Shown piece by piece: positions 1 through 64,000 of a DNA stretch of 64,000 bases. Every line of letters starts with the position of its first letter. Position 1 is the stretch's first letter. The notes under the pieces were generated by a model. It worked only from the letters and a program-made list of their open reading frames with translations. It did not search any database and was not told where the DNA came from. The position numbers were made by a program, and so were the translations under genes. Location of the stretch: positions 111,971 through 175,970 of the forward strand of contig JAFWFO010000021.1 in the NCBI GenBank assembly GCA_017515635.1, in the 5' to 3' direction. Origin of the DNA: Selenomonadaceae bacterium (lineage in GTDB: Bacteria; Bacillota; Negativicutes; Selenomonadales; Selenomonadaceae).

Positions 1-1
1 T

Positions 2-394
2 ATCCTCGTCCCCGAAGAAGAATACGACCTTGACGAAATGTGCGAAGAGATGAAACAGGCTTACGACGCGGGCAAACGTTATATCCTCGTCGTCGTTGCG
101 GAAGGCGCGGGCAAAGGTCACGAAATCGGCAAAGTTATCGCCGAAAAGACAGGTCTTGACACTCGCGTTTCAAAACTCGGTCACATTCAACGCGGCGGCT
201 CACCGTCTGTTATCGACCGCGTCAATGCAAGTCGTCTCGGCGAACATGCGGCACTTGCTCTCATTTCGGGCTTGTCGGATATTGTTTTCGGCTTCAATCG
301 CGGGCACGTCGTCTCGATTAACCTGCATGACGCCGTTAATAACAAAAAGCAACTCAATCCCGAATACATGCGTCTTGCTCGCGTGCTTGCGTAA
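2..394 (+). CDS. pfkA: 6-phosphofructokinase, C-terminal part
   Basis: This is the 3' part of a gene that starts upstream of the window; the frame is open from base 2. The visible 130 residues contain the PfkA signature KLGHIQRGGSPSVIDRV, which contributes to fructose-6-phosphate binding, followed by the usual short C-terminal helix region. The enzyme makes fructose 1,6-bisphosphate from fructose 6-phosphate and ATP in glycolysis, in the cytoplasm. A strong bidirectional terminator follows 20 bases after the stop. The start and ATP-binding region cannot be seen. The family assignment is secure from the signature; whether it uses ATP or pyrophosphate cannot be judged from this fragment. Confidence 0.93.
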   Translation: MLVPEEEYDLDEMCEEMKQAYDAGKRYILVVVAEGAGKGHEIGKVIAEKTGLDTRVSKLGHIQRGGSPSVIDRVNASRLGEHAALALISGLSDIVFGFNRGHVVSINLHDAVNNKKQLNPEYMRLARVLA

Positions 395-412
395 AATTTT
401 TGAACTCAAAAT

Positions 413-448
413 AAAAAAATCCCTCGACTTCGGTCGGGGGATTTTTTA
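413..448. terminator. Bidirectional rho-independent terminator
   Basis: An 8-bp GC-rich stem (ccctcgac / gtcggggg, one G-U pair) with a TTCG tetraloop has an A-run on its left and a T-run on its right. It can therefore stop transcription of pfkA from the left and of the convergent small gene at 462-701 from the right. Confidence 0.88.
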
Positions 449-461
449 TTGCAACGAAATT

Positions 462-701
462 TTAGTGCGTAAAGACGAAATAAATGACGGCGAGGGCAAT
501 TCCGACGACACTTGAAGTCATAATCTGTGAGTGACGAGTAACGTTGCGCAATTCGTTTTCAAATCTGTCCATGCGGTTTTCGAGTTTGTCGATTCGGGTG
601 TCGATTTTGCGCAAGTCTGCCTTGATGTCGTCGAGTCGTTCAAGAATTAAATCATTGCGTGTGAACATGGAAGTTTTTTCTCTTTGACGCGGTGTCGGCA
701 T
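462..701 (-). CDS. Small coiled-coil protein with C-terminal membrane segment
   Basis: A 79-residue protein of unknown function. Residues about 10-55 are charged and heptad-like (LERLDDIKADLRKIDTRIDK and onward), predicting a coiled coil. The last 20 residues are hydrophobic (SSVVGIALAVIYFVFTH), predicting one tail-anchored membrane helix. The architecture resembles XhlA-type haemolysin/holin-associated proteins and other tail-anchored coiled coils, but I cannot assign a family. The start is the ATG at 701, which has AAAGGAG eight bases upstream; an in-frame TTG at 722 lies before that ribosome site and is unlikely. It converges with pfkA and shares its terminator. Confidence 0.7.
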   Translation of the reverse strand: MPTPRQREKTSMFTRNDLILERLDDIKADLRKIDTRIDKLENRMDRFENELRNVTRHSQIMTSSVVGIALAVIYFVFTH

Positions 702-858
702 GATAAATCTCTCCTTTGACAAGCGTCGACGGAAATGTTAGACTTCCGCCGACAATATTGGATTTGAACGAGTCGTCTTGACTTTGACGAGTGGGCGGCT
801 CGTTTTCGTTTGCAATTTTATCAAAGGCAACGTTTAACGTCAAAAAGTTTTCGTCGTG

Positions 859-3351
859 TCACAGAATTTTTCGCAGAGCTTGACCGGTGTAAGAATTTTC
901 TACGCGGGCAACTTCTTCGGGCGTGCCGCAAGCAATGACTTCGCCGCCTTTGTCGCCGCCGTCGGGCCCCAAGTCGATAATGTAATCGGCGCATTTAATC
1001 ACGTCGAGATTATGCTCAATGATAATCACCGTGTCGCCGCGCTCAACAAGCCGCTGAATCACGTCGATTAATTTTTTCACGTCGTCGAAGTGTAAACCCG
1101 TCGTCGGCTCGTCCATAATGTAAATGTTCGCCGCCCGTCCCAAAGGTCGCGCCAATTCGTAAGCAAGTTTGACGCGCTGAGCTTCGCCGCCGCTGAAAGT
1201 GTTTGCCGATTGCCCGAGTTCGATATAACCCAAACCGACATCGTGAAGAACTTGCAACATGCGCTTAATTGTCGGGACATTCTCGAAAAATTCCAGCGCC
1301 TCATCAACGGGCATTGCAAACACGTCGGCGATATTTTTGCCCTTGTATTTGACTTCCAAAGTTTCCGCGTTGAATCGTGCGCCTTTGCAAACGTCGCAGG
1401 TAACATAAACGTCAGGCAAAAAATTCATCGGGATTTTCAAGACGCCATTGCCGCCGCAACTTTCGCATCGCCCGCCTTTGACGTTAAAGCTGAAACGTCC
1501 CGATTTGTAGCCGCGAAGTTTTGCGCCGTTTGTTTCCGCGAAAATTTTTCGGATATGGTCGGCAACGCCCGTGTAAGTCGCAATGTTCGATCGCGGTGTC
1601 CGTCCAATCGGGTCTTGGTCAATCATGATAATTTTGTCGATTCCGAGTTCGCTCAAATCCGCATGACACAACATGGGGTAAAAAACTTCTTCAATGAGCG
1701 TCGATTTACCGCTGCCCGATACGCCCGTTACCAAAGTCAGCATGTCAAGCGGAATTTTTACTTCTTCAATCTTCAAATTGTTTTGGTATGCGTCGGTTAT
1801 CACAAGCGCACGTTCGGATTTTCTGCGCGTTGTCGGCACGGGAATTTTTTTTCGTCCGCTGAGATAATCGCCCGTCAATGAATTTTCGACGCGAGCAATT
1901 TCGTCCGCCGTGCCTTGAGCAATGACTTCGCCGCCAAATTTGCCCGCGCCGCGTCCGATGTCGACAATTTCGTCGGCTTCGCGGATAGTTTCTTCGTCGT
2001 GTTCGACAACGATTAACGTGTTGCCCAAGTCGCGCAGTTTTTTCAGTGTCGCCAAAAGTTTTTGATTGTCGTGCTGATGAAGTCCGATTGACGGTTCGTC
2101 GAGCACGTAAAGCACGCCCGTCAATGCCGAGCCGATTTGTGTCGCCAATCTGATTCGTTGGGATTCGCCGCCGCTCAACGTCGCAGATTTCCGAGACAAG
2201 CTCAAATAATCCAAACCCACGTCGCACAAAAATTTCAGCCGCGAATTAATTTCTTTCAAAACTTGCGCGGAAATTTTTTTGTCGGTTTCGTCAAGTTCCA
2301 GCGTCGCGAAAAATTTTTGACAGGCGGCAACGGACATGTCGCAAACTTGCGCGATATTTTTTTCGCCGACGAGCACGCTCAAAGCTTCGGGCTTCAATCG
2401 CTGACCGTGACAGGCGGGGCAAACGTCTTCGGGCAAGTCAGTCGTCTTGAAATCGTGCACGGCCGCCATCCATTCATACATCGTTGACCATTCGCGCACG
2501 TCGAAAATTTTTCCAAGCCCGCTACAATGTGGACAGGCACCTTTCGGGCTGTTGAACGAAAAAAGTTGCGGCGAAATTTCCGGCAGACTTATCCCGCAGT
2601 CGACGCAGGCATTTTTTTCGCTGAACGTCAAAGTTTTATCGTCGAGTTCCGCAAAAACAATTCCGTCGCCGAATTTCAGCGCAGTTTCGAGCGAATCGGC
2701 AAGTCGCGAGCGCACGCCGTCACGAATAATCAATCGGTCGACGACAAGATCAATCGAATGTTTTTTTGTTTTGGCGAGAGAAATTTTTTCGCCGAGTTCG
2801 CGAATTTCGCCGTCAACTTTCACGCGCACGAATCCCGCCGCGTTCAATCGGTCGAAAATTTCTTTGTGCGTACCTTTCTTTTGATTGACAATCGGAGCGA
2901 GCAAAATAAATCGCGTACCTTCGGGCAACTTCAAAATCTGCGCTAAGATTTGGTCGACGCTTTGACTTTTGACGGGCTTGCCGCATTTCGGGCAGTGAGG
3001 CTTGCCGATTCGTGCGAAAAGCAAGCGCAGATAATCATAAATTTCCGTGACGGTTCCGACGGTCGAGCGCGGATTGTTGTTCGTGGTTTTCTGATTAATC
3101 GCGATTGACGGGCTGAGACCTTCGATTAACTCAACGTCGGGTTTGTCGGGCAGACCGAGAAATTGACGCGCATAACTCGACAGCGATTCCATGTAGCGGC
3201 GTTGACCTTCGGCGTAAATCGTGTCGAAGGCGAGCGAACTTTTTCCTGAGCCGGAAACACCAGTTATCACGACAAATTTATCGCGTGGAATTTCGACGCT
3301 GATATTTTTCAAGTTGTGAACTTTTGCACCGTGAATTTTTATCGAATCCAA
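859..3351 (-). CDS. uvrA: Short UvrA (excinuclease ABC subunit A family)
   Basis: UvrA is the DNA-damage-sensing ATPase of nucleotide excision repair. Both ABC modules are present: Walker A sites [12 protein letters not shown] near residue 33 and [13 protein letters not shown] in the second half, and two signature loops (LSGGESQR and FSGGEAQR). The zinc cysteines [31 protein letters not shown] and CDVCKG are visible. The UvrB-binding region (residues about 120-240) is present. The protein is 830 residues against about 940 for the usual family. Roughly 95 residues are missing right after CPHCSGLG, where the insertion domain normally sits, and about 25 more after the second Walker A. The start is TTG with GGAGG seven bases upstream. 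It may be a lineage-specific UvrA or a second, specialised paralogue. Confidence 0.88.
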
Positions 3352-3404
3352 GATTTAACCTCCAAAAAATTTTGGGCGAATTTGAAGTCCGTGTCGTCGC
3401 CTCT

Positions 3405-3449
3405 TCAGCAGATATTTTAATCGATTCGCGCACGAAAAAACAGCCCCGC
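3405..3449 (-). promoter_or_regulatory. 45-bp repeat, copy 1: shared promoter/operator-like element upstream of uvrA
   Basis: An exact 45-bp copy of the sequence at 5703-5747, in the same orientation. Read on the minus strand it runs from gcggggctgtttttt to taaaatatctgctga and ends exactly 53 bases before the uvrA start codon. The second copy ends exactly 53 bases before the start of the HTH gene. It includes a TAAAAT that could be a -10 box, but there is no good -35. The flanks on both sides differ. A duplicated promoter with an operator is the simplest reading. The rest of the 3352-3592 gap holds no other gene. Confidence 0.6.
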
Positions 3450-3592
3450 ACTTTTGCTTTCGGCTCGTCGTTTAACCTTGAAATTTCTATTTGTCGCATG
3501 ACGGATGACATTTTTTCTTTGCGTGGCATTATGATAAGAAAAAATCCGTTGCGCCAAAATTGTTGTTCGAACTGCGAAAGGAGTTATCCGTC

Positions 3593-4330
3593 ATGATGTT
3601 GTTGAAAAAATTTTTTGCGGCGATTAGATCTGCGGCGTCGCCTGCGGAAGAAGTCGCGGCACCGGAATTCGCGCCAAACGAGGAATCGGCTATCGGAAAA
3701 TTTTTCCAAAAACTCAATGCCCTGCCGTGTGTCAATTCCGCAAAATCGATTCTTCAAAAGTTGCGGGAACGCCTCTGTCAAAAAATCAACGAGCGTTTAT
3801 TCAGCGACGAAAAAATTCTTGCCTTGCTCGAAGAAAGTCTCAACTTCCATCTCAGCCGCGAAAACGAGCTTGGCGCGGAAACTTCGATTGAATATGCGCT
3901 GATTGATGATTACGACGCGGAAGACGTGGAAAGCGTCGAAAGTTATGAACCGGGTTCCACTCAAGGTAGCTTGTTGGCGACAACTTCGCTTTACGAAATG
4001 AATGAATATGTCATCTGTTTTGCGCTGAATCCGATTAAAGCCCACGCGTTTAAGTTTTGGCCGTGGCAGGCGAAAAAGGAAATTCAAGACATCGCCAAAC
4101 ACGAAGCCTTTCACGTCCGCCAATATCACTACATCTGCCAAGAAGGCGGCATGGAAGCCATTGACAGACTGACGGAATACATGAGAACCACGCCGTATAA
4201 CGACAACATTTTTGAGTTGGGCGCGTATTTGTACCAGTGGGGCGACGAAGTACATGATTTTGCGGCTGACTTCGATCCGTTCATTCATCCCGAAAATTAT
4301 CTGCAGGAAGACGAAGAGTCCGCCGCGTAA
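3593..4330 (+). CDS. Hypothetical protein with HExxH motif
   Basis: A 245-residue protein I do not recognise. The start is the ATG at 3593, with AAAGGAG nine bases upstream (a second ATG follows directly). Near the middle is KHEAFHVRQYHYI, which contains an HExxH zinc-binding motif in a helical context, so it may be a zincin-type metallopeptidase; a third zinc ligand is not obvious, although a Glu-rich stretch follows. The N-terminus is hydrophobic and basic (LLKKFFAAIRSAA) but not a clear signal peptide. The C-terminus is acidic. It stands alone between divergent uvrA and the convergent vWA gene and ends in a shared terminator. The function is inferred from the motif only. Confidence 0.6.
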   Translation: MMLLKKFFAAIRSAASPAEEVAAPEFAPNEESAIGKFFQKLNALPCVNSAKSILQKLRERLCQKINERLFSDEKILALLEESLNFHLSRENELGAETSIEYALIDDYDAEDVESVESYEPGSTQGSLLATTSLYEMNEYVICFALNPIKAHAFKFWPWQAKKEIQDIAKHEAFHVRQYHYICQEGGMEAIDRLTEYMRTTPYNDNIFELGAYLYQWGDEVHDFAADFDPFIHPENYLQEDEESAA

Positions 4331-4332
4331 AA

Positions 4333-4374
4333 AAAATCCCGCCGAATTTGTTTCGACGGGATAAATTTTTTTGT
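4333..4374. terminator. Bidirectional terminator
   Basis: A stem of atcccgccgaa against ttcgacgggat (one mismatch), with an A-run before and a T-run after, sits between the convergent genes ending at 4330 and 4387. Confidence 0.8.
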
Positions 4375-4386
4375 AAGAGATGGAAC

Positions 4387-5034
4387 TTACTTTCTGGCTT
4401 TGAAGTCTTCGTCGATTGACTTGCGCCACGAGTCGTCGTCAAGTTTCATCGCCATAGGGGTAGGGGCGGCAAAGAAATTCATGAAATTGCCGACTGCTCC
4501 GAACAACTCACTGGTTCCGTGACTGTCGGCGTGGTAGTTGACGGCGCGTCGGGCGTCGATTCCGATTGAGTCCGCAACTTCAATCGCGTCGATGTTTGCG
4601 CCCAAGAAAATGAATTCCCAGCCGAGTTCTTTTTGTTTGTCGATGGTTTTCTTGATTTCGCTGAAAGAAAATTTGTGGCTGGAATTTTCCATGCCGTCGG
4701 TGGTGATGACGAACAAAGTTTTTTCGGGGCGGTCTTCTTCGCGGGCGTACTTGTGGACGTTCTTGATGTGTTTGACGGCGTCGCCAATCGCGTCGAGTAA
4801 AGCCGTCGTCCCGCGAGTTTCGTAATCTTTTTCGGTGAGCGGCTTGACTTCGGCGATAGGAATGCGGTCGTGCAAGACAATCGATTTGCGGCTGAAAAGA
4901 ATTGTCGAGACCAACGCTTTACCTTCAAGCTCCGTTTGCTGTTTTTTAATCATGGAATTGAAGCCGCCGATAGTGTCGCTCTCCAAGCCCGACATTGAGC
5001 CGGAGCGGTCGAGGATAAAAACTATTTCTGTCAT
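4387..5034 (-). CDS. vWA-domain protein
   Basis: A 215-residue von Willebrand factor A domain protein. The metal-ion-dependent adhesion site is complete: DRSGSMSG near residue 9 (DxSxS), a Thr in RGTTALLDA, and the Asp of TTDGMEN. It has no signal peptide or membrane segment, so it is probably a cytoplasmic Mg2+-dependent protein-binding module like TerY or the YegL family rather than an adhesin. AAAGGAGG precedes the ATG by eight bases. It lies 72 bases downstream of the HTH protein gene on the same strand, so the two are probably co-transcribed. The partner ligand is unknown. Confidence 0.82.
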   Translation of the reverse strand: MTEIVFILDRSGSMSGLESDTIGGFNSMIKKQQTELEGKALVSTILFSRKSIVLHDRIPIAEVKPLTEKDYETRGTTALLDAIGDAVKHIKNVHKYAREEDRPEKTLFVITTDGMENSSHKFSFSEIKKTIDKQKELGWEFIFLGANIDAIEVADSIGIDARRAVNYHADSHGTSELFGAVGNFMNFFAAPTPMAMKLDDDSWRKSIDEDFKARK

Positions 5035-5106
5035 AATGGTTGCCTCCTTTTGTGGGCTAATATTACGCCGTTTTCGGAGGCAAAAAGTCGCTTGCCAAGT
5101 GACAAA

Positions 5107-5649
5107 TTATTTTTCTTTATCATCTCTGGGGTCACCCGCGCCGAGCAATGGTTGTTCGTACTTGTAAAGAAATTCATTGATCAAGTCCACGTCGAAAATT
5201 TTATGCTCAATGAAGAACGAAATAATTATGTCGTCGAGCGTTGAGTTTCCGATTGTGTAACCTGCTGTCGCCAAAAGTTTTTGCGTCTTTTCATAGTCGA
5301 GCTTGAGCGCAATGACGAATGAAAGTGCTGTCTGTTTACTCGGCTGATAATCGTCGTGATTGATGATTTTTGAAAAATGACGGCGGTCAATGTTGGCGCG
5401 TTTGTAAATCGTCGAAGGTTTTTCGCCGCTCTTGTGAATTAAGCGCAGGAGCATTTTGGAAAAAGTTTCGTCGCCCCGTTCGGCTTTGCGTTTTCGAAAA
5501 TCAATGTTGTCCAAAACTATCGACGGGATTGCAATCGCCGCGCCTAAAAATCCGACAAACCTGCCGCAAAAACCGCTAACAGATGGCTCTTTTTTCTTCT
5601 GTTCAATCCATTCGTTCAACATCACTTCAAGGGTTTCTTTTGAAAACAT
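5107..5649 (-). CDS. HTH-like regulator-type protein paired with vWA gene
   Basis: A 180-residue protein. The C-terminal half resembles an XRE-like helix-turn-helix unit (around STIYKRANIDRRHFSKI, then PSKQTALSFVIALKL) and ends in a stretch closing EFLYKYEQPLLGAG. Proteins with this tail are widespread beside vWA genes in gut Firmicutes; I recall the pattern but not a name. The N-terminal third has a charged helix and one hydrophobic stretch (GRFVGFLGAAIAIPSIV). The start is the ATG at 5649, with GGAGG eight bases upstream; the longer open frame to 5775 runs through the 45-bp repeat and is not credible. It may be the regulator acting on that repeat, which also precedes uvrA. Confidence 0.68.
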   Translation of the reverse strand: MFSKETLEVMLNEWIEQKKKEPSVSGFCGRFVGFLGAAIAIPSIVLDNIDFRKRKAERGDETFSKMLLRLIHKSGEKPSTIYKRANIDRRHFSKIINHDDYQPSKQTALSFVIALKLDYEKTQKLLATAGYTIGNSTLDDIIISFFIEHKIFDVDLINEFLYKYEQPLLGAGDPRDDKEK

Positions 5650-5702
5650 TTTATCGCCTCCGTGAAAAAAACGTTGCGCGCCGGTAAATAAGTTGATTCT
5701 CA

Positions 5703-5747
5703 TCAGCAGATATTTTAATCGATTCGCGCACGAAAAAACAGCCCCGC
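5703..5747 (-). promoter_or_regulatory. 45-bp repeat, copy 2: shared promoter/operator-like element upstream of HTH/vWA pair
   Basis: Identical over 45 bases to 3405-3449 and, like it, ends 53 bases before a start codon on the minus strand (ATG at 5649). It lies between the merR stop and the HTH gene. Its TAAAAT could be a -10 box. Equal spacing in two otherwise unrelated upstream regions favours a regulatory role over chance duplication. Confidence 0.6.
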
Positions 5748-5771
5748 GCTTGCAAGGCCGTCCGAAAATTT

Positions 5772-6131
5772 TCAATGCTTCTTGAGCAAAAGTTCTTCGT
5801 AATGTTCGATTTTGTAGTCGAGCCGTTCTATCGTCGTGCGCAAAGTTTCCGCTTGTTGTTGGAGCCGCGCCCGCTGTTCGATTAAAATATTTTTGCGCCG
5901 TTCAATGCCCGTGTCCTTTTGCATGAGCGAAACATATTCGATTAACGCTTCGATTTGCACGCCTGCGGAGCGCATACACTTGACGAACGCAACCCACTTG
6001 CAAGACTGTTCGTCGAAGTCGCGAATCCCGTTTTTCTTGCGCGGCACCGGCGGAATCAAGCCGATTCGCTCGTAATACCTCAGCGTGTCCGCCGTCATTT
6101 GGAATTTTTCACTGACTTCGCCAATCGTCAT
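5772..6131 (-). CDS. MerR-family regulator, AdhR/NmlR-like
   Basis: A 119-residue MerR regulator. The N-terminal winged helix begins MTIGEVSEKFQMTADTLRYY with ERIGLIPP, and a C-terminal coiled coil (about residues 80-115) should mediate dimerisation. It keeps the Cys of FVKCMRSAG that is conserved in the AdhR/NmlR group, whose members respond to aldehydes or other thiol-reactive electrophiles. The start is the ATG at 6131 with GGAGG seven bases upstream. A MerR-type promoter (6164-6194) lies just upstream, so autoregulation is likely. No aldehyde dehydrogenase or reductase gene is adjacent, so its other targets are unknown. Confidence 0.85.
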   Translation of the reverse strand: MTIGEVSEKFQMTADTLRYYERIGLIPPVPRKKNGIRDFDEQSCKWVAFVKCMRSAGVQIEALIEYVSLMQKDTGIERRKNILIEQRARLQQQAETLRTTIERLDYKIEHYEELLLKKH

Positions 6132-6163
6132 AAACATACCTCCAACGAAAAGTTTCAGTCGCA

Positions 6164-6194
6164 AGTCTATCAGCTGAAGTCGGCTTTAAGTCAA
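6164..6194 (-). promoter_or_regulatory. MerR-type promoter with 19-bp spacer
   Basis: On the minus strand TTGACT (6189-6194) and TAGACT (6164-6169) are separated by exactly 19 bases. This overlong spacer is the hallmark of promoters that MerR proteins untwist. The spacer holds an imperfect dyad (ttaaag / cttcag). It lies 32 bases before the merR ATG. Confidence 0.75.
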
Positions 6195-6208
6195 GTTAAA
6201 TCGTCGCG

Positions 6209-6234
6209 GTTACTTTTAAAAAGTAACCAAACAG
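6209..6234. repeat. GTTACTTTT inverted-repeat element, copy 1
   Basis: Nine-base arms gttactttt / aaaagtaac around one base, followed by caaacag. The same 26 bases recur at 31995-32020, and in both places a loosely similar AT-rich tail ending in caaacgt follows. It is intergenic (merR to nif3) and of unknown function. Confidence 0.7.
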
Positions 6235-6273
6235 CTTGATTGCAACTTCGAAATTCAAACGTCAAGAAAATTT

Positions 6274-7062
6274 TCAAACCGTTGTGAAGAAATCTTTAGC
6301 CGTTGTGTCCTCGAAAACTTCAACGCCGAAATCTTTCAGTTCGTCGCGCAGATAATCCGCCAGCACGTGAACAATCGGAAATTCCGTGGCGAAATGTCCC
6401 GCGTCCACGACGTGAATTTTATTTTCGACGGCGGCTTGAGCGTCGTGATATTTCACGTCGCCCGTGACAAAAGCTTGTGCGCCGAAAAATTTTGCTTTGG
6501 AAATGAATTCCGCGCCGGCACCGCCGCACAATCCGACTTTGGTTATCGTGAAGTCGCCCGCGTCGACGAGTCGAATATTTTGCGCGTTCAAAACTTTTTT
6601 AACGTGGCGAGCGAAATTTTCCGCAGTCATTGGCGTCGGCAAAGTTCCGAGCCGTCCCAAAGAAATTTCTTCGTCGCCGAACATTTTTACATCGGTCAAG
6701 CCGATTTTTTTCGCCAAAACATCATTAACGCCGCCAATCGCGCTGTCAAGGTTTGTGTGCGCCGCGAAGACTGCCAAATTATTTTTCACGAGCCGAAAAA
6801 TTTTTCTGCCGAGCGGCAAATCGTAGCGGACATTTTTTGTCGCGTGGAAAATCAGCGGGTGATGAGCAACAATCATTTGTGCGCCGACTTCAACGGCACG
6901 CGGAATATTTTCGTCGAGCACGTCCAAGCACACGAAAATTTTTTTTACTTCGGCATTCGGGTCGCCGACCAAAAGTCCGGGGTTGTCCCATTCTTCGGCA
7001 AGTTTTTTCGGCGCAAGTCGATTAACGGCGGCGGCAACGGTCTGCACGGTACAAGTCTTCAT
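6274..7062 (-). CDS. Nif3-like dinuclear metal centre protein (DUF34)
   Basis: A 262-residue member of the Nif3/YbgI/YqfO family, toroidal hexamers with two metal ions per subunit. Visible signatures are EEWDNPGLLVG, the metal-binding MIVAHHPLIFH, FAAHTNLDSAIGGVND and the C-terminal DAGHFATE. The length matches the short YbgI type without the YqfO insertion. Its biochemical role is not firmly settled in any organism; GTP cyclohydrolase-like activity has been suggested for relatives. It overlaps the cobK stop by four bases (ATGA) and its GGAGGG ribosome site lies inside cobK, so the two are translationally coupled. Confidence 0.92.
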   Translation of the reverse strand: MKTCTVQTVAAAVNRLAPKKLAEEWDNPGLLVGDPNAEVKKIFVCLDVLDENIPRAVEVGAQMIVAHHPLIFHATKNVRYDLPLGRKIFRLVKNNLAVFAAHTNLDSAIGGVNDVLAKKIGLTDVKMFGDEEISLGRLGTLPTPMTAENFARHVKKVLNAQNIRLVDAGDFTITKVGLCGGAGAEFISKAKFFGAQAFVTGDVKYHDAQAAVENKIHVVDAGHFATEFPIVHVLADYLRDELKDFGVEVFEDTTAKDFFTTV

Positions 7063-7832
7063 TGTGAACCCTCCAAAAATTTTAACACGTCGTCGAAGGT
7101 CGCGGCTAAGTTCGGATAAAAAATCTTCGGGCGATTAATCATCACGACGGGCAAATTTAAAATTTTCGCTGCTTCAAGTTTGGTGTCTGCGCCGCCGATT
7201 TGTCCGCTGTTTTTCGTGACGATAACTTCAGCGTTCGCGTGCCTGAACAATTCGACGTTAAGCGCAGTCGAGAACGCGCCTTGCATTGCAATGATTTGTT
7301 TCGGCGACAACCCCAAAGTTTCACATTGCGCCAAAACTTCAGCCGTCGGCAAAATCCGCACGGTCAAATTACAATCTTTGAGCGCGGGCGATTCAACGAA
7401 AATTTTTAAACTGCGACTGCCCGTCGTGAGAAAAATATTTTTGCCAAGTTCGGACGCTTTAATCGCCGCCGCTTCGTAACTTTCGACGCGGAAAATATTT
7501 TCGCCCGTGACTTCGATTTGAGCGCGTTCGTATCGGACGTAAAAAATTTTCGCGACTTGAGCGGCACGAATCGCATTCGCCGAAACATTTTGCGCGTAAG
7601 GGTGGCTTGCGTCGACAAGCGCGTTAAATTTCCCGTCACGCAAAATTTTTTCGAGTTCGTCGGCGTCAAGCGGTTTGTCGTTGATTTTGACGCCCGCGCA
7701 CGTCTCCAAAAGTTTTCGCCCGTAATCGCTGACGACCGAAGCCGTTACGTCAAAGCCGCGTTCAAGCAAAATTTTCGCAAGTTCGCGCCCGTCCTGCGTG
7801 CCCGCGATTAAAAATATTTTTCTGTTCATCAT
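7059..7832 (-). CDS. cobK: Precorrin-6A reductase
   Basis: A 257-residue CobK/CbiJ protein that reduces the macrocycle of precorrin-6A (cobalt-precorrin-6A in the anaerobic route) during cobalamin synthesis. The N-terminal AGTQDGRELAKIL is the nucleotide-binding loop, DASHPYAQNVS and FYVRYERAQ are the family motifs, and VIVTKNSGQIGGADTK is the conserved C-terminal stretch. No other cobalamin gene is in the window, so it is separated from the rest of the pathway. The start ATG ATG at 7832 has only a weak GGCGG upstream. It forms a coupled pair with the nif3-like gene. Confidence 0.9.
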   Translation of the reverse strand: MMNRKIFLIAGTQDGRELAKILLERGFDVTASVVSDYGRKLLETCAGVKINDKPLDADELEKILRDGKFNALVDASHPYAQNVSANAIRAAQVAKIFYVRYERAQIEVTGENIFRVESYEAAAIKASELGKNIFLTTGSRSLKIFVESPALKDCNLTVRILPTAEVLAQCETLGLSPKQIIAMQGAFSTALNVELFRHANAEVIVTKNSGQIGGADTKLEAAKILNLPVVMINRPKIFYPNLAATFDDVLKFLEGSQ

Positions 7833-7904
7833 GCCGCCGATTTTAATTCAAGCCGCCGAAATTTGCAACGCGCCGCCTAATTGGTAAATCGTCAAAAGTT
7901 TTTC

Positions 7905-7933
7905 TTGACTTTTTGTTGTTTGTCGTTTATCAT
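7905..7933 (+). promoter_or_regulatory. clpB promoter
   Basis: TTGACT (7905-7910) and TATCAT (7928-7933) are separated by 17 bases, about 50 bases before the clpB ATG. The -35 box also closes an inverted repeat GTCAA-N9-TTGAC (7891-7909) that could be an operator. I see neither a CIRCE element nor a clear CtsR site. Confidence 0.7.
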
Positions 7934-7981
7934 TTGCCGCGTAAACAAGAACTCAACCAAAAATTTTGGAGCGTGATAAAT

Positions 7982-10600
7982 ATGGCAGGAGAAAAATACA
8001 CGGCGAAAGCCCAACAAGCACTTCAAGCGGCGCAACAACTCGCGGCAATGAAATATCATCAGGAATTTAATTCGTTGCATTTGATGCTTGCGCTGGCGAA
8101 AGAACCCGAAGGTTTGCTCGCGACAATTTTCGGCGAATGTCAAACCGATTTGCCAATGCTGAAAGTCAAACTCGAAGCGGAGCTGAATAAAATTCCGCAA
8201 GTCAAAGGTCAAGAACGTTTGTCAATGGGCGTCGATCTTGCCCGCGTTATCGGCAAGGCTCGCGAATACGCCGCGTCAATGAAAGACGAATTCATCAGCA
8301 CGGAACATTTGCTTTTGGGGCTCGTAACCGACGGCAAGCAGGAACTTCAAGACATTGCCAAAGAATTTAAGCTGTCGAAAAGCAAAATCGACGACGCGAT
8401 TAAAAAATTCCGCAAACAAAATGTCACGAACGAAAATCCCGAAGAAACTTACCAAAGTTTGGCGAAATTCGGGCGCGATTTGACGCAGGCGGCTCGTGCC
8501 GGCAAACTCGACCCCGTTATCGGGCGCGACGAAGAAATTCGCCGCACGATTGAAATTTTGTCGCGGCGCACGAAAAATAATCCCGTGCTTATCGGTGAAC
8601 CCGGCGTCGGCAAAACCGCAATCGTCGAAGGTTTGGCGCGTCGAATCGTGGCGGGCGACGTTCCCGAATCGCTCAAAAACAAAACTCTTTACGCGCTGGA
8701 CATGGGCTCGCTCATTGCGGGCGCGAAATTCCGCGGCGAATTCGAGGAACGTTTAAAAGCCGTCCTTAACGAAATTACAAAATCCGACGGGCAAATTCTG
8801 TTGTTTATCGACGAAGTTCACACGGTCGTTGGTGCCGGCAAAGCTGAAGGCGCAATGGACGCGGGAAATTTGCTTAAGCCAATGCTTGCTCGCGGCGAAT
8901 TGCGCTGTATCGGCGCGACGACGCTCAACGAATACCGTAAATATATCGAAAAAGATACCGCGCTTGAAAGACGCTTCCAACCCGTCATGGTCGGCGAACC
9001 GACGGTTGAGGACACAATTACGATTCTGCGCGGAATCAAGGAACGCTACGAAGTTCATCACGGCGTGCGAATTCGTGATGCGGCGTTGGTTTCGGCGGCA
9101 ACTTTGTCCGACAGATACATTTCCGACAGATTTTTGCCCGACAAAGCGATTGATTTGGTCGACGAGGCGGCTGCGAAGTTGCGAACCGAAATTGAGTCAC
9201 TTCCCGCCCCGATTGACGAGACTCGCCGAAAAATTATGCAACTCGAAATCGAAGAACAGGCTTTGAAGAAAGAATCCGACACCGCGTCACGTGAAAAACT
9301 TCAATCAATCGGCGAAGAAATTTCCCAACTTAAAGCCAAAGAAAAAGTTTTGCGCGACAAATGGGAGGCCGAAAAACAATCGATTTTGCGCGTGCGTGCC
9401 ATCAAAAAAGAAATCGACGCCGTCAACAACGAAATCGAAGAGGCTCAACGCGCTTACAACCTTCAAAAGGCGTCCGAATTGAAATACGGCAAACTTCCGC
9501 AACTTCAAAACACGTTGAAGCAAGTCGAAGCCGAAATTGCCGCACAATCCAAGGGCGAACGTCTGCTTAAAGAAGAAGTCCGCGAAGAAGACATCGCCAA
9601 AGTCGTCAGCAGGTGGACGGGCATTCCGCTTGCCAAAATGTTGACTGGTGAACGCGAAAAACTTTTGCACCTTGAAGATACACTGCATGAACGCGTTGTC
9701 GGGCAAGATGAGGCCGTTAAAGTCGTCAGCGAAGCAATTTTGCGGGCGCGTGCAGGCATCAAAGACCCGAATCGTCCTATCGGCTCGTTTATTTTCCTCG
9801 GCCCCACGGGCGTCGGCAAAACCGAACTTGCCAAAGCGTTGGCGGAAGCTCTCTTCGACGACGAACGCAGTATTATTCGCGTCGACATGTCGGAATACAT
9901 GGAAAAACACACCGTCGCAAGATTAATCGGTGCGCCTCCCGGTTATGTCGGCTACGACGAAGGCGGGCAACTTACCGAAGCCGTTCGCCGCAGACCTTAC
10001 AGCGTCATTTTGCTCGACGAAATTGAAAAAGCTCATCGCGATATTTTCAACGTGCTGTTGCAGATTTTGGACGACGGCAGATTGACGGACGGCAAAGGGC
10101 GCGTTGTCAACTTTAAAAATACCGTCATCATCATGACCAGCAACCTCGGTTCGCAGGAAATTCTTCAGCGCGCAAAAATCGGTTTCATCACGAATCAAGC
10201 TTTCGCGGAGGCCGAATCGATTATCAAAGACTTGCTCAAGAATTATTTCCGCCCCGAATTTTTGAATCGAATTGACGATATTGTTGTCTTCAAGTCGTTG
10301 GCGAAAGATCAAGTCAAAGCCATTGCAGAAATTTTGCTCAAGACTTTAAGCGAACGTCTCGAAAAACAAATCAACGTCAAACTCACGTGGACTCAAGCCG
10401 CCGTCGACGCGCTTAGCGAAAAAGGTTTCGACCCGAACTTCGGAGCGCGGCCGTTGCGCAGAATGTTGACGCACACCGTTGAAACGGAGCTGAGCAAAAA
10501 AATTATCGCGGGCGCGGTAAAAGACAGCGACACCGTTGAAATCGACTTCGACGGCAAAAATTTTGCCTTCAACGCCAAAAACGTTACACTCGAAAAATAA
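7982..10600 (+). CDS. clpB: ATP-dependent disaggregase ClpB
   Basis: A 872-residue Hsp100 chaperone that rescues aggregated proteins with DnaK. Domains in order: N-terminal Clp repeat domain (about 1-145), first AAA+ module with Walker A GEPGVGKT at 205-212 and LLFIDEVHT, the long coiled-coil middle domain (about 410-530) that distinguishes ClpB from ClpA and ClpX, then the second AAA+ module with [16 protein letters not shown] and [11 protein letters not shown], and a C-terminal D2-small domain. No VGF ClpP-docking loop is evident, as expected. The start is the ATG at 7982 (GGAG ten bases upstream), not the in-frame ATG at 7913, which lies inside the promoter. It is single-gene, with its own promoter and terminator. 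Confidence 0.97.
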
Positions 10601-10620
10601 ATTCACTCCTCCAAAAAAAT

Positions 10621-10653
10621 TATCCCCGTCAAAATTTCGGCGGGGATTTTTTT
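10621..10653 (+). terminator. clpB terminator
   Basis: The stem atccccgtc / ggcggggat is followed by seven T residues, 20 bases after the clpB stop. Confidence 0.88.
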
Positions 10654-10694
10654 CGCGGCAATCAGTAACGGTGCACGGCAAATTGCTTTAAAAA

Positions 10695-10723
10695 TTGGTG
10701 TTCACCAAGAGACGTGCTATAAT
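10695..10723 (+). promoter_or_regulatory. Promoter with palindrome over the -35 box
   Basis: TTGGTG (10695-10700), 17 bases, then a perfect TATAAT (10718-10723). The -35 is the left arm of a perfect palindrome ttggtg-tt-caccaa (10695-10708), a good candidate repressor operator for the oxidoreductase gene downstream. Confidence 0.65.
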
Positions 10724-10778
10724 GAAAACAAATTATTTGAAACGCTAAAAGCGGACATCTCACAACGGAGGGATTTTT

Positions 10779-11762
10779 ATGATTAACGTTGCAGTTTTGG
10801 GCACGGGGATGATTATTCCCGAAGCCATCGGCGCAATGCAGGCGTCGAAAAAATTCCGCATCGCCAACATTTGGGCACGAGAACACAGCCGCAACAAGGC
10901 CGCCGCGCTTGCCGAAAAATTTGGCGTTGAAAAGTTCACCACGAATCTTGACGATATTGCCAACGATCCCGCGATTGATTTCGTTTACGTCGGCTTGGTC
11001 AACGCCGTACACCACGAATACGCGAAAAAATTTCTTGACGCCGGCAAAAATGTCATCGTCGAAAAACCTTTCACCGTCACCGCCGCGCAGGCTCAAGATT
11101 TAATCGACACGGCGCGGAGCAAAAAGCTTTTTCTGTTCGAGGCGATAACGACTTTGCACTTGCCGAACTTTTTTGCTATTCGTGACGCGTTGACAAAAAT
11201 CGGCGACGTGAAAATTGTCCTGTGTAATTTTTCGCAGTATTCGAGCCGCTACGACGCTTACAAAGAAAAATCCGTTGCGCCCGCGTTTAATCCGAAACTT
11301 TACGGCGGTGCACTAACGGACATAAATATTTACAACTTGAATTTCGTCGTCGGGCTGTTCGGTCTGCCGAAAAAAATTTCCTGCGCGGCAAATTTCGGTT
11401 GGAACGGCATTGATACAAGTGGCGTAGTTTCGTTGGAGTACGAAAATTTTTTGGCGCAATGTGTTGCCGCGAAAGATTCGGGCAGCCCGTCATTTTTAAG
11501 CATACAAGGCGACAGCGGATATATTTTGGCTCACGGCACGCCCAACGAATTGAATTCTTTCGACTTGGCGATTCGCGGGCAAGACGTGCAAAAATTTTCG
11601 CTGAACAAATTCGATCACCGCATGATTCACGAGTTTGTTGACTTCGCGGAGATTTTTGAGCATGGAGATTTTGCGACCGTCGAACGAGGGCTTGAAACTT
11701 CTCTGAACGTGATGACCGTTGCCGAACGTGCGGCGAAGTCTGCGGGAATTATCTACGGTTGA
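10779..11762 (+). CDS. Gfo/Idh/MocA-family oxidoreductase
   Basis: A 327-residue NAD(P)-dependent oxidoreductase acting on a sugar or polyol-like substrate. The Rossmann loop VAVLGTGMIIP opens the protein (the usual GxGxxG is slightly altered), IDFVYVGLVNAVHHEY and NVIVEKPF (the conserved Lys-Pro of the active site) follow, and the C-terminal alpha/beta domain contains FNPKLYGGALTDINIY. It is closest in style to the dihydrodiol dehydrogenase / YvaA-like branch; the substrate cannot be deduced. GGAGG lies upstream of the ATG. It has its own promoter and ends six bases from the convergent nadE. Confidence 0.85.
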   Translation: MINVAVLGTGMIIPEAIGAMQASKKFRIANIWAREHSRNKAAALAEKFGVEKFTTNLDDIANDPAIDFVYVGLVNAVHHEYAKKFLDAGKNVIVEKPFTVTAAQAQDLIDTARSKKLFLFEAITTLHLPNFFAIRDALTKIGDVKIVLCNFSQYSSRYDAYKEKSVAPAFNPKLYGGALTDINIYNLNFVVGLFGLPKKISCAANFGWNGIDTSGVVSLEYENFLAQCVAAKDSGSPSFLSIQGDSGYILAHGTPNELNSFDLAIRGQDVQKFSLNKFDHRMIHEFVDFAEIFEHGDFATVERGLETSLNVMTVAERAAKSAGIIYG

Positions 11763-11768
11763 AAATTT

Positions 11769-13511
11769 TCAGCTGATTAAATTGTCGCGCAACGCCCGAT
11801 AAGCTTTGGTGACGTGGCGGCCGTTTTGCGATTCAAGCCGTGATCCGTAAGGACAACGCGTCACTGCCAAAATCGGCGGCGATTGAATTCGTTTCGCGAC
11901 GCCCATGCCCGTGAATTGTTTCCACCAACGCTCCAAATCTTCAATGAAATCTTTTGCCGTCGGGAAATATTTTCTGACAAGCCCATCTTCGCAGCCGATT
12001 GTTGTTTCGAGTTTTTCCGTGTTGTAAAGTTTCAAAATATCTTCGGGACGCAAATTCTGTTCGACAAAAGCGCGGAACAAATAATCATGATACGGATATT
12101 TCAACGGGTCGCCTTTGCCCTCCTCAACGTTCTGCGCGGTCGACAGTTCGGCACTCGGCACCAAATCGATAATGCCTTGCGGAATAACTTCGCGTCCGTA
12201 AATTTCGTCGTTGAGATAACGGGCAAGCGCGTAAACTTGGAACTTCCACAAGTCCGCCAACGCGCTGAAAAATCCCGCCGCGTCGCCGTAAAGCGTGGCA
12301 TAACCGACAGTCGTTTCGGCCTTGTTCGCGTTGCAGGTGAAGCCGCCGCCGATTGACGCCGCCAACGCCGCCAAAATTCGTGCACTGCGGTCACGTGCCT
12401 GAATGTTTTCGCGCACGAAACTTGACAACGTGATTTGCTCCGTCGAACCATCTGCCAAATTTATTTGCGTCGACTCAAGTTGTTTAACCGTTAAATCGAC
12501 GGCTCCTTGAATCGGCACGACGCAATATTTACAGCCCAAATTTCGGGCAAGTTGTTCGCTTAAATTTTTCGTCGTCTCGGAATTGAATTGGCTCGGCATG
12601 TTGACCAGTAAAACATTTTCCGCGCCGATAACTTTTGTGTACAACGCGGCGGCAACTGCACTGTCAATCCCGCCGGACGCGCCGATAACGACTTTCGACA
12701 AGCCGATATGTTGCAAGAATTCGCGAACGCCGTGACTTAACGCACGATAAATTTTCGCCGACTCGTCCTCTTCGGGAACTTCAATCGCACGCATTTTGTC
12801 AATCTCTTCAAGCTCGACGAAATTTAAAGCTTCCTTGAACGGCGCGGCAAGCTGAACAATTCCGCCGCGTGAATTGAAAACTGCGCTTGATCCGTCGAAG
12901 GCATAAACCGTTTTGCCGGTGTTTTGAATTCCGACAGCTCCGACTTGAATCATCGGCTCTTCAGCCGAAATTTTTTTGTCCTCAATGTTTTTGTCGATAC
13001 TGAAAGGCTCACTCGTGAAATTAATGCCGAAATCAAATTGGCTCGTCGAAATGTCGTCAACGTCGAACAGCGGCAGGACTTTGTAATCTTTGCCTCCAAT
13101 CGGCAAGTCGATTGAATTTTTCGTTGTCGTCGGCGGTGAAAAATATCTGCGTTCTTCAGCCGACAAATTTTTTTTCGTGAAATAACTGACGCGTTTGCCA
13201 TCTTTCGCAACGAAAATCGAATTGAAAACATGAAAATTTGTAATTTCCCATTTGAGTTTGACGTTGCCGAAAACGACCGTCAAATTTCTGCTCGCGGCGA
13301 TAATGTCTTCACCGTAATTTTCGCACTCGCGCAAGAAACTTTCCTGCTTGAACGTGTCGCCCAAAAGCCGTCCCGAAACTGCCAGCTCAGGGAAAATGAC
13401 GACCTGCGCGCCGCCGGCTCGTGCCCGCTCAATCAAATATAAAATTCGTTTCGTGTTTATGTCGGGGTGTCCCGCCTCGACTTTCATTTGTGCATAAGCA
13501 ATTTTTGCCAA
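11769..13511 (-). CDS. nadE: NAD+ synthetase with degenerate glutaminase domain
   Basis: A 580-residue two-domain NadE that amidates nicotinic acid adenine dinucleotide to NAD+. Residues about 1-235 are a nitrilase-type glutamine amidohydrolase domain and about 255-580 the ATP-pyrophosphatase synthetase domain, with the P-loop GASGGIDSAV at 277-286. In the amidase domain the catalytic Glu (FPELAVSG, E42) and Lys (TKKNL, 113-114) are present. The catalytic Cys is not: the usual ICEDLW-like strand reads LPLFDVDD, and there is no Cys at all between C63 and the synthetase domain. The protein probably uses free ammonia or a partner glutaminase. The start is TTG with GAGGAG upstream. Confidence 0.92.
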   Translation of the reverse strand: MAKIAYAQMKVEAGHPDINTKRILYLIERARAGGAQVVIFPELAVSGRLLGDTFKQESFLRECENYGEDIIAASRNLTVVFGNVKLKWEITNFHVFNSIFVAKDGKRVSYFTKKNLSAEERRYFSPPTTTKNSIDLPIGGKDYKVLPLFDVDDISTSQFDFGINFTSEPFSIDKNIEDKKISAEEPMIQVGAVGIQNTGKTVYAFDGSSAVFNSRGGIVQLAAPFKEALNFVELEEIDKMRAIEVPEEDESAKIYRALSHGVREFLQHIGLSKVVIGASGGIDSAVAAALYTKVIGAENVLLVNMPSQFNSETTKNLSEQLARNLGCKYCVVPIQGAVDLTVKQLESTQINLADGSTEQITLSSFVRENIQARDRSARILAALAASIGGGFTCNANKAETTVGYATLYGDAAGFFSALADLWKFQVYALARYLNDEIYGREVIPQGIIDLVPSAELSTAQNVEEGKGDPLKYPYHDYLFRAFVEQNLRPEDILKLYNTEKLETTIGCEDGLVRKYFPTAKDFIEDLERWWKQFTGMGVAKRIQSPPILAVTRCPYGSRLESQNGRHVTKAYRALRDNLIS

Positions 13512-13533
13512 GTCAACCGCTCCTCTCGGTATG

Positions 13534-14025
13534 TCAATAATTTTCTGCGTTCGTCAATCTGTCATAAAGCTCGTCGCGGAATTCAAGATTTTTGTCGGCA
13601 TAAAGTTCGCCGTAGAATTTCATTTTGTAAGCGACGAAAAACGCAAGTTCGCCGTCATAACTGCTGCCCAATGTCGCAACGTCGCCGACGGGCGGAAGGT
13701 ATTTCCATTCGCCGTTTTTTTCGAGACGATACATTTTGCGTTCGTTCCAGTCGTAACGGTATTCGTTGTGCAACGTCTGTGAAATTTTTGTGCTGCCGTT
13801 CACCGCGTCCCGAACAACCGCCACGTCGACGGCGATTCGGTAATTCGGCGGATCGTAGAGCAGGACATTGACGGATTCGCGATTGATGTACCAGCCCGTG
13901 CCCGCGTGCATTCCGCACAAAACGTATTCATGATTGTTGCCGAAATTATCGCGATATTCGGCACTTGCCGCGCTCGCCGAAAAAATCAGCAAGAAGAAAC
14001 TCAGCACGGCAAAAAACTTTTTCAT
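13534..14025 (-). CDS. Secreted protein, surface-adhesin-E-like, tandem copy B
   Basis: A 163-residue protein with a clean Sec signal peptide (MKKFFAVLSFFLLIFSASA then ASAEY). The mature part contains GTGWYINRES, a run of beta-prone sequence, YRYDWNERKMYRLEKNG and AFFVAYKMKFYGELYADK. It is clearly a tandem paralogue of 14091-14618: the signal peptide, the ribosome site (GGAGGTGTTGAGCC) and these motifs are shared. The pattern resembles a family of small Negativicute exported proteins related to surface-adhesin protein E; that link is from memory and uncertain. No function is known. The copy is separated by 65 bases from its sibling. Confidence 0.75.
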   Translation of the reverse strand: MKKFFAVLSFFLLIFSASAASAEYRDNFGNNHEYVLCGMHAGTGWYINRESVNVLLYDPPNYRIAVDVAVVRDAVNGSTKISQTLHNEYRYDWNERKMYRLEKNGEWKYLPPVGDVATLGSSYDGELAFFVAYKMKFYGELYADKNLEFRDELYDRLTNAENY

Positions 14026-14090
14026 GGCTCAACACCTCCAAAAACGTCACGATTTTTATTCAAAAATTTTTCGCCAAGTTTTCAATATGC

Positions 14091-14618
14091 CTATTTGTAC
14101 AAACCTTCATGATGACGGCGCGCCTCTTCAAACTCGGCATTTTCCACATTGCGGTAAAGTTCTCTGCTGTAGGCAGTATTTTTGTCGGCATAAAGTTCGC
14201 CGTAGAATCTTTTGCGGTACTTTATGCAAAACGCAAGTTCGCCGTCATAACTGCTCGGAAGTTCCGCAATCGTGCCGTAGGGCGGAATGAAAATTTTTTG
14301 CCCTTTTTCGACTCTGTACATCTTGCGCGTGCTCCAGTCGTAAAGATATTCGTTGCGAATGTATTTGACGTTGCTCAAGTCGCCTTCACCTGCGCGAGGC
14401 ACGACGGCAACTTCAACCTCAAGCCGAAAATACGGCGGGTCGAATCGCTTAACGTCGATGCTTCTGCGATTGATGTACCAACCCGTGCCCGCGTGCATCC
14501 CGCACAAGACATAAACTTTGCCTTTGTTTTTGTCGAGATATTTCGGGTAGTCGGCACTTGCCGCACTCGTCGACAAAATCAGCGCGAGGAAACTCATCAC
14601 GGCAAAAAATTTTTTCAC
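14091..14618 (-). CDS. Secreted protein, surface-adhesin-E-like, tandem copy A
   Basis: A 175-residue exported protein: signal peptide MKKFFAVMSFLALILSTSA, then a mature domain with GTGWYINRRS, YLYDWSTRKMYRVEKG and KRFYGELYADK. It is paralogous to 13534-14025 over its whole length, with a longer charged C-terminus. It has Cys pairs in the mature part (VLCGMH and AFCIKY); the sibling keeps only the first. The start is GTG with GGAGG 9 bases upstream. A more distant third relative with the same organisation may be the gene at 43025-43399. Transcription is probably shared with copy B. Confidence 0.75.
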   Translation of the reverse strand: MKKFFAVMSFLALILSTSAASADYPKYLDKNKGKVYVLCGMHAGTGWYINRRSIDVKRFDPPYFRLEVEVAVVPRAGEGDLSNVKYIRNEYLYDWSTRKMYRVEKGQKIFIPPYGTIAELPSSYDGELAFCIKYRKRFYGELYADKNTAYSRELYRNVENAEFEEARRHHEGLYK

Positions 14619-14691
14619 GGCTCAACACCTCCAAAAGTTTTTCGGAAAGATTCTAATTCATTTCGGGCGATTGCGCAACGGACAGTTTTTG

Positions 14692-14720
14692 TTGCATAAC
14701 GGGCAGTTTTTGCGTAAAAT
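14692..14720 (+). promoter_or_regulatory. Promoter of the PilN-like/histidine kinase operon
   Basis: TTGCAT (14692-14697), 17 bases, TAAAAT (14715-14720). Transcription would start about 14727, which puts the hairpin repeat at 14738-14808 in the 5' leader. Confidence 0.6.
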
Positions 14721-14737
14721 GACGGCACATTTTTTCA

Positions 14738-14808
14738 ATGAGGAATTTGGAATTAGGAATGTGGAATGATTTGCGAAATTAATTCCTAACTCCTAACTCC
14801 TAATTCAT
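14738..14808. repeat. TTAGGAATTAGGA-type hairpin repeat, in a 5' leader
   Basis: Left arm aatgaggaatttggaattag with gaatgtggaat, right arm attaattcctaactccta with actcctaattcat. The arms are imperfect complements of each other. It is one of six similar elements in this window, and lies between promoter and ribosome site of the gene at 14833. Confidence 0.7.
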
Positions 14809-14832
14809 AACTGAATTTTGGGAGGATTTTTC

Positions 14833-15873
14833 GTGGACGTTGCAAGTTTTTCGTCGGCTGTCAAAAATTTTTTTCGTGAAGACACGGGCGAAGTCGTCGG
14901 CGCATATTTTGACGGCGAAAAGATTTTTCTGGCGCGCTTGACGGAAACTTTCGAGACCGTTGAAATTTCGGCGGACGGTGACGAATTTGAACATCTTGCC
15001 GAAAAAATTTCCGAAGCTTGTCGACAACGCGGCTGGAAAACTCAAGCGGTCGGATTTTGTCTGCGCGACAGAAATGCCGTCACTTTTCAAACGGAAGTTG
15101 CAAACGTCCCCGAAAAAGATTTTCCCGCGTTGGTCGAAAGTTGGTCGCGTGCACAATCGGGCGACGGCGCGTTGAATTCTTTCGCGAAAGTCGGCGGCGA
15201 ATTGTGGATGGAAACTTTACCGAAAGCAGCGGCTGATGAAATCTGCGCGGCGTTTCAAAAATTCGGGCTGAATTTGCTTGCGCTGTCGCTCATGCCGCCG
15301 GCTTTGCTGACGAAAAAAAATCCGCTCGACAAGGCGCGCTTTATCGCCGAGGTTGCCGACAAAAAAACTTTACCGAATTTTTTGCGGCCGCGTGGAAATT
15401 CTTGGAACGTGCAAAAACTTTCGGCGACGGTTGCTGTGATTTTTTTTATTGCGGCACTTATCTTTTCGGCAGAAATTTTTTCGGATTGGCGGGCGGCGTC
15501 AAATGAACTCGACGCGGAAAAAATTTCCGTCAACGAAATGCGCGACGATTTGAGCGTCAAAAAATTTATCGACGACGACACGAACGAATTGCGACGCCTG
15601 CACGGTTTAATTGCAAACGTCAACGCGACGAAAACTTTTAACTTGCTGGTTAATCTCGGCAAAACTTCCGGCGGTGATATGCGCTTGACGAAAATTCACG
15701 TCGACGAAAATTCCGTTCGTGTCGAAGGGCTTGCAACAAAATCTGAACTCGTAAAAAATTACCTTGCCCGTATGAAAAATTCTGTTGTACAATCTGCACG
15801 ACTTGAAAATTCTTCCGCACGCGACGACGGCGAAATTGTATTCGTAATTCGCGGCGATTTAAAAACTGACTGA
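14833..15873 (+). CDS. PilN/GspL-like single-pass membrane protein
   Basis: A 346-residue protein with an N-terminal cytoplasmic region of about 190 residues, one strong membrane helix (VAVIFFIAALIFSAEIFSD), a predicted coiled coil directly after it, and a small C-terminal alpha/beta domain. This layout is that of PilM-PilN or GspL proteins of type IV pilus and type II secretion platforms. The N-terminal part (EVVGAYFDGEKIFLARL) fits an actin-like PilM-type fold, so it may be a PilM-PilN-like fusion. The start is GTG at 14833, with GGGAGG seven bases upstream. The histidine kinase follows 18 bases later in the same operon. No other pilus gene is in the window, so the assignment is tentative. 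Confidence 0.6.
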   Translation: MDVASFSSAVKNFFREDTGEVVGAYFDGEKIFLARLTETFETVEISADGDEFEHLAEKISEACRQRGWKTQAVGFCLRDRNAVTFQTEVANVPEKDFPALVESWSRAQSGDGALNSFAKVGGELWMETLPKAAADEICAAFQKFGLNLLALSLMPPALLTKKNPLDKARFIAEVADKKTLPNFLRPRGNSWNVQKLSATVAVIFFIAALIFSAEIFSDWRAASNELDAEKISVNEMRDDLSVKKFIDDDTNELRRLHGLIANVNATKTFNLLVNLGKTSGGDMRLTKIHVDENSVRVEGLATKSELVKNYLARMKNSVVQSARLENSSARDDGEIVFVIRGDLKTD

Positions 15874-15891
15874 GCAAACGAGGCTGATACC

Positions 15892-18800
15892 ATGGATACC
15901 GAACAAAGCAAATTAATGAAAGAATTTATAATCGGGGCGGTAATCGTCTTGACGATTCTTATATTCGGAACTTTTTGGATGGGCAACAGCGTCAGCGAAG
16001 ACAACAGCACGGCCGTTCGCACGGTAAGTTTAATGTATTTGGACGAATTGGCGGGGCGACGCGAACAGGTCATTGCCGGCAAGCTGAATGATTACATCAA
16101 AGATATGTCCACCGCGCTTGATCTGTTGACAAATGAAAATTTAAGCAGTGTCGACAATTTGCGTGGTTATCAGGCGAAGATGAAACAAATTTACGGGCTG
16201 GAAAAATTTGCTTTCGTGGACACCGAAGGCACGATTTACACTACACGCGGCATCCGCAACGACATCGACAAATATGATTTCGATTACAAAACTTTGACGG
16301 AGACGAAAATTTTCATAAAAAATTTGCACGGCAACAGCAAAAAAATTGTTATCGCAATGCCCGCCGACAATCTGCCGTTTGCGGGAAAAACGCTTGTCGC
16401 CTGTTTTATGGAAATGGACATGAATAATCTGCTTGAAGGCGTTTCAATTCAGTCCTTGGGCAACAACAGCACTTTTTGTAACATTTACACCGAAGAAGGC
16501 ATTTCGCTGACAAATATCGTGCTCGGTGGCTTGTCCAGCGAAGGCAACCTTTTAAAGGCAATGGAGACCGCCAAATTTGAAAAAGGTTATTCGCTCGACA
16601 AACTGAAAAAAGATTTCGCCTCAAGCAGCAAAGGTTTTGTCGCCTTCACCTACGACGGCATCCAGGAAACCATTTATTATGTCCCCGTCAACGGGACGGA
16701 TTGGATGTTGACGTATTTGATTCGCGAAAGCGTCATCAGCGAACAAGTCGGCGAAATTACCGAGGGAATTGTTTTCCGCAGTCTGATTCATTCCGTGTTG
16801 ACCGCGCTTGTTTTGGTCGGAATGTTCGTCGCGATAATTATTCAGTTGCGCCGAACCGCCAAAGCTCAACTCGAAAAGGAAACTGCCGACGCCGAAAATC
16901 GCGTTAAGCAACAGGAACTTGAAGAGCAACTCGCCTTGCAAGAAGAACTTTTGGCGCAGGAACAATACAAAACTCAGCAAGACAACATGATTAAAGCTTT
17001 GGCGTCCGATTATCGCAGTGTTTACTACGTCAATCTTGCGGCGGACGACGGCATTTGTTATTTGAGCGACCCCGAATTGGATCACACGATAAACGAGAGC
17101 GAACATTTTACTTTCAGCGAATTTTTTACCGAATACGCCAAACTTTACGTCACGGAAGAATATCGCGCAGAATTTTTAAACTTCATTCACCCGAAATCAA
17201 TTCGCGAAGGTTTGAAGTCGAATCCGGTAATGAATTATCGTTATTTGGTGCGCAAAAAGGGCGTTCACCGTTACGAAATGATTCGCATTGCGGGCGTCAA
17301 AAAAACTGCCGACAGCGAACACATCATACAAGTTGTCGGTGTCGGCTTCACGGATATTGATTCCGAAATGCGCGAGTCAATGGCGAAAAGTCTTGCGTTG
17401 AGCGACGCGCTCAAAACCGCCGAGGAGGCCAGCAAAGCTAAAACCGCGTTCCTGTCCAGCATGAGCCACGAAATCAGAACGCCGATGAATGCGATTATCG
17501 GATTGGATAATCTTGCGCTCCACGAACCCGGCATTTCCGACACGACGCGAAATTATCTTGAAAAAATCGGCACGTCCGCGCAACATCTGCTGAGCTTGAT
17601 TAACGATATACTTGACATGAGCCGCATTGAGTCGGGGCGCATGACTGTTCGCAACGAAGAATTTTCTTTCCCGAAACTGATTGAGCAGATTAACACGATT
17701 TTCAGTGGGCAATGCAAAGAAAATAAACTTGAATACAACTGCCACGTCAACGGACATGTCGGCGAATATTATATCGGCGACAGTACAAAGTTGCGCCAAG
17801 TGCTGATTAACATTTTGGGCAACGCGGTCAAGTTCACGCACGAAGGCGGCAAGGTTGATTTTATCGTCGAAAAGACCGCCGAATTTGACGGTAATTCGAC
17901 AATTCGTTTCGTCGTCAAAGACACGGGCATTGGTATGAGCAAAGAATATCTGCCAAAAATTTTCGACACGTTCAGTCAGGAAGATTCAACTGCCACGAAC
18001 AAATACGGCAGCTCCGGTTTGGGTATGGCGATAACAAAAAGTATCGTCGATATGATGAACGGCAAAATCGAAGTCGACAGCGAAAAAGGCGTCGGCACAA
18101 CTTTTACCGTCACAGTTACGCTAATCAATTCCGACAAAGAAAATTCCGCCAAGCAAGACGACGTTGAATTTCATCCGCATGAAATGAACGTGCTGGTTAT
18201 CGACGACGATCCCATTGCCTGCGACCATGCAAAGTTGGTTCTCGAAAAAGCGGGCATTGCCGCCGACACCGTGTTGACCGGCAAAGAAGCTTTGGAGATG
18301 ATAAAACTTCGTCACGCAAGACGCGAATCGTACAACCTGATTATCGTCGATTGGCAAATGCCCGAAATGGACGGCGTCGAAGTCACGCGGCGAATTCGCG
18401 AAATTATCGGCAACGAATCCGCGATTATTATTTTGACGGCGTACAACTGGGACGACGTGGCGGACGAAGCCATTGCCGCCGGTGTCGACAGTTTCATTGC
18501 AAAGCCGCTGTTTTCGGGCGCATTGCTTGACGAGTTCAAGAAGGTTTTCAAGAAAAAAAATCTCGGCTCTACCGAAAAAATCAAGAAAGCCGAGCTGAAA
18601 GGTCGCAGAATTCTTTTGGCGGAAGATATGCCCGTCAACGCCGAAATTATGTTGATGGTTTTGCAAATGCGCGAAATGGAAACTGAACTTGCCGAAAACG
18701 GACGAATCGCGCTTGAGATGTTTGAAAAGTCGCCCGAAGGTTATTACGACGCAATTTTGATGGATATGCGAATGCCCGAAATGGACGGTTTGGAGGCAAC

Positions 18801-18981
18801 GCAACGAATTCGTGCTTTGGATCGTCCCGACGCAAAATCAATTCCGATAATCGCGCTCACCGCAAACGCCTTCGACGAAGATGTTCAACGCAGTTTGCAA
18901 GCGGGATTGAACGCGCACTTGTCAAAACCCGTCGAGCCTGAAGTTTTATTCGAGACGCTTGAAAACATGATTAGGAACTAG
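15892..18981 (+). CDS. Hybrid sensor histidine kinase with two receiver domains
   Basis: A 1029-residue membrane sensor. It has a membrane helix at about residues 11-30, an extracytoplasmic sensing domain (about 35-295, Cache-like by size and position), a second membrane helix at about 300-320, a coiled coil, and a PAS-like region (about 370-500). Then come HisKA with the phosphorylated His in SMSHEIRTPMNAIIG (near 525), an HATPase with NILGNAVKFT and GSSGLGMAI, and two receiver domains. The receivers hold intact Asp sites IIVDWQMPEMDG (near 817) and ILMDMRMPEMDG (near 955). No HPt or output domain is attached, so signal transfer must go to a separate protein. It sits behind the PilN-like gene and its stop codon TAG lies in a GGAACTA repeat. 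Confidence 0.9.
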   Translation: MDTEQSKLMKEFIIGAVIVLTILIFGTFWMGNSVSEDNSTAVRTVSLMYLDELAGRREQVIAGKLNDYIKDMSTALDLLTNENLSSVDNLRGYQAKMKQIYGLEKFAFVDTEGTIYTTRGIRNDIDKYDFDYKTLTETKIFIKNLHGNSKKIVIAMPADNLPFAGKTLVACFMEMDMNNLLEGVSIQSLGNNSTFCNIYTEEGISLTNIVLGGLSSEGNLLKAMETAKFEKGYSLDKLKKDFASSSKGFVAFTYDGIQETIYYVPVNGTDWMLTYLIRESVISEQVGEITEGIVFRSLIHSVLTALVLVGMFVAIIIQLRRTAKAQLEKETADAENRVKQQELEEQLALQEELLAQEQYKTQQDNMIKALASDYRSVYYVNLAADDGICYLSDPELDHTINESEHFTFSEFFTEYAKLYVTEEYRAEFLNFIHPKSIREGLKSNPVMNYRYLVRKKGVHRYEMIRIAGVKKTADSEHIIQVVGVGFTDIDSEMRESMAKSLALSDALKTAEEASKAKTAFLSSMSHEIRTPMNAIIGLDNLALHEPGISDTTRNYLEKIGTSAQHLLSLINDILDMSRIESGRMTVRNEEFSFPKLIEQINTIFSGQCKENKLEYNCHVNGHVGEYYIGDSTKLRQVLINILGNAVKFTHEGGKVDFIVEKTAEFDGNSTIRFVVKDTGIGMSKEYLPKIFDTFSQEDSTATNKYGSSGLGMAITKSIVDMMNGKIEVDSEKGVGTTFTVTVTLINSDKENSAKQDDVEFHPHEMNVLVIDDDPIACDHAKLVLEKAGIAADTVLTGKEALEMIKLRHARRESYNLIIVDWQMPEMDGVEVTRRIREIIGNESAIIILTAYNWDDVADEAIAAGVDSFIAKPLFSGALLDEFKKVFKKKNLGSTEKIKKAELKGRRILLAEDMPVNAEIMLMVLQMREMETELAENGRIALEMFEKSPEGYYDAILMDMRMPEMDGLEATQRIRALDRPDAKSIPIIALTANAFDEDVQRSLQAGLNAHLSKPVEPEVLFETLENMIRN

Positions 18982-19012
18982 GAACTAGGAACTAGTTTGT
19001 AGGAACTAGTTC
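18971..19012. repeat. GGAACTA tandem/hairpin repeat at convergent gene ends
   Basis: Three consecutive aggaact units (taggaactaggaactaggaactag), then tttgtaggaactagttc, which can fold back through self-complementary aactagtt. It contains the TAG stop of the histidine kinase and touches the serpin stop. It is a variant of the TTAGGAATTAGGA family and may serve as a transcription end. Confidence 0.65.
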
Positions 19013-20249
19013 AATTACGCATTGAATTCACAACACCGGCGAACAACGTCACGCCCGATTGAGTGTCGCGAATCACGAACAAGAACGGACGTTCTGCCTC
19101 GAAGTAAACAATTCTCGGCGGTTTAGCACCGATTGGGCAACCCGCTTCCATCAACGCAATTTCGGTTATCGCGGCGGCTTCCGTGCCTTTTTCATCGACT
19201 TTGACTTTTGCGCGATGTTTCGCACCGCCAATTTTCAGCGGCGTGTCGTTGATTATGTTGAACAGTTCCGCGCCGTCCGAAAAAGCTTTTTGAATGCCGA
19301 TTGCCTTAAGATTTTCAACCAAACTGTTTTCAATGTCGAGTTCAAATTTCGGCAGACGAACGATAACTTTCCCGTCGAAAGGATGCGAGCGTTGCAGGCC
19401 GTCCAAAAATTTTTCGCGGTATTCGGTCGTTTGATTGTTCCAAAGTTCCGCAACGTCCAAAGAATTTTCGTCGGTCGGCAGAATCAGCAACATTGCGGCG
19501 TTTTCGGAGTAAGGCAACTCAATTCCGCAAAATTTTTCGTCGGCGCGATAAGAAATTTCTTCGTCGAAAGTTTTGTTCATCATTTTGACAGTCGATTTTG
19601 AGCCGTCGCGATTGGTGAAGTCGACTTCGCCCGTGCGCCGTGCCTCGAATGGCATAGCCCAATCGCCCTTGAAGTAAACGACGTTGAGCAAATCGGTCAG
19701 CGTGTTGGCGGTGACGATTGATTGATAGTCGGGAATAAATCCGCGAGTTTTGTCTTTGACAAAGCTCGTGATTTTTTTCTTTTCGCCGTCAAGGTTGCCC
19801 GAAAAATCCGCTTCGCGAACTTCAGATTTGTAAATGTCCGTTACCGTGCGTTTGAAATTTTTGTCGATACCGCGCCCGATAACTTTTTTGTCGATAAGCA
19901 ACAGATTCGCTTCGGCAAAAGTTTTTCCGTAATTCTCCGCGACGAAGTCCGAAAAATTTTTGTGCCCGTCGTTGAGAGCCTCGACGTTATCAGCCTCCAG
20001 CGCGTGCAAAATTTCTGTGCGGGTGTCGCCCGTCGCGCCGTTCGCCAAAATGCTCAACGCGGCATTGATTCCGTAGGGCGAATAAAAAATATTTTCGTCG
20101 CGATTGAGCGTCCCGAAATATTTCCAACAGAATTCATTGACGCTTGTCGTCAAGTTCCGCGCAGGTTCGCTCAGTTCAACGGGTTCCGCCGCGCACGCAA
20201 AACTTGACATGCTCAACATGCAAAGCAAGGTTGTCAAAAATTTTTTCAC
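19011..20249 (-). CDS. Secreted serpin (serine/cysteine protease inhibitor)
   Basis: A 412-residue serpin. A Sec signal peptide (MKKFLTTLLCMLSMSSFACA) is followed by the complete serpin core: NIFYSPYGINAALSIL, LLNVVYFKGDW, MLLILPTDENSL and VIVRLPKFELDIE. The hinge and reactive-centre loop VDEKGTEAAAITEIALMEA lies just before the C-terminal PFLFVIRDTQSGVTLFAG. A small-residue hinge of this kind is what inhibitory serpins need for loop insertion. It should act outside the cytoplasmic membrane, perhaps against host or competing proteases; the target is unknown because P1 cannot be fixed by eye. The start is GTG at 20249, with GGGGGTG upstream; the TTG at 20264 precedes that site. Bacterial serpins are patchily distributed, so transfer is possible. 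Confidence 0.9.
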   Translation of the reverse strand: MKKFLTTLLCMLSMSSFACAAEPVELSEPARNLTTSVNEFCWKYFGTLNRDENIFYSPYGINAALSILANGATGDTRTEILHALEADNVEALNDGHKNFSDFVAENYGKTFAEANLLLIDKKVIGRGIDKNFKRTVTDIYKSEVREADFSGNLDGEKKKITSFVKDKTRGFIPDYQSIVTANTLTDLLNVVYFKGDWAMPFEARRTGEVDFTNRDGSKSTVKMMNKTFDEEISYRADEKFCGIELPYSENAAMLLILPTDENSLDVAELWNNQTTEYREKFLDGLQRSHPFDGKVIVRLPKFELDIENSLVENLKAIGIQKAFSDGAELFNIINDTPLKIGGAKHRAKVKVDEKGTEAAAITEIALMEAGCPIGAKPPRIVYFEAERPFLFVIRDTQSGVTLFAGVVNSMRN

Positions 20250-20302
20250 GATAAACACCCCCAAAAGTTTTCGTCACCTTAACAGAGAAATATTAACGCG
20301 CC

Positions 20303-20336
20303 GTAAAAAAAATCTCCCGCCGAATCGACGAGAGAC
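20303..20336 (-). terminator. pgi terminator
   Basis: On the minus strand tctctcgtc pairs with ggcgggaga and is followed by a run of eight T, 25 bases after the pgi stop. Confidence 0.85.
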
Positions 20337-20360
20337 AAAATTTATTTGCGTAGAAAATTT

Positions 20361-21818
20361 TTAGCCTTTGGATGCTTTAAGTTCCTGAAGTTTCGGCCCC
20401 ATTATGCGCTTGTAAGCTTCGACGCCGGGTTGATTGAATGCGTCGACGTTGAGCAGTTCGCCTTCGTAAGCGACCGACATTGCCAACAGATACATCAATT
20501 CGCCGAGATGATATTCGTTGAGTTCGGGCAGAGTGTAGCACGCGTTGAAACGCTTGTTGGATTTAAGCGCGTCCGCGTTCGATTGGCGTGCGACTTCGAG
20601 AGCCTCGCTCATTGTGACGCCCGAAATGTCCGCAAGTTTTTTCACGTCGGGGAAAATGTTCGGGATTGTCAAATCGTTGTCCCATTTCGCGACTTTGATG
20701 AACTGAACAACTTTATCGAGCGTGCCTTCCTGATGTTGTTGCGTCTGGGAATGCATGTCCGTCGTGCCGACAGCAACCAACGGCGTGCGGCCTTCGCAAA
20801 CTTCGTTGCCTTCTTTGTCGAATTGTTTGCCGAGCGATTCCGCCAAAAGCTGAATGTACCATTCGGACAAAGATTTGAGATAATCGCCGTAGGGCATCAT
20901 GACTTCGATATTGCGACCGTGTTCCTTGTAAGCGATAACTTTCAACGCCGCGTTGAGCATTGCGGGATTCTGCCAAATGTCTTCGTTCTGACAGGCTTTG
21001 TCCATGTCTTGCGCGCCCTGCAGGAATTTTTCAATGTCCATGCCGATAACCGCCGCCGTGGACAAACCGACTTCGCAAAAGACCGTAAAACGTCCGCCGA
21101 CGCCATCGGGCACTGCGAAAGTTTCCCAACCGTTGTCGACCGCGATTTGTTTGAGCAAGGTTTTCTTTTCCATGTTCGGATCGGTGACAGCAACGATTTC
21201 AACTTCAATGTTGGGATCTTTTTTGAGCGCGTCGAGCATAACCATAAAGTTGCTCATCGTGTCGAGAGTGCCGCCCGATTTTGAAATGCAAATCAGCATG
21301 ACTTTGAAATTGCCGCCTTTGTCCGCCGCCATTGCTTTCAAATGGTTGATGATGTCGCCTGTGCGACGCGGGTCAATGTTCTGTCCGCTGAAATAAACTT
21401 TGGGCAAGCCGTTGCGTTTTTCGACAGGCCACGTGTTCCAGAATTCGCCGCAGAAAATGTCGAACAAAACTTTGTTGCCGAGGAACGAACCGCCGATACC
21501 GAGCGAGACAACCGCGTCGACGTTGTTGCGAATTCTTTCGGTGAAGTCGTGCAGACGTTGAATTGACGCGGGAGAATTCAGATTGAGTTTGCCGTTTTCT
21601 TCGGTGATGTAGGGCAGTTTCGAGAAATAAACTTTTTCGGGTGCGCCGTCTTTGCTCAAGTGCGCTTTGATGAAACCGGATTCGCGCATAACTTTCATTG
21701 CTTCATGAGCTTTGGCGAGCGCGTCTTTGTATTTGTCGAGGTCGGCTTGGGTAACTTTGCCTTCGCCGAAAAGATTATCGTAGTCAAAGGTGAAACCGGA
21801 TTTCAGAACCAATGCCAT
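20361..21818 (-). CDS. pgi: Glucose-6-phosphate isomerase
   Basis: A 485-residue isomerase interconverting glucose 6-phosphate and fructose 6-phosphate. Signatures seen are VVSLGIGGSFLGNKVLFD, the phosphate-binding ISKSGGTLDTMSN, the catalytic region PDGVGGRFTVFCEVGL, and DMHSQTQQHQEG. The start is the ATG at 21818, with AAAGGAG nine bases upstream. It lies 34 bases behind pgm and ends at its own terminator, so pgm-pgi form a two-gene operon that links glycolysis to glucose 1-phosphate and polysaccharide synthesis. Confidence 0.96.
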   Translation of the reverse strand: MALVLKSGFTFDYDNLFGEGKVTQADLDKYKDALAKAHEAMKVMRESGFIKAHLSKDGAPEKVYFSKLPYITEENGKLNLNSPASIQRLHDFTERIRNNVDAVVSLGIGGSFLGNKVLFDIFCGEFWNTWPVEKRNGLPKVYFSGQNIDPRRTGDIINHLKAMAADKGGNFKVMLICISKSGGTLDTMSNFMVMLDALKKDPNIEVEIVAVTDPNMEKKTLLKQIAVDNGWETFAVPDGVGGRFTVFCEVGLSTAAVIGMDIEKFLQGAQDMDKACQNEDIWQNPAMLNAALKVIAYKEHGRNIEVMMPYGDYLKSLSEWYIQLLAESLGKQFDKEGNEVCEGRTPLVAVGTTDMHSQTQQHQEGTLDKVVQFIKVAKWDNDLTIPNIFPDVKKLADISGVTMSEALEVARQSNADALKSNKRFNACYTLPELNEYHLGELMYLLAMSVAYEGELLNVDAFNQPGVEAYKRIMGPKLQELKASKG

Positions 21819-21852
21819 TGATGAGGTCTCCTTTCGCATGTGAGCGAATCAA

Positions 21853-23469
21853 TTATACAACGGACGCAACGATTTCTTGCGCTTCTTTTTGGATTTGTGC
21901 AAGATGTTCCGCGCTGACAAAACTTTCAGCATAAACTTTGCACATGTCTTCGGTGCCGCTGGGACGTGCCGCGAACCAACCTTTATCGGTGACAACTTTC
22001 AAGCCGCCGATTGACGCGCCGTTGCCGGGAGCTTTGGTGAATTTGCCGGTAATCTGCGCGCCTGCCAACGTGTCGGCTTTGAGGTTTTCGGGAGCCAATT
22101 TGCCCAACGCGGCTTTCTGTTCGGGCGTGGCGGGCGTGTCCTTGCGAGCGTAGAAGAAAGTACCGAATTTGTCGGTAAGTTCTTTGTGGTGTTCGGAAGG
22201 ATTCTTGCCTGTCTTCGCGGTGATTTCGACGGCGAGCAAGTCCATGATAATGCCGTCTTTGTCGGTCGTCCAAACGCTTGCATCTTTGCACAGGAACGAC
22301 GCGCCCGCAGATTCTTCGCCGCCGAAGCCCATTGAGCCATCAAACAGACCATCAACGAACCATTTGAAGCCGACGGGAACTTCACAGAGTTTGCGCCCGA
22401 TTTCTTCAGCGACTTTGTCAATCAGCGAACTCGACACAAGCGTCTTGCCGATCATTGCGTCTTTGCTCCAGCCTTCGCGATTCGTGAACAGATATTTAAT
22501 CGCGACTGCCAGATAATGATTCGGATTCATCAAACCTTGCGGCGTAACAATGCCGTGACGGTCGTAGTCGGTGTCGTTGCCGAATGCAATATCGTATTTG
22601 TCTTTGAGCGCGATGAGATTCGCCATTGCGAACGGCGACGAACAGTCCATACGGATTTTGCCGTCGTGGTCGGGAGGCATAAAGCTGAATGTGTAATCGA
22701 TGTTGGGATTGACGACGTTAATCGGTTTTTTGATGCCGTAAACTTCGTTAATCAAATCCCAGTAGAAAATTCCGCTGCCGCCGAGAGGATCTGCGCCGAC
22801 GTTCAAGCCGCTGTTGACAACCGCGTCCATGTCGATAACTCTGCCGAGAGCTTTGACGTAGGGCATCATGTAATCCATGAAGTGCACGTTGTCCATTTTA
22901 ACCGCACGCTCGAAGGGAACGCGTTTAACAACTTTGTCGACGCCTTGAGCAATAATTTCGTTGGCGCGATTCTGGATAATCTTCGTGGTTTCAGCAGACG
23001 CGGGGCCGCCGGTTGTCGGGTCGTACTTGATGCCGCCGTCCGTGGGCGGGTTGTGCGAAGGCGTGATAACAATGCCGTCCGCCTGTTTGGCTTCCTTGCG
23101 CTCGTAGTTGTGCTCAAGGATTATGCGGCTGACGACGGGCGTGGGAACGGGTTTGAAATCTTCCTGCAGGATGATGTCAACGCCGTTTGCCGCAAGAACT
23201 TCGACGCAGGAACGAAGAGCCGGCTCCGAAAGTGCGTGAGTGTCCGCGCCGATATACAACGGGCCTTGAATTTTTTCGGCGGTGCGATATTCGTAGACTG
23301 CCTGCGCGATTGCCAAAATGTGTTGTTCGTTGAAGCTGTGGAGTTTGGAGCTGCCACGGTGTCCCGAAGTGCCGAACGCAACGCCTTGCGTCTTGTTTTC
23401 CGGATCGGGCGCGAGGGTGTAGTAGTCGCTGATTAACGACGGAAGGTTGACGACGGTTTTTTTCTCCAT
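21853..23469 (-). CDS. pgm: Phosphoglucomutase (alpha-D-glucose-specific)
   Basis: A 538-residue phosphohexomutase interconverting glucose 1-phosphate and glucose 6-phosphate. The phospho-serine loop is [14 protein letters not shown], the Mg2+ loop [10 protein letters not shown], the sugar-specificity loop GFGGEESAG, and the phosphate-binding loop [12 protein letters not shown]. Length and motifs fit the Pgm group typified by E. coli Pgm rather than ManB/GlmM. AAAGGAGG stands before the ATG. It is the first gene of a pair with pgi. Confidence 0.95.
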
Positions 23470-23535
23470 GAAAAATCCTCCTTTTGATTTAACGGTTTAT
23501 CGCACGCTCAACGATTCGAGCGGGTTCGGACAAAG

Positions 23536-23937
23536 TTACCATTTATTGCGATTGGATTTGCGTTTAATCGCGGACTTAGCATGTTTCGATTCTTCGCCGG
23601 GTTCGCTGAGGTAAACAACTTCAGCAGTCGTTTGTTTTGGTTTTCCGTGATTTTTATCTTTTATATAGACTTCGACAAAATCGCCGACTTGCACGTCATT
23701 GTTGCCGACAAAATAATCGTAAGCTTTGGTATCGTCTTTTCGGAATATGACCGAGACGAATCTTTTTTTCTTCGGCGATTTCTGAAACGCGGCGAGTTTA
23801 CTTCGCAACGTTTCAATTTCAAGTTCTTTATCGCGCAACGCTTGCTTCAAGCAAAAAATTTCGTGGTTGTTCCTGTCTGTCAAATACAGAAAAAAGCCGA
23901 GTGCGCACAACAAGACGGCGAGAATTACTTCCAGCAC
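23536..23937 (-). CDS. Membrane-anchored small protein with basic C-terminus
   Basis: A 133-residue protein without a recognised family. It has one N-terminal membrane helix (VILAVLLCALGFFLYL), a short coiled coil (KQALRDKELEIETLRSKLAA), then about 55 residues of beta-rich sequence (FVSVIFRKDDTKAYDYFVG, VGDFVEVYI) that looks like a small beta-barrel of the kind found in some nucleic-acid-binding or helicase-associated modules. A lysine-rich tail closes it. The start is GTG, 13 bases after the stop of the upstream phosphomannomutase; only AAGGT is seen as a ribosome site. It is probably co-transcribed with that gene. Confidence 0.6.
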   Translation of the reverse strand: MLEVILAVLLCALGFFLYLTDRNNHEIFCLKQALRDKELEIETLRSKLAAFQKSPKKKRFVSVIFRKDDTKAYDYFVGNNDVQVGDFVEVYIKDKNHGKPKQTTAEVVYLSEPGEESKHAKSAIKRKSNRNKW

Positions 23938-23950
23938 AATTCACCGACCT

Positions 23951-25315
23951 TCATTCGCGGATGATGGCAAGAAGTTCGTCGCGCTTTGTCTCCATTAATT
24001 TTTTATCGCCGCGAGCCTCGACGTTGAGGCGAATGAACGGTTCAGTTTCCGAACCGCGCAGATTAAAACGCCAATCATCAAAATCAATGCTCAAGCCGTC
24101 AATGTGATTGACCGTGCCGCGTGCGCCGTAAATTTCTTCGATTTTCGCCATAATCTCTTTGATTTTGGAAATGTCGGCAACGCGGGTGTTAATTTCGCCG
24201 CTGACGGGATATTTCGCGATTCTGTCCGCCATGAGTTCCGACAAAGTTTTATCGGTGCGGCTCAAAAGTTCCAGCACGAGCAACCACGGAATCATTCCGC
24301 TGTCGCAGTAGCAAAAGTCGCGGAAATAATGATGAGCGGACATTTCGCCGCCGTAAATCGCATTTTCGGCGCGCATCATTTCTTTTATGTAGACGTGACC
24401 GGAACGACACATAATCGGTTTGCCGCCGCGTTTCTCGACAACGTCAATCGTATTCCAAATCGCACGCGGGTCGTAGATAATTTTTTCGCCGCGATTCTTG
24501 TCACAAAAAGCCTCCGCCAACAATCCGACCATGTAATAGCCTTCGATAAAGCCGCCGGTTTCGTCGAACAAAAAGCATCTGTCAAAATCGCCGTCAAATG
24601 CAATGCCGCAAGCCGCGCCGTGTTCGACGACAGCTTTTGAAGTTTCTGCGCGAGCATCTTGAAGTAACGGATTCGGGACGCCGTTCGGGAAAAAACCGTT
24701 GGCGTTGTTGTGAACTTTGACAATTTCAAACGGCAAAAATTTTTCCAGCTCATTGATAATCGGGCCTGCCGAGCCGTTGCCGGTGTTAATGACGATTTTA
24801 AACGGCTTGAGATCGTCGCGGTCGACGTAAGACAACAGGCAATCGATATAATCGGGCATAATGTCAATTCTGCGAACGGTGCCCGTTGCTTTGCGGAACG
24901 ACCAATCGCGACTTTCGTCCTCGACAAGTTCTTTAATCTTGAGCAAGCCGCTTTGCGGAGCAATGGGAGTTACGCCTTTGCCGACAAATTTCATGCCGTT
25001 GTATTCTTTCGGATTGTGAGACGCGGTTATCATTATGCCGCCGTCCAATTCGTTAAAGCCCGTCGCGAAGTAAATCATTTCTGTGCCGCCTTGCCCGATG
25101 TCGAAAACGTCGCAACCCGCCTCAGTCAGCCCGCGAACAAGTGCGTCGCTGAGCGTGGGTCCCGAAAGGCGAATGTCATGTCCGACGACAACTCTCTTCG
25201 CGCCGAACAATTCGGGAAAAACTCTGCCGACGCGATAGGCAAGTTCCTGATTTATGCTTTCGGGATAAATCCCGCGAATGTCGTAGGCACCAAAGCCCGA
25301 AGTGTTCACTGCCAT
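23951..25315 (-). CDS. Phosphomannomutase/phosphoglucomutase
   Basis: A 454-residue phosphohexomutase of the ManB/AlgC type. It has the N-terminal GAYDIRGIYPE, phospho-serine loop IMITASHNPKEYNGMK, metal loop IAFDGDFDRCF, specificity loop YGGEMSAHHYF and phosphate loop RGSETEPFIRL. Such enzymes interconvert the 1- and 6-phosphates of mannose and glucose, supplying GDP-mannose or UDP-glucose for surface polysaccharide. The start is the ATG at 25315, with AAAGGAG ten bases upstream; the frame stays open for 44 further codons without a ribosome site. Together with pgm and pgi it makes a cluster of hexose-phosphate genes, though the small membrane gene separates the transcription units. Confidence 0.9.
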   Translation of the reverse strand: MAVNTSGFGAYDIRGIYPESINQELAYRVGRVFPELFGAKRVVVGHDIRLSGPTLSDALVRGLTEAGCDVFDIGQGGTEMIYFATGFNELDGGIMITASHNPKEYNGMKFVGKGVTPIAPQSGLLKIKELVEDESRDWSFRKATGTVRRIDIMPDYIDCLLSYVDRDDLKPFKIVINTGNGSAGPIINELEKFLPFEIVKVHNNANGFFPNGVPNPLLQDARAETSKAVVEHGAACGIAFDGDFDRCFLFDETGGFIEGYYMVGLLAEAFCDKNRGEKIIYDPRAIWNTIDVVEKRGGKPIMCRSGHVYIKEMMRAENAIYGGEMSAHHYFRDFCYCDSGMIPWLLVLELLSRTDKTLSELMADRIAKYPVSGEINTRVADISKIKEIMAKIEEIYGARGTVNHIDGLSIDFDDWRFNLRGSETEPFIRLNVEARGDKKLMETKRDELLAIIRE

Positions 25316-25425
25316 TTGTCTGCCGCTCCTTTGTCCGTGAATTTGAATTTCATATTCTATTCGGGCGAAAATTTTCCTGCGAATTGGCAGAAAATTTTTA
25401 ATGAAACTTTTATGAATCCGGGCAA

Positions 25426-25457
25426 CAAAAAATCCTCCGAGCTTCAAGCCCGAAGGA
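25426..25457 (-). terminator. Terminator of the RTX-like gene
   Basis: On the minus strand a ten-pair stem tccttcgggc / gctcggagga with loop ttgaa is followed by six T. It lies 16 bases after the stop at 25473. Confidence 0.88.
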
Positions 25458-25472
25458 AAAATTTTTCGTGCG

Positions 25473-28400
25473 TTATTTGGTTATCGTTTTGCCGTCGACG
25501 TGATAAATTTCGTCGTTGATGTTGAAAGCGGTATCGGCAGTGATGCCCGTGAGAATTATCGCGCCTTTGTTTTCGAGCGTCAACGTCAGCTTATTCTTGC
25601 TGTACGTCGCTTTCTTGAAGTCAACAGCGTTTCCGTCCGCGTCAAGAATTTTTAAAAGGTCGTTGCCGGCGTAGTCGACAATCGTATCTTTGCCGCTTTT
25701 CTTCGAGATTTGATAAATGAACGTGTCGTCACCTGCGCCGCCCAAAAGTGTGTCATTGCCGACGCCGCCCCAAAGTGTATCGTCGCCTTTGCCGCCGTCG
25801 ATTTTGTCATTCCTTGCGCTACCCGTGATTGTGTCGTTTTTCGCCGAACCGAGAATTGTCGACGCGCCGCCCGTCGCAGAAATGTTGAGCGATTTTTTGG
25901 AAGCCGAGCCGTCAATTTCTTTCGCGCCCAATTCGAGCGGAGTCTTCGTGTTTGATTTGAAACTTGCGGGAATTGTAGCCGACGTTTCGTCTGCATTGTA
26001 GAAAATTCCGTTGTCAAAAATTCTAATGCCGTTGTCGTCCGCGAAGGTGACTTGTGACGAATCTTTGACGGTGATTTTATTCGAGCCGATTTTTAAGTAA
26101 GTGTTGCCGCTTTTGACGGAGGCGTCCGAGACCGCGCCCGTTATCGACAACAAATCGTTCGCGCCGAAATTCATCAAGGTATCGTTGCCGCCCTTCGACC
26201 AGATGACAACGTCCGACCCGTCGCCGAGCCAAATTTTGTTCGCTTTGGAATTTCCAGTGACAGTTGCGCCCGAAGTCAAGCCGGCATTAATCGTTACGAT
26301 TTTTGAATCCGCCGTGAAAGTTTTCGCCGACGCGTTCAAAGTGACAGCCGTGCCCGCCGTGTTTGAAATTCCGTCCGCCGAATAAACGCTGGTGACTTTG
26401 CCCGAAGTAACAGAAATTTTTTGGCTTGCCGCGTTTGCCAAAGTCAACGAGCCGTCATTAAATTTGAAGACAAAATCCTTGCCGCTTGCGCCGAAACTTT
26501 TAACTGACGCATTCAAAGAAATTTTGTCGCCCGTGCCGTAATCGGTTATCGTGTCGTTGCCGCCGTCGTAAATGAAAACGTCGTTGCCCTTGCCGCCCGT
26601 CAATTTATCGTCGCCCGCCGCTCCGTTGAGCGTGTCATTTTTGGTGCCGCCGATGATTGTATTGTTTAAGTCGTTGCCCGTGATTTTAACGGCTTTGGTA
26701 CGTGTCGAGGCGTCAACAGTTTTCACGGACGCGCCGATTGTCACAGGTGATTTTGTCGAGTTCGTGACGGTTAAAGTTGTCGTGTCGGCAGGTGTGGTAT
26801 CTGTCTTCTTGCCGCTTATGTTGACAGCCGACAAACTTGCCGCGCCGACGAGCGAAATTTTTCCGTCGCCAACCGTGACGATAATATCATCGCCGCTTTT
26901 CGTCGTGGAGTAAGTGCCGCCCGAAATCGACAGCGTAGACGTGGCGTTAAAGCCGACGATTGTATCGTTGCCGTCGCCTGCTTTGTATTTGAGGACGGTG
27001 TTGGCGGAGTATACAGGCTCGAACATGTTATAAAAAAGATTTACGTAGTCGTCACCCGTGCCCGCGTCGACTGTCACGTTATCTGAGCATGGCACCACGA
27101 TTGAGTCGTCGCCGTTGCCCGCGTTAATCGATGCAAAGTTGCCGGCAGCGTTGTAAATCGTATCGTCGCCTGCACCCGCGTTTATTGTGACGTTAGAGGC
27201 GTAGTAGTGAAAAATCCTATCGTTGCCGTCGCCCAGGTCAACAGAAACGCTTGAGCCAGTATTGGTGATGTTGTCGTTGCCCGTGCCCGAGTTAATTGAA
27301 AGATTCGAGTTGCCGCTTTCAATAGAATCATCGCCTGCACCTGCGTCAATCGTGACGAATTTGCCGATGCTGTAAATTGAATCGTTGCCCGCCGCGCCGC
27401 TGATTGAAATATTGGAGCCGCTGTTGTTGATTGTGTCGTTGCCTGTCGCGCCGCCGATTGAAACTCTGTCGCCAATGTTTCGGATTGAAGCCTTGCTCGT
27501 GCCCGCCAAAATCAGAACGTCGGATCCGCGATTGTCAATTTCGGAACTGCCCGAACCGCCGTCGATTGAAATGTTGTCGCCGTAATTGGACAAGGTGTCG
27601 TTGCCGCCGAGCAGATTTATCTTGATGTTGCCGGCGTTGTTGACCAAGTCGTCCGCACCCGCCGTGCCGTTGATGAGCGTATCTGCCGAACCGAACACGG
27701 TACTAAATGCGTTGCCGTTTGCGTTGACAAAATTTAGTTTGGTACCTTTGACGCCGCGCAAAGTCAGAGAATCCGTGCCGAACGAAAGAATAACGTCTTG
27801 TTTTCTGAACGAATAATTTTGGATTGTGCCGGAAGCGATTTTGATTGTGGAATCGTTAAGGTAACCTTGAATGGTGTCGTTGCCTGCCGAGAACTTGACG
27901 ATTTGTCCGCCAACGTCGAGATAAATCTTGTCATTGCCCGTGCCGCCGTCGAGTGTCGAGTTTTCGCCCAAATAATGGTAAATGGTATCGTCACCCGCGC
28001 CGCCTTCGATTATGGCTGAATCGCCGCCACCCCAATCCTTACTATTGGTGTCATACATATGGCGAGAGCCGTTTTTGATGTAATCGTTACCGTTCCCGCC
28101 TTTGATTGTCATGTTGTCGCCGTCGTTCAAGATGGAATCGTCGCCCGCGCCGCCTTCAATTATGACCGAGTTGCCGCCGGTGGATGTCGTATTTTCGGCA
28201 CTGTTGATTATTGTATCGTTTCCGTCGCCGCCGTTAATTTTTGATGAGTCTCCGAAGGTACGAATATCATCGTTGCCCGAACCGCCGTCAATCGTGATGA
28301 ATTTGCCGTAACTGTTGATTTCATCGTCACCCGTGCCCGCGTTTATCGTGACGGAGTCACCGCTGTTGCGGATTGTGTCGGCGTACGCTGTGCCCGTGAT

Positions 28401-28475
28401 TATGGTATTGTTGAATGAGTTATCGACGGATACACCACTCGTGAACCGCTGGAGTTCAAAAATAAAATCCTTCAT
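25473..28475 (-). CDS. Large RTX-like repeat protein, FELQRF N-terminus
   Basis: A 1000-residue protein, almost wholly made of glycine/aspartate repeats of the haemolysin-type (GGxGxDxΦ): for example GGAGDDSIL, GGNGNDYIK, GGTGNDKIY, and near the C-terminus GGKGDDTLWGGVGNDTLLGG. These bind Ca2+ and fold as parallel beta-rolls in type I-secreted proteins. There is no Sec signal; it begins MKDFIFELQRFTSG, an N-terminus I associate with Negativicute repeat proteins. The last 440 or so residues form a module shared with the protein at 56556-58754 and end in a non-repetitive 60-residue stretch closing INDEIYHVDGKTITK, the likely secretion signal. No enzymatic domain is visible, so it is probably a surface or matrix protein. 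The start is the ATG at 28475 behind AAGGAG. Confidence 0.85.
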   Translation of the reverse strand: MKDFIFELQRFTSGVSVDNSFNNTIITGTAYADTIRNSGDSVTINAGTGDDEINSYGKFITIDGGSGNDDIRTFGDSSKINGGDGNDTIINSAENTTSTGGNSVIIEGGAGDDSILNDGDNMTIKGGNGNDYIKNGSRHMYDTNSKDWGGGDSAIIEGGAGDDTIYHYLGENSTLDGGTGNDKIYLDVGGQIVKFSAGNDTIQGYLNDSTIKIASGTIQNYSFRKQDVILSFGTDSLTLRGVKGTKLNFVNANGNAFSTVFGSADTLINGTAGADDLVNNAGNIKINLLGGNDTLSNYGDNISIDGGSGSSEIDNRGSDVLILAGTSKASIRNIGDRVSIGGATGNDTINNSGSNISISGAAGNDSIYSIGKFVTIDAGAGDDSIESGNSNLSINSGTGNDNITNTGSSVSVDLGDGNDRIFHYYASNVTINAGAGDDTIYNAAGNFASINAGNGDDSIVVPCSDNVTVDAGTGDDYVNLFYNMFEPVYSANTVLKYKAGDGNDTIVGFNATSTLSISGGTYSTTKSGDDIIVTVGDGKISLVGAASLSAVNISGKKTDTTPADTTTLTVTNSTKSPVTIGASVKTVDASTRTKAVKITGNDLNNTIIGGTKNDTLNGAAGDDKLTGGKGNDVFIYDGGNDTITDYGTGDKISLNASVKSFGASGKDFVFKFNDGSLTLANAASQKISVTSGKVTSVYSADGISNTAGTAVTLNASAKTFTADSKIVTINAGLTSGATVTGNSKANKIWLGDGSDVVIWSKGGNDTLMNFGANDLLSITGAVSDASVKSGNTYLKIGSNKITVKDSSQVTFADDNGIRIFDNGIFYNADETSATIPASFKSNTKTPLELGAKEIDGSASKKSLNISATGGASTILGSAKNDTITGSARNDKIDGGKGDDTLWGGVGNDTLLGGAGDDTFIYQISKKSGKDTIVDYAGNDLLKILDADGNAVDFKKATYSKNKLTLTLENKGAIILTGITADTAFNINDEIYHVDGKTITK

Positions 28476-28521
28476 AATAACCCGCTCCTTCCAAAACAAA
28501 CCGATATAACTATCCATTTGT

Positions 28522-28560
28522 AGTATACCCCTCCCCCCCCCCCTCAATCGACATTGTCAA
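28522..28560 (-). promoter_or_regulatory. Promoter-like region with 11-base G tract (possible phase switch)
   Basis: On the minus strand a perfect TTGACA (28555-28560) and TATACT (28522-28527) flank 27 bases containing G11, then AGGGG. The present spacer is about ten bases over the optimum. Length change of the G tract by slipped-strand mispairing would alter spacing. The -10 lies 46 bases before the ATG of the RTX-like gene. Confidence 0.55.
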
Positions 28561-28583
28561 GCATTTGAAAAAATTTTTTCAAC

Positions 28584-28614
28584 GAAAAAACCGCCCGAAA
28601 TTTTATCGAGCGGT
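28584..28614 (-). terminator. RNase J terminator
   Basis: On the minus strand accgctcga pairs with tcgggcggt (one mismatch) and runs into TTTTTT, 29 bases after the rnj stop. Confidence 0.8.
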
Positions 28615-28642
28615 GATTTTTTCATGTGGAGTTTATCCGGCG

Positions 28643-30313
28643 TTACACTTCAACGATAATCGGCAGAATCATCGGTCGGCGTCTTGTCTGCTCAAAAAGG
28701 AATTGCGCCAACGAATCGCGGATATTCGTTTTAATCGTCAGCCAATCGGAAATTTGTTCCTCTCTGCAACGCTTGAGAATGTGCAGAACGCGACCGCGAG
28801 CCTCGTCCATTAGCTGTTCGGATTCGCGAACGTAAACGAAGCCGCGAGACACAATGTCGGGACTGGAAGCCGTTCTGCCCGTGAATCGGTTGAGCGTCAC
28901 GACGACGATTAAAATTCCGTCTTGCGAAAGTTGTCGGCGGTCGCGCAGGACGATATTGCCAACGTCGCCGACGCCGAGCCCGTCAACCATGATGACGCCC
29001 GAATTGATTCTGCCCGCGAGTTTTGCGCTGTCACGGGTGAATTCAAAAACACTGCCGTTTTCGCCGACCAAAATATTTTCGCGGTTCATGCCCATTTCTT
29101 CGGCAAGTTTTGCGTGCGCGAACAGATGATGCAATTCGCCGTGCACGGGCATAAAAAATTTCGGTTTAATCAAATTGTGAATCAAACGAAGTTCGTCGCG
29201 GGACGCGTGCCCCGAAACGTGAATGCCTTCTTCGCGGCGGTGAATGACGTTTGCGCCGAGCCTCAAAAGATTGTCGACAGTTTTGGCAACGAGCTTTTCA
29301 TTGCCCGGAATCGGCGTCGCGGAAATAATTACCGTGTCGCCCGGAATGATGTCAACTTGTCTGTGATCGCTCATTGCCATGCGAGTGAGCGCGCTCATCG
29401 GTTCGCCTTGACTGCCCGTCGTGATAATGACGATTTTATTCGCGGGATAATTTCTTATGTCTTCAATGTCGATAATCGTGCCTTCGGGCGCGTGAATGTA
29501 GCCGAGTTCCAGCGAAATATTGACGACGTTGACCATTGAGCGGCCGAGAATCGCCACACGCCTGCGGTAGCGAATCGCCGTGTCAATCGCCTGCTGAATT
29601 CGGTGCACGTTCGACGAAAAAGTTGCCAAAACAATTCTGCCCGGCGCATTTTGAAATACTCGATTAAATGCCGCGCCGACGGTTTTTTCACTGGGCGTGT
29701 GACCTTCTTTTTCGGAGTTCGTCGAATCCGCCATAAGCAACAGGACGCCGCGTTGACCCAAATCAGCGAATCTGCGGAAATCCGTCATCTTCCCGTCAAT
29801 CGGCGTGTAGTCAAGTTTAAAGTCGCCCGTGTGAACAATCATACCGACGGGCGTTTTTATCGACAACCCGACCGAATCGGGTATCGAATGATTCACGCGA
29901 ATAAATCCGACGCTGAAGCAACCGACCATTACGATTTCGCCTGAAGAAACTGCGCGCAGGTTTCTGCACTCGACGCCGTCTTCTTTGAGCCGACCCGTTA
30001 AAATTCCGAGCGTAAGTTTCGTGCCGTAAACGGGAACGGTAAGTTTTTTCAAGATGTACGGTAACGCGCCGATGTGGTCTTCGTGGCCGTGCGTGAGGAT
30101 TATCGCTTTCAGGCAATGTTTGTTTTCGATTACATAAGAAATATCGGGGATAACCAAATCAACGCCGAGCATGTCATTTTCGGGGAACATCAGTCCCGCG
30201 TCAATCATAATCATTTCGTCGCCGTAACGAATGATTGTCATGTTTTTGCCGATTTCGCCCAGACCGCCCAGCGGAATAATTTTTAATTTGTTTTCGCCTC
30301 GGTCGATCCTCAA
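28643..30313 (-). CDS. rnj: Ribonuclease J
   Basis: A 556-residue metallo-beta-lactamase/beta-CASP ribonuclease that processes and degrades mRNA with both endonuclease and 5'-exonuclease activity in many Firmicutes. The N-terminal GGLGEIGKNM, zinc motif LTHGHEDHIGALPY, HTGDFKLD, and beta-CASP motifs (MADSTNSEKEGHTPSE, HVSGHASRDE, MPVHGE) are all visible. Length matches RNase J1/J2. Start is TTG behind AAAGGAGGAG. Its own promoter (30367-30395) and terminator make it monocistronic. Only one copy is in the window, so J1 versus J2 cannot be decided. Confidence 0.96.
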   Translation of the reverse strand: MRIDRGENKLKIIPLGGLGEIGKNMTIIRYGDEMIMIDAGLMFPENDMLGVDLVIPDISYVIENKHCLKAIILTHGHEDHIGALPYILKKLTVPVYGTKLTLGILTGRLKEDGVECRNLRAVSSGEIVMVGCFSVGFIRVNHSIPDSVGLSIKTPVGMIVHTGDFKLDYTPIDGKMTDFRRFADLGQRGVLLLMADSTNSEKEGHTPSEKTVGAAFNRVFQNAPGRIVLATFSSNVHRIQQAIDTAIRYRRRVAILGRSMVNVVNISLELGYIHAPEGTIIDIEDIRNYPANKIVIITTGSQGEPMSALTRMAMSDHRQVDIIPGDTVIISATPIPGNEKLVAKTVDNLLRLGANVIHRREEGIHVSGHASRDELRLIHNLIKPKFFMPVHGELHHLFAHAKLAEEMGMNRENILVGENGSVFEFTRDSAKLAGRINSGVIMVDGLGVGDVGNIVLRDRRQLSQDGILIVVVTLNRFTGRTASSPDIVSRGFVYVRESEQLMDEARGRVLHILKRCREEQISDWLTIKTNIRDSLAQFLFEQTRRRPMILPIIVEV

Positions 30314-30366
30314 ATAATTCTCCTCCTTTGTAGTGAATTTTTGTCCGAACTTTCAACGCTTTTGGC

Positions 30367-30395
30367 ATTGTAGCATTTCGCGCAAGGCAATGCAA
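30367..30395 (-). promoter_or_regulatory. rnj promoter
   Basis: On the minus strand TTGCAT (30390-30395), 17 bases, TACAAT (30367-30372), 54 bases upstream of the TTG start. Confidence 0.7.
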
Positions 30396-30432
30396 TTTTT
30401 ATTTTGTCTGATTGAATGTACAACGAAAACGA

Positions 30433-30463
30433 ACGGAGCCGGCAAATATGCGGCTCGTTTTTG
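30433..30463 (+). terminator. Terminator-like hairpin without upstream gene, first
   Basis: gagccg / cggctc stem followed by gttttt. It lies in the 304-base gap between divergent rnj and the DUF445 gene, where no coding gene precedes it on this strand. Confidence 0.6.
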
Positions 30464-30480
30464 GTTTGACGAAAAAATTT

Positions 30481-30510
30481 TCCCCGTCACAAACGGCGGG
30501 GATTTTTTTG
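30481..30510 (+). terminator. Terminator-like hairpin without upstream gene, second
   Basis: ccccgtc / ggcgggg stem followed by seven T, 18 bases after the first. Apart from the rnj promoter and these two hairpins I see nothing else in the 30314-30617 gap. Confidence 0.7.
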
Positions 30511-30617
30511 CGACAAAGTTGCTTGCTGAAAAAATTTTGAAAGACCGCAGACACGGAAAAAGTTTCGTGATAAAATATCGGCGCACAACCATCACGAAAC
30601 GAAGGAGGTCAAACTTT

Positions 30618-31994
30618 TTGCAGAATAAAACGAAGGCGACGGCGACGCTTGCGGCAAGCGCGTTGCTTGCAGTTTCGACGTTGCCGGAAATTTCTCCGCT
30701 GAAATTTATTTTGACGGGCGCGGGCGGCAATTTCGCACTCGGCTTGCTTAACCACGGTTTTTTGGCGGCGACAATCGGCGGCATGGCGGACTGGTTCGGC
30801 GTCACCGCATTATTTCGCAAACCGCTGGGCATCGGCTTCCACACGGAAATTTTACGGCGCAATCGTGCGCGAATCATGGAGGCGATAGTTGAATTCGTCG
30901 GCACCGATTTGCTCAACACGAAAAATATCATGGAGACCGTCCGCGACGAAAACACCGCGCAACTTTTAATCGAATACTTTGAACGCAACAACGGCCGCGC
31001 CAAAATTAAGGCAATGGCTCGCGACGTGTTGACTGAACTTTTCGGCACGCTGGACACGCAAAAAATTTCTTCAGCCGTCGCGCCGATTCTCGAAAACGAA
31101 ATAAAAAATGTCGACGCCCAAAAATTCTTCGACGCCGTGTTGAAGGTCGTCACAAGCGACAAACACAGTCGCCGAATTTTAATCGCGCTTTTCGACACGG
31201 GGCATAAAATTCTTCAAAGCCCGCACATGCAGGAAGAAATTCTCAACAAAATTACACAGCTGCGCGAGGCCTACGAAGGCGATTCGGCGGGACGTGCCCT
31301 TGTCTTGTCAAGCATGGATTTAACTGACGAAAAAATTCGCAATATCCTCAACGAAACTGTCGAAAAGAAAATTTCCGACGCGGAAAAAATTCTCAACGCG
31401 ACGGGCACGGTCGACAGCGAAACCGCCAAAGCCGCAGACGAAATGATTAAAGTTTTCGCGGGCTTCGTGAACAGCGCGGCAAGTTCGTTCAACACGAAAA
31501 AATTTCTCGACGACGTTAAGAACATGTTCCTGCAAAAATTTGATTCGGCGGCGTTCGTCAAAACTTGGCTCGACGTGAATGTCAAAGGCGAAACCGATCC
31601 GAAAATTCTTGAAAAGATTCGTCGTCAACAGGCGGCAAATCCTGGCGGCATGGTCGTCGAAGTCGAACGCAAAGAAGTTGTCTGGAAAGCCGCCGTTGAT
31701 TATATCGTCGACGCAAAAATCAACGAGTTCATTACAAGCGCGTCCCAACAGAAAAAATTCGACAATCTTATCAAAGACTTTATCGCGGGCTTGCTTGACG
31801 AATATCGCGGGCAAATTCCCCTGATGATTCGCGAACGGCTCGACAAATTCAGCGACGACGAGTTGACCGAATTTGTTGAAGGACACGTTGCGGACGATTT
31901 GCAAATGATTCGTATCAACGGTTCGATTTGCGGCGCGGCGGTCGGAATGTTCCTGTTCGTCGTCTCGCAACTTATAGAAAATTTTGTGCGCTAA
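30618..31994 (+). CDS. DUF445 membrane protein, copy 1
   Basis: A 458-residue DUF445-family protein (the family that includes YjiN/YheB). N-terminal membrane segment (TLAASALLAVSTL), the family hallmark GGMADWFGVTALFRKPLG with FHTEIL, a long helical middle, and a C-terminal membrane helix after MIRINGSICGAAVG. The role is unknown; the family is thought to be membrane-anchored. The start is TTG at 30618, with AGGAGG nine bases upstream. The frame is open far upstream, but that part runs through two terminators and is not coding. It is followed, after the GTTAC repeat, by a second DUF445 gene. Confidence 0.85.
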   Translation: MQNKTKATATLAASALLAVSTLPEISPLKFILTGAGGNFALGLLNHGFLAATIGGMADWFGVTALFRKPLGIGFHTEILRRNRARIMEAIVEFVGTDLLNTKNIMETVRDENTAQLLIEYFERNNGRAKIKAMARDVLTELFGTLDTQKISSAVAPILENEIKNVDAQKFFDAVLKVVTSDKHSRRILIALFDTGHKILQSPHMQEEILNKITQLREAYEGDSAGRALVLSSMDLTDEKIRNILNETVEKKISDAEKILNATGTVDSETAKAADEMIKVFAGFVNSAASSFNTKKFLDDVKNMFLQKFDSAAFVKTWLDVNVKGETDPKILEKIRRQQAANPGGMVVEVERKEVVWKAAVDYIVDAKINEFITSASQQKKFDNLIKDFIAGLLDEYRGQIPLMIRERLDKFSDDELTEFVEGHVADDLQMIRINGSICGAAVGMFLFVVSQLIENFVR

Positions 31995-32020
31995 GTTACT
32001 TTTAAAAAGTAACCAAACAG
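31995..32020. repeat. GTTACTTTT inverted-repeat element, copy 2
   Basis: The same 26 bases as 6209-6234 (arms gttactttt / aaaagtaac plus caaacag). It lies directly at the stop of the first DUF445 gene and separates it from the second. Confidence 0.7.
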
Positions 32021-32098
32021 TTGACGCGTTGCAACGTTGTAATAAATCAAACGTTATCGCCGCGCATTGATTTGTTCCCTGAAAGGTCGTGAAAATTT

Positions 32099-33427
32099 TT
32101 GAACAGATGGAACACGGCAGATACGACTTTGCTTTGTGCCGCGCTGTTTTTTTTGGCGGCGGTCGGCTTCAAAATCGTTTTCCCCGAAAATATTTTCGCT
32201 GAAGGTTTTTTGTTCGTGACGGAGGCGGCACTCGTCGGCGGAATAGCTGACTGGTTCGCAGTCACCGCGCTGTTTAAAAAACCGCTCGGCTTCCCGTTTC
32301 ACACTGCAATTTTACCGCGACGCAGAAAAGATTTCGTCAAAGCGTCGGTTATGATGGTTCAACAGGAATTTTTTTCGCGTCGGACGGTGCTGAAGAAAAT
32401 CGGCGACTTTAAACTTTTGCCCAAAATTGTCGACTTCCTTGCACGCGACACAACCCGCAAGCTCATTGTCGGCGAACTTTTTAACGTCGTGAAAAAATTC
32501 GTTTCCGCGCAGAATAAAGAAACTCGCTCGAAGGCGATTGCCAACGAACTGCGTCGAATTTTGCGCGACATACCCGCTCAAAGACTTATCGACGATTTCG
32601 GCGAAAAATTCCGCAAGGGCGACAAAGACCGCGAAATTTTTATTTCAATCGTCAAAGCAATGCGCCGCACCGCCGCCAAGCCCGAAACTTGCGACAGGTT
32701 GCAGGCGATTCTTGAGGAGTACGCCGAACAAAAAACCCGCGACATGGGCGGACTGTCGATTTTGATGAAGGGACTGGCGGAAATGCTTAACCTTGTCAAC
32801 TTCGACGAGGCGGCGCAAATTATGCAAGTTCAACTGCTGAAACTTTTGGACGAACTCGCCGCCGATTCGCAACTGCACCACCGCACGCTCAACGAATGCC
32901 GACTGAAAATTTCCGAACTGAGCGACACGCCCGAATTTAAAGACCTTGTCGAACGAATTCAAATTGACGCCGCAAACGCCTTGCCGCTCGAAGAGGCAAT
33001 CGAACTTGCGTTGATTCATCTTGAAAGCCAAATTTCGACCGTCGACTTGGACGAAACTTTGTCGAAGGCGCAGGCGGCAAAAACTCTCAAGCTTAACTCG
33101 AAAAGTATCGGCGTCCTGCTCGTGAACATTTTCAACGACGAATACGACAAATTTTTAAATCTCCTGCGCGAAGATACTTCCGCGAAATTTGCCGTGGAAA
33201 AATTTATTGACGAATTGACTGCCCGCGCCGCGCTTCACGCTCAACCGCTCGTCGGCACCGTTGCAAAATCTGCGCTTGATAGATTGACCGAAGAACAGCT
33301 GAATAATCTGGTTTACGACAAGGCGGAACAAGATTTTGTGTGGATTCGTTTGAACGGCTCGATTGTCGGCAGTGTCGTCGGGCTTGTGATTTTCGTTGCG
33401 ATTAAAGCGGCGGGGTTAAGCATATGA
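32099..33427 (+). CDS. DUF445 membrane protein, copy 2
   Basis: A 442-residue paralogue of the preceding gene: N-terminal membrane helix (LLCAALFFLAAVGF), hallmark GGIADWFAVTALFKKPLG with FHTAILPRR, a long charged helical body, and the closing WIRLNGSIVGSVVGLVIF membrane helix. The two copies are diverged in the middle but keep both ends. The start is TTG at 32099 with a weak AAAGG 12 bases upstream; a stop codon three codons before excludes anything longer. It overlaps murI by four bases (ATGA), so it is translationally coupled to it. Confidence 0.82.
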   Translation: MNRWNTADTTLLCAALFFLAAVGFKIVFPENIFAEGFLFVTEAALVGGIADWFAVTALFKKPLGFPFHTAILPRRRKDFVKASVMMVQQEFFSRRTVLKKIGDFKLLPKIVDFLARDTTRKLIVGELFNVVKKFVSAQNKETRSKAIANELRRILRDIPAQRLIDDFGEKFRKGDKDREIFISIVKAMRRTAAKPETCDRLQAILEEYAEQKTRDMGGLSILMKGLAEMLNLVNFDEAAQIMQVQLLKLLDELAADSQLHHRTLNECRLKISELSDTPEFKDLVERIQIDAANALPLEEAIELALIHLESQISTVDLDETLSKAQAAKTLKLNSKSIGVLLVNIFNDEYDKFLNLLREDTSAKFAVEKFIDELTARAALHAQPLVGTVAKSALDRLTEEQLNNLVYDKAEQDFVWIRLNGSIVGSVVGLVIFVAIKAAGLSI

Positions 33428-34206
33428 AACTTGCATTTTTTGATTCGGGTATCGGCGGGCTGTCCGTTTTGCATCACGCGATGAAACTTTTGCCGCACGA
33501 AGAATTTATTTTTTTCGCGGACGAAGATAACGTCCCCTACGGCACAAAATCCCGCGCAGAAGTTTTGTCGTTCGTCGACGAGGCGTTTAAATTTTTGACG
33601 GCGCAAAACGTTTCGGCAATCGTCGTGGCGTGCAATACCGCAACTTCAGTCGCCGTGCGGAAAATGCGCGAAAAATATTCTCTGCCGATAATCGGAATGT
33701 AGCCCGCGTTAAAAGTCGCGCTGGACACATTCCCCGGCAAAAAAGTTTTGGTTGCGGCAACGGCAATAACCGTCACGGGCGAAAAAATTCAGCGGCTGAT
33801 TGAACGACTTCACGCAAAAGATTTGGCGGAACTCAAAGCGTTGTCAAAGCTCGTCGACTTCGCGGAGCGGTGTGAATTCAATTCGGCGGACGTGGAAAAT
33901 TATTTGCGTGCGGAACTTTCAGGCGTTGACTTTAAAAATTTTTCGTCGCTGGTACTCGGTTGCACGCACTTTAATTACTTCAAAGACACGTTGCGAAAAA
34001 TCTTGCCGCCGCACGTGAAAATTTTGGACGGAAACGCCGGCACAGTCAACGAATTGATTCGGCGGACAAATTTACAACCTGCGCGGGCTGAAAAATTTCC
34101 CGACGTGAAATTTTTTTATTCGGGGCGATTGGTGACGGACACGGCGGAACTTGAGCGGCTCGAAACTTTTTTGCGACGACTGGACGAAATGGAGGCTTTG
34201 ACATGA
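33424..34206 (+). pseudogene. murI: Glutamate racemase with in-frame TAG
   Basis: Glutamate racemase supplies D-glutamate for peptidoglycan. The reading frame is intact from ATG (33424) to TGA (34206) except for a TAG at 33700-33702, in the family motif that normally reads IGMEPA-LK; here GGA ATG TAG CCC GCG. Both catalytic cysteines are encoded, VACNTATS before the stop and LGCTHF after it, as are FFDSGIGGLSVL and VPYGTKS. A single base change from GAG or CAG explains it. It may be a true null, a sequencing error, or suppressed by amber read-through; murI is often essential, which makes a simple null surprising. It overlaps both neighbours by four bases. Confidence 0.88.
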
Positions 34207-34859
34207 AAATTTATCGTGCGGCAATTTTTGACTTGGACGGCACGTTGACGGACACGCTTGAAGATTTACACGCCGCAGTTAATGAAATGCTTGTGCAGTT
34301 CAATTTCCCGACGCGCACGCTCGACGAAGTTCGGCGATTTGTCGGCAACGGCGCACGCAATTTGATGACTCGCGCCCTGCCCGCCGATAAAATTAATTTC
34401 GTCGACGAAGCTCTTGCCGTTTACAACGAATGTTACGCCCGCCATTGCACGGACAAAGTCAAACCTTACGCGGGAATTCCGGAGTTGCTTGAAACTTTGT
34501 CGGTGAAAAAAATTCCGCTCGGTATCTGCACGAACAAGCAACATTTTGCGGCGGTCGCCATTGCGGAAAAAATTCTTGCGCCGATAAAATTTGCTCAAGT
34601 CAGCGGTGACGAACCGAATCTGCCGCGCAAACCGGATCCGACGCGTCCGCTTGCCGTGATGAAAAGTTGCGGCGTCGTGCCCGAAGAAGTGGCTTATTTC
34701 GGTGACACCGCCGTCGACATGAACACAGCGCACAACGCGGGATTTTTGTCCGTTGGCGTGACGTGGGGATTTCGTCCGCGCTCGGAACTCGTTGAAAGCG
34801 GCGCAGAAATTATCGTCGACAGCCCGCAAGAAATTTTGTCACGAATCAATTTCGGTTGA
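34203..34859 (+). CDS. gph: HAD-family phosphatase, phosphoglycolate phosphatase-like
   Basis: A 218-residue haloacid dehalogenase-type phosphatase. Motif I is FDLDGTLTDT (the nucleophile is the first Asp), motif II GICTNKQ, the Lys lies in RKPDP, and motif III is YFGDTAVDMNTA; a helical cap sits between motifs I and II. It fits the Gph/PGP branch that removes phosphate from 2-phosphoglycolate, although many Gph-like enzymes are promiscuous. ATGA overlap with murI shows coupling, so DUF445-DUF445-murI-gph read as one operon. Confidence 0.85.
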   Translation: MKIYRAAIFDLDGTLTDTLEDLHAAVNEMLVQFNFPTRTLDEVRRFVGNGARNLMTRALPADKINFVDEALAVYNECYARHCTDKVKPYAGIPELLETLSVKKIPLGICTNKQHFAAVAIAEKILAPIKFAQVSGDEPNLPRKPDPTRPLAVMKSCGVVPEEVAYFGDTAVDMNTAHNAGFLSVGVTWGFRPRSELVESGAEIIVDSPQEILSRINFG

Positions 34860-34870
34860 ATTCTCGCGGG

Positions 34871-34900
34871 TTGACGGCGTGCGGCAAAATCGAATACAAT
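34871..34900 (+). promoter_or_regulatory. Promoter of the acyltransferase cluster
   Basis: TTGACG (34871-34876), 18 bases, TACAAT (34895-34900), 44 bases before the first TTG start. Confidence 0.65.
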
Positions 34901-34944
34901 GCCTTGCATTATGAAAACTTCGTGCGTGTCGGGAGGATTAAGTA

Positions 34945-36036
34945 TTGAAAAAAAATATTGCGTGGATAGACACGATTCGCGTTTTGGCTTCGTTCCTGGT
35001 TATTTTTTGCCATTATTTCATGTGCGACGGCTTTTCAATGGAAACTCGATTCGGCGTTCATCTTTATGAATTTGCAAGCATGTGCGTAGTTCTTTTTTTC
35101 GCGATAAGCGGCTATCTGGTTCACGGTTCACTTGTTCGCACGCCGAATCTTCGCGAATTTTACAAGAAAAAACTTGTCCGATTAATCGTGCCGTTTACCG
35201 TCGCTTGGTTCATCATGTCGGCGATAATGATTTTTTTGGCGTTGCTCAATCCCGATATGACGGAAAAAGTCACGCTCTTTCATGCACTGTTCGGAGCAAA
35301 ATATTTTTCGTTGATATTGGGCATGTTCCCCGTCGATTTAAACATCACGCATTTTCTCGACATCAAAGTCGATTGGTTTATCGGCGAATGGTTTATCGGC
35401 ACGATAATTTGGCTGTATCTCATTTCGCCGTTTCTGGACAAATGCGCCGTTCGTTTCCCGATTTTGTCGCTGGCAATGTCGATTGTAATCGCCTACGCGG
35501 TTTATTGCGCAACACAAGGACTTTTCGAGCAGGAAAGAATTTTCGGGCGTTGGTCAATTTTTGTCGTGCGCATACCCGAATTTTTATTCGGAATGATTTT
35601 GTACATTCACCGCGAAAAATTGCTGCAGTACAAAAAAATTCTTATCCCCTGCGCAACGATTCTTCTGGCAGTGGCAATGGTTTGTTTCAGTTATGATTAT
35701 CCGTCGCCGAGACTTTTCTTTTATCCGACGGAGCCGACAGGTTGCCTGCTCACTTTGCCGACGACTTATTTGGCATTTAACGCCGCAGAATTTTTCAACG
35801 AACACCTCACGAAAATTTTTGACTGGTTTAACAGTTTCAACGGCGTTTCTTACATGGCAATGCTGATTCAGCACATGGTGATTTACTCTTTTACGGCGGC
35901 ATTCAATCTGAAAGACCTGCGACCGTTCGGAATGGTTTATCTGCTTTTGCTGATAACCGCAACGATCTTTTGGCTGAGCGGATATATCAAACGATATTCC
36001 GATGCGGCTGAAAAATTTGTTTTAAAGAAAGTGTGA
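34945..36036 (+). CDS. Acyltransferase-3 family membrane protein, first of three
   Basis: A 363-residue integral membrane protein of the OafA/acyltransferase-3 family, with about ten hydrophobic helices. It opens IAWIDTIRVLASFLVIFCHY; the Arg of DTIR and the His at the end of that helix are the family's catalytic-site residues. Members transfer acetyl or other acyl groups from the cytoplasm to sugars of surface polysaccharides or to peptidoglycan. The start is TTG behind GGGAGG. Three homologues lie in a row with overlapping ends, so they are co-transcribed. The substrate is unknown. Confidence 0.88.
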   Translation: MKKNIAWIDTIRVLASFLVIFCHYFMCDGFSMETRFGVHLYEFASMCVVLFFAISGYLVHGSLVRTPNLREFYKKKLVRLIVPFTVAWFIMSAIMIFLALLNPDMTEKVTLFHALFGAKYFSLILGMFPVDLNITHFLDIKVDWFIGEWFIGTIIWLYLISPFLDKCAVRFPILSLAMSIVIAYAVYCATQGLFEQERIFGRWSIFVVRIPEFLFGMILYIHREKLLQYKKILIPCATILLAVAMVCFSYDYPSPRLFFYPTEPTGCLLTLPTTYLAFNAAEFFNEHLTKIFDWFNSFNGVSYMAMLIQHMVIYSFTAAFNLKDLRPFGMVYLLLLITATIFWLSGYIKRYSDAAEKFVLKKV

Positions 36037-37148
36037 TGCTTTTGAGCGAGAAGAAAAAAATTGCTTGGCTTGATACCGTTCGAGTTTTCGCTTCCTTTGC
36101 GATTATATTTGCGCATTATCTGATGAGCGAAGGTTTTGCCGATGCCTCGTGGACGCGCAGAATTTGTTACGATTTGGCGAGTTTGGGCGTGTTTCTTTTC
36201 TTCGCGATAAGCGGATATTTGGTCGTCGGTTCGCTGGACAGATCGCCGAGTCTTTGGGAATTTTATCGGCGGCGGTTGATTCGTATCGTCGTCCCGTTTG
36301 CCGTGGCGTATATTTTTTTGGGCACGCTCTACGTTTTGGCGGGAATTTTTGAGCCGGATATTGCCGCACGTTCGCCGTTTTACAAAGCTTTTTATCGTCC
36401 CGACTACCTTAAGGATTTCATCTGCATATTCCCCGTCGACATGAATTTATTCGTGTGGCTAAAGATACCGTTTATGCCGTTTGTCGGCGAATGGTTTATG
36501 GCGGTAATAATTTTGATGTATTTAATCGCGCCGTTGCTGAAAAAATATGCGACGACTGCCCCGCTGATAACTTTGGCGGTGTCCGTTGTGATTTCCTTCG
36601 CGGTGTTTTATGCGACGGAAGAACTTTCGCAGACGGGGCGATTAGCTTACAACTGGTGGCTCGTCCTCGTGCGAATACCGGAATTTCTTTTCGGCATGAT
36701 TCTTTTCATACACCGCGAACGAATTTTGAAATTCCGTCGACAGTTTGAGCTTGCGGCAGGCGTTTGGGTTGCGGGTTGGTTAATTTATTTCGTGGCGCAA
36801 CAACCGCCCGTCGGAGCAATATTTTTCGACTGTAACCCGAAAATTTTCGCGATAACAATGCCGGTAAGTTTCCTATTTTTTTCGCTGATGGAAAGAATTA
36901 ACCGCACACCGACCGCCGTAATGGATTGGTTCAACGGCTTCAGCGGAATTTCTTACCCGATAATTTTAATTCAGCACCCGATTATTTACCTGTTCGCGGA
37001 CAAGTTCCAATTTGAAAGATTGCGCTTTTTCGGCATCATCTTCGTCATGGGAGTTTTGACGTGGCTTATCATAATTCTGAGCAGAATGTTGAATAAATTT
37101 TCTGCGCCGGCTGAAACGTTTTTCATGAAGAAGGTGAAATGGACTTGA
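36036..37148 (+). CDS. Acyltransferase-3 family membrane protein, second of three
   Basis: A 370-residue homologue of the previous gene, opening KKKIAWLDTVRVFASFAIIF then AHYLMSEG, with the same ISGYLV and IPEFLFGMI landmarks. Start choice is unclear: the ATG at 36036 overlaps the previous stop (TGATG), a GTG lies at 36033, and a TTG at 36042 gives an N-terminus like that of the third copy. It is nearer the third copy than the first at its N-terminus. Cell location and reaction are as for the family. Confidence 0.86.
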   Translation: MLLSEKKKIAWLDTVRVFASFAIIFAHYLMSEGFADASWTRRICYDLASLGVFLFFAISGYLVVGSLDRSPSLWEFYRRRLIRIVVPFAVAYIFLGTLYVLAGIFEPDIAARSPFYKAFYRPDYLKDFICIFPVDMNLFVWLKIPFMPFVGEWFMAVIILMYLIAPLLKKYATTAPLITLAVSVVISFAVFYATEELSQTGRLAYNWWLVLVRIPEFLFGMILFIHRERILKFRRQFELAAGVWVAGWLIYFVAQQPPVGAIFFDCNPKIFAITMPVSFLFFSLMERINRTPTAVMDWFNGFSGISYPIILIQHPIIYLFADKFQFERLRFFGIIFVMGVLTWLIIILSRMLNKFSAPAETFFMKKVKWT

Positions 37149-38263
37149 GTGAAAAGAAAAAAATTGCGTGGCTTGATACGATTCGAGTTTTCGCCTCCTT
37201 CGCGGTTATCGTCGGGCATTACATGACGTGCTTTGACAATTTCACCGGCTTTGACAACATGCGCTTTATATTTTTTCCTGCGGGAAATATCGGCGTGTTC
37301 GTGTTCTTCATTTTGAGCGGCTATCTGATTCCCGCGTCGCTGGAGCGGTCGAAAAGTCTTTGGGATTTTTACCGCAAAAAATTAATTCGCGTCGTAGTTC
37401 CGTTCACGGTCACTTACGTTGTCTTGGGCGCAATCCTCATGTTAATCGGCTTGTTGCAACCGTCAATCGCAATGTTTTCGCCGTTCCAACACGCGATTTA
37501 TCAAAGCGGCACGCCGTGGGGAATAATTTTTGCCATGTTCCCCGTGGACGTGAACTTGTTTAAATTTTTCGATTGGCCGCTTGCTTGGTTTGTCGGCGAA
37601 TGGTTCATGGGAGTTTTGTTATTTCTGTTTTTGATTGCGCCGCTGTTGAACAAAATGATTCGTCGCGCTCCCATTGCAACTTTGGCGGTGTCGATTGTGA
37701 TTGCGACGGCTACTTTTTACGCCTTTGAAGATTTGGCGTTGCAAGGAAGAATAGTTACTCCGTGGTGGTTCCCGATAGCGCGCATTCCGGAATTTGTTTT
37801 CGGCATGATTCTTTTCACGTACAAAGATTTTCTGAAAACACATCGGAAAAAACTTTTGCCCGCCGCTGAAATTTGGACGGTTATCGTTGGCGTGATATTT
37901 TACATATCTTACGCCGATCTGCCGTGCCCGACGATAATTTTCCGACTGTTCCCGATTGAGCCGCGTTCGTTGCTGATAGTTTTGTCGGCGACGTATTTGA
38001 TATTTGAATTCGCGAATTGGCTCAACGAAAAATTTCCGAAACCGCTTGCGTGCTTCAACGACTTCAGCGACATTTCTTACATGGCAATGATTATTCAGCA
38101 TGTTGTGTTGAATATTTTCTCGCACGAATTCGACTTTGAAGAATTTCACACGATTGGCCCGCCCGTCATGTTCGTTTTAATCGTAATAACGATTGTTTAC
38201 GGGAGCCAAGTGCTGAAAAAATTTTCAGACCCCGTAGAGCAATGGTTAATGAAACGCAAATGA
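37139..38263 (+). CDS. Acyltransferase-3 family membrane protein, third of three
   Basis: A 374-residue homologue. Opening LSEKKKIAWLDTIRVFASF then IVGHYMTC, with FILSGYLIP and RIPEFVFGMILF; about ten membrane helices. The ATG at 37139 overlaps the end of the second copy by ten bases and has AAGGTG upstream, so translation is coupled. Sequence conservation among the three is highest around the His-containing first helix and the IPEF-FGMI segment, and lower in the loop that should see the acceptor sugar. That is consistent with different acceptors. Confidence 0.87.
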   Translation: MDLSEKKKIAWLDTIRVFASFAVIVGHYMTCFDNFTGFDNMRFIFFPAGNIGVFVFFILSGYLIPASLERSKSLWDFYRKKLIRVVVPFTVTYVVLGAILMLIGLLQPSIAMFSPFQHAIYQSGTPWGIIFAMFPVDVNLFKFFDWPLAWFVGEWFMGVLLFLFLIAPLLNKMIRRAPIATLAVSIVIATATFYAFEDLALQGRIVTPWWFPIARIPEFVFGMILFTYKDFLKTHRKKLLPAAEIWTVIVGVIFYISYADLPCPTIIFRLFPIEPRSLLIVLSATYLIFEFANWLNEKFPKPLACFNDFSDISYMAMIIQHVVLNIFSHEFDFEEFHTIGPPVMFVLIVITIVYGSQVLKKFSDPVEQWLMKRK

Positions 38264-38267
38264 AGTG

Positions 38268-38276
38268 TGATATAAT
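38268..38276 (+). promoter_or_regulatory. Extended -10 promoter of the M16C peptidase gene
   Basis: TGATATAAT is an extended -10 (TGn plus perfect TATAAT); no good -35 is present. It lies 35 bases before the ATG at 38311. Confidence 0.5.
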
Positions 38277-38310
38277 TCCCCGCGAAAATATTTTTTAAAG
38301 GAGCGATTGT

Positions 38311-41235
38311 ATGGATTTGAAAATTGGCGACGAACTCAACGGCTTTCGCTTGCAAAAAATTTCTGACGTGACGGAGCTGAGCGCGAAGACTTACGAATTT
38401 GAACACGTCAAAACCGGCGCGAAACTTTTGTACCTTGCCGCAGACGACGACAACAAAGTTTTTTATATCGGCTTCCGCACGCCGCCCAAAGACGACACGG
38501 GCGTTGCGCACATCGTCGAGCATTCGGTTCTTTGCGGGTCGCGAAAATATCCGCTCAAGGAGCCGTTTGTTGAACTGGTCAAAGGTTCGCTCAACACTTT
38601 CTTGAACGCGATGACTTATCCCGACAAAACTGTTTACCCCGTCGCGAGCCGCAACGCAAAAGATTTCCGCAACCTGCAGGACGTTTACCTTGACGCGGTG
38701 TTTTATCCCGCAATGCTGTCGACGCCCGAAATTTTGATGCAGGAAGGCTGGCACTACGAACTTGACGACGCGGCCGCTCCTTTGAAATACAGCGGCGTTG
38801 TCTTCAACGAAATGAAAGGCGCGCTTTCGTCCCCCGATGACATTTTGGGCGATAAAATTCAGCGGGCGACTTTCCCGCAAAATTGTTACGGTTTTCAATC
38901 GGGCGGCGACCCCGAAGCGATTCCGAATTTGACGCAAAAAGATTTCGTCGCGTTCCATCAAAAATTTTATCACCCGTCGAACAGTTTCATTTATCTTTAT
39001 GGCGACGTGGACATTGCCGAACAGTTGGAGTATCTCGACCGCGAATATCTCAGCAAATTCGACAAGATTGAAGTTGACTCGGAAATTGCGTTGCAACCGA
39101 CTTTTGCCGAAATGAAACGCGTTGACGAAGTTTATCCGATTGGCGACGAAGAATCCGCCTACGCAAAAACTTTTCTTTCGCTCAACATCATGCTCGGCGA
39201 CGTGTTTGACGTGGAAACGACCGGGGCTTTGGGAATTTTGAGCCACGCGCTGTTTTCAAGTTCCGCCGCGCCCGTTCGCAAAGCTTTGATTGATTCGGGC
39301 TTGGGCAAAGACGTTGAAGTTTCGCTCGAAGACGATTTGATTCAGCCGACGTTCACGATAACTTTAACCGGCTCGGAAAAAGATCGCGTCGAAAAATTTT
39401 ATTCGCTCGTCACGAACGAATTACAAAAACTTGTCGACAACGGCATTGACAAAACACTGTTGCAAGCGTCGCTGAATTCGATTGAGTTCAATGTTCGTGA
39501 AGCGGATTTCGGCTCGCACCCGAAAGGTTTGATTTACGGCTTGCGACTTTTGAAAACGTGGCTTTACGGCGGCGACCCGAATCTTTATTTGCGCTACGAA
39601 GAAAATTTTGCGGCGTTCAAACGCGGGCTTGAAGGAAATTATTTCGAGACGCTCATCAAAAAATATTTCTTGGACAACCCGCACAAAGTTTTGTTGACGC
39701 TCACGCCCGATAAAAATTTCGCCAAAAAACGCGACGCCGATCAAGCAGAAAAACTTGCCGAAGTCAAAGCGAAAATGTCTCCCGCGCAGATTGACGAAGT
39801 TATCGCGACGGCAAAAAATTTGAAAGCCCGTCAGCAGGCACCCGAAACGCCCGAAGCTTTGGCGACGATACCGATTTTGAAACGCGAAGATTTGCGCAAG
39901 GAACCGGAAAAATTGCCGTTGCAATTCCGCGACTTGGACGGCACGCGAATTCTTTTAAGCCCGCTCGACACGCACGGAATAATTTACGTAACGTTTTACT
40001 TCGACGCGCTGAAAATTCCGCAAGATAAAATTTTTTACGCGTTCCTGCTTGCCGAACTTTTGGGCAACGTCGACACGAAAAAACATTCCTACGAAGAACT
40101 TTCCGTCTTGACGCATTTGCACATCGGCGGTTGCGGAGCGAACCTGCGCGCAAGCACCGAAAAAGATAAGCCGAATTCGTTCATTCCGCGCCTGAAAGTT
40201 TACGTCAAAGCTCTCGAATCCAAACTTGCCGAAATGACCGACATCATGGCGGAAACTTTCAACGACACGATTTTTACCAACAAAAAACGTCTGCGCGAAC
40301 TCGTCGAACAGGAACAACTCGGCTTTGAATTGAGCCTGCAGAATATGGCAACGTCGATAGTTTCGTCGACAATCGCGGCGTATCAAACCAAGGCGGGAGC
40401 TTACAACGCCGAAGGTTATTTGCCGTACAACAAATTCCTGAAAGATTTGCTCGCGAACTTCGACGAAAGATTTGATGAACTGGTTGCCGAACTCAACGAC
40501 GTGAAAGAACGCCTTTTGAATCGCAACGGTCTTATCGTCAGCGTGACGGCTCCGGACGCGCTTTATAAAAAATTCGTGCCGCACCTGTCGCATTTGCTCA
40601 AAAGCATGACCGTCGAAGAATTTCAGCGCGAAAATTATTCTTTCCCGTGCAAGCCGAAAAACGAAGGACTTTACACACAAAGCCGCGTGCAATACGTCGG
40701 CAAGGGTGCAAACTTTATCGAACTCGGTTACGATTACACGGGCGCACTTTTGGTGCTGGAAACGATTTTGCGCTACGAATATTTCTGGACGAAAATTCGC
40801 GTGCAGGGCGGTGCTTACGGCGCGTTTGCTTCCTTCGACAGGAGCGGCAAATTAACTTTCAGCTCGTACCGCGACCCGAACTTGACCAAAACTTTCGACA
40901 CGTTCAACAACACGGCGGATTTCCTGAAGAATTTCGACGTGAGCGATCGCGAAATGGACAAGTACATTATCGGCACGCTCAGCAAGAGTGATCGCCCGTT
41001 GTCGCCGTCACTCAAAGGACAAATTGCCGCCGAATTGTGCTTGATGAATATCACTTACGAAGACCGCAAAAAATCCCGCGACGAAATTTTGTCCGCACGG
41101 CAAGAAGATATTCGCGCACTGGCGAAACTCGTTGAAGACTGCATGAATCAAAATATTTTCTGCGTTTTCGGCAACGAACAAGTCCTCAAAGAACACGCGG
41201 AAATTTTCGGCACAGTCAAACAAGCTTTGGATTAG
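38311..41235 (+). CDS. M16C-family metallopeptidase (presequence-protease type)
   Basis: A 974-residue peptidase of the insulysin clan. The inverted zinc motif HIVEH (H67, E70, H71) lies in DTGVAHIVEHSVLCGSRKYP, followed by KGSLNTFLNAMTYPDKT and the YPVASRN stretch typical of PreP/Cym1 and the bacterial M16C peptidases. Two homologous halves form a closed chamber that degrades short unstructured peptides. No signal peptide is seen, so it is probably cytoplasmic. AAAGGAG precedes the ATG. The stop is a TAG directly followed by the TTAGGAATTAGGA-type repeat. Confidence 0.93.
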   Translation: MDLKIGDELNGFRLQKISDVTELSAKTYEFEHVKTGAKLLYLAADDDNKVFYIGFRTPPKDDTGVAHIVEHSVLCGSRKYPLKEPFVELVKGSLNTFLNAMTYPDKTVYPVASRNAKDFRNLQDVYLDAVFYPAMLSTPEILMQEGWHYELDDAAAPLKYSGVVFNEMKGALSSPDDILGDKIQRATFPQNCYGFQSGGDPEAIPNLTQKDFVAFHQKFYHPSNSFIYLYGDVDIAEQLEYLDREYLSKFDKIEVDSEIALQPTFAEMKRVDEVYPIGDEESAYAKTFLSLNIMLGDVFDVETTGALGILSHALFSSSAAPVRKALIDSGLGKDVEVSLEDDLIQPTFTITLTGSEKDRVEKFYSLVTNELQKLVDNGIDKTLLQASLNSIEFNVREADFGSHPKGLIYGLRLLKTWLYGGDPNLYLRYEENFAAFKRGLEGNYFETLIKKYFLDNPHKVLLTLTPDKNFAKKRDADQAEKLAEVKAKMSPAQIDEVIATAKNLKARQQAPETPEALATIPILKREDLRKEPEKLPLQFRDLDGTRILLSPLDTHGIIYVTFYFDALKIPQDKIFYAFLLAELLGNVDTKKHSYEELSVLTHLHIGGCGANLRASTEKDKPNSFIPRLKVYVKALESKLAEMTDIMAETFNDTIFTNKKRLRELVEQEQLGFELSLQNMATSIVSSTIAAYQTKAGAYNAEGYLPYNKFLKDLLANFDERFDELVAELNDVKERLLNRNGLIVSVTAPDALYKKFVPHLSHLLKSMTVEEFQRENYSFPCKPKNEGLYTQSRVQYVGKGANFIELGYDYTGALLVLETILRYEYFWTKIRVQGGAYGAFASFDRSGKLTFSSYRDPNLTKTFDTFNNTADFLKNFDVSDREMDKYIIGTLSKSDRPLSPSLKGQIAAELCLMNITYEDRKKSRDEILSARQEDIRALAKLVEDCMNQNIFCVFGNEQVLKEHAEIFGTVKQALD

Positions 41236-41309
41236 TTAGGAATTAGGAATTAGGAATTAGGAGTTAGGAGTTAAAATCACAACTTCAAACTCCTCACTCC
41301 TAACTCCAC
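41234..41309. repeat. TTAGGAATTAGGA-type hairpin repeat before dapA
   Basis: ttaggaattaggaattag, then gagttaggagtt, pairs with aactcctcactcctaa across a loop of about 14 bases; a 16-base stem has one mismatch. It contains the TAG stop of the peptidase gene and lies in front of the dapA ribosome site. Confidence 0.78.
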
Positions 41310-41333
41310 ATTGATTTTTTGGGAGGGCTATTG

Positions 41334-42221
41334 ATGAAAAAAATTCCATTCAAGGGCGCGGCTGTCGCGATTGTCACTCCGTTTGACGAGACGGGCATAA
41401 ACTTTGCCGAACTCGGACGCATTATCGACGACCAAATTGCCAATCAAACTGACGCGATTTGTATCACGGGCACGACGGGCGAATCCGCAACCATGAGCGA
41501 CGAAGAACACCGCGCCGCGATTAAATTCGCCGTCGAACACGTCAAAGGGCGCGTCCCCGTCATTGCGGGCGCAGGCTCCAACGAAACTTCTTACGCGATA
41601 AAACTTTCGCAGGAAGCCGAAAACGTTGGCGCGGATGCCGTGTTGATTGTCACGCCTTACTACAACAAGTGCACGCAAAACGGTCTTGTCGCGCACTACA
41701 CGAAAATTGCCGACAGTATCAATTTGCCTGTGATTGTCTACAACGTTCCTTCGCGCACGGGCGTCAACATCAAACCCGAAACTTACGCGAAACTTGCCGA
41801 ACACCCGCGCATTGTCGCGACGAAAGAGGCAAACGGCGATTTAACGTCGGTTCTTCGCACGCGCAAACTTTGCGGCGACAAACTTGCGGTTTATTCCGGC
41901 AACGACGACCAAATTATTCCGATTTTGTCGCTCGGCGGCAGCGGCGTCATTTCGGTTTTGTCGAACGTCGCGCCCCGTCAAACGCACATGATTTGCCAAA
42001 ATTATTTCGACGGCAAAGTTGACGAAGCGTCGCGCCTGCAGATTGAGTTTTGCGATTTGATTGACGCGCTGTTTTGCGAAGTCAACCCGATCCCCGTCAA
42101 AGCCGCGATGAAACTTTTGGGCTGGAATGTCGGGCAAGTTCGTATGCCGTTGAGCGAAATTGAGCCGGCGCATTTGGAACAACTCAAAGCCGCGCTTAAA
42201 GCTCACGACCTTTTGAAGTGA
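41334..42221 (+). CDS. dapA: 4-hydroxy-tetrahydrodipicolinate synthase
   Basis: A 295-residue class I aldolase that condenses pyruvate with aspartate semialdehyde, the first committed step of lysine and diaminopimelate synthesis. The pyruvate Schiff-base Lys is K164 in IVATKEANGD, the proton-relay Tyr is Y136 in VIVYNVPSRTG, and the Thr pair lies in ITGTTGESATMS. Length is typical. The ATG at 41334 has GGGAGG upstream. No other dap gene is near. Transcription probably starts within or after the hairpin repeat that precedes it. Confidence 0.96.
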   Translation: MKKIPFKGAAVAIVTPFDETGINFAELGRIIDDQIANQTDAICITGTTGESATMSDEEHRAAIKFAVEHVKGRVPVIAGAGSNETSYAIKLSQEAENVGADAVLIVTPYYNKCTQNGLVAHYTKIADSINLPVIVYNVPSRTGVNIKPETYAKLAEHPRIVATKEANGDLTSVLRTRKLCGDKLAVYSGNDDQIIPILSLGGSGVISVLSNVAPRQTHMICQNYFDGKVDEASRLQIEFCDLIDALFCEVNPIPVKAAMKLLGWNVGQVRMPLSEIEPAHLEQLKAALKAHDLLK

Positions 42222-42243
42222 TTCTGCAAAGGAGTAACTGCCA

Positions 42244-42903
42244 ATGAAAAAATTTTTAACCGTCCTGGCGACGGTGTTACTGCTGACCTCGTCGGTTGCG
42301 TTTGCGGCGTTCGAGGAAAAACTTGAGGACGGCGTTGACTTGTCGACAATCAAAAAAATAGCGATTGCAATGCCCGAATTCTACAAAGTTGAGGAACGCG
42401 AACCGACACTTGAAGAATTAATCGAAGATCTCGGCGTAGCGGGAATTGAGGCGTCGACGCTTGAAATTCTTCCGTATAACGACGTTATCGCCGCGATTAA
42501 ACGCGACACGGGTATCGACGTTCATTCGCTTGAACCTGCCGAAGCCGAAAAATTTTTCCTCAAAAACGTTAAACACTACGCGGATGTTTATCTCGTGTTG
42601 ACCGTCGCCAACAATTCCGCCAAGCCGTGGCTGTTCTATTACATTTACGACGCCAACACGACGAAACTTCTCTACACGTACAGCGTCCAAAGCCGTTTGC
42701 TCGGTCACAGCGCGAAAGATTATTTCAACTCGTCGAAGGATTTTTTCAAGCACTTTGACGACATTGCCCCGCAAAAGTTGGAAGGGCAAGCGCGCAAAGA
42801 CTTCATCGAACGCCAGAAACAAATTCGCAAGGAGAAAAGCAAAGTTCATCGCCTTGACGAAAAAACCGGCCGCAACAAAGTTGAGCTTGTTCGCAAGAAA
42901 TAA
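42244..42903 (+). CDS. Exported protein of unknown function
   Basis: A 219-residue protein with a Sec signal peptide (MKKFLTVLATVLLLTSSVAFA). The mature part starts FEEKLEDGVDLSTIKKIAIA and goes through a stretch that resembles the nucleotide-free alpha/beta fold of GNA1162/LptE-like periplasmic proteins (ADVYLVLTVANNS, FYYIYDANTTKLLYTY). The C-terminus is highly basic (KQIRKEKSKVHRLDEK and onward). I do not recognise the family. It lies 22 bases behind dapA and is closed by a terminator, so it may be co-transcribed with dapA. Confidence 0.7.
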   Translation: MKKFLTVLATVLLLTSSVAFAAFEEKLEDGVDLSTIKKIAIAMPEFYKVEEREPTLEELIEDLGVAGIEASTLEILPYNDVIAAIKRDTGIDVHSLEPAEAEKFFLKNVKHYADVYLVLTVANNSAKPWLFYYIYDANTTKLLYTYSVQSRLLGHSAKDYFNSSKDFFKHFDDIAPQKLEGQARKDFIERQKQIRKEKSKVHRLDEKTGRNKVELVRKK

Positions 42904-42924
42904 TTCCGTCACTGAAAAAAAATT

Positions 42925-42953
42925 ACCGCTCCAAAGGTTGTGAGCGGTTTTTT
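42925..42953 (+). terminator. Terminator after the exported protein
   Basis: accgctc / gagcggt stem, ten-base loop, then six T. Confidence 0.85.
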
Positions 42954-42972
42954 GTTTGTCGAAAATCATTGC

Positions 42973-43020
42973 GCATTACGAATTACGCATTACGAATTAC
43001 GCATTACGAATTCCTAATTG
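42973..43020. repeat. Tandem 14-bp repeat GCATTACGAATTAC
   Basis: Two exact units (42973-42986, 42987-43000) and a third, 12-base unit running into cctaattg. The unit is related to the TTAGGAATTAGGA elements (its tail ttcctaatt is shared). It lies between convergent genes. Confidence 0.8.
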
Positions 43021-43024
43021 CCGT

Positions 43025-43399
43025 TCATTCGCCGTAGAGAATCAAGCGCACCATTTGCCCCATCTCGGCTTTGTCGGAATATTTTTGCGGCGGGCGGCGC
43101 GTGTTGTTCGATTCAATTTCGGCGCGGGTGTCGTAGGAAAGTGTTTTCGTCGACAAAATTTCATAAGTTCGTTCGGCGTAATCGATTCGCACGTCGTAAG
43201 TGTACATCTGATTCAAGCCGGCTTTGATGACCGCCATCTTGACGTTAATCACGGAAGATTTTTCGTCGTGGATAACGCTATCGGCGTCGTAATAATAGCC
43301 CGTGTCGTCCATTGCGTCGATAAATCGCAAATCTTCCGCCGCGCAGGTTGAACAGCTCAAGGCGAGAAACAATGCCGCCGTCAAAAAAATTTTCTGCAT
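43025..43399 (-). CDS. Small exported protein, possible distant relative of the 13.5-14.6 kb pair
   Basis: A 124-residue protein with signal peptide MQKIFLTAALFLALSCSTCA. The mature part has TGYYYDADSVIHDEKSS and a beta-rich stretch ending YDVRIDYAERTYEIL, the same order of motifs (aromatic-Tyr-Asp/Asn-x-x-Ser near the start, then a strand containing the Tyr-Asp pair) as in the two secreted proteins at 13534-14618. The C-terminal KFYGELYADK stretch is missing. Function unknown. GAGGAG stands before the ATG. It is likely co-transcribed behind the YdcF gene, 11 bases upstream. Confidence 0.65.
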   Translation of the reverse strand: MQKIFLTAALFLALSCSTCAAEDLRFIDAMDDTGYYYDADSVIHDEKSSVINVKMAVIKAGLNQMYTYDVRIDYAERTYEILSTKTLSYDTRAEIESNNTRRPPQKYSDKAEMGQMVRLILYGE

Positions 43400-43410
43400 T
43401 CAATCGCTCC

Positions 43411-44175
43411 TCAAATCTTGAAAATTTCCGTGACAATCGTCCGCAAAACTTCCTGCATGACAGTCACATTGAGCAGTAACGCTTCGGATTGCGGGCGCAT
43501 CTTCGTATAGTGGAAAGTCGGGTCGCGGGCAACTGTGTAATCGGTCGGGTACGGTATCGGCAAGAAACGATTCAGTCGAAAGTTGAGCATGGCGCGGCGC
43601 ATGTGAAACGCGCTTGTCACGAGGATTGGTTTTTCAAAATTTTTTTCGCGCAGTATCGCGGCAGAATAACGGGCGTTCTGCGACGTGTTGACGCTTCGAG
43701 TTTCCGTCAAAATTTTATCTTCGGGCACGCCGAGTGATTTTAAAATTCGTGCGGCAATTTCAGCTTCCGCGCCCGAATCCGAATAGACTTGCCCGCCGCT
43801 CACCAAAATCGGCACGTTTAAAATTTTTTGCAGACGAACTGCCGCCAACAATCTGCTTGCGGGACTTGCGCACAAGACGCCGACGCCGTCCACGTCCGGC
43901 ACTTGACCAATCGCTCCGCCGCCGAGCATGACGATTACATCTGCGCCGGAACTTTCAATTTGCGCGGGCGGCGAATAAGCCGATTCGAGCCAGCCCATCA
44001 ATTTTTCTGCGACAAAACTTGTACAGAGCAGATAAAAAATTGTCGTGAATAAAAATACGGCGATTGAAAGTTTTTTGTCGACGCGGAAAAGTTTGACGAC
44101 GAGCGCGAGCATCAGGATGACGAACAGCCCCGGCGGCAAAATCCAGCTTGCGGCGAACTTCAAAGCGTAAACCAA
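43411..44175 (-). CDS. YdcF/ElyC-like DUF218 membrane protein
   Basis: A 254-residue protein of the DUF218 (SanA/ElyC/YdcF) family. Two N-terminal membrane helices (around LPPGLFVILMLALVV and IAVFLFTTIFYLLC) precede the periplasmic DUF218 domain with VIVMLGGGAIG, VPILVSGGQVYSDSGAEA, TSQNARYSAAIL and ILVTSAFHMRRAM. Relatives affect envelope polysaccharide metabolism and vancomycin sensitivity. I place the start at TTG 44175, with GGGG eight bases upstream, because the N-terminus then matches the family. The frame is open to 44673, but that part overlaps tatD in antisense. Confidence 0.8.
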   Translation of the reverse strand: MVYALKFAASWILPPGLFVILMLALVVKLFRVDKKLSIAVFLFTTIFYLLCTSFVAEKLMGWLESAYSPPAQIESSGADVIVMLGGGAIGQVPDVDGVGVLCASPASRLLAAVRLQKILNVPILVSGGQVYSDSGAEAEIAARILKSLGVPEDKILTETRSVNTSQNARYSAAILREKNFEKPILVTSAFHMRRAMLNFRLNRFLPIPYPTDYTVARDPTFHYTKMRPQSEALLLNVTVMQEVLRTIVTEIFKI

Positions 44176-44307
44176 AAAAATCACCCCGACCGAAAATCCG
44201 ATAAAAATTTCGTTTATGATATAACAGCGCGGGAAAATTTTCAACAGCGTTGCGGCGAATATAATTCGTGGTAAAATTCGGGCGAAACTTGATTGGAGGA
44301 TTGATTT

Positions 44308-45075
44308 ATGTTTATCGATACGCATTGCCATCTTGAAGACGAAAATTTTTCTGCTGACCGCACAGAGGTCGTCGAACGCGCAAAACTCGCGGGCGTCGCG
44401 CAGATTATAAATTTCGGGAGCACGCACGAAAGTTCCGCCGCTGTCACGGAGCTGACGAAAAATTTTCCCGAACTGTTCGCGGGCGTCGGCATTCACCCCG
44501 AAGAAATTGACGGCTTCGACGAAAATTCTTGCGCACGATTGGCGGAACTTGCCGCCGAAAAAAAAGTTGTCGCTATCGGCGAAATCGGTTTGGATTATCA
44601 CTGGGAAAAAGATTCGGAACGGCGATTGATTCAGCAGAAAATTTTTATCGCGCAACTTGATTTGGCTCGTCAACTGAATTTACCTGTTTGCGTTCACGAC
44701 CGCGACGCTCACGGCGACACGCTGAAAATTTTGCAGACGGAGGCTCGCGGACTTCGCGGCGTGTTGCACTGTTATTCGGGCAGTTTGGAAATTTCGCGGG
44801 AAGTTTTCAAACTCGATTGGTTTATCGGCGTCGACGGTCCTTTGACGTTCAAAAATTCCGCGAAGTTGCCCGAAGTCGTCAAAGCCGCTCCCCGTGACAA
44901 AATTTTGATTGAAACTGACGCGCCGTATCTTGCGCCCGTGCCGTTTCGCGGCAAACGCAACGAGCCGGCTTACGTCGTCGAAGTCGCAAAAAAATTGGCG
45001 GAGCTTCGCGGTGAAACTCTCGAAGAAGTCGCCGCTTACACTTCCGCCAACGCGAAAAATTTATATTCGATTTGA
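44308..45075 (+). CDS. tatD: TatD-family metal-dependent hydrolase
   Basis: A 255-residue TIM-barrel hydrolase. The metal ligands are visible: DTHCHLED at the N-terminus, IGEIGLDYH, VCVHDRDAH, LHCYSGS and LIETDAPYLAPVP. TatD proteins act as 3'-5' deoxyribonucleases in several bacteria. GGAGG precedes the ATG. It runs divergently from the YdcF gene and converges on the maf-upp fusion four bases away. Confidence 0.93.
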   Translation: MFIDTHCHLEDENFSADRTEVVERAKLAGVAQIINFGSTHESSAAVTELTKNFPELFAGVGIHPEEIDGFDENSCARLAELAAEKKVVAIGEIGLDYHWEKDSERRLIQQKIFIAQLDLARQLNLPVCVHDRDAHGDTLKILQTEARGLRGVLHCYSGSLEISREVFKLDWFIGVDGPLTFKNSAKLPEVVKAAPRDKILIETDAPYLAPVPFRGKRNEPAYVVEVAKKLAELRGETLEEVAAYTSANAKNLYSI

Positions 45076-45078
45076 TTG

Positions 45079-46269
45079 TCACAGCGTGGCAAAAATTCTA
45101 TCGCCCGCGTCGCCGAGACCGGGCACAATGTAACATTTTTCGTTCAAACCTTCGTCAATCGCCGCCGTGAAAATTTCAACGTCGGGATGTTCTTCGGAAA
45201 GTTTTTTGATTCCTTGAGGCGTGCTGACAAGACACAGGAAATAAATTTTCTGCGCGCCGCGAGCTTTGAGCAAATCAAGCGCAGCACAAGCACTGCCGCC
45301 CGTGGCAAGCATCGGATCGACGACGAGCAAAATTTTTTCGCCGAAGTTCGGAGGCATCTTGAAATAATATTCGACAGGCTCAAAAGTTTTTTCGTCGCGG
45401 AAAAGTCCGACGTGTCCGATTGAAGCGTCGGGCAAAAGTTTCAGCACGCCGCTTGCCATTGCCAAACCTGCGCGGAGAATCGGCACGACGACAAAATTTT
45501 CTTCGTCCAAAGTTTCTACGGTGCAAACTTTTATCGGCGTTTCGATTTCGACAGAATACGTCTGGAAATTTTGGGCGACTTCGCAAGTCAAGAGCATTGC
45601 AAGTTCGTCAACGAGTTCGCGGAAAAGTTTCGGTGAAGTCCGTTTGTCCCGCAGTTGAGTCAATTTGTGCGAGACGAGCGGATTTTTTACTTGGTGAACA
45701 TTTGGCGTGGTTTCAAGTTTGACGCCAGCTTGTTCAAATAATTTTTTCAGGCGACGAATCGGCAAGCCGACGACGTTCGACCAATCGCCGTGAATTTTTT
45801 CGATAAATTTCGCCGCGCCGCCTTGCAGTGCATACGAGCCGGATTTGTCGAGCGGTTCACCCGTGGCAACGTAATCGCGAATTTCCTGCGCGGTCATATC
45901 GCCGAAAAAAACTGCCGTAACTTCCGCCGCCGTGTAAATTTTTCCGTCCGCAATCAGCGCAAGACCGGTAACGACTTCATGTCGCCTGCCCGAAAGTTGC
46001 TTCAACATTTTTTCTGCGCCTTCGATGCCGTCGGGTTTGCCGAAAATTTTTCCGTCAAGTGAAACGATTGTATCCGCGCCGATGACTACCGCGTCGGGAT
46101 GTTTTGCGGCAACTGCTTGAGCTTTGAGTTTCGCGTTGTTCGTCGCCAAAATTCTTGGAGCGTCCGAACGCTGAATTTCCTGCGCGTCGCTGAGTTCAAC
46201 AACAAAATCGTCGCAGAGTTTCCGCAAAAGTTCCTGTCTGCGCGGTGAGCCTGATGCCAAAATTATCAT
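45079..46269 (-). CDS. Maf nucleotide pyrophosphatase fused to uracil phosphoribosyltransferase
   Basis: One 396-residue open frame encodes two normally separate enzymes. Residues 1-182 are Maf (ILASGSPRRQELL, ATNNAKLKAQAV, IGADTIVSLDGKIFGKP, GDWSNVVGLP), a pyrophosphatase for non-canonical or modified nucleoside triphosphates. After a short linker (about 183-192), residues about 193-396 are Upp (NPLVSHKLTQLRDKRT, VPILRAGLAM, the PRPP loop VVDPMLATGGSA at 317-328, and C-terminal GLGDAGDRIFATL), which makes UMP from uracil and PRPP. No stop, ribosome site or Met lies at the junction, so no second start is evident. The start is the ATG at 46269 with GGAGG upstream. Both domains keep their catalytic motifs. 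I know of no standard Maf-Upp fusion. Confidence 0.93.
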   Translation of the reverse strand: MIILASGSPRRQELLRKLCDDFVVELSDAQEIQRSDAPRILATNNAKLKAQAVAAKHPDAVVIGADTIVSLDGKIFGKPDGIEGAEKMLKQLSGRRHEVVTGLALIADGKIYTAAEVTAVFFGDMTAQEIRDYVATGEPLDKSGSYALQGGAAKFIEKIHGDWSNVVGLPIRRLKKLFEQAGVKLETTPNVHQVKNPLVSHKLTQLRDKRTSPKLFRELVDELAMLLTCEVAQNFQTYSVEIETPIKVCTVETLDEENFVVVPILRAGLAMASGVLKLLPDASIGHVGLFRDEKTFEPVEYYFKMPPNFGEKILLVVDPMLATGGSACAALDLLKARGAQKIYFLCLVSTPQGIKKLSEEHPDVEIFTAAIDEGLNEKCYIVPGLGDAGDRIFATL

Positions 46270-46354
46270 TGCGTGCCTCCAAAAAATCAATCAGTTATAA
46301 AGCCGAATAAAAATTTTTCAGAAATTTGTTTGGATATTTATTTCACTGAGTTAT

Positions 46355-47224
46355 TCAAGAATCCAATTTGAGTTTGGCTTGTGCGGACACGTGTCGATTG
46401 AATCCGACATCTTCCTTACTCATGCCCAAAGCGAAACCGACAAGCTGTTGCAAATGCAAGATTGGGACTTCAGCCCGCGAGTGTACTGCTTCGCGACCTT
46501 CCGGCTCGTACATGTCCAGTTGCATTTGGCACAGCGGGCAAGGCGTCGCCAAAACGGTTGCTTCCGCTCTGAAAGCACTGTCGACGATTTGCCCCGTCAC
46601 TTTCATAACGTCATCTTCCGCCGCAAGTTGAGCATGAAAGCCGCAACATTTTCGCTTGGCGTCGAATTCAACATTTTGCGCGCCCAAAGTCTTAACCAGT
46701 CGTTCAAACGAATGAGGATTTTTTCCGTCTTCGTAGTTCATGATTTCTTGCGGACGAAGAATATGACAACCGTAATAGGCGGCAACTTTCCAATCGCTCA
46801 GCGGCCGAACGATTTGCCCCTTGAGCAATTCGGGATGAGCGTCCAAAACCCAAAGGAAGTGAGTAATTTCGCTCGTGCCTTTGTATTCGTAAGGGTGTCC
46901 GCCTTCCTTGAGAATGCCGTTGATTTTTTCTTTAAGTTTTTCGTCGCTGTCCAGACGGTGTTTCGCCGTGCGCAGTTGCAAAGTACAAGTGTTGCAGACT
47001 GTCATTATCGGCAAGCCTTCATGTTCGGCGATTGAAATGTTGCGTGCGTTGACAGCCAGAGCCGCCAAATCGTTCACGCCTTGAGCATGAGACGCGCCGC
47101 AACACGTCCAATTTTCAATTTCCACAAGCTCAATTCCGATTTTATCGCAGACTTTTTGCATTGAAGTATAGGCTTCGGCCGCCGCGCCTTTGAGAACACA
47201 GCCGGGGAAAAATGCGTACTTCAT
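46355..47224 (-). CDS. mfrE: Fumarate reductase CCG-domain subunit (MfrE/SdhE type)
   Basis: A 289-residue protein with two cysteine-rich CCG motifs: the first around TCCGASHAQG with CNTC, the second around KCCGFHAQLA with CPLC. These are the domains of HdrB and of the E subunit of non-classical succinate:quinone oxidoreductases, which replace the haem b membrane anchor; they bind a special [4Fe-4S] cluster. No membrane helix is seen. It is the last gene of an A-B-E cluster with no cytochrome b, as in the methylmenaquinol:fumarate reductase of Wolinella succinogenes. The start follows the mfrB stop directly. Confidence 0.88.
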   Translation of the reverse strand: MKYAFFPGCVLKGAAAEAYTSMQKVCDKIGIELVEIENWTCCGASHAQGVNDLAALAVNARNISIAEHEGLPIMTVCNTCTLQLRTAKHRLDSDEKLKEKINGILKEGGHPYEYKGTSEITHFLWVLDAHPELLKGQIVRPLSDWKVAAYYGCHILRPQEIMNYEDGKNPHSFERLVKTLGAQNVEFDAKRKCCGFHAQLAAEDDVMKVTGQIVDSAFRAEATVLATPCPLCQMQLDMYEPEGREAVHSRAEVPILHLQQLVGFALGMSKEDVGFNRHVSAQAKLKLDS

Positions 47225-48172
47225 TTATTCGTCCTCCTTTTCCGCCGCTTTGACAATCGCCTTAATCGTTTGGATTTCGGGATTTATCGGGTGCGACTCA
47301 AGCGGATTCATTTTCCCGACGTTCAAGAGGCGCAACGCCATCGGCAGACGCAAGCCCGCCATGATGAAACCTTCGGACTTGATGTTGAGTTTCGACTCGT
47401 CAAGCATACCCGAATCGGAAATGTCGTCGTAAATCGCTTTGGCGTGGTTGCCGCCGACGCCTTGACTAAGCCCCATTTTGAAAGTTGCCTCTTTGAGTTT
47501 TTCGATTGCGCCGGCAGGATCTAAACCTTTGGGACATTTCGCCGTACATTCTTGGCAGTTGAAGCAACGCCACAATCCCGCATCTTGAACGGCCTGCAAA
47601 TGTTCACGGGGACTGCGATTGCGAGAGTCGGCGACCAATCGTTCAGCTTTGACGAAAACAAACGGGTCAAGAAAATCTTTTTCGTTGAGCGTGTTTTTGT
47701 TGCATTCGGAAACGCACGAGCCGCAAAGAATACAGCCCGCATATTTCTTGAACTTGTTAAATTCTTCGGGAGATTGCTTGCAACCGGTTTCAGCCGTGAA
47801 TTCCGGTTTCGGCTCTATCGCCGGTTTTATTTTTTTGAGGCGGTCGTATTTCGGATCCCAGTCGACGATTAAATCACGAATCACGCGGAAATTTCCCAGC
47901 GGCTCAATCGTCAAAGTGTCGGTTTCGTAGCGTTTCAGCAAGTCTTCAACGAGAATTTCGCAGGACAATTCGGCATTGCCGTTGACGCGAACCGCGCAGG
48001 CACCGCAAATGCTTGACCGACAAGAACACGTGAAAGACAACGTCGGATCCAATTTTTCTTTGACGAAGATGAGCGATTCCAAAACCGTCATGCCGACCGA
48101 CACGGGCACGCTGTATCCTTGCACCCATTTTCTGCCTTCAACGAAGCGATGAATTTTCAGCGTAACGTCCAT
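47225..48172 (-). CDS. mfrB: Fumarate reductase iron-sulfur subunit
   Basis: A 315-residue FrdB/SdhB homologue. The N-terminal plant-ferredoxin domain carries the [2Fe-2S] ligands in CSCRSSICGAC; the C-terminal domain has CILCGSCVSECN and CFNCQECTAKCPKGLDP for the [4Fe-4S] and the third cluster. The C-terminus is longer than in classic FrdB (about 240 residues). It carries electrons between the CCG subunit and the flavoprotein. The ATG at 48172 is one base after the mfrA stop, with AGGAAG upstream; the longer frame to 48217 is in mfrA. It should travel with MfrA through the Tat system because it has no signal itself. Confidence 0.93.
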   Translation of the reverse strand: MDVTLKIHRFVEGRKWVQGYSVPVSVGMTVLESLIFVKEKLDPTLSFTCSCRSSICGACAVRVNGNAELSCEILVEDLLKRYETDTLTIEPLGNFRVIRDLIVDWDPKYDRLKKIKPAIEPKPEFTAETGCKQSPEEFNKFKKYAGCILCGSCVSECNKNTLNEKDFLDPFVFVKAERLVADSRNRSPREHLQAVQDAGLWRCFNCQECTAKCPKGLDPAGAIEKLKEATFKMGLSQGVGGNHAKAIYDDISDSGMLDESKLNIKSEGFIMAGLRLPMALRLLNVGKMNPLESHPINPEIQTIKAIVKAAEKEDE

Positions 48173-48173
48173 T

Positions 48174-50015
48174 TCAATACTTCCTTTCCTGCGGCTGATA
48201 TTTCGTGATGACGACATCTTTGTATTCGGTCTGATATTCGCCGTCTCGTTTGAAAATCAAAGTGTGCTTGAGGAAATTTTTGTCGTCGCGCTGAGGGAAG
48301 TCTCGACGCGCATGACCGCCGCGACTTTCTTTGCGGGCAATGGCTCCCTGAACAATGCTGTGCGACACTTGCAACAGATTGCCCAATTCGACGTACTGTT
48401 CAAAGGCGGTGTTGTAGACGTGAGAATTGTCGCCGACGTAGCAATGTTCGTATTCTTTCTCCAAAGCAGTGAGTTCCTGCGCCGCCTCTTGGAGCAATTT
48501 TTCTTCGCGGTAAACGCCGGCTTTGTACCACATTGTATTGACCATGGCGTCGCGAATTTCGGGCACGGTTTTTCCTGCCGAACGCGGTCGGTTTGTAACC
48601 TCTTCAAATTTTTCTTTCCACGCCGCGCAGTCGTTTGCCAATTTTTCTTGATTGCCTTCGTACTTGTGTTCTTTGGCATAAGCCGCCGCGCCGTCGCCCG
48701 CCGCATGTCCGAAAACCAAAACTTCCGAGAGAGAATTTGCTCCGAGACGATTTGCGCCGTGAATCGAAACGCAACTGCATTCGCCCGCCACAAAGACGCC
48801 GGGCACGCGTGAAGCTCCGGTATGAAAATCAGCCATTTCAAGGCCGCCCATCGAATAATGGCAAGTCGGGCTGACGGGCACCATTTCTTTGGTGATGTCG
48901 ACGCCCGCAAATCTTAGCGACAAGTCGTAAACTTGTCCGAGACGTTCGTGAATGAGTTCAGGTGATATGTGGCGGAAATCCAGATAAACACCGGCGTGAA
49001 TTCCTTCGCCGATGCCTCTGCCTTCCAAAATTTCTGTGGCAATGCCGCGAGCAACTATGTCACGCGTCGCAAGTTCCTTTTTCTCCGGCGCGTATTTGCC
49101 CATGAATCTTTCGCCGTTCTTGTTGATGAGCAAAGCACCTTCCGCACGGCTTGACTCGGAAAGCAAAACCCCGTTGGCTGACAGTCCCGTCGGATGAAAC
49201 TGCACCATTTCGGGGTCTTTGAAGGGAATACCGATATTCATGCCCGCGACAATTCCGTCGCCCGTTGAGCTGTAAGGATTTGACGTGCGAATCCAATAAA
49301 CTCGCCCGTAACCGCCCGTTGCGATTATGACGGTTTTCGCCGCCACGCCGAGCAAATTTCCGCTACGCATGTCCATTGCAATAACGCCGTTGAGTTTGTC
49401 GCCGTCCATGCTGATTTCAAGCATTTGACATTCGGAAATAAAATCAATGTCATTTTTCAAGCATTGTTCAAAAAGCGCGTGAACCATGGCATGACCGGCG
49501 CGGTCTTCAAAATACGAGGCACGCGGGTGCGACGAACCGCCCATTTTGCGTTGATGAAAACACCCGTCGGCTTGACGATTGTACGGGTAGCCCATGAAGT
49601 CCATTTCGTAAATATTTTTGCCCGCACGTTCGGCGAAGTATTCGACGGCATCTTGATCGCAAAGATAATCGCCGCCCTTTGTCGTGTCAAACATGTGCGA
49701 TTCGACGCTGTCTTCGGGGTCGGTGACGCCCGTGACGCCGTTCATGCCGCCTTGTGCCATTGTGGAAGCTGAGCGCGTCGGTACCAGTTTCGTCATTACG
49801 GCAACTTTAAGATTTTTATCTTCAGCCGCCGCCAAAGCCGCTCGCATTCCCGCGCCGCCACTTCCGATTATCAAAACGTCGTAAGTGACTTCGCCCGTCT
49901 TCACTTTCTTTGGAACATTGTTGCCGTTCCAAGTGAGGTACGAACCTGTCGCCAGCACGACCCCCGCCGCCGTCATGCCTTTGATAAAAGTTCGCCGTGA
50001 AATTTCTTTCGACAT
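48174..50015 (-). CDS. mfrA: Fumarate reductase flavoprotein subunit with Tat signal
   Basis: A 613-residue FrdA/SdhA homologue. It starts with a twin-arginine signal (SRRTFIKGMTAAGVVLATGS), so the catalytic side should be outside the cytoplasmic membrane. FAD fold: VLIIGSGGAGMRAALAAAE; active-site regions HPTGLSANG, SESSRAEGALL, TCHYSMGGLE and RLGANSLSEVLVFG are intact. The His that carries covalent FAD in most family members is Ala: the motif reads TRSASTMAQGG (A83). With mfrB and mfrE it forms a methylmenaquinol:fumarate reductase-like complex using fumarate as electron acceptor. The start is the ATG at 50015 with GGGGGT seven bases upstream. Confidence 0.92.
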   Translation of the reverse strand: MSKEISRRTFIKGMTAAGVVLATGSYLTWNGNNVPKKVKTGEVTYDVLIIGSGGAGMRAALAAAEDKNLKVAVMTKLVPTRSASTMAQGGMNGVTGVTDPEDSVESHMFDTTKGGDYLCDQDAVEYFAERAGKNIYEMDFMGYPYNRQADGCFHQRKMGGSSHPRASYFEDRAGHAMVHALFEQCLKNDIDFISECQMLEISMDGDKLNGVIAMDMRSGNLLGVAAKTVIIATGGYGRVYWIRTSNPYSSTGDGIVAGMNIGIPFKDPEMVQFHPTGLSANGVLLSESSRAEGALLINKNGERFMGKYAPEKKELATRDIVARGIATEILEGRGIGEGIHAGVYLDFRHISPELIHERLGQVYDLSLRFAGVDITKEMVPVSPTCHYSMGGLEMADFHTGASRVPGVFVAGECSCVSIHGANRLGANSLSEVLVFGHAAGDGAAAYAKEHKYEGNQEKLANDCAAWKEKFEEVTNRPRSAGKTVPEIRDAMVNTMWYKAGVYREEKLLQEAAQELTALEKEYEHCYVGDNSHVYNTAFEQYVELGNLLQVSHSIVQGAIARKESRGGHARRDFPQRDDKNFLKHTLIFKRDGEYQTEYKDVVITKYQPQERKY

Positions 50016-50140
50016 ATTCAAACCCCCTACTTTTTATTTGCAGGCGATGTTTGTCACAAGGTGATCTTAAGTTGCCACGGTCACGATGCGCTCGCCTTTA
50101 ATTCCGTGCTTCAAATTTTCCGTAACCGGAGAAGTATTAC

Positions 50141-50170
50141 AGATTACGCATTCCTAATTCCTAATTGTCC
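50141..50170. repeat. TTAGGAATTAGGA-type element at the end of the GGDEF gene
   Basis: attacgcattcctaattcct followed by aattgtcc. Read on the minus strand it holds the TAG stop of the response-regulator gene (50161) followed by gaattaggaatgcgtaat. It joins the unit of the 14-bp tandem repeat at 42973 with that of the hairpin elements. Confidence 0.65.
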
Positions 50171-51477
50171 ATTACTGCCCACTCGTGCGCGAAGTAGAAA
50201 TTTTTGCTTGCGTCGAAATTGCCCCACGCTTCGGCAAGACGCCCGACCGCGCCCGTTACGTCGTGATGCCCGTCGGTGTTCGTGAGCATTGCCAAAAATT
50301 GATTGCGCCCGTTTTTCGTAATGACATCGCCGCGCCGTAAAGTTTCATGCAGGCAGTCAATAAATTGTTCGCTGGCGTCCTTGAGCGAAATTTTTTCGTC
50401 GTCGCCTTTCTTTTTGAGCGAAAACAGCAAAACACAAATCGTCTTGCCGTAACCGCCGCGAGTCCGCTTGAGGAACCTGTAGACGATTCGGAAACTTTCA
50501 AACGGCAGGACATACGCGCCGGGCTCTTTGTTGCGTTCGCCCAAAATCATTTCAATCTGCGCGAGCGTGACGACGGTTTCGACTTCCTCTTCGTGCGTGT
50601 CGTCGGTGAAAATGCTGTAACCGTGCTTGCCGTTTTGCTTGACGGTGTACAACGCCTTGTCCGCCATTTTGTAAAGTTCTTTAAAATCGGTGCCGCTGTT
50701 CGGGACGAGGACGCAACCGATTGACGCGCCGAGCGGAATGTTCATGTCTTCGCCCATCAATTTTTTTGCGGCCTCGGTGATTTTTTCGTTGATAAATTGC
50801 GTCTTGAGCGAAATGGCGGTTTCTTCCTGCACGCCGTCACAAAAGGCAACAAATTCGTCGCCGCCCATGCGCCCGATTAAATCCGACGAACGAAACGCCG
50901 CCCGCAAAATGTCCGCGAAGGCAATCAAAATTTTGTCGCCCATTGCGTGCCCGTGAATGTCGTTGACGAGCTTGAAACTGTCCAAGTCAATCATCATCAG
51001 CGAGCCGACTGAACGCTTACAAATTTTGGCGAGTTCTTCTTCGGACGCCGCCTTGTTGAAAAGTCCCGTGAGCGCGTCCGTCGTGGAAGTTTTTTTCAAG
51101 TCTTGAATCTGCCCGACAGTCTGCAATGTGTTCGCGATTCGCCGCAACATAATTTCGGGCTTGAACGGTTTATGCAGAAAATCCAACGCGCCGTTGTCTA
51201 AACCTTGACTTTCGGTTTCTTCACTGTCATCGCCCGTCAAAAAGATAAACGGAATTTTTTTGTGGAATTCGCTCTGCAAAGCAATCTGCAAGTCAAAACC
51301 AGTCATGTCCGGCAAACGAAAATCCGAAATAATCATGTCGGGCAATTCCTTGCGGTAAACTTCGAGAGCTTCTTTGGCTGAGCCTGCGCCGACAGTTTCG
51401 TAATCGTTTTGTTCCAAGACGAAAGCCGTCATTTCGCGCCCGACTTCCATATCGTCGACAATCAAAATTTTTTTCAT
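50161..51477 (-). CDS. Response regulator with GGDEF domain
   Basis: A 438-residue REC-GGDEF protein. The receiver (1-120) is intact: acidic pair DD at 8-9, phosphoacceptor in IISDFRLPDM (D52), Thr in FLTGDD and Lys in HKPFKPE. The GGDEF domain (about 130-300) has the active-site sequence GRMGGDEF near residue 205, so it should make c-di-GMP. A further 130 residues at the C-terminus are a domain I do not recognise, possibly a degenerate second GGDEF. The ribosome site is GGGGG before the ATG. A TATAAT at 51523-51528 may be its own -10. Its receiver is the paralogue of the pseudo-receiver gene just upstream. Confidence 0.9.
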   Translation of the reverse strand: MKKILIVDDMEVGREMTAFVLEQNDYETVGAGSAKEALEVYRKELPDMIISDFRLPDMTGFDLQIALQSEFHKKIPFIFLTGDDSEETESQGLDNGALDFLHKPFKPEIMLRRIANTLQTVGQIQDLKKTSTTDALTGLFNKAASEEELAKICKRSVGSLMMIDLDSFKLVNDIHGHAMGDKILIAFADILRAAFRSSDLIGRMGGDEFVAFCDGVQEETAISLKTQFINEKITEAAKKLMGEDMNIPLGASIGCVLVPNSGTDFKELYKMADKALYTVKQNGKHGYSIFTDDTHEEEVETVVTLAQIEMILGERNKEPGAYVLPFESFRIVYRFLKRTRGGYGKTICVLLFSLKKKGDDEKISLKDASEQFIDCLHETLRRGDVITKNGRNQFLAMLTNTDGHHDVTGAVGRLAEAWGNFDASKNFYFAHEWAVMDN

Positions 51478-51558
51478 AACTTCAACCCCCGCTGTCCGAG
51501 AGAATACAATTTCCTTGGAGGCATTATAAATGTTTGTCGCGGTGAAGGGAAGAAATTT

Positions 51559-51942
51559 TTATTCCTGCGAGCGAAGACGTTCGGCGAACCACAAAACTTT
51601 TTCGAGGCGGCACAAAAGAATTTCCGGCGCGAACGGGTGACGAATAAAATCCCATGCGCCGCTTTTTAAAGCTTCGGATTCGGTGTCGCTGCCGTTGTCG
51701 CTGCCCGTCATCACGAACGGAATTATTTCGCCGAATTCGGCCTGCAACTTGTTCAGAAGTTCCGCGCCCGTCATGTCAGCTAAACGAAATCGCGACAACA
51801 CCAAGTCGGGACGAGTTTCGCGAAAAATTTTCAAAGCTTCTTCACCGGTCGACGCGCAGATTGTTTCGTACATGGTCGACAAAATTATTTCCGTGAATTG
51901 GCGCGTGACTTCCACGCCGTCAACGAGCAAAATTTTTTTCAT
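51559..51942 (-). CDS. Degenerate single-domain receiver (pseudo-receiver)
   Basis: A 127-residue stand-alone receiver-fold protein, clearly paralogous to the receiver of the next gene over its whole length. The phosphorylation pocket is lost. The acidic pair is D8-G9 instead of Asp-Asp, the phosphoacceptor position is Arg (VLSRFRLADM, R51) where the paralogue has Asp, and the conserved Lys is His (IRHPFAPE). The Thr of VMTGSD is kept. It cannot be phosphorylated in the usual way and may act as a constitutive partner or decoy. The ATG overlaps the rlmD stop by four bases (ATGA), with GGAGG inside rlmD. Confidence 0.87.
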   Translation of the reverse strand: MKKILLVDGVEVTRQFTEIILSTMYETICASTGEEALKIFRETRPDLVLSRFRLADMTGAELLNKLQAEFGEIIPFVMTGSDNGSDTESEALKSGAWDFIRHPFAPEILLCRLEKVLWFAERLRSQE

Positions 51943-53357
51943 GGCTTAACCTCCGTGCGGAAAATTTGTGCAACCGATTCAACGTGCGACGTAAACGGGA
52001 ACATGTCCACGGGCTGAATTTTTTTCGTGCGGTAACCGAGTTCGTTTAAAATCGCCAAATCGCGGGCAAGCGTGGCGGGATTGCACGAGACGTAAATTAT
52101 TTTTTCGGGACGCATGGCGGCGAAAGTTTCCAAAACTTTTTTGTCGCAACCTGCGCGGGGCGGATCGACAACAACCACGTCCGCGACAATTCCGGCGTTG
52201 AAAAGTTTCGGCAAAATTTTCACGGCGTCGCCGACGATAAATTCGGCGTTGCGGATATTGTTTTCGCGGGCATTTTTTTTCGCGTCGTTAATCGCCGAAG
52301 AAACAACTTCCACGCCGAAAACTTTTCGCGCTTTTTTGGCAAGAAACAGCGAAATTGTTCCCGTGCCGCAGTAAGCGTCGATAACCGTTTCGCGCCCGTG
52401 CAGTTCGCAAAAATCCAACGCAGTCTTGTAAAGAACTTCAGCCTGAGCGGTGTTGACTTGGAAAAACGAACGCGCCGAAATGTTGAACTTCAGCCCGCCA
52501 ATTTTGTCGTGAATCGTCGGCTTGCCGAATAAAATTTTCGTGTCGCGTCCGAGAATGACGTTGTTGCGAAAAGTTTGCACGTTCTGTTGAATGCTTGTCA
52601 CGTCCGGCAATTCATTTCGCAAGGCGCGGACAAAATTTTTCGCGGCGGGAAATTTTTCGGTTGCGGTGACGAGTACAGCCATCAATTCGCCGTCACAGCC
52701 GACGCGCCCCATCACGTGCCGCAGAAAACCTCTGTGCGTGTCTTCGTCGTAAGGTTGCAGATTAAATTTTTGAGCGACTTTTTTGACGGCGTTTAAAATT
52801 CTGTCGTTGCCCGCATTTTGAATCAGACAAGAATTCGTGTCGATAATTTTATGACTGCCGCGAGCGTAGCAACCGACGCGCAGATTTTTGCCGACGGGGA
52901 ATTGCATTTTGTTTCGATAACGCAGGGGATTTTCCATGCCGAGCGTTTCAGAAATTGCCACGCCGTTTAATTTTCCGATACGTTCAATCGCGTCGACGAC
53001 CTGTTGACGTTTCCATTTGAGTTGCGCGGAATAATTCATGTGTTGAAGTTGACAGCCGCCGCAAGTTTCATACAACGGGCAAAAAGGTTCCGCACGCTCC
53101 GAACTTTTTTCGACGACTTCGACGAGCCGACCGACCGCGTAATTTTTTTTGACGGTTTCAATTTCGACGTTGACAATTTCGTTGGGGAGCGCGCCTTCAA
53201 CAAAAACGGCGAGCCCGTCGAATTTGCCGACGCCTTCGCCGTTTGAGCCGAGTCCGCTAATTTCAATTAGGAATTTGGAATTAGGAGTTAGGAGTTGTGA
53301 TTTTCCGTCTTCATTCCTCATTCCTAATTTCTCATTCCAAATTGTTTTTTTGTGCAT
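51939..53357 (-). CDS. rlmD: 23S rRNA (uracil-5-)-methyltransferase, RlmD/RumA family
   Basis: A 472-residue SAM-dependent RNA m5U methyltransferase. An N-terminal TRAM domain (about residues 28-90) is followed by the [4Fe-4S] ligands in CPLYETCGGCQLQHM, a central domain, the SAM fold with IDAYCGTGTISLFLA, DPPRAGCDKK, and the catalytic YVSCNPATLARD near the C-terminus. It could be RlmD or the closely related RlmCD. The first 27 or so residues are unusual: they are encoded by a TTAGGAATTAGGA-type hairpin repeat (53264-53340). The ATG at 53357 lies inside ribF with only a weak ribosome site. No better in-frame start lies between the repeat and the TRAM domain. Confidence 0.92.
   Translation of the reverse strand: MHKKTIWNEKLGMRNEDGKSQLLTPNSKFLIEISGLGSNGEGVGKFDGLAVFVEGALPNEIVNVEIETVKKNYAVGRLVEVVEKSSERAEPFCPLYETCGGCQLQHMNYSAQLKWKRQQVVDAIERIGKLNGVAISETLGMENPLRYRNKMQFPVGKNLRVGCYARGSHKIIDTNSCLIQNAGNDRILNAVKKVAQKFNLQPYDEDTHRGFLRHVMGRVGCDGELMAVLVTATEKFPAAKNFVRALRNELPDVTSIQQNVQTFRNNVILGRDTKILFGKPTIHDKIGGLKFNISARSFFQVNTAQAEVLYKTALDFCELHGRETVIDAYCGTGTISLFLAKKARKVFGVEVVSSAINDAKKNARENNIRNAEFIVGDAVKILPKLFNAGIVADVVVVDPPRAGCDKKVLETFAAMRPEKIIYVSCNPATLARDLAILNELGYRTKKIQPVDMFPFTSHVESVAQIFRTEVKP
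53264..53340. repeat. TTAGGAATTAGGA-type hairpin repeat inside the rlmD 5' end
   Basis: caattaggaatttggaatta, then ggagttaggagttg, faces cattcctcattcctaatttc with tcattccaaattg. The arms are imperfectly complementary. It encodes the N-terminal extension of RlmD, and its outer end holds the last codons and stop of ribF. Confidence 0.72.
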
Positions 53358-54264
53358 CTCGCATCGTCCTTAAATCTTCGGCAAGCTGAACTTTCAATTC
53401 GTCTGCCGAAGAAAATTTTTTCTCATCGCGCAACTTGCTGACGAAGCCGACGAAAATTTCTTCGCCGTAAATATCGCCGTCGAATTCGTCGATAAAAACT
53501 TCCAGCCGCCGCCGCACCGCTTTAAATGTGGGATTGTCGCCGACGTTGGCAATGCCGTTGAAATTTTCGCCGCGAACTTTCACGCGCACGACGTAAGCCC
53601 CGTTCGGCAACATTGCGCGCCCGTCGTCAATTTCGATATTCGCCGTGGGAAATCCGAGCTTGCGGCCGCGCTTATCGCCGTTGACGACTTTGCCCGCGTA
53701 AGTGAAATTTCTGCCCAAAAGTTCATTCGCGCCGTGCAAATCGCCTTGAGCAATCAACGCCCGAATTCGCGTGGAGCTGACAGTTTTTCTGTCGACGGTG
53801 AACGCGGGACAAACTTCCGCCTTGAATCCGTAATTGTCGCCCTCGCGCAGGAGTAAACGACCGTTGCCGCGCCCGAATCGCCCGAAAGTGTAATTCGGCC
53901 CCGTGACGACGAAAATCGGAGCAATTTTGTCGCGCAGGAGTTCCAGAAATTCTTCGGGAGATTTTTTGCTGAAATCTTTCGTGAATGGAATTTCGACGAG
54001 CACATCAACGCCGAACGTCTCAAAAATTTCGCGACGCAAAGAACGACTGCCGATCATTAGCGGAGCGGCTTCCGGATTCAAAATCGTAAGCGGGTGATTC
54101 GAGAACGTGAAAACCAACGCGGTTCCGGCAATTTCGTGCGCCTTGTCGACCGCGTGACGAATAACTGTTGCGTGCCCCAAATGAACGCCGTCAAACATGC
54201 CGAGCGCGACGACGGGGCGCGGATATTGTTGCGTCATGACGGAAATTTTTTTTACGATTTCCAA
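53332..54264 (-). CDS. ribF: Bifunctional riboflavin kinase/FAD synthetase
   Basis: A 310-residue enzyme making FMN then FAD. The N-terminal adenylyltransferase domain (about 1-185) has VVALGMFDGVHLGHATVI and the SSTRIRALIAQGD stretch; the C-terminal kinase domain has NFTYAGKVVNGDKRGRKLGF with PTANI and IYGEEIFVGFVSKLRDEKKF. I chose the TTG at 54264, with GGGAGG eight bases upstream, over the open frame to 54285. It lies 17 bases behind cdaR and overlaps rlmD by 26 bases, so it is mid-operon. Confidence 0.95.
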   Translation of the reverse strand: MEIVKKISVMTQQYPRPVVALGMFDGVHLGHATVIRHAVDKAHEIAGTALVFTFSNHPLTILNPEAAPLMIGSRSLRREIFETFGVDVLVEIPFTKDFSKKSPEEFLELLRDKIAPIFVVTGPNYTFGRFGRGNGRLLLREGDNYGFKAEVCPAFTVDRKTVSSTRIRALIAQGDLHGANELLGRNFTYAGKVVNGDKRGRKLGFPTANIEIDDGRAMLPNGAYVVRVKVRGENFNGIANVGDNPTFKAVRRRLEVFIDEFDGDIYGEEIFVGFVSKLRDEKKFSSADELKVQLAEDLRTMRDAQKNNLE

Positions 54265-54281
54265 ACAAAAAACCTCCCGCG

Positions 54282-55313
54282 TCAATTATTGTCTTGATTT
54301 TCGGCAGTTGTCGTCGAAGAATCGCGCATGACGGTTTTGCGAACAATTTCCGCCGAAACTGTGACTTCATCTTCTTTGACGGTGATAGATTCGGGCACGT
54401 CCAAGCGAAGTTTGCCCTTGAATGCGCGTTGACCGGTCTGCACGCTTATCGGCTCCGTTTTAACCGTGACGATTGAACTGATTACAGATTCTGCACCCGT
54501 AATTTCAATCTGCGCGGGTTCGACGGTGACTTTGGTGACTTCCCAACCGTTAGCCGCAGTGAGTTCGGGAACGACTGGGACAATTTTTTTCGCAACGCCG
54601 CTCTCCAAATTAATCGAAACAGTCACGACACTGGGCACAACGCGCACGCCGATAATTTGATTATTATTCGCGTCGACGGCTTTCATCGGAATTTGCGCTT
54701 CAAAACTTGCCGTGTTGTTTGAAAAAGTCAACGTGCCGTAAATTCGCGTGACTTGTTCAACCAAAGTTTTCGGCCCCATAACCGTGACGATTTCCATTGA
54801 CTTCTCCAAACTTTTTATTGCCGTGTCGGACGAAACATTTCCTTTTGTGACGAGATCGAATGGCAACTGACGTTCCGCGAACGAATCGATTATGACATGG
54901 ACTTCGGGCGGATCCGATTTGATGAGCTCAAAACCTTGCGGCATGATGATTTGCGGCGTAATTTCGTGCCTGCCTTCGCCGTAGCCTTCGAGATTGGCGT
55001 AAGCGCGAAAAGCATTTGCGTCGTACTTGATGAAATACGAGCGCGGTGCCAAAGTTTTGACGGTGATATTTTTTTCTTCGCAACTGGCAAGAAAATCATA
55101 TGGCGCATTTGAAATTGTCACCGGAACTTCGTAATTTCCTTCAATCGTCGGGTCTTGCGACTCCATGACGAAAAACCACAGCATGAACGCCGTTATAAGT
55201 GAAAGCAACTTTTGGATGAAATTGTGCGCGAAAGCCGTTACCAAAGATTTAATGAGCGCAAAACATTTTCCCGGTATGCCGTTGCCGAAAAATTTTTTTA
55301 TGCGGTCAATCAT
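54282..55313 (-). CDS. cdaR: CdaA regulator, YbbR-domain protein
   Basis: A 343-residue membrane-anchored protein with an N-terminal membrane helix (LLSLITAFMLWFFVM) and about four YbbR repeats outside the membrane (visible in VPVTISNAPYDF, LPFDLVTKGN, VTVMGPKTLVEQVTRIYG and VEPAQIEITGAESVI). CdaR proteins bind and modulate the diadenylate cyclase CdaA. Its ATG overlaps the cdaA stop by four bases with GGGGTGG upstream, the usual gene pair. The customary third partner glmM is not next; ribF follows instead. Confidence 0.93.
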   Translation of the reverse strand: MIDRIKKFFGNGIPGKCFALIKSLVTAFAHNFIQKLLSLITAFMLWFFVMESQDPTIEGNYEVPVTISNAPYDFLASCEEKNITVKTLAPRSYFIKYDANAFRAYANLEGYGEGRHEITPQIIMPQGFELIKSDPPEVHVIIDSFAERQLPFDLVTKGNVSSDTAIKSLEKSMEIVTVMGPKTLVEQVTRIYGTLTFSNNTASFEAQIPMKAVDANNNQIIGVRVVPSVVTVSINLESGVAKKIVPVVPELTAANGWEVTKVTVEPAQIEITGAESVISSIVTVKTEPISVQTGQRAFKGKLRLDVPESITVKEDEVTVSAEIVRKTVMRDSSTTTAENQDNN

Positions 55314-56155
55314 TTGAGACCACCCCACTTAGACAAAAATTTTTTCCAGGAGTAGCCTTCTTCGGCGACAAACGCGGGACGAATTTTCGCGGACAAAGTC
55401 GGGCCGTCAAGATGACGAACCATGCGCCCGTTTTCAGCGACGGAAATTGTGCCGGTTTCTTCGCTGACGACGACAATCAACGCGTCGCACTGTTCGGACA
55501 GTCCCAACGCCGCACGGTGACGAGTTCCCAGTTCGGTTGAAAGTCTGTGGTTTTCCGTCAACGGCAAGACGCACGCCGCAGAAATTAAACGGTTGCCGCG
55601 AATAATTATCGCGCCGTCATGCAGTGGCGTGTTGACGATAAAAACGTTGAGCAAGAACTCTGAAGAAATAATCCCGTCAATATGAATGCCCGTGGAGCTG
55701 ATGTCGTTGAGTTTCATTGTGCGTTCAATAACCATGAGCGCGCCGGTTTTCGTCTGTGAAAGTTTTTTGGCGGTTTTAACAATTTCACCGACCGCAGCTT
55801 CAGCATCTTCGCGTTTCAACAACGACGCACTTTTAACGAGAAAATGACCTTGCCCCAAATGTTCCAGAGCGCGACGCAATTCCGGTTGAAACAAAATCGG
55901 CAGAGCCACGAACAACCAATTAACGCTTTTTTCCAGGAACCACGACATTGCATGAAGATGAATCCCGTCGCAAATCAATTTAATCAGAACGATAATCATG
56001 AGTCCTTTGACGAGCGTGATGGCGCGGGTGTCGTGGATTTGTTGATAGATTTGGTAAAACAGAATCGTGACGATTAAAATATCGATGTAGTCGAGCAGAC
56101 CTACCGTCGATATTAATCCGTGCAGTCTGTCGATAAAGTTAAAATCCATTGCCAT
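55310..56155 (-). CDS. cdaA: Diadenylate cyclase CdaA
   Basis: A 281-residue membrane enzyme making c-di-AMP from two ATP. Three N-terminal hydrophobic helices (around LLDYIDILIVTILFY, LVKGLMIIVLIKLI and WLFVALPILF) are followed by the DisA_N domain with the catalytic motifs PLHDGAIIIRGN and LGTRHRAALGLSE. AAAGGAGG precedes the ATG at 56155 by seven bases. A good promoter (56201-56229) stands upstream, so cdaA-cdaR-ribF-rlmD-receiver form one operon. c-di-AMP typically controls potassium and osmolyte balance in Firmicutes. Confidence 0.95.
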   Translation of the reverse strand: MAMDFNFIDRLHGLISTVGLLDYIDILIVTILFYQIYQQIHDTRAITLVKGLMIIVLIKLICDGIHLHAMSWFLEKSVNWLFVALPILFQPELRRALEHLGQGHFLVKSASLLKREDAEAAVGEIVKTAKKLSQTKTGALMVIERTMKLNDISSTGIHIDGIISSEFLLNVFIVNTPLHDGAIIIRGNRLISAACVLPLTENHRLSTELGTRHRAALGLSEQCDALIVVVSEETGTISVAENGRMVRHLDGPTLSAKIRPAFVAEEGYSWKKFLSKWGGLK

Positions 56156-56200
56156 AGGCAGTCCTCCTTTCGGTCGATTGTCAGCAACCTTCCGCGAAAC

Positions 56201-56229
56201 AATATACACCAAAATTTTTTCAGATTCAA
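56201..56229 (-). promoter_or_regulatory. cdaA promoter
   Basis: On the minus strand TTGAAT (56224-56229), 17 bases, TATATT (56201-56206), 46 bases before the ATG. Confidence 0.75.
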
Positions 56230-56273
56230 TCGCGGATTGATAAACAATCAAGCCGTTTGCCTTAACGCTTAAA

Positions 56274-56303
56274 CAACAAAAACTCTTCACTGTTCGCGAA
56301 GAG
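56274..56303 (-). terminator. tRNA-Arg terminator
   Basis: On the minus strand ctcttc / gaagag stem with nine-base loop followed by gtttttg, about 48 bases after the tRNA 3' end and before the cdaA promoter. Confidence 0.78.
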
Positions 56304-56350
56304 CTTAAATTTCGTCCAAGTATTTAATTTCCAATTCCAAAGTGAAACCG

Positions 56351-56427
56351 TGGTGCGATTGGGGCGATTCGAACGCCCGACCTACTGCTTAGGAGGCAGT
56401 TGCTCTATCCTGCTGAGCTACAACCGC
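56351..56427 (-). tRNA. tRNA-Arg, anticodon CCT
   Basis: A 77-base cloverleaf including an encoded CCA. Acceptor stem gcggttg / caatcgc, D-stem gctc / gagc, anticodon stem actgc / gcagt with loop ctcctaa (anticodon CCT, reads AGG), T-arm gggcg-ttcgaat-cgccc, discriminator A. The short open frame on the opposite strand here is an artefact of the tRNA. Confidence 0.95.
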
Positions 56428-56555
56428 ACGATTTTGAAAGTTTATCACGGCGAAAATTTTTTTGCAAGCCGACTGCGGAATTTCGTTATCGCTCGAAAAA
56501 ATTTCAGCACGGCAGGAAAATTTTTCGGGTGATTTTTGTCGAAAAACTCTGCGCG

Positions 56556-58754
56556 TCATTTGGTCAGCGTCTTGCCGTTGACGTGATAAATTTCGCCGTT
56601 AATGTTGAAGGTCGACGAAGATTCTGCGCCGCTGAAAATAATTTTTCCGCCGCCATTGATTTTGAGCGTCAAGTTACTGCCGGAGAAAGTCGCCTTGGTG
56701 AAAGTTCCCGCCGAGCCGTCTGCGTTAAGAATTTGCAACAAGTCATCTTCCGCGAAGTCGAAAATTTTATCGGTGCCGGTGTTCGCGAAATAAACAAACG
56801 TGTCGGAGCCGTCGCCGCCCCAAAGTGAATCGTTGCCCTTGCCGCCGTCGAGCGTCGCGCCCGTCGTGCTTGAGATAATTTTGTTGCCCTTCGCGTTGCC
56901 CGTAACGGAAATAATTTCGTCCGTTGCGGTGAAATTTTTCGTTGACGAAGCAAGCGTTGCGGAAGTTTTTTCCTCGTCGTAAAAAATCCCGCCGTCAAAA
57001 ATTTTCGTGCCGTCATTGTCCGCGAACGTGACTTGCGAAGAATCTTTGACGGTAATTTTATTCGAGCCGATTTTTAAGTAAGTGTTGCCGCTCTTGACGG
57101 AGCCGTCCGAAACCGCGCCCGCGATTGACAACATGTCGTCCGCGCCGAAATTGTAAAGCGTATCGTTGCCGCCCTTCGCCCGGACGAAAACATTTTTGTC
57201 GCCGAGATAAATTTTATTCGCTTTGGAATTGCCCGTTATTGTTGCGCCTGAAGTCAAGCCCGCGTCAATCGTGACAACTTTTGAATCCGCCGTGTAATTT
57301 TTCGTCGCCGCGCTCAACGTTACTGCCCTGCCCGCCGTGTTATAAATTCCGTCCGCGCTGAAAATATTTGTTTTGCCGCCCGTGACGGAAATTTTTTTAT
57401 CCGCCGCGCCCGTGAGCGTCAAGGAACCGTCGCCGAATTCAAAAACAAAATCGTTGCCGCTTGCGCCGAACGTTTTAATCGACGCCGAGCCGATTGAAAT
57501 TTTATCGTTGCCCGTGCCGTAGTCTGTGATTGTATCGTTGCCCGCGCTCCAAATAAAAATGTCCGCGCCGCCATTGCCCGTCAAAACGTCGTTGCCCTTG
57601 CCGCCGTTTAGCGTGTCGGAACTCGTGCCGCCCGTGATTGTGTTGTCAAGCGCGTTGCCCGTGATTTTAACGGCTTTCGTGCGCGTCGAGGCGTCGACAA
57701 TTTTAATCGCGGAATTTATCGTCACGGGCGATTTTGTCGAATTCGTGACGGTCAAAGTTGTAGTTGTGTCGTCAGTCGATTCGGCATTTTGATAAGCCAG
57801 ATAACGCAGGAAAATATATCCGCCCGCGTAACTCGCCGAAGAGACGCCCGAAACGCTGACGGTGCTTGTGTTCAAGACAATCGCTTGACCGAGCTTGGAA
57901 GATGAGCCCGCCAAAGTTTTCAGTGAAGCGGAGCGCGTGTCGTCGATGCCGTGCGTTAAATCCGCCATGCCTTCCTTGATGAACGCGGGCAAATAATCAA
58001 ACCAATCGATATTCGCACGCATGACGGCATGAGTCAATTCGTGCGCGATTGTGCGGTCGAGATATTTTTGACTGTTATTCGGTTCGCCGTCTTCGCCCGA
58101 AACATTTCCGTAGTAGTACGTGTTAATGTGGAGCTTTAAATCGTTCGTGGATTTCTGCGCGTTGCCGGGGCCGCCCCACGTCACAGCCAAACTGCCGGAA
58201 CCTTCGTCGGCAAGGACAACCCAAAGCGTTTTCGTGACGGCGGAACTTTTGGAAGTGAAGCTGTAATTTTCGCCGTAACTTTCGGCAATGAGATCAAGCC
58301 CGCCCGCAAGCCACCACGTGTAAAATGACTGCCACAGATAAATTTCGTTGTCGCTCAAGTCGCTGAAACTTCTGGCAACGGTTTTGTTCGAGGAATTGAC
58401 TTGTCCCAGCTTGACGGTCAATCCGTTCGACGTGAAAGAATCGCCCGTGAAATTTACAAGTTCGCCGCTTTCGGGCACGATTGATTTTGCAGTCTTGACG
58501 GTCGAGCCGCCCGCGTCCGAGCCGGTTATTGCGCCCGTGTCGTCGTTGTCCAAAATTATCCCGCAATATTTTTGCAAAAAAGTATCGGCGTCGCCCGCAG
58601 CTGTGCAGTCGCTCAAAAGTTGCGCACGAAAATCGGCGTAGCTTGAAAAGTTCGATACGGCCGAAATCGCCTCGTCCAAAGCGTCTTCGCCTTTGGCGGT
58701 CGTCGTGTCCAAAACCGCCATGAAATTTTTTATAACTTCCTGTTGAGTTGCCAT
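56556..58754 (-). CDS. RTX-like secreted metallopeptidase
   Basis: A 732-residue protein. The N-terminal 90 residues (from MATQQEVIKNFMAVLD to about NDDTGAITGSDAGGS) are a conserved leader without Sec features. Next comes a peptidase domain with the zinc motif RTIAHELTHAVMRAN near residue 238 and downstream FIKEGMADLTHG, whose Glu would be the third ligand, a gluzincin-like arrangement. From about residue 330 to the end it carries the RTX-like module shared with the 25473-28475 protein (LTVTNSTKSPVTI, VDASTRTKAVKITGN, GGKGNDVLTGN, NGEIYHVNGKTLTK). Ca2+-stabilised type I secretion is the likely route; the exporter is not in the window. GGGAGGG precedes the ATG. Confidence 0.86.
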   Translation of the reverse strand: MATQQEVIKNFMAVLDTTTAKGEDALDEAISAVSNFSSYADFRAQLLSDCTAAGDADTFLQKYCGIILDNDDTGAITGSDAGGSTVKTAKSIVPESGELVNFTGDSFTSNGLTVKLGQVNSSNKTVARSFSDLSDNEIYLWQSFYTWWLAGGLDLIAESYGENYSFTSKSSAVTKTLWVVLADEGSGSLAVTWGGPGNAQKSTNDLKLHINTYYYGNVSGEDGEPNNSQKYLDRTIAHELTHAVMRANIDWFDYLPAFIKEGMADLTHGIDDTRSASLKTLAGSSSKLGQAIVLNTSTVSVSGVSSASYAGGYIFLRYLAYQNAESTDDTTTTLTVTNSTKSPVTINSAIKIVDASTRTKAVKITGNALDNTITGGTSSDTLNGGKGNDVLTGNGGADIFIWSAGNDTITDYGTGNDKISIGSASIKTFGASGNDFVFEFGDGSLTLTGAADKKISVTGGKTNIFSADGIYNTAGRAVTLSAATKNYTADSKVVTIDAGLTSGATITGNSKANKIYLGDKNVFVRAKGGNDTLYNFGADDMLSIAGAVSDGSVKSGNTYLKIGSNKITVKDSSQVTFADNDGTKIFDGGIFYDEEKTSATLASSTKNFTATDEIISVTGNAKGNKIISSTTGATLDGGKGNDSLWGGDGSDTFVYFANTGTDKIFDFAEDDLLQILNADGSAGTFTKATFSGSNLTLKINGGGKIIFSGAESSSTFNINGEIYHVNGKTLTK

Positions 58755-58818
58755 CGTCGTTCCCTCCCGAAAAACTTTGCCGACAGTTTATAAAAATTTT
58801 CGTGCGGGCGCAACCGCC

Positions 58819-58847
58819 TTGAAACTTTAATCGAAGCGTGTTACTAT
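58819..58847 (+). promoter_or_regulatory. ilvH promoter
   Basis: TTGAAA (58819-58824), 17 bases, TACTAT (58842-58847), 37 bases before the ATG. The leader is too short for a T-box. Confidence 0.7.
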
Positions 58848-58884
58848 TCGCCGTGAAATTTTTTTTGGAAGGAGTCGGCAACAC

Positions 58885-59415
58885 ATGAAGCACGTTTTGT
58901 CGGTCTACGTCGAAAATCAACCCGGCGTCCTCGTGCGCGTGGCAAGCATGTTCAGCCGCCGCGAATTTAATATTGACAGCTTGTCGGTCGGGATAACGCA
59001 ATCGCCCGAATTTTCGCGGATAACGGTTGTCGTGCACGGCGACATAAATTATATCGATCAAGTCATTAAGCAACTGGAAAAAATGCCCGTTGTGCAGGCG
59101 GTTCAACGTCTCGATTCGGCGACGGCGGTCACTCGCGGCATGACGATGATTAAAGTTAAAGCTGACGACACCACGCGCCTCGACGTTTTGAAAATGGCGG
59201 AACTTTTTCGCGCTCACGTGGTCGACGTGCAACCGACGACGCTTATCTTTGAAATCACCGGCAACGACGAAAAAGTTACGGCATTTACGCGGTTGCTTGC
59301 GCCCTACGGAATTTTGGAAGTTATCCGCACGGGATTAATCGCCCTTGAGCGCGGCGAAAACACAATCAACGATTATCGGCAATCCGGCGAATACTACAGC
59401 AAAAATCTTTTGTAG
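58885..59415 (+). CDS. ilvH: Acetolactate synthase small (regulatory) subunit
   Basis: A 176-residue regulatory subunit of acetohydroxyacid synthase, which directs branched-chain amino acid synthesis and confers valine feedback. The N-terminal ACT domain is clear (VENQPGVLVRVASMFSRREF, NIDSLSVG) and the C-terminal IlvH domain has VVDVQPTTLIFEITG. The catalytic subunit IlvB and IlvC are not adjacent, and the gene has its own promoter and terminator, which is unusual. The stop is TAG, followed by gaactggagaatag, a decayed copy of the GGAACTA repeat. Confidence 0.94.
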   Translation: MKHVLSVYVENQPGVLVRVASMFSRREFNIDSLSVGITQSPEFSRITVVVHGDINYIDQVIKQLEKMPVVQAVQRLDSATAVTRGMTMIKVKADDTTRLDVLKMAELFRAHVVDVQPTTLIFEITGNDEKVTAFTRLLAPYGILEVIRTGLIALERGENTINDYRQSGEYYSKNLL

Positions 59416-59436
59416 GAACTGGAGAATAGTTTTTAA

Positions 59437-59461
59437 CGCGATTAACGTCGCGATTTTTTTT
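59437..59461 (+). terminator. ilvH terminator
   Basis: cgcga / tcgcg stem with a six-base loop and eight T, 21 bases after the stop. Confidence 0.82.
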
Positions 59462-59465
59462 ACGA

Positions 59466-59493
59466 AAAAAGCCGCACCGCGTCAGGTACGGCT
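59466..59493 (-). terminator. Terminator of the dynamin-like GTPase gene
   Basis: On the minus strand gccgtacc / ggtgcggc (one mismatch), then TTTTTT. It lies 110 bases after the stop at 59605. Confidence 0.65.
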
Positions 59494-59604
59494 GAGGTTA
59501 TCGACAAAACATTTTTATCAAGCCGGATTTGCCAGCGCCGTCTTGCACAACGAAAACCAATTTAATCGCGTCGTCGTCGCTGAAATTTTTGCATTGTTGC
59601 ACCT

Positions 59605-61635
59605 TCAATCGAGTATCGGCGCGGCGGCAAGTTGTTGCGCCAACGTAAAACTTGTTTCGCTGACTTTAATTGTCGGCAAAAAAGCAACAGCGTCTTGAGC
59701 GTCCGAAGAACTGCCCGTCGGGAAATATTTTTTGACAAGTCCGCCGCCGATAACTGTACCGAGCAACGCCATTAAATTTTCTTGACGCGGCAGAATCAAC
59801 AAAATTTCGCTCAACAGAGCCGAAACGATTTCCGTGTCAATGCTGCTCCGTCCCGCGACAATCAAAAATTCTTTGCCGGGAACACGCGCAAGATAATCTA
59901 TCGACGACAGGAAACCGGGTTGCCGCGAATATTCAACGGCCGCCTGCAAAATTTCCAAATTCAAATCGGAATATTTTTTCGCCAAGTTGTCGGCAAGTTT
60001 TCCTTGAAGAGCACCGAGCCGCGCAAGCACGTAAGACATTTCGCTTAACGTGTTGCCGAAGTCGTCGACGCCCTTTTTTAAAATTTCGGCGTTGAACGTC
60101 TCCGAAACTTTGTCGCGCAATTTTTCCAGCATCGGATAAGTTCCTTTTTGAAGAGCGTCGCGCAACTTCTCTTTGTTTTGGCGGATTTTGTCTTCTTTGC
60201 CGTCGAAAAGTTGTCCGAGCAACGCGCCGCCGACACCGATTGCAAGTCTGGCAGCCCAACCGACACCAGGCACGAACAGCAATGCGCCCGCCGCAACTTG
60301 AAAGGCGATTTTTCCACAAGGCGTCGTGCCGTCCGGTTCAATTTGGCTTGTCGAGGCTTTGGAGGCGAACGAAAAATTTAATTCCTGCGACAGTTGGTCG
60401 CTCAAAGATTTTCGCTTAACTTCGCATTCGTCGGCAAGTTCGTTCAAAAAATCTTGACAGCGTTGCGGCAAATTCATTTGTTCGATAGCCGTTTGCCAAT
60501 CTTTGCCCGCGTTTTCGTTTGAATAATTTGTGTTGGCAAAATCGACAATCGCGCCGTCAACCGAAGACTTTAAATTTTCGCCGAAAGAATTCAATCGACG
60601 ATTCGACCGCTCAACAAAATTTTGTCGCCAACTTGCGAACTGCCGAACTTTGTCGCGATAAATTGCGCTTTCCTTGAGCGTTTCGGCACTTCGTTTGTAA
60701 ATGGCGGCAATTATTTTTTGCATGGGCACGGCGGCAACGTCGACGAAAGTTTTCATGCGCAAAAATTTTCCGTCGTTGCGAACTTTTTCGATGATGAAAT
60801 TTTCGACTTGCGGAAAGTTGCTTGCGGAAAAAACTTCTTCATCGTCGCCGCGTTCAGCCTGCGATTGAAAAGCCGCGTCCAAGTGCGTGTAAACGAAGGG
60901 AATATCCGACCAATTTTGTTTGTGATTCGCCGCGAACTCTTTGAACTGCGCGCAGATCGTGTCGAGCCGCTCCGTGTCGGAAAGTTTCTTTTGCAAGTTC
61001 CGCAACGCCAAATTTTTGCGCTTCATGTCGAACGCCATCTTGACGTTGACGATACCGAGAACGGGCTTGCCCAAATTTTTCAGTTGCGCAAGTGCCTTTG
61101 CTTCGTCGGCTTGCGGCGCGTCGTCCGTCAAAATGAACAAAATCAAATCCGCCGATTTTGCCGTCTCAAAAGCAAGTTTGTCGTCTTCAGCTCCGCCGAA
61201 CGAACAAATTCCGGGCACGTCAAAAATTTTCAGCCCGCGCCAAAAATATGACCGCACGTCGCGAGTTGTACGTTGTGCGCCGCGCCCGATTGAATCGCCG
61301 TTGCCGTGCGTCAAAATTTCCATCAGCGTCGACTTGCCCGCCATCGTTCGCCCGTAAACTATGACGGTGAAATCTTTTTGCCGTTCGTGCAAAATTTCAA
61401 TGTCGTCACGGATTTTTTTTATGTAATCGGTCAATCTTTTCAAGTCTTGTTTTTGGCGGTCAAGCAGTTCGGCATTTTTTATGCGATACATGCGATTTTG
61501 CGCGTGTTCGGCACTTTCAAGTTTGCGTGCCTCGTCATCAAGCGCGTTGGAAATTTCGTTGTACTGCCGAATCGCAAGCCGATAACCTTCCTCGGCGTAC
61601 TGACTGCATTGTTGCAGAGTTTCTTCCAAATTCAT
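59605..61635 (-). CDS. Dynamin-like GTPase
   Basis: A 676-residue large GTPase. A coiled N-terminus (about 1-100) leads into the G domain: P-loop YGRTMAGKSTLMEIL, switch Thr in RTTRDVRSYF, G3 FDVPGICSFGG, and a G4-like VNVKMAFD. A long helical region follows. Near residues 440-475 is a glycine-rich hydrophobic stretch (VAAGALLFVPGVGWAARLAI) that could insert into membrane, as in the paddle of bacterial dynamin-like proteins such as LeoA or BDLP. The C-terminal 170 residues are helical. Bacterial relatives remodel membranes or act in stress and phage defence; the role here is unknown. It lies 24 bases behind tkt, with a weak ribosome site, so it is probably in the same operon. Confidence 0.75.
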   Translation of the reverse strand: MNLEETLQQCSQYAEEGYRLAIRQYNEISNALDDEARKLESAEHAQNRMYRIKNAELLDRQKQDLKRLTDYIKKIRDDIEILHERQKDFTVIVYGRTMAGKSTLMEILTHGNGDSIGRGAQRTTRDVRSYFWRGLKIFDVPGICSFGGAEDDKLAFETAKSADLILFILTDDAPQADEAKALAQLKNLGKPVLGIVNVKMAFDMKRKNLALRNLQKKLSDTERLDTICAQFKEFAANHKQNWSDIPFVYTHLDAAFQSQAERGDDEEVFSASNFPQVENFIIEKVRNDGKFLRMKTFVDVAAVPMQKIIAAIYKRSAETLKESAIYRDKVRQFASWRQNFVERSNRRLNSFGENLKSSVDGAIVDFANTNYSNENAGKDWQTAIEQMNLPQRCQDFLNELADECEVKRKSLSDQLSQELNFSFASKASTSQIEPDGTTPCGKIAFQVAAGALLFVPGVGWAARLAIGVGGALLGQLFDGKEDKIRQNKEKLRDALQKGTYPMLEKLRDKVSETFNAEILKKGVDDFGNTLSEMSYVLARLGALQGKLADNLAKKYSDLNLEILQAAVEYSRQPGFLSSIDYLARVPGKEFLIVAGRSSIDTEIVSALLSEILLILPRQENLMALLGTVIGGGLVKKYFPTGSSSDAQDAVAFLPTIKVSETSFTLAQQLAAAPILD

Positions 61636-61659
61636 TTCGTCAAACTTTCACGTTCCGCG

Positions 61660-63648
61660 TCACAATTTTTCAATGACGGATTTCATGACGCGGGCGACGT
61701 TTTCTTTCGTGAAACCAAATTTTTTGAACAGGACATTTGCGGGAGCCGACGCGCCGAATCCGCTCATGGTGACCGTGTCGCCGTCAAGTCCGACGTAACT
61801 GCCCCAACCGTAATTCGCCGCCGCTTCGATAGCCACGCGTGCACGAATTTTTTTCGGCAAAATTTTTTCCTTGTATTCGTCAGATTGTTGCTCAAAAATT
61901 TCCGCGCAGGGCAACGAAACGACACGCACGAAAATATTTTCTTTGGCAAGTTCGGCTTGCGCGTCAATCGCCGTCGAAACTTCGGAGCCCGTCGCGATTA
62001 AAATGCCTTGAAGTTCGCCCGCCGCTTCCGAAATGACATAGCCGCCTTTCAACGCCTCTTTGGAGGAATTTTTTAATTGCGGAATGTTTTGGCGCGTCAA
62101 AATCAACGCGGTCGGTGTTTTCGTGGAAGTCAATGCAAGATACCAGCCCGCCGCCGTTTCGGTCGCGTCCGCCGCACGGAAGACGTTCAAATTCGGTTGT
62201 GCGCGGAGCATTGCCAGTTGTTCAATCGGCTCATGCGTGGGGCCGTCTTCGCCGACGCCAATCGAATCGTGTGTGAAAATGTACGGCATGGGAATTTTCA
62301 TCAGCGACGCAAGACGCATCATCGGTTTCATGTAGTCGACGAAAACGAAGAACGTCGCGCAGTACGGTTTCAATCCACCGTGCAAAAACAGCCCGTTGCA
62401 GACCGCCGCCATTGCCATTTCACGAACGCCGAAATGCAAATTTCTGCCCGCGTAATTTTCTTTGCTGAAGTCGCCCGCGTCCTTCATGACGGTTTTATTC
62501 GAGGGACCGAGGTCGGCACTTCCGCCAATCAAATTCGGCATCAAATCTTTCAGATAAGCAATAATGTTGCCGGAACTTGCGCGAGTCGCCTGAGCTTTGT
62601 CGTCGACACGCCAGAAATTTTCGTCGCTCAAAAGTTTTTCGGCGTCAATCTGCGCGTGGTATTCGTCCCAAAGTTTTTTCGCTTCAGGGAATTTCGCGGC
62701 GTATTCGTCGAAAAGTTTTTGCCAATCAGCCTCAACCTGTGCGGCGTTGTCGGCAAGTTTGCTGTAATGTTCGTAAACGTCGGCGGGAATGTTGAAAGTT
62801 TCTTCGGGATTATCCCAACCCAAAAATTTTTTCAGCGCGATAACGTTTTCTTCGCCGAGCGGTTCGCCGTGACTGGACGCCGAATCTTGTTTGGGACTGC
62901 CGTAACCGATATGAGTTTTGACCGTGATGAATGACGGACGATTTTTGTCAGATTTCGCCGCCTCGATTGCTTTGCCGATTTCGTCAAGGTTGTTGCCGTC
63001 CTCAACCGTCAATGTTTGGAAACCGAACGCCGCAACTCTCGCCGCAACATCTTCCCTGAAGGTAATATCCGTCGAGCCTTCGATTGAAATGTTATTGCTG
63101 TCGTAGATGATAATCAGCTTGCCGAGACCGAACGTGCCCGCCAACGACAACGCTTCGGAAGAAATGCCTTCCATCATGCAGCCCTCGCCGCAAAGTGCGA
63201 AAGTGTAATGATCGACAATCGGGAATTCGGGCTTGTTGAATTTCGCGGCAAGATGAGCTTCCGCAATCGCCATTCCGACAGCCATGCCGATACCCGCGCC
63301 GAGAGGTCCCGTCGTCGCTTCAACGCCGAGCGTGCGGCCGTATTCGGGGTGACCGGGCGTCAATGAACCGTCCTGCCGAAAATCTTTAATGTCGTCAAGC
63401 GTCAAGCCGTAGCCGAAGAAATGCAACAGCGAATACAGCATTGCCGACGCGTGCCCGCCCGACAAAATGAATCTGTCGCGATTTGCCCACTTGGGATTTT
63501 TCGGATTGTGATTCATGTGGTGCGCCCAAAGTTCGTAAGCTGTCGGCGCGGCTCCCAAAGGCATTCCGGGATGTCCCGACTTCGCCTTTTGGATCGCGTC
63601 CGCCGACAGTACTCGAATCGCGTTGACGCATTTAGTTTCAATATTCAT
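61660..63648 (-). CDS. tkt: Transketolase
   Basis: A 662-residue thiamine-diphosphate enzyme of the non-oxidative pentose phosphate pathway. Signatures: KSGHPGMPLGAAPTAYELW, ILSGGHASAMLYSLLH, the ThDP/Mg2+ stretch ALCGEGCMMEGISSEA ending in IIIYDSNNISIEG, the transketolase signature GVGEDGPTHEPIEQLA, and the C-terminal FGASAPANVLFKKFGFT. Full length. AAGGAG precedes the ATG. The promoter region contains an 11-base T tract. Confidence 0.97.
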   Translation of the reverse strand: MNIETKCVNAIRVLSADAIQKAKSGHPGMPLGAAPTAYELWAHHMNHNPKNPKWANRDRFILSGGHASAMLYSLLHFFGYGLTLDDIKDFRQDGSLTPGHPEYGRTLGVEATTGPLGAGIGMAVGMAIAEAHLAAKFNKPEFPIVDHYTFALCGEGCMMEGISSEALSLAGTFGLGKLIIIYDSNNISIEGSTDITFREDVAARVAAFGFQTLTVEDGNNLDEIGKAIEAAKSDKNRPSFITVKTHIGYGSPKQDSASSHGEPLGEENVIALKKFLGWDNPEETFNIPADVYEHYSKLADNAAQVEADWQKLFDEYAAKFPEAKKLWDEYHAQIDAEKLLSDENFWRVDDKAQATRASSGNIIAYLKDLMPNLIGGSADLGPSNKTVMKDAGDFSKENYAGRNLHFGVREMAMAAVCNGLFLHGGLKPYCATFFVFVDYMKPMMRLASLMKIPMPYIFTHDSIGVGEDGPTHEPIEQLAMLRAQPNLNVFRAADATETAAGWYLALTSTKTPTALILTRQNIPQLKNSSKEALKGGYVISEAAGELQGILIATGSEVSTAIDAQAELAKENIFVRVVSLPCAEIFEQQSDEYKEKILPKKIRARVAIEAAANYGWGSYVGLDGDTVTMSGFGASAPANVLFKKFGFTKENVARVMKSVIEKL

Positions 63649-63693
63649 GTGCGTTGCTCCTTATCCGATTTAATATTTGGTCGCCGTGATAAG

Positions 63694-63719
63694 TTTATAC
63701 ACTTTTTTTTTTTCGTCAA
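63694..63719 (-). promoter_or_regulatory. tkt promoter-like region with T11/A11 tract
   Basis: On the minus strand TTGACG (63714-63719) and TATAAA (63694-63699) are separated by only 14 bases, 11 of which are A. The short spacer makes the assignment uncertain. Confidence 0.4.
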
Positions 63720-63844
63720 TGCCGAATTCGTAATTGAGTATTTTACGGCTTGATTGACAGCGCAATTTCAGTTCTCGGCGCAATTATTCTTGGTCTCGGA
63801 AATAATAACGTGTGCTCATAGAAAAAAAGACCGGCTATAAAAAG

Positions 63845-64000
63845 TCAAGAGGTAGAAGACGGCACATAAGGTTTATTATCACGAAGAACGGCGAAAACAA
63901 TGGCAAGCATCTTGTGGCAAACATGCCCGATGGCAGTGAGATGGTTTTTGCCTTCGGAGCGTTTCTTGTCGTAAAAACGACTTAAAGCGGGGTCTTTGAA
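63845..64000 (-). mobile_element. IS110-family transposase, C-terminal fragment (runs off the window)
   Basis: The last 51 codons of an open frame that enters from beyond the window edge. The residues KKRSEGKNHLTAIGHVCHKM and the closing AVLRDNKPY match the conserved C-terminal end of IS110 transposases (Transposase_20), where the pattern is xKR-x-GKxxxxAxxxxxxKL followed by DNKPY. The stop TGA is at 63845-63847. The tkt promoter lies between it and tkt; otherwise I see nothing in 63720-63844. Whether the element is complete cannot be seen. Confidence 0.82.

Follow-up and report, generated by a model that had tools for sequence, protein, structure and literature searches.

The locus lies within a window of 64,000 nucleotides (the whole stretch of DNA analyzed) and centers on a single open frame on the reverse strand that encodes Maf and uracil phosphoribosyltransferase (Upp) in one chain. 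From low to high coordinates, the features are:

44308..45075, forward strand: TatD-family nuclease, the convergent downstream neighbor of maf::upp
45079..46269, reverse strand: fused maf::upp open reading frame, 396 codons plus stop, with no in-frame stop within
45085..45687, reverse strand: Upp domain, residues 195–395, identified by Pfam PF14681, TIGR01091 and structures
45703..45726, reverse strand: linker, residues 182–189, directly 5′ of the place of the upp start codon in unfused relatives, whose Shine-Dalgarno sequence lies within it
45730..46266, reverse strand: Maf domain of YhdE (pyrimidine) type, residues 2–180, Pfam PF02545
46276..46280, reverse strand: Shine-Dalgarno sequence GGAGG for the Maf start, anti-Shine-Dalgarno duplex of -9.3 kcal/mol
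46358..50021, reverse strand: frdA, frdB and frdE-like (fumarate-reductase-like) genes, between the GGDEF gene and maf::upp
50161..51477, reverse strand: response regulator with a GGDEF domain
51559..51942, reverse strand: short response-regulator-like ORF of 127 aa
51939..53357, reverse strand: rlmD (rumA), 23S rRNA m5U methyltransferase family, 517.8 bits with TIGR00479 versus 183.55

The preliminary description read this frame as a single Maf–Upp chain with a linker of about ten residues and quoted motifs for each enzyme, all of which we could reproduce: the 396 codons are open throughout, both families score above the Pfam and NCBIfam cut-offs, the quoted motifs are present in the translation, and two complete domains are separated by a measured spacer of about 9 residues. 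The mechanical ORF call gave 403 aa, initiating at a TTG further upstream; we set this start aside in favor of the ATG at 46269 because GGAGG stands 6 nt 5′ of it. In the draft genome to which the window belongs (86.9% complete), Maf and UPRTase each gave a single match, and both matches fall on the maf::upp gene. The genus is apparently made up of draft metagenome assemblies, a circumstance in which an assembly artefact might have joined two genes. However, the same frame occurs in separate assemblies, namely contig JAFUYE010000049.1 from roe deer rumen, an SRR8387719 bin, two further genomes and the protein clusters P0002–P0005, and the same gene neighbors surround it across genomes. With the fused frame in four more protein clusters and four more genus genomes, a chance join is excluded, and we give an artefact practically no credence.

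The Maf half scored 186.6 bits with PF02545 (cut-off 27) and 167.2 bits with TIGR00172 (cut-off 117.15). Nine signature residues of YhdE-type Maf proteins are defined in PMC3899018, and all nine are present in the fused chain: by alignment, the Maf signature S-R-E-K-D-K corresponds to S8, R11, E31, K49, D66 and K78, and the YhdE-subfamily triad R-T-Q to R10, T67 and Q149. E31 was assigned via the alignment to Bacillus subtilis Maf (1ex2); at this position the YhdE alignment (4p0e, an E33A mutant) is out of register by two. Unfused genus rows have 70 Maf positions conserved at ≥97%, of which 67 are unchanged across all fused rows, the exceptions being I63V (three rows), G123S (two) and L174M (one), and dN/dS over this half is 0.07–0.17 in six pairs. 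According to PMC3899018, YhdE-type Maf proteins act on dTTP, UTP, CTP, m5UTP, pseudo-UTP and m5CTP with a preference for m5UTP, and overexpression of YhdE in Escherichia coli raised dTMP and UMP. The physiological role of the family is called still not clear in PMC4319933.

The Upp half scored 243 bits with PF14681 (cut-off 27) and 268.1 bits with TIGR01091 (versus 208.35), covering positions 1–206 of the 207 in the latter model. The PRPP loop VVDPMLATGGSA and the C-terminal GLGDAGDR are both present in this domain; DPMLATGGS (residues 318–326) of the PRPP loop and GLGDAGDR (residues 384–391) of the uracil loop are unchanged in the rows of alignment A1. Positions conserved at ≥97% in unfused genus rows are again largely kept, 42 of 44 being unchanged across all fused rows; A330T and I392T occur in one fused row each, and I392 adjoins the GLGDAGDR loop. 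The dN/dS of the Upp half (0.14–0.37) is above that of the Maf half in six of six pairs, and the residues fixed specifically in the fused clade number five in Maf and none in Upp. Upp proteins convert uracil and PRPP into UMP (PMC3570474).

In 29 of the genus's 66 draft genomes, including G048, which is 99% complete and keeps maf, upp gave no match of at least 70 bits; upp is counted in 37 genomes at ≥70 bits, in 41 at E ≤ 0.001 and in 38 above the cut-off. Given these 29 genomes and a dN/dS that is higher for Upp than for Maf, selection for uracil salvage may be weak in the genus. We also considered a link to uracil permeases. PF00860, a family of nucleobase permeases, occurs in 58 of the 66 genomes, many of them without upp, and includes xanthine permeases too, so that its presence speaks neither for nor against such a link.

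An AlphaFold model of the fused chain, built from a 79-row alignment, had a mean pLDDT of 87.5 and a pTM of 0.59, and matched solved Maf and Upp structures over the full domains. At the join, a helix (residues 171–181) is followed by a loop (182–190) and a strand (191–193). Confidence falls off over residues 371–396, where the uracil loop lies (block means of 71, 51 and 46), and is low for residues 381–396. Two AlphaFold runs (pTM 0.57 and 0.59) gave no confident placement of the Maf domain relative to the Upp domain.

As seen here, the carriers of the fused gene are uncultured bacteria of the rumen that form a small group. The earlier assignment to the Negativicutes is right, and the genus includes Quinella sp. 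1Q5. The fused frame occurs in five of the 66 genus genomes: G000 (the window), G020, G100 (the roe deer rumen contig), G101 and G104. A contig end truncates the G104 copy after residue 275; this copy was kept in the Maf tree and the junction table and left out of the Upp tree and the dN/dS analysis. A protein search with the whole chain, in which 7996 candidates sharing most words were scored, returned P0002–P0005 with both domains at 79–94% identity over 100% of the length; below them, among the best 120 of 7896 matches, stood the window's own P0006 and Upp proteins without Maf, except P0021, which has Maf. With Maf alone as the query, PF14681 again appeared in P0002–P0005 alone among the best 120 of 1304, and neither set of best matches contained a distant, independent Maf–Upp fusion. 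These clusters partly overlap the five genomes, the Maf rows of P0003 and G101 being identical and their Upp rows nearly identical.

The fusion is found in one genus only among 380 genomes of the class from 102 genera, with at most four candidates scored per genome; the best match outside the genus (1.1e-79) covers Upp alone, and G001, G005 and G055 gave no match to P0001 in this class-wide search. We found no description of a Maf–Upp fusion in the literature searched, which covered part of the matching papers, and the main text of the Quinella genome paper (PMC9585023) contains none of the words 'Maf', 'uracil' and 'pyrimidine'. The earlier proposal that the pairing is new holds up among the matches listed, the class genomes and this literature.

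Five other genomes of the genus carry maf and upp as separate genes that touch head to tail. The two frames overlap by 4 nt (ATGA) in G040, G026 and G102 and by 17 nt in G015, and in G023 the upp ATG comes immediately after the maf stop TAA and in frame with it. rtcB lies upstream of maf in G015, G040, G102 and G023, and a PRC-barrel gene follows upp in G015, G040 and G026; in 12 genomes maf adjoins the same PRC-barrel gene without upp. By inspection, the distance from the conserved Gly of Maf to the His/Arg/Gln of Upp is 27 or 30 nt in the fused loci, 28 or 29 nt in the overlapping ones, and 30 nt, stop included, in G023.

The signals for a separate upp start differ sharply between the two kinds of locus. 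Where the genes are adjacent (five loci), the 22 nt 5′ of upp pair with the anti-Shine-Dalgarno sequence at -7.2 to -10.1 kcal/mol and upp starts with ATG, whereas the corresponding stretch of the five fused loci yields only +0.1 to +0.4 kcal/mol and the start Met has become Asn; the Maf starts of the fused loci retain duplexes of -6.4 to -10.5. The lack of a usable internal start, already claimed from the window, is supported by all five fused loci, which have lost both the upp ATG and its Shine-Dalgarno sequence. Since all five adjacent loci have both signals and all five fused loci have lost both, we infer that the cell very probably makes Upp solely within the 43-kDa fusion. The only in-frame ATG, GTG or TTG codons between codons 150 and 224 are TTG169 and TTG203, whose anti-Shine-Dalgarno duplexes (-2.7 and +0.7) compare with a gene-wide median of -2.0, and the next ATG is codon 225, within Upp.

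The protein collection nevertheless lists for the window contig a separate Upp of 223 residues (P0006) that starts at residue 174, where the fused relative P0004 has Met and four of the five fused loci with DNA have TTG, as would be expected if internal initiation near codon 174 yielded free Upp beside the fusion. Codon 174 in the window is CTG, however, and a strong Shine-Dalgarno sequence is absent both before codon 174 and at the old upp start in all five fused loci, the pairing 5′ of codon 174 (-1.7 to -3.3) being weak and ordinary for the gene. Among the unlinked upp starts sampled (4 of 27 rows), values ranged from -3.8 to -10.7, one reaching only -3.8, which suggests that a weak Shine-Dalgarno sequence can be tolerable for a upp. 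On balance, we judge a two-protein locus to be very unlikely. Because P0006 was entered for the window contig as an Upp starting at CTG, automatic annotation may hide the fusion.

The fused rows form one clade in both trees, with support of 100/97 for Upp (8 of 40 rows) and 100/99 for Maf (9 of 62 rows), and the rows with touching genes are scattered in the Maf tree. Six genomes that yielded no maf (G002, G011, G017, G041, G099 and G103) entered the Upp tree only. The fused-or-adjacent state costs five changes on the Maf tree and two on the Upp tree, and the trees do not prove ancestral adjacency; the simplest reading would be that maf and upp are an old pair that most lineages have lost or split and that became fused a single time. 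As the genus has maf and upp touching in three junction forms, fusion needed just a small change, and the frames would have been joined either at an ATGA overlap, by a net frameshift, or at an in-frame TAA-ATG like that of G023, by stop loss. An alignment of junction DNA was tried as a means of choosing between these mutations, for which the divergence proved too large. Subunits of heteromeric complexes are enriched among overlapping gene pairs (PMC10666635), an enrichment that fits a maf–upp pair already working together without proving so.

That so small a change would do also speaks for a neutral fusion, in which a touching operon pair lost its stop or frame by accident and the halves now work as before, their joining serving no function. 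The patchy presence of upp across the genus points in this direction, as does the scarcity of residues fixed specifically in the fused clade, with only five in Maf and none in Upp. Against such a neutral fusion, the fused frame has lasted across considerable divergence (79–94% identity, dS 0.29–0.61), changes in junction length are confined to multiples of three, and the independent upp start has been lost in the fused clade. We regard it as a possible explanation, though a rather improbable one. Whatever its cause, the merger can be followed within one genus: separate, touching and fused states coexist, and the sequences show how the second gene's ribosome site was lost. The likely steps can be compared because close relatives keep the genes separate or just touching, and laboratory strains would allow translational coupling to be set directly against fusion.

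The ends of tatD and maf::upp lie 3 nt apart, and tatD is conserved in all four fused loci with enough downstream DNA (the window, L003, L190 and L199). Upstream, the GGDEF response regulator, the short response-regulator-like ORF and rlmD are found in five of five fused loci (the former four and L204), the short ORF overlapping rlmD by 4 nt in the window. The frd-like genes had no match in the available stretches of the other four fused loci, and the window alone has them. These genes resemble 8-methylmenaquinol:fumarate reductase at scores below the NCBIfam cut-offs, and the start of FrdA is twin-arginine-like, below the Pfam cut-off. In 10 unfused relatives, no match to the GGDEF gene, tatD or the frd genes was found in the 4.8–8.5 kb around rlmD, tatD lying elsewhere. 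Two of the 14 unfused genomes searched for rlmD have it on one contig with maf, about 18 kb (G102) and about 13 kb (G013) apart.

The constant presence of rlmD upstream of maf::upp raises the idea of an RNA-modification clean-up cluster, in which RlmD would make rRNA m5U, Maf would destroy the m5UTP arising from its turnover, and Upp would recycle uracil from the same RNA. The preference of YhdE-type Maf for m5UTP agrees with this idea, as do the 10 unfused relatives, in which rlmD has neither GGDEF nor tatD neighbors in the stretch covered and lies some 18 kb from maf in G102 and on a different contig from it in the others. In addition, complete Maf followed by complete RlmD is found in the single chains P0158 (646 aa, named from Acidobacteria) and P0198 (640 aa), a pairing that suits the m5UTP preference reported for Maf. 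However, two regulator genes, and in the window frdABE too, intervene between rlmD and maf::upp, and the neighborhood belongs to one clade and may have arisen by chance. Moreover, we know of no enzyme here that splits m5UMP to the base for Upp. A route through pseudouridine, with Maf acting on pseudo-UTP, PsuG releasing uracil and Upp turning it into UMP, was rejected for this genus: it would lack PsuG, PF04227 being found in 0 of the 66 draft genomes (control, 3 of 14 genomes including E. coli). The clean-up cluster is unlikely in our estimation; a link of Maf to RNA m5U is worth testing, even though other genes separate rlmD from maf::upp.

Taken together, one clade of the genus carries maf and upp as a single open reading frame in which both domains are complete, retain their signature residues and have low dN/dS, and its 396-residue product is likely to be a true bifunctional enzyme. 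The Maf half would convert UTP, dTTP and 5-modified UTPs into monophosphates, and the Upp half would form UMP from uracil and PRPP; both would yield monophosphates and PPi. Because Upp would be made only inside the 43-kDa chain, the two activities would be produced one to one and held together. The benefit would be salvage and sanitation in one place: Upp would admit uracil, and probably some uracil analogues from digested RNA, to the nucleotide pool, and Maf would clear faulty or excess uridine triphosphates. The fusion is most likely a bifunctional UMP-producing salvage-and-sanitation protein, and the earlier suggestion that it joins nucleotide-pool cleaning to uracil salvage appears a reasonable reading.

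A narrower version would make the chain a self-proofreading salvage enzyme, with the tethered Maf destroying aberrant UTPs (m5UTP, thio- or halo-UTP) that derive from analogues admitted by Upp. Upp is the entry point for 4-thiouracil. Uptake of this analogue by the salvage pathway is reported in PMC12210855. We consider proofreading of this kind doubtful and keep to the broader salvage-and-sanitation reading. A naturally tethered Maf–Upp pair offers a physical hint at the purpose of Maf and predicts that Maf acts on the uridine pool fed by Upp.

Both enzymes have well-known free-standing forms. E. coli YhdE and B. subtilis Maf stand alone, whereas the fused chain has a second enzyme behind Maf. 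Like Upp of Bacillus caldolyticus (1I5E), the fusion has a whole Upp domain above the TIGR01091 cut-off, with the PRPP and uracil loops kept; unlike it, the fused Upp is preceded by Maf and has no Met start, its own start and ribosome site being lost. Human ASMTL similarly joins an N-terminal YhdE-like Maf to another enzyme-like domain (PMC3899018), but it is eukaryotic and its partner is a predicted methyltransferase instead of a UPRTase; no methyltransferase family, as an ASMTL-type chain would carry, was found in the C-terminal half of the fused chain at E ≤ 0.001 (Pfam, NCBIfam). P0158 and P0198 also have Maf at the N terminus and, behind it, another complete enzyme that acts in uridine chemistry. 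Because their partner is an rRNA m5U methyltransferase, the Maf–RlmD and Maf–Upp fusions are presumably separate in origin. Among the matches listed, Maf is also joined to a HAD-type phosphatase (P0141, P0142), to PF04365 (P0021) and to a methyltransferase domain (P0209). Upp is likewise found in other fusions, with a PF00860 permease (at least P0077, P0079 and P0081), RpiB PF02502 (P0047, P0092, P0117) and SHMT PF00464 (P0100), none of which lists Maf in its Pfam annotation among the matches listed. Within the reach of these searches, Maf–Upp combines two known enzymes in a new domain architecture.
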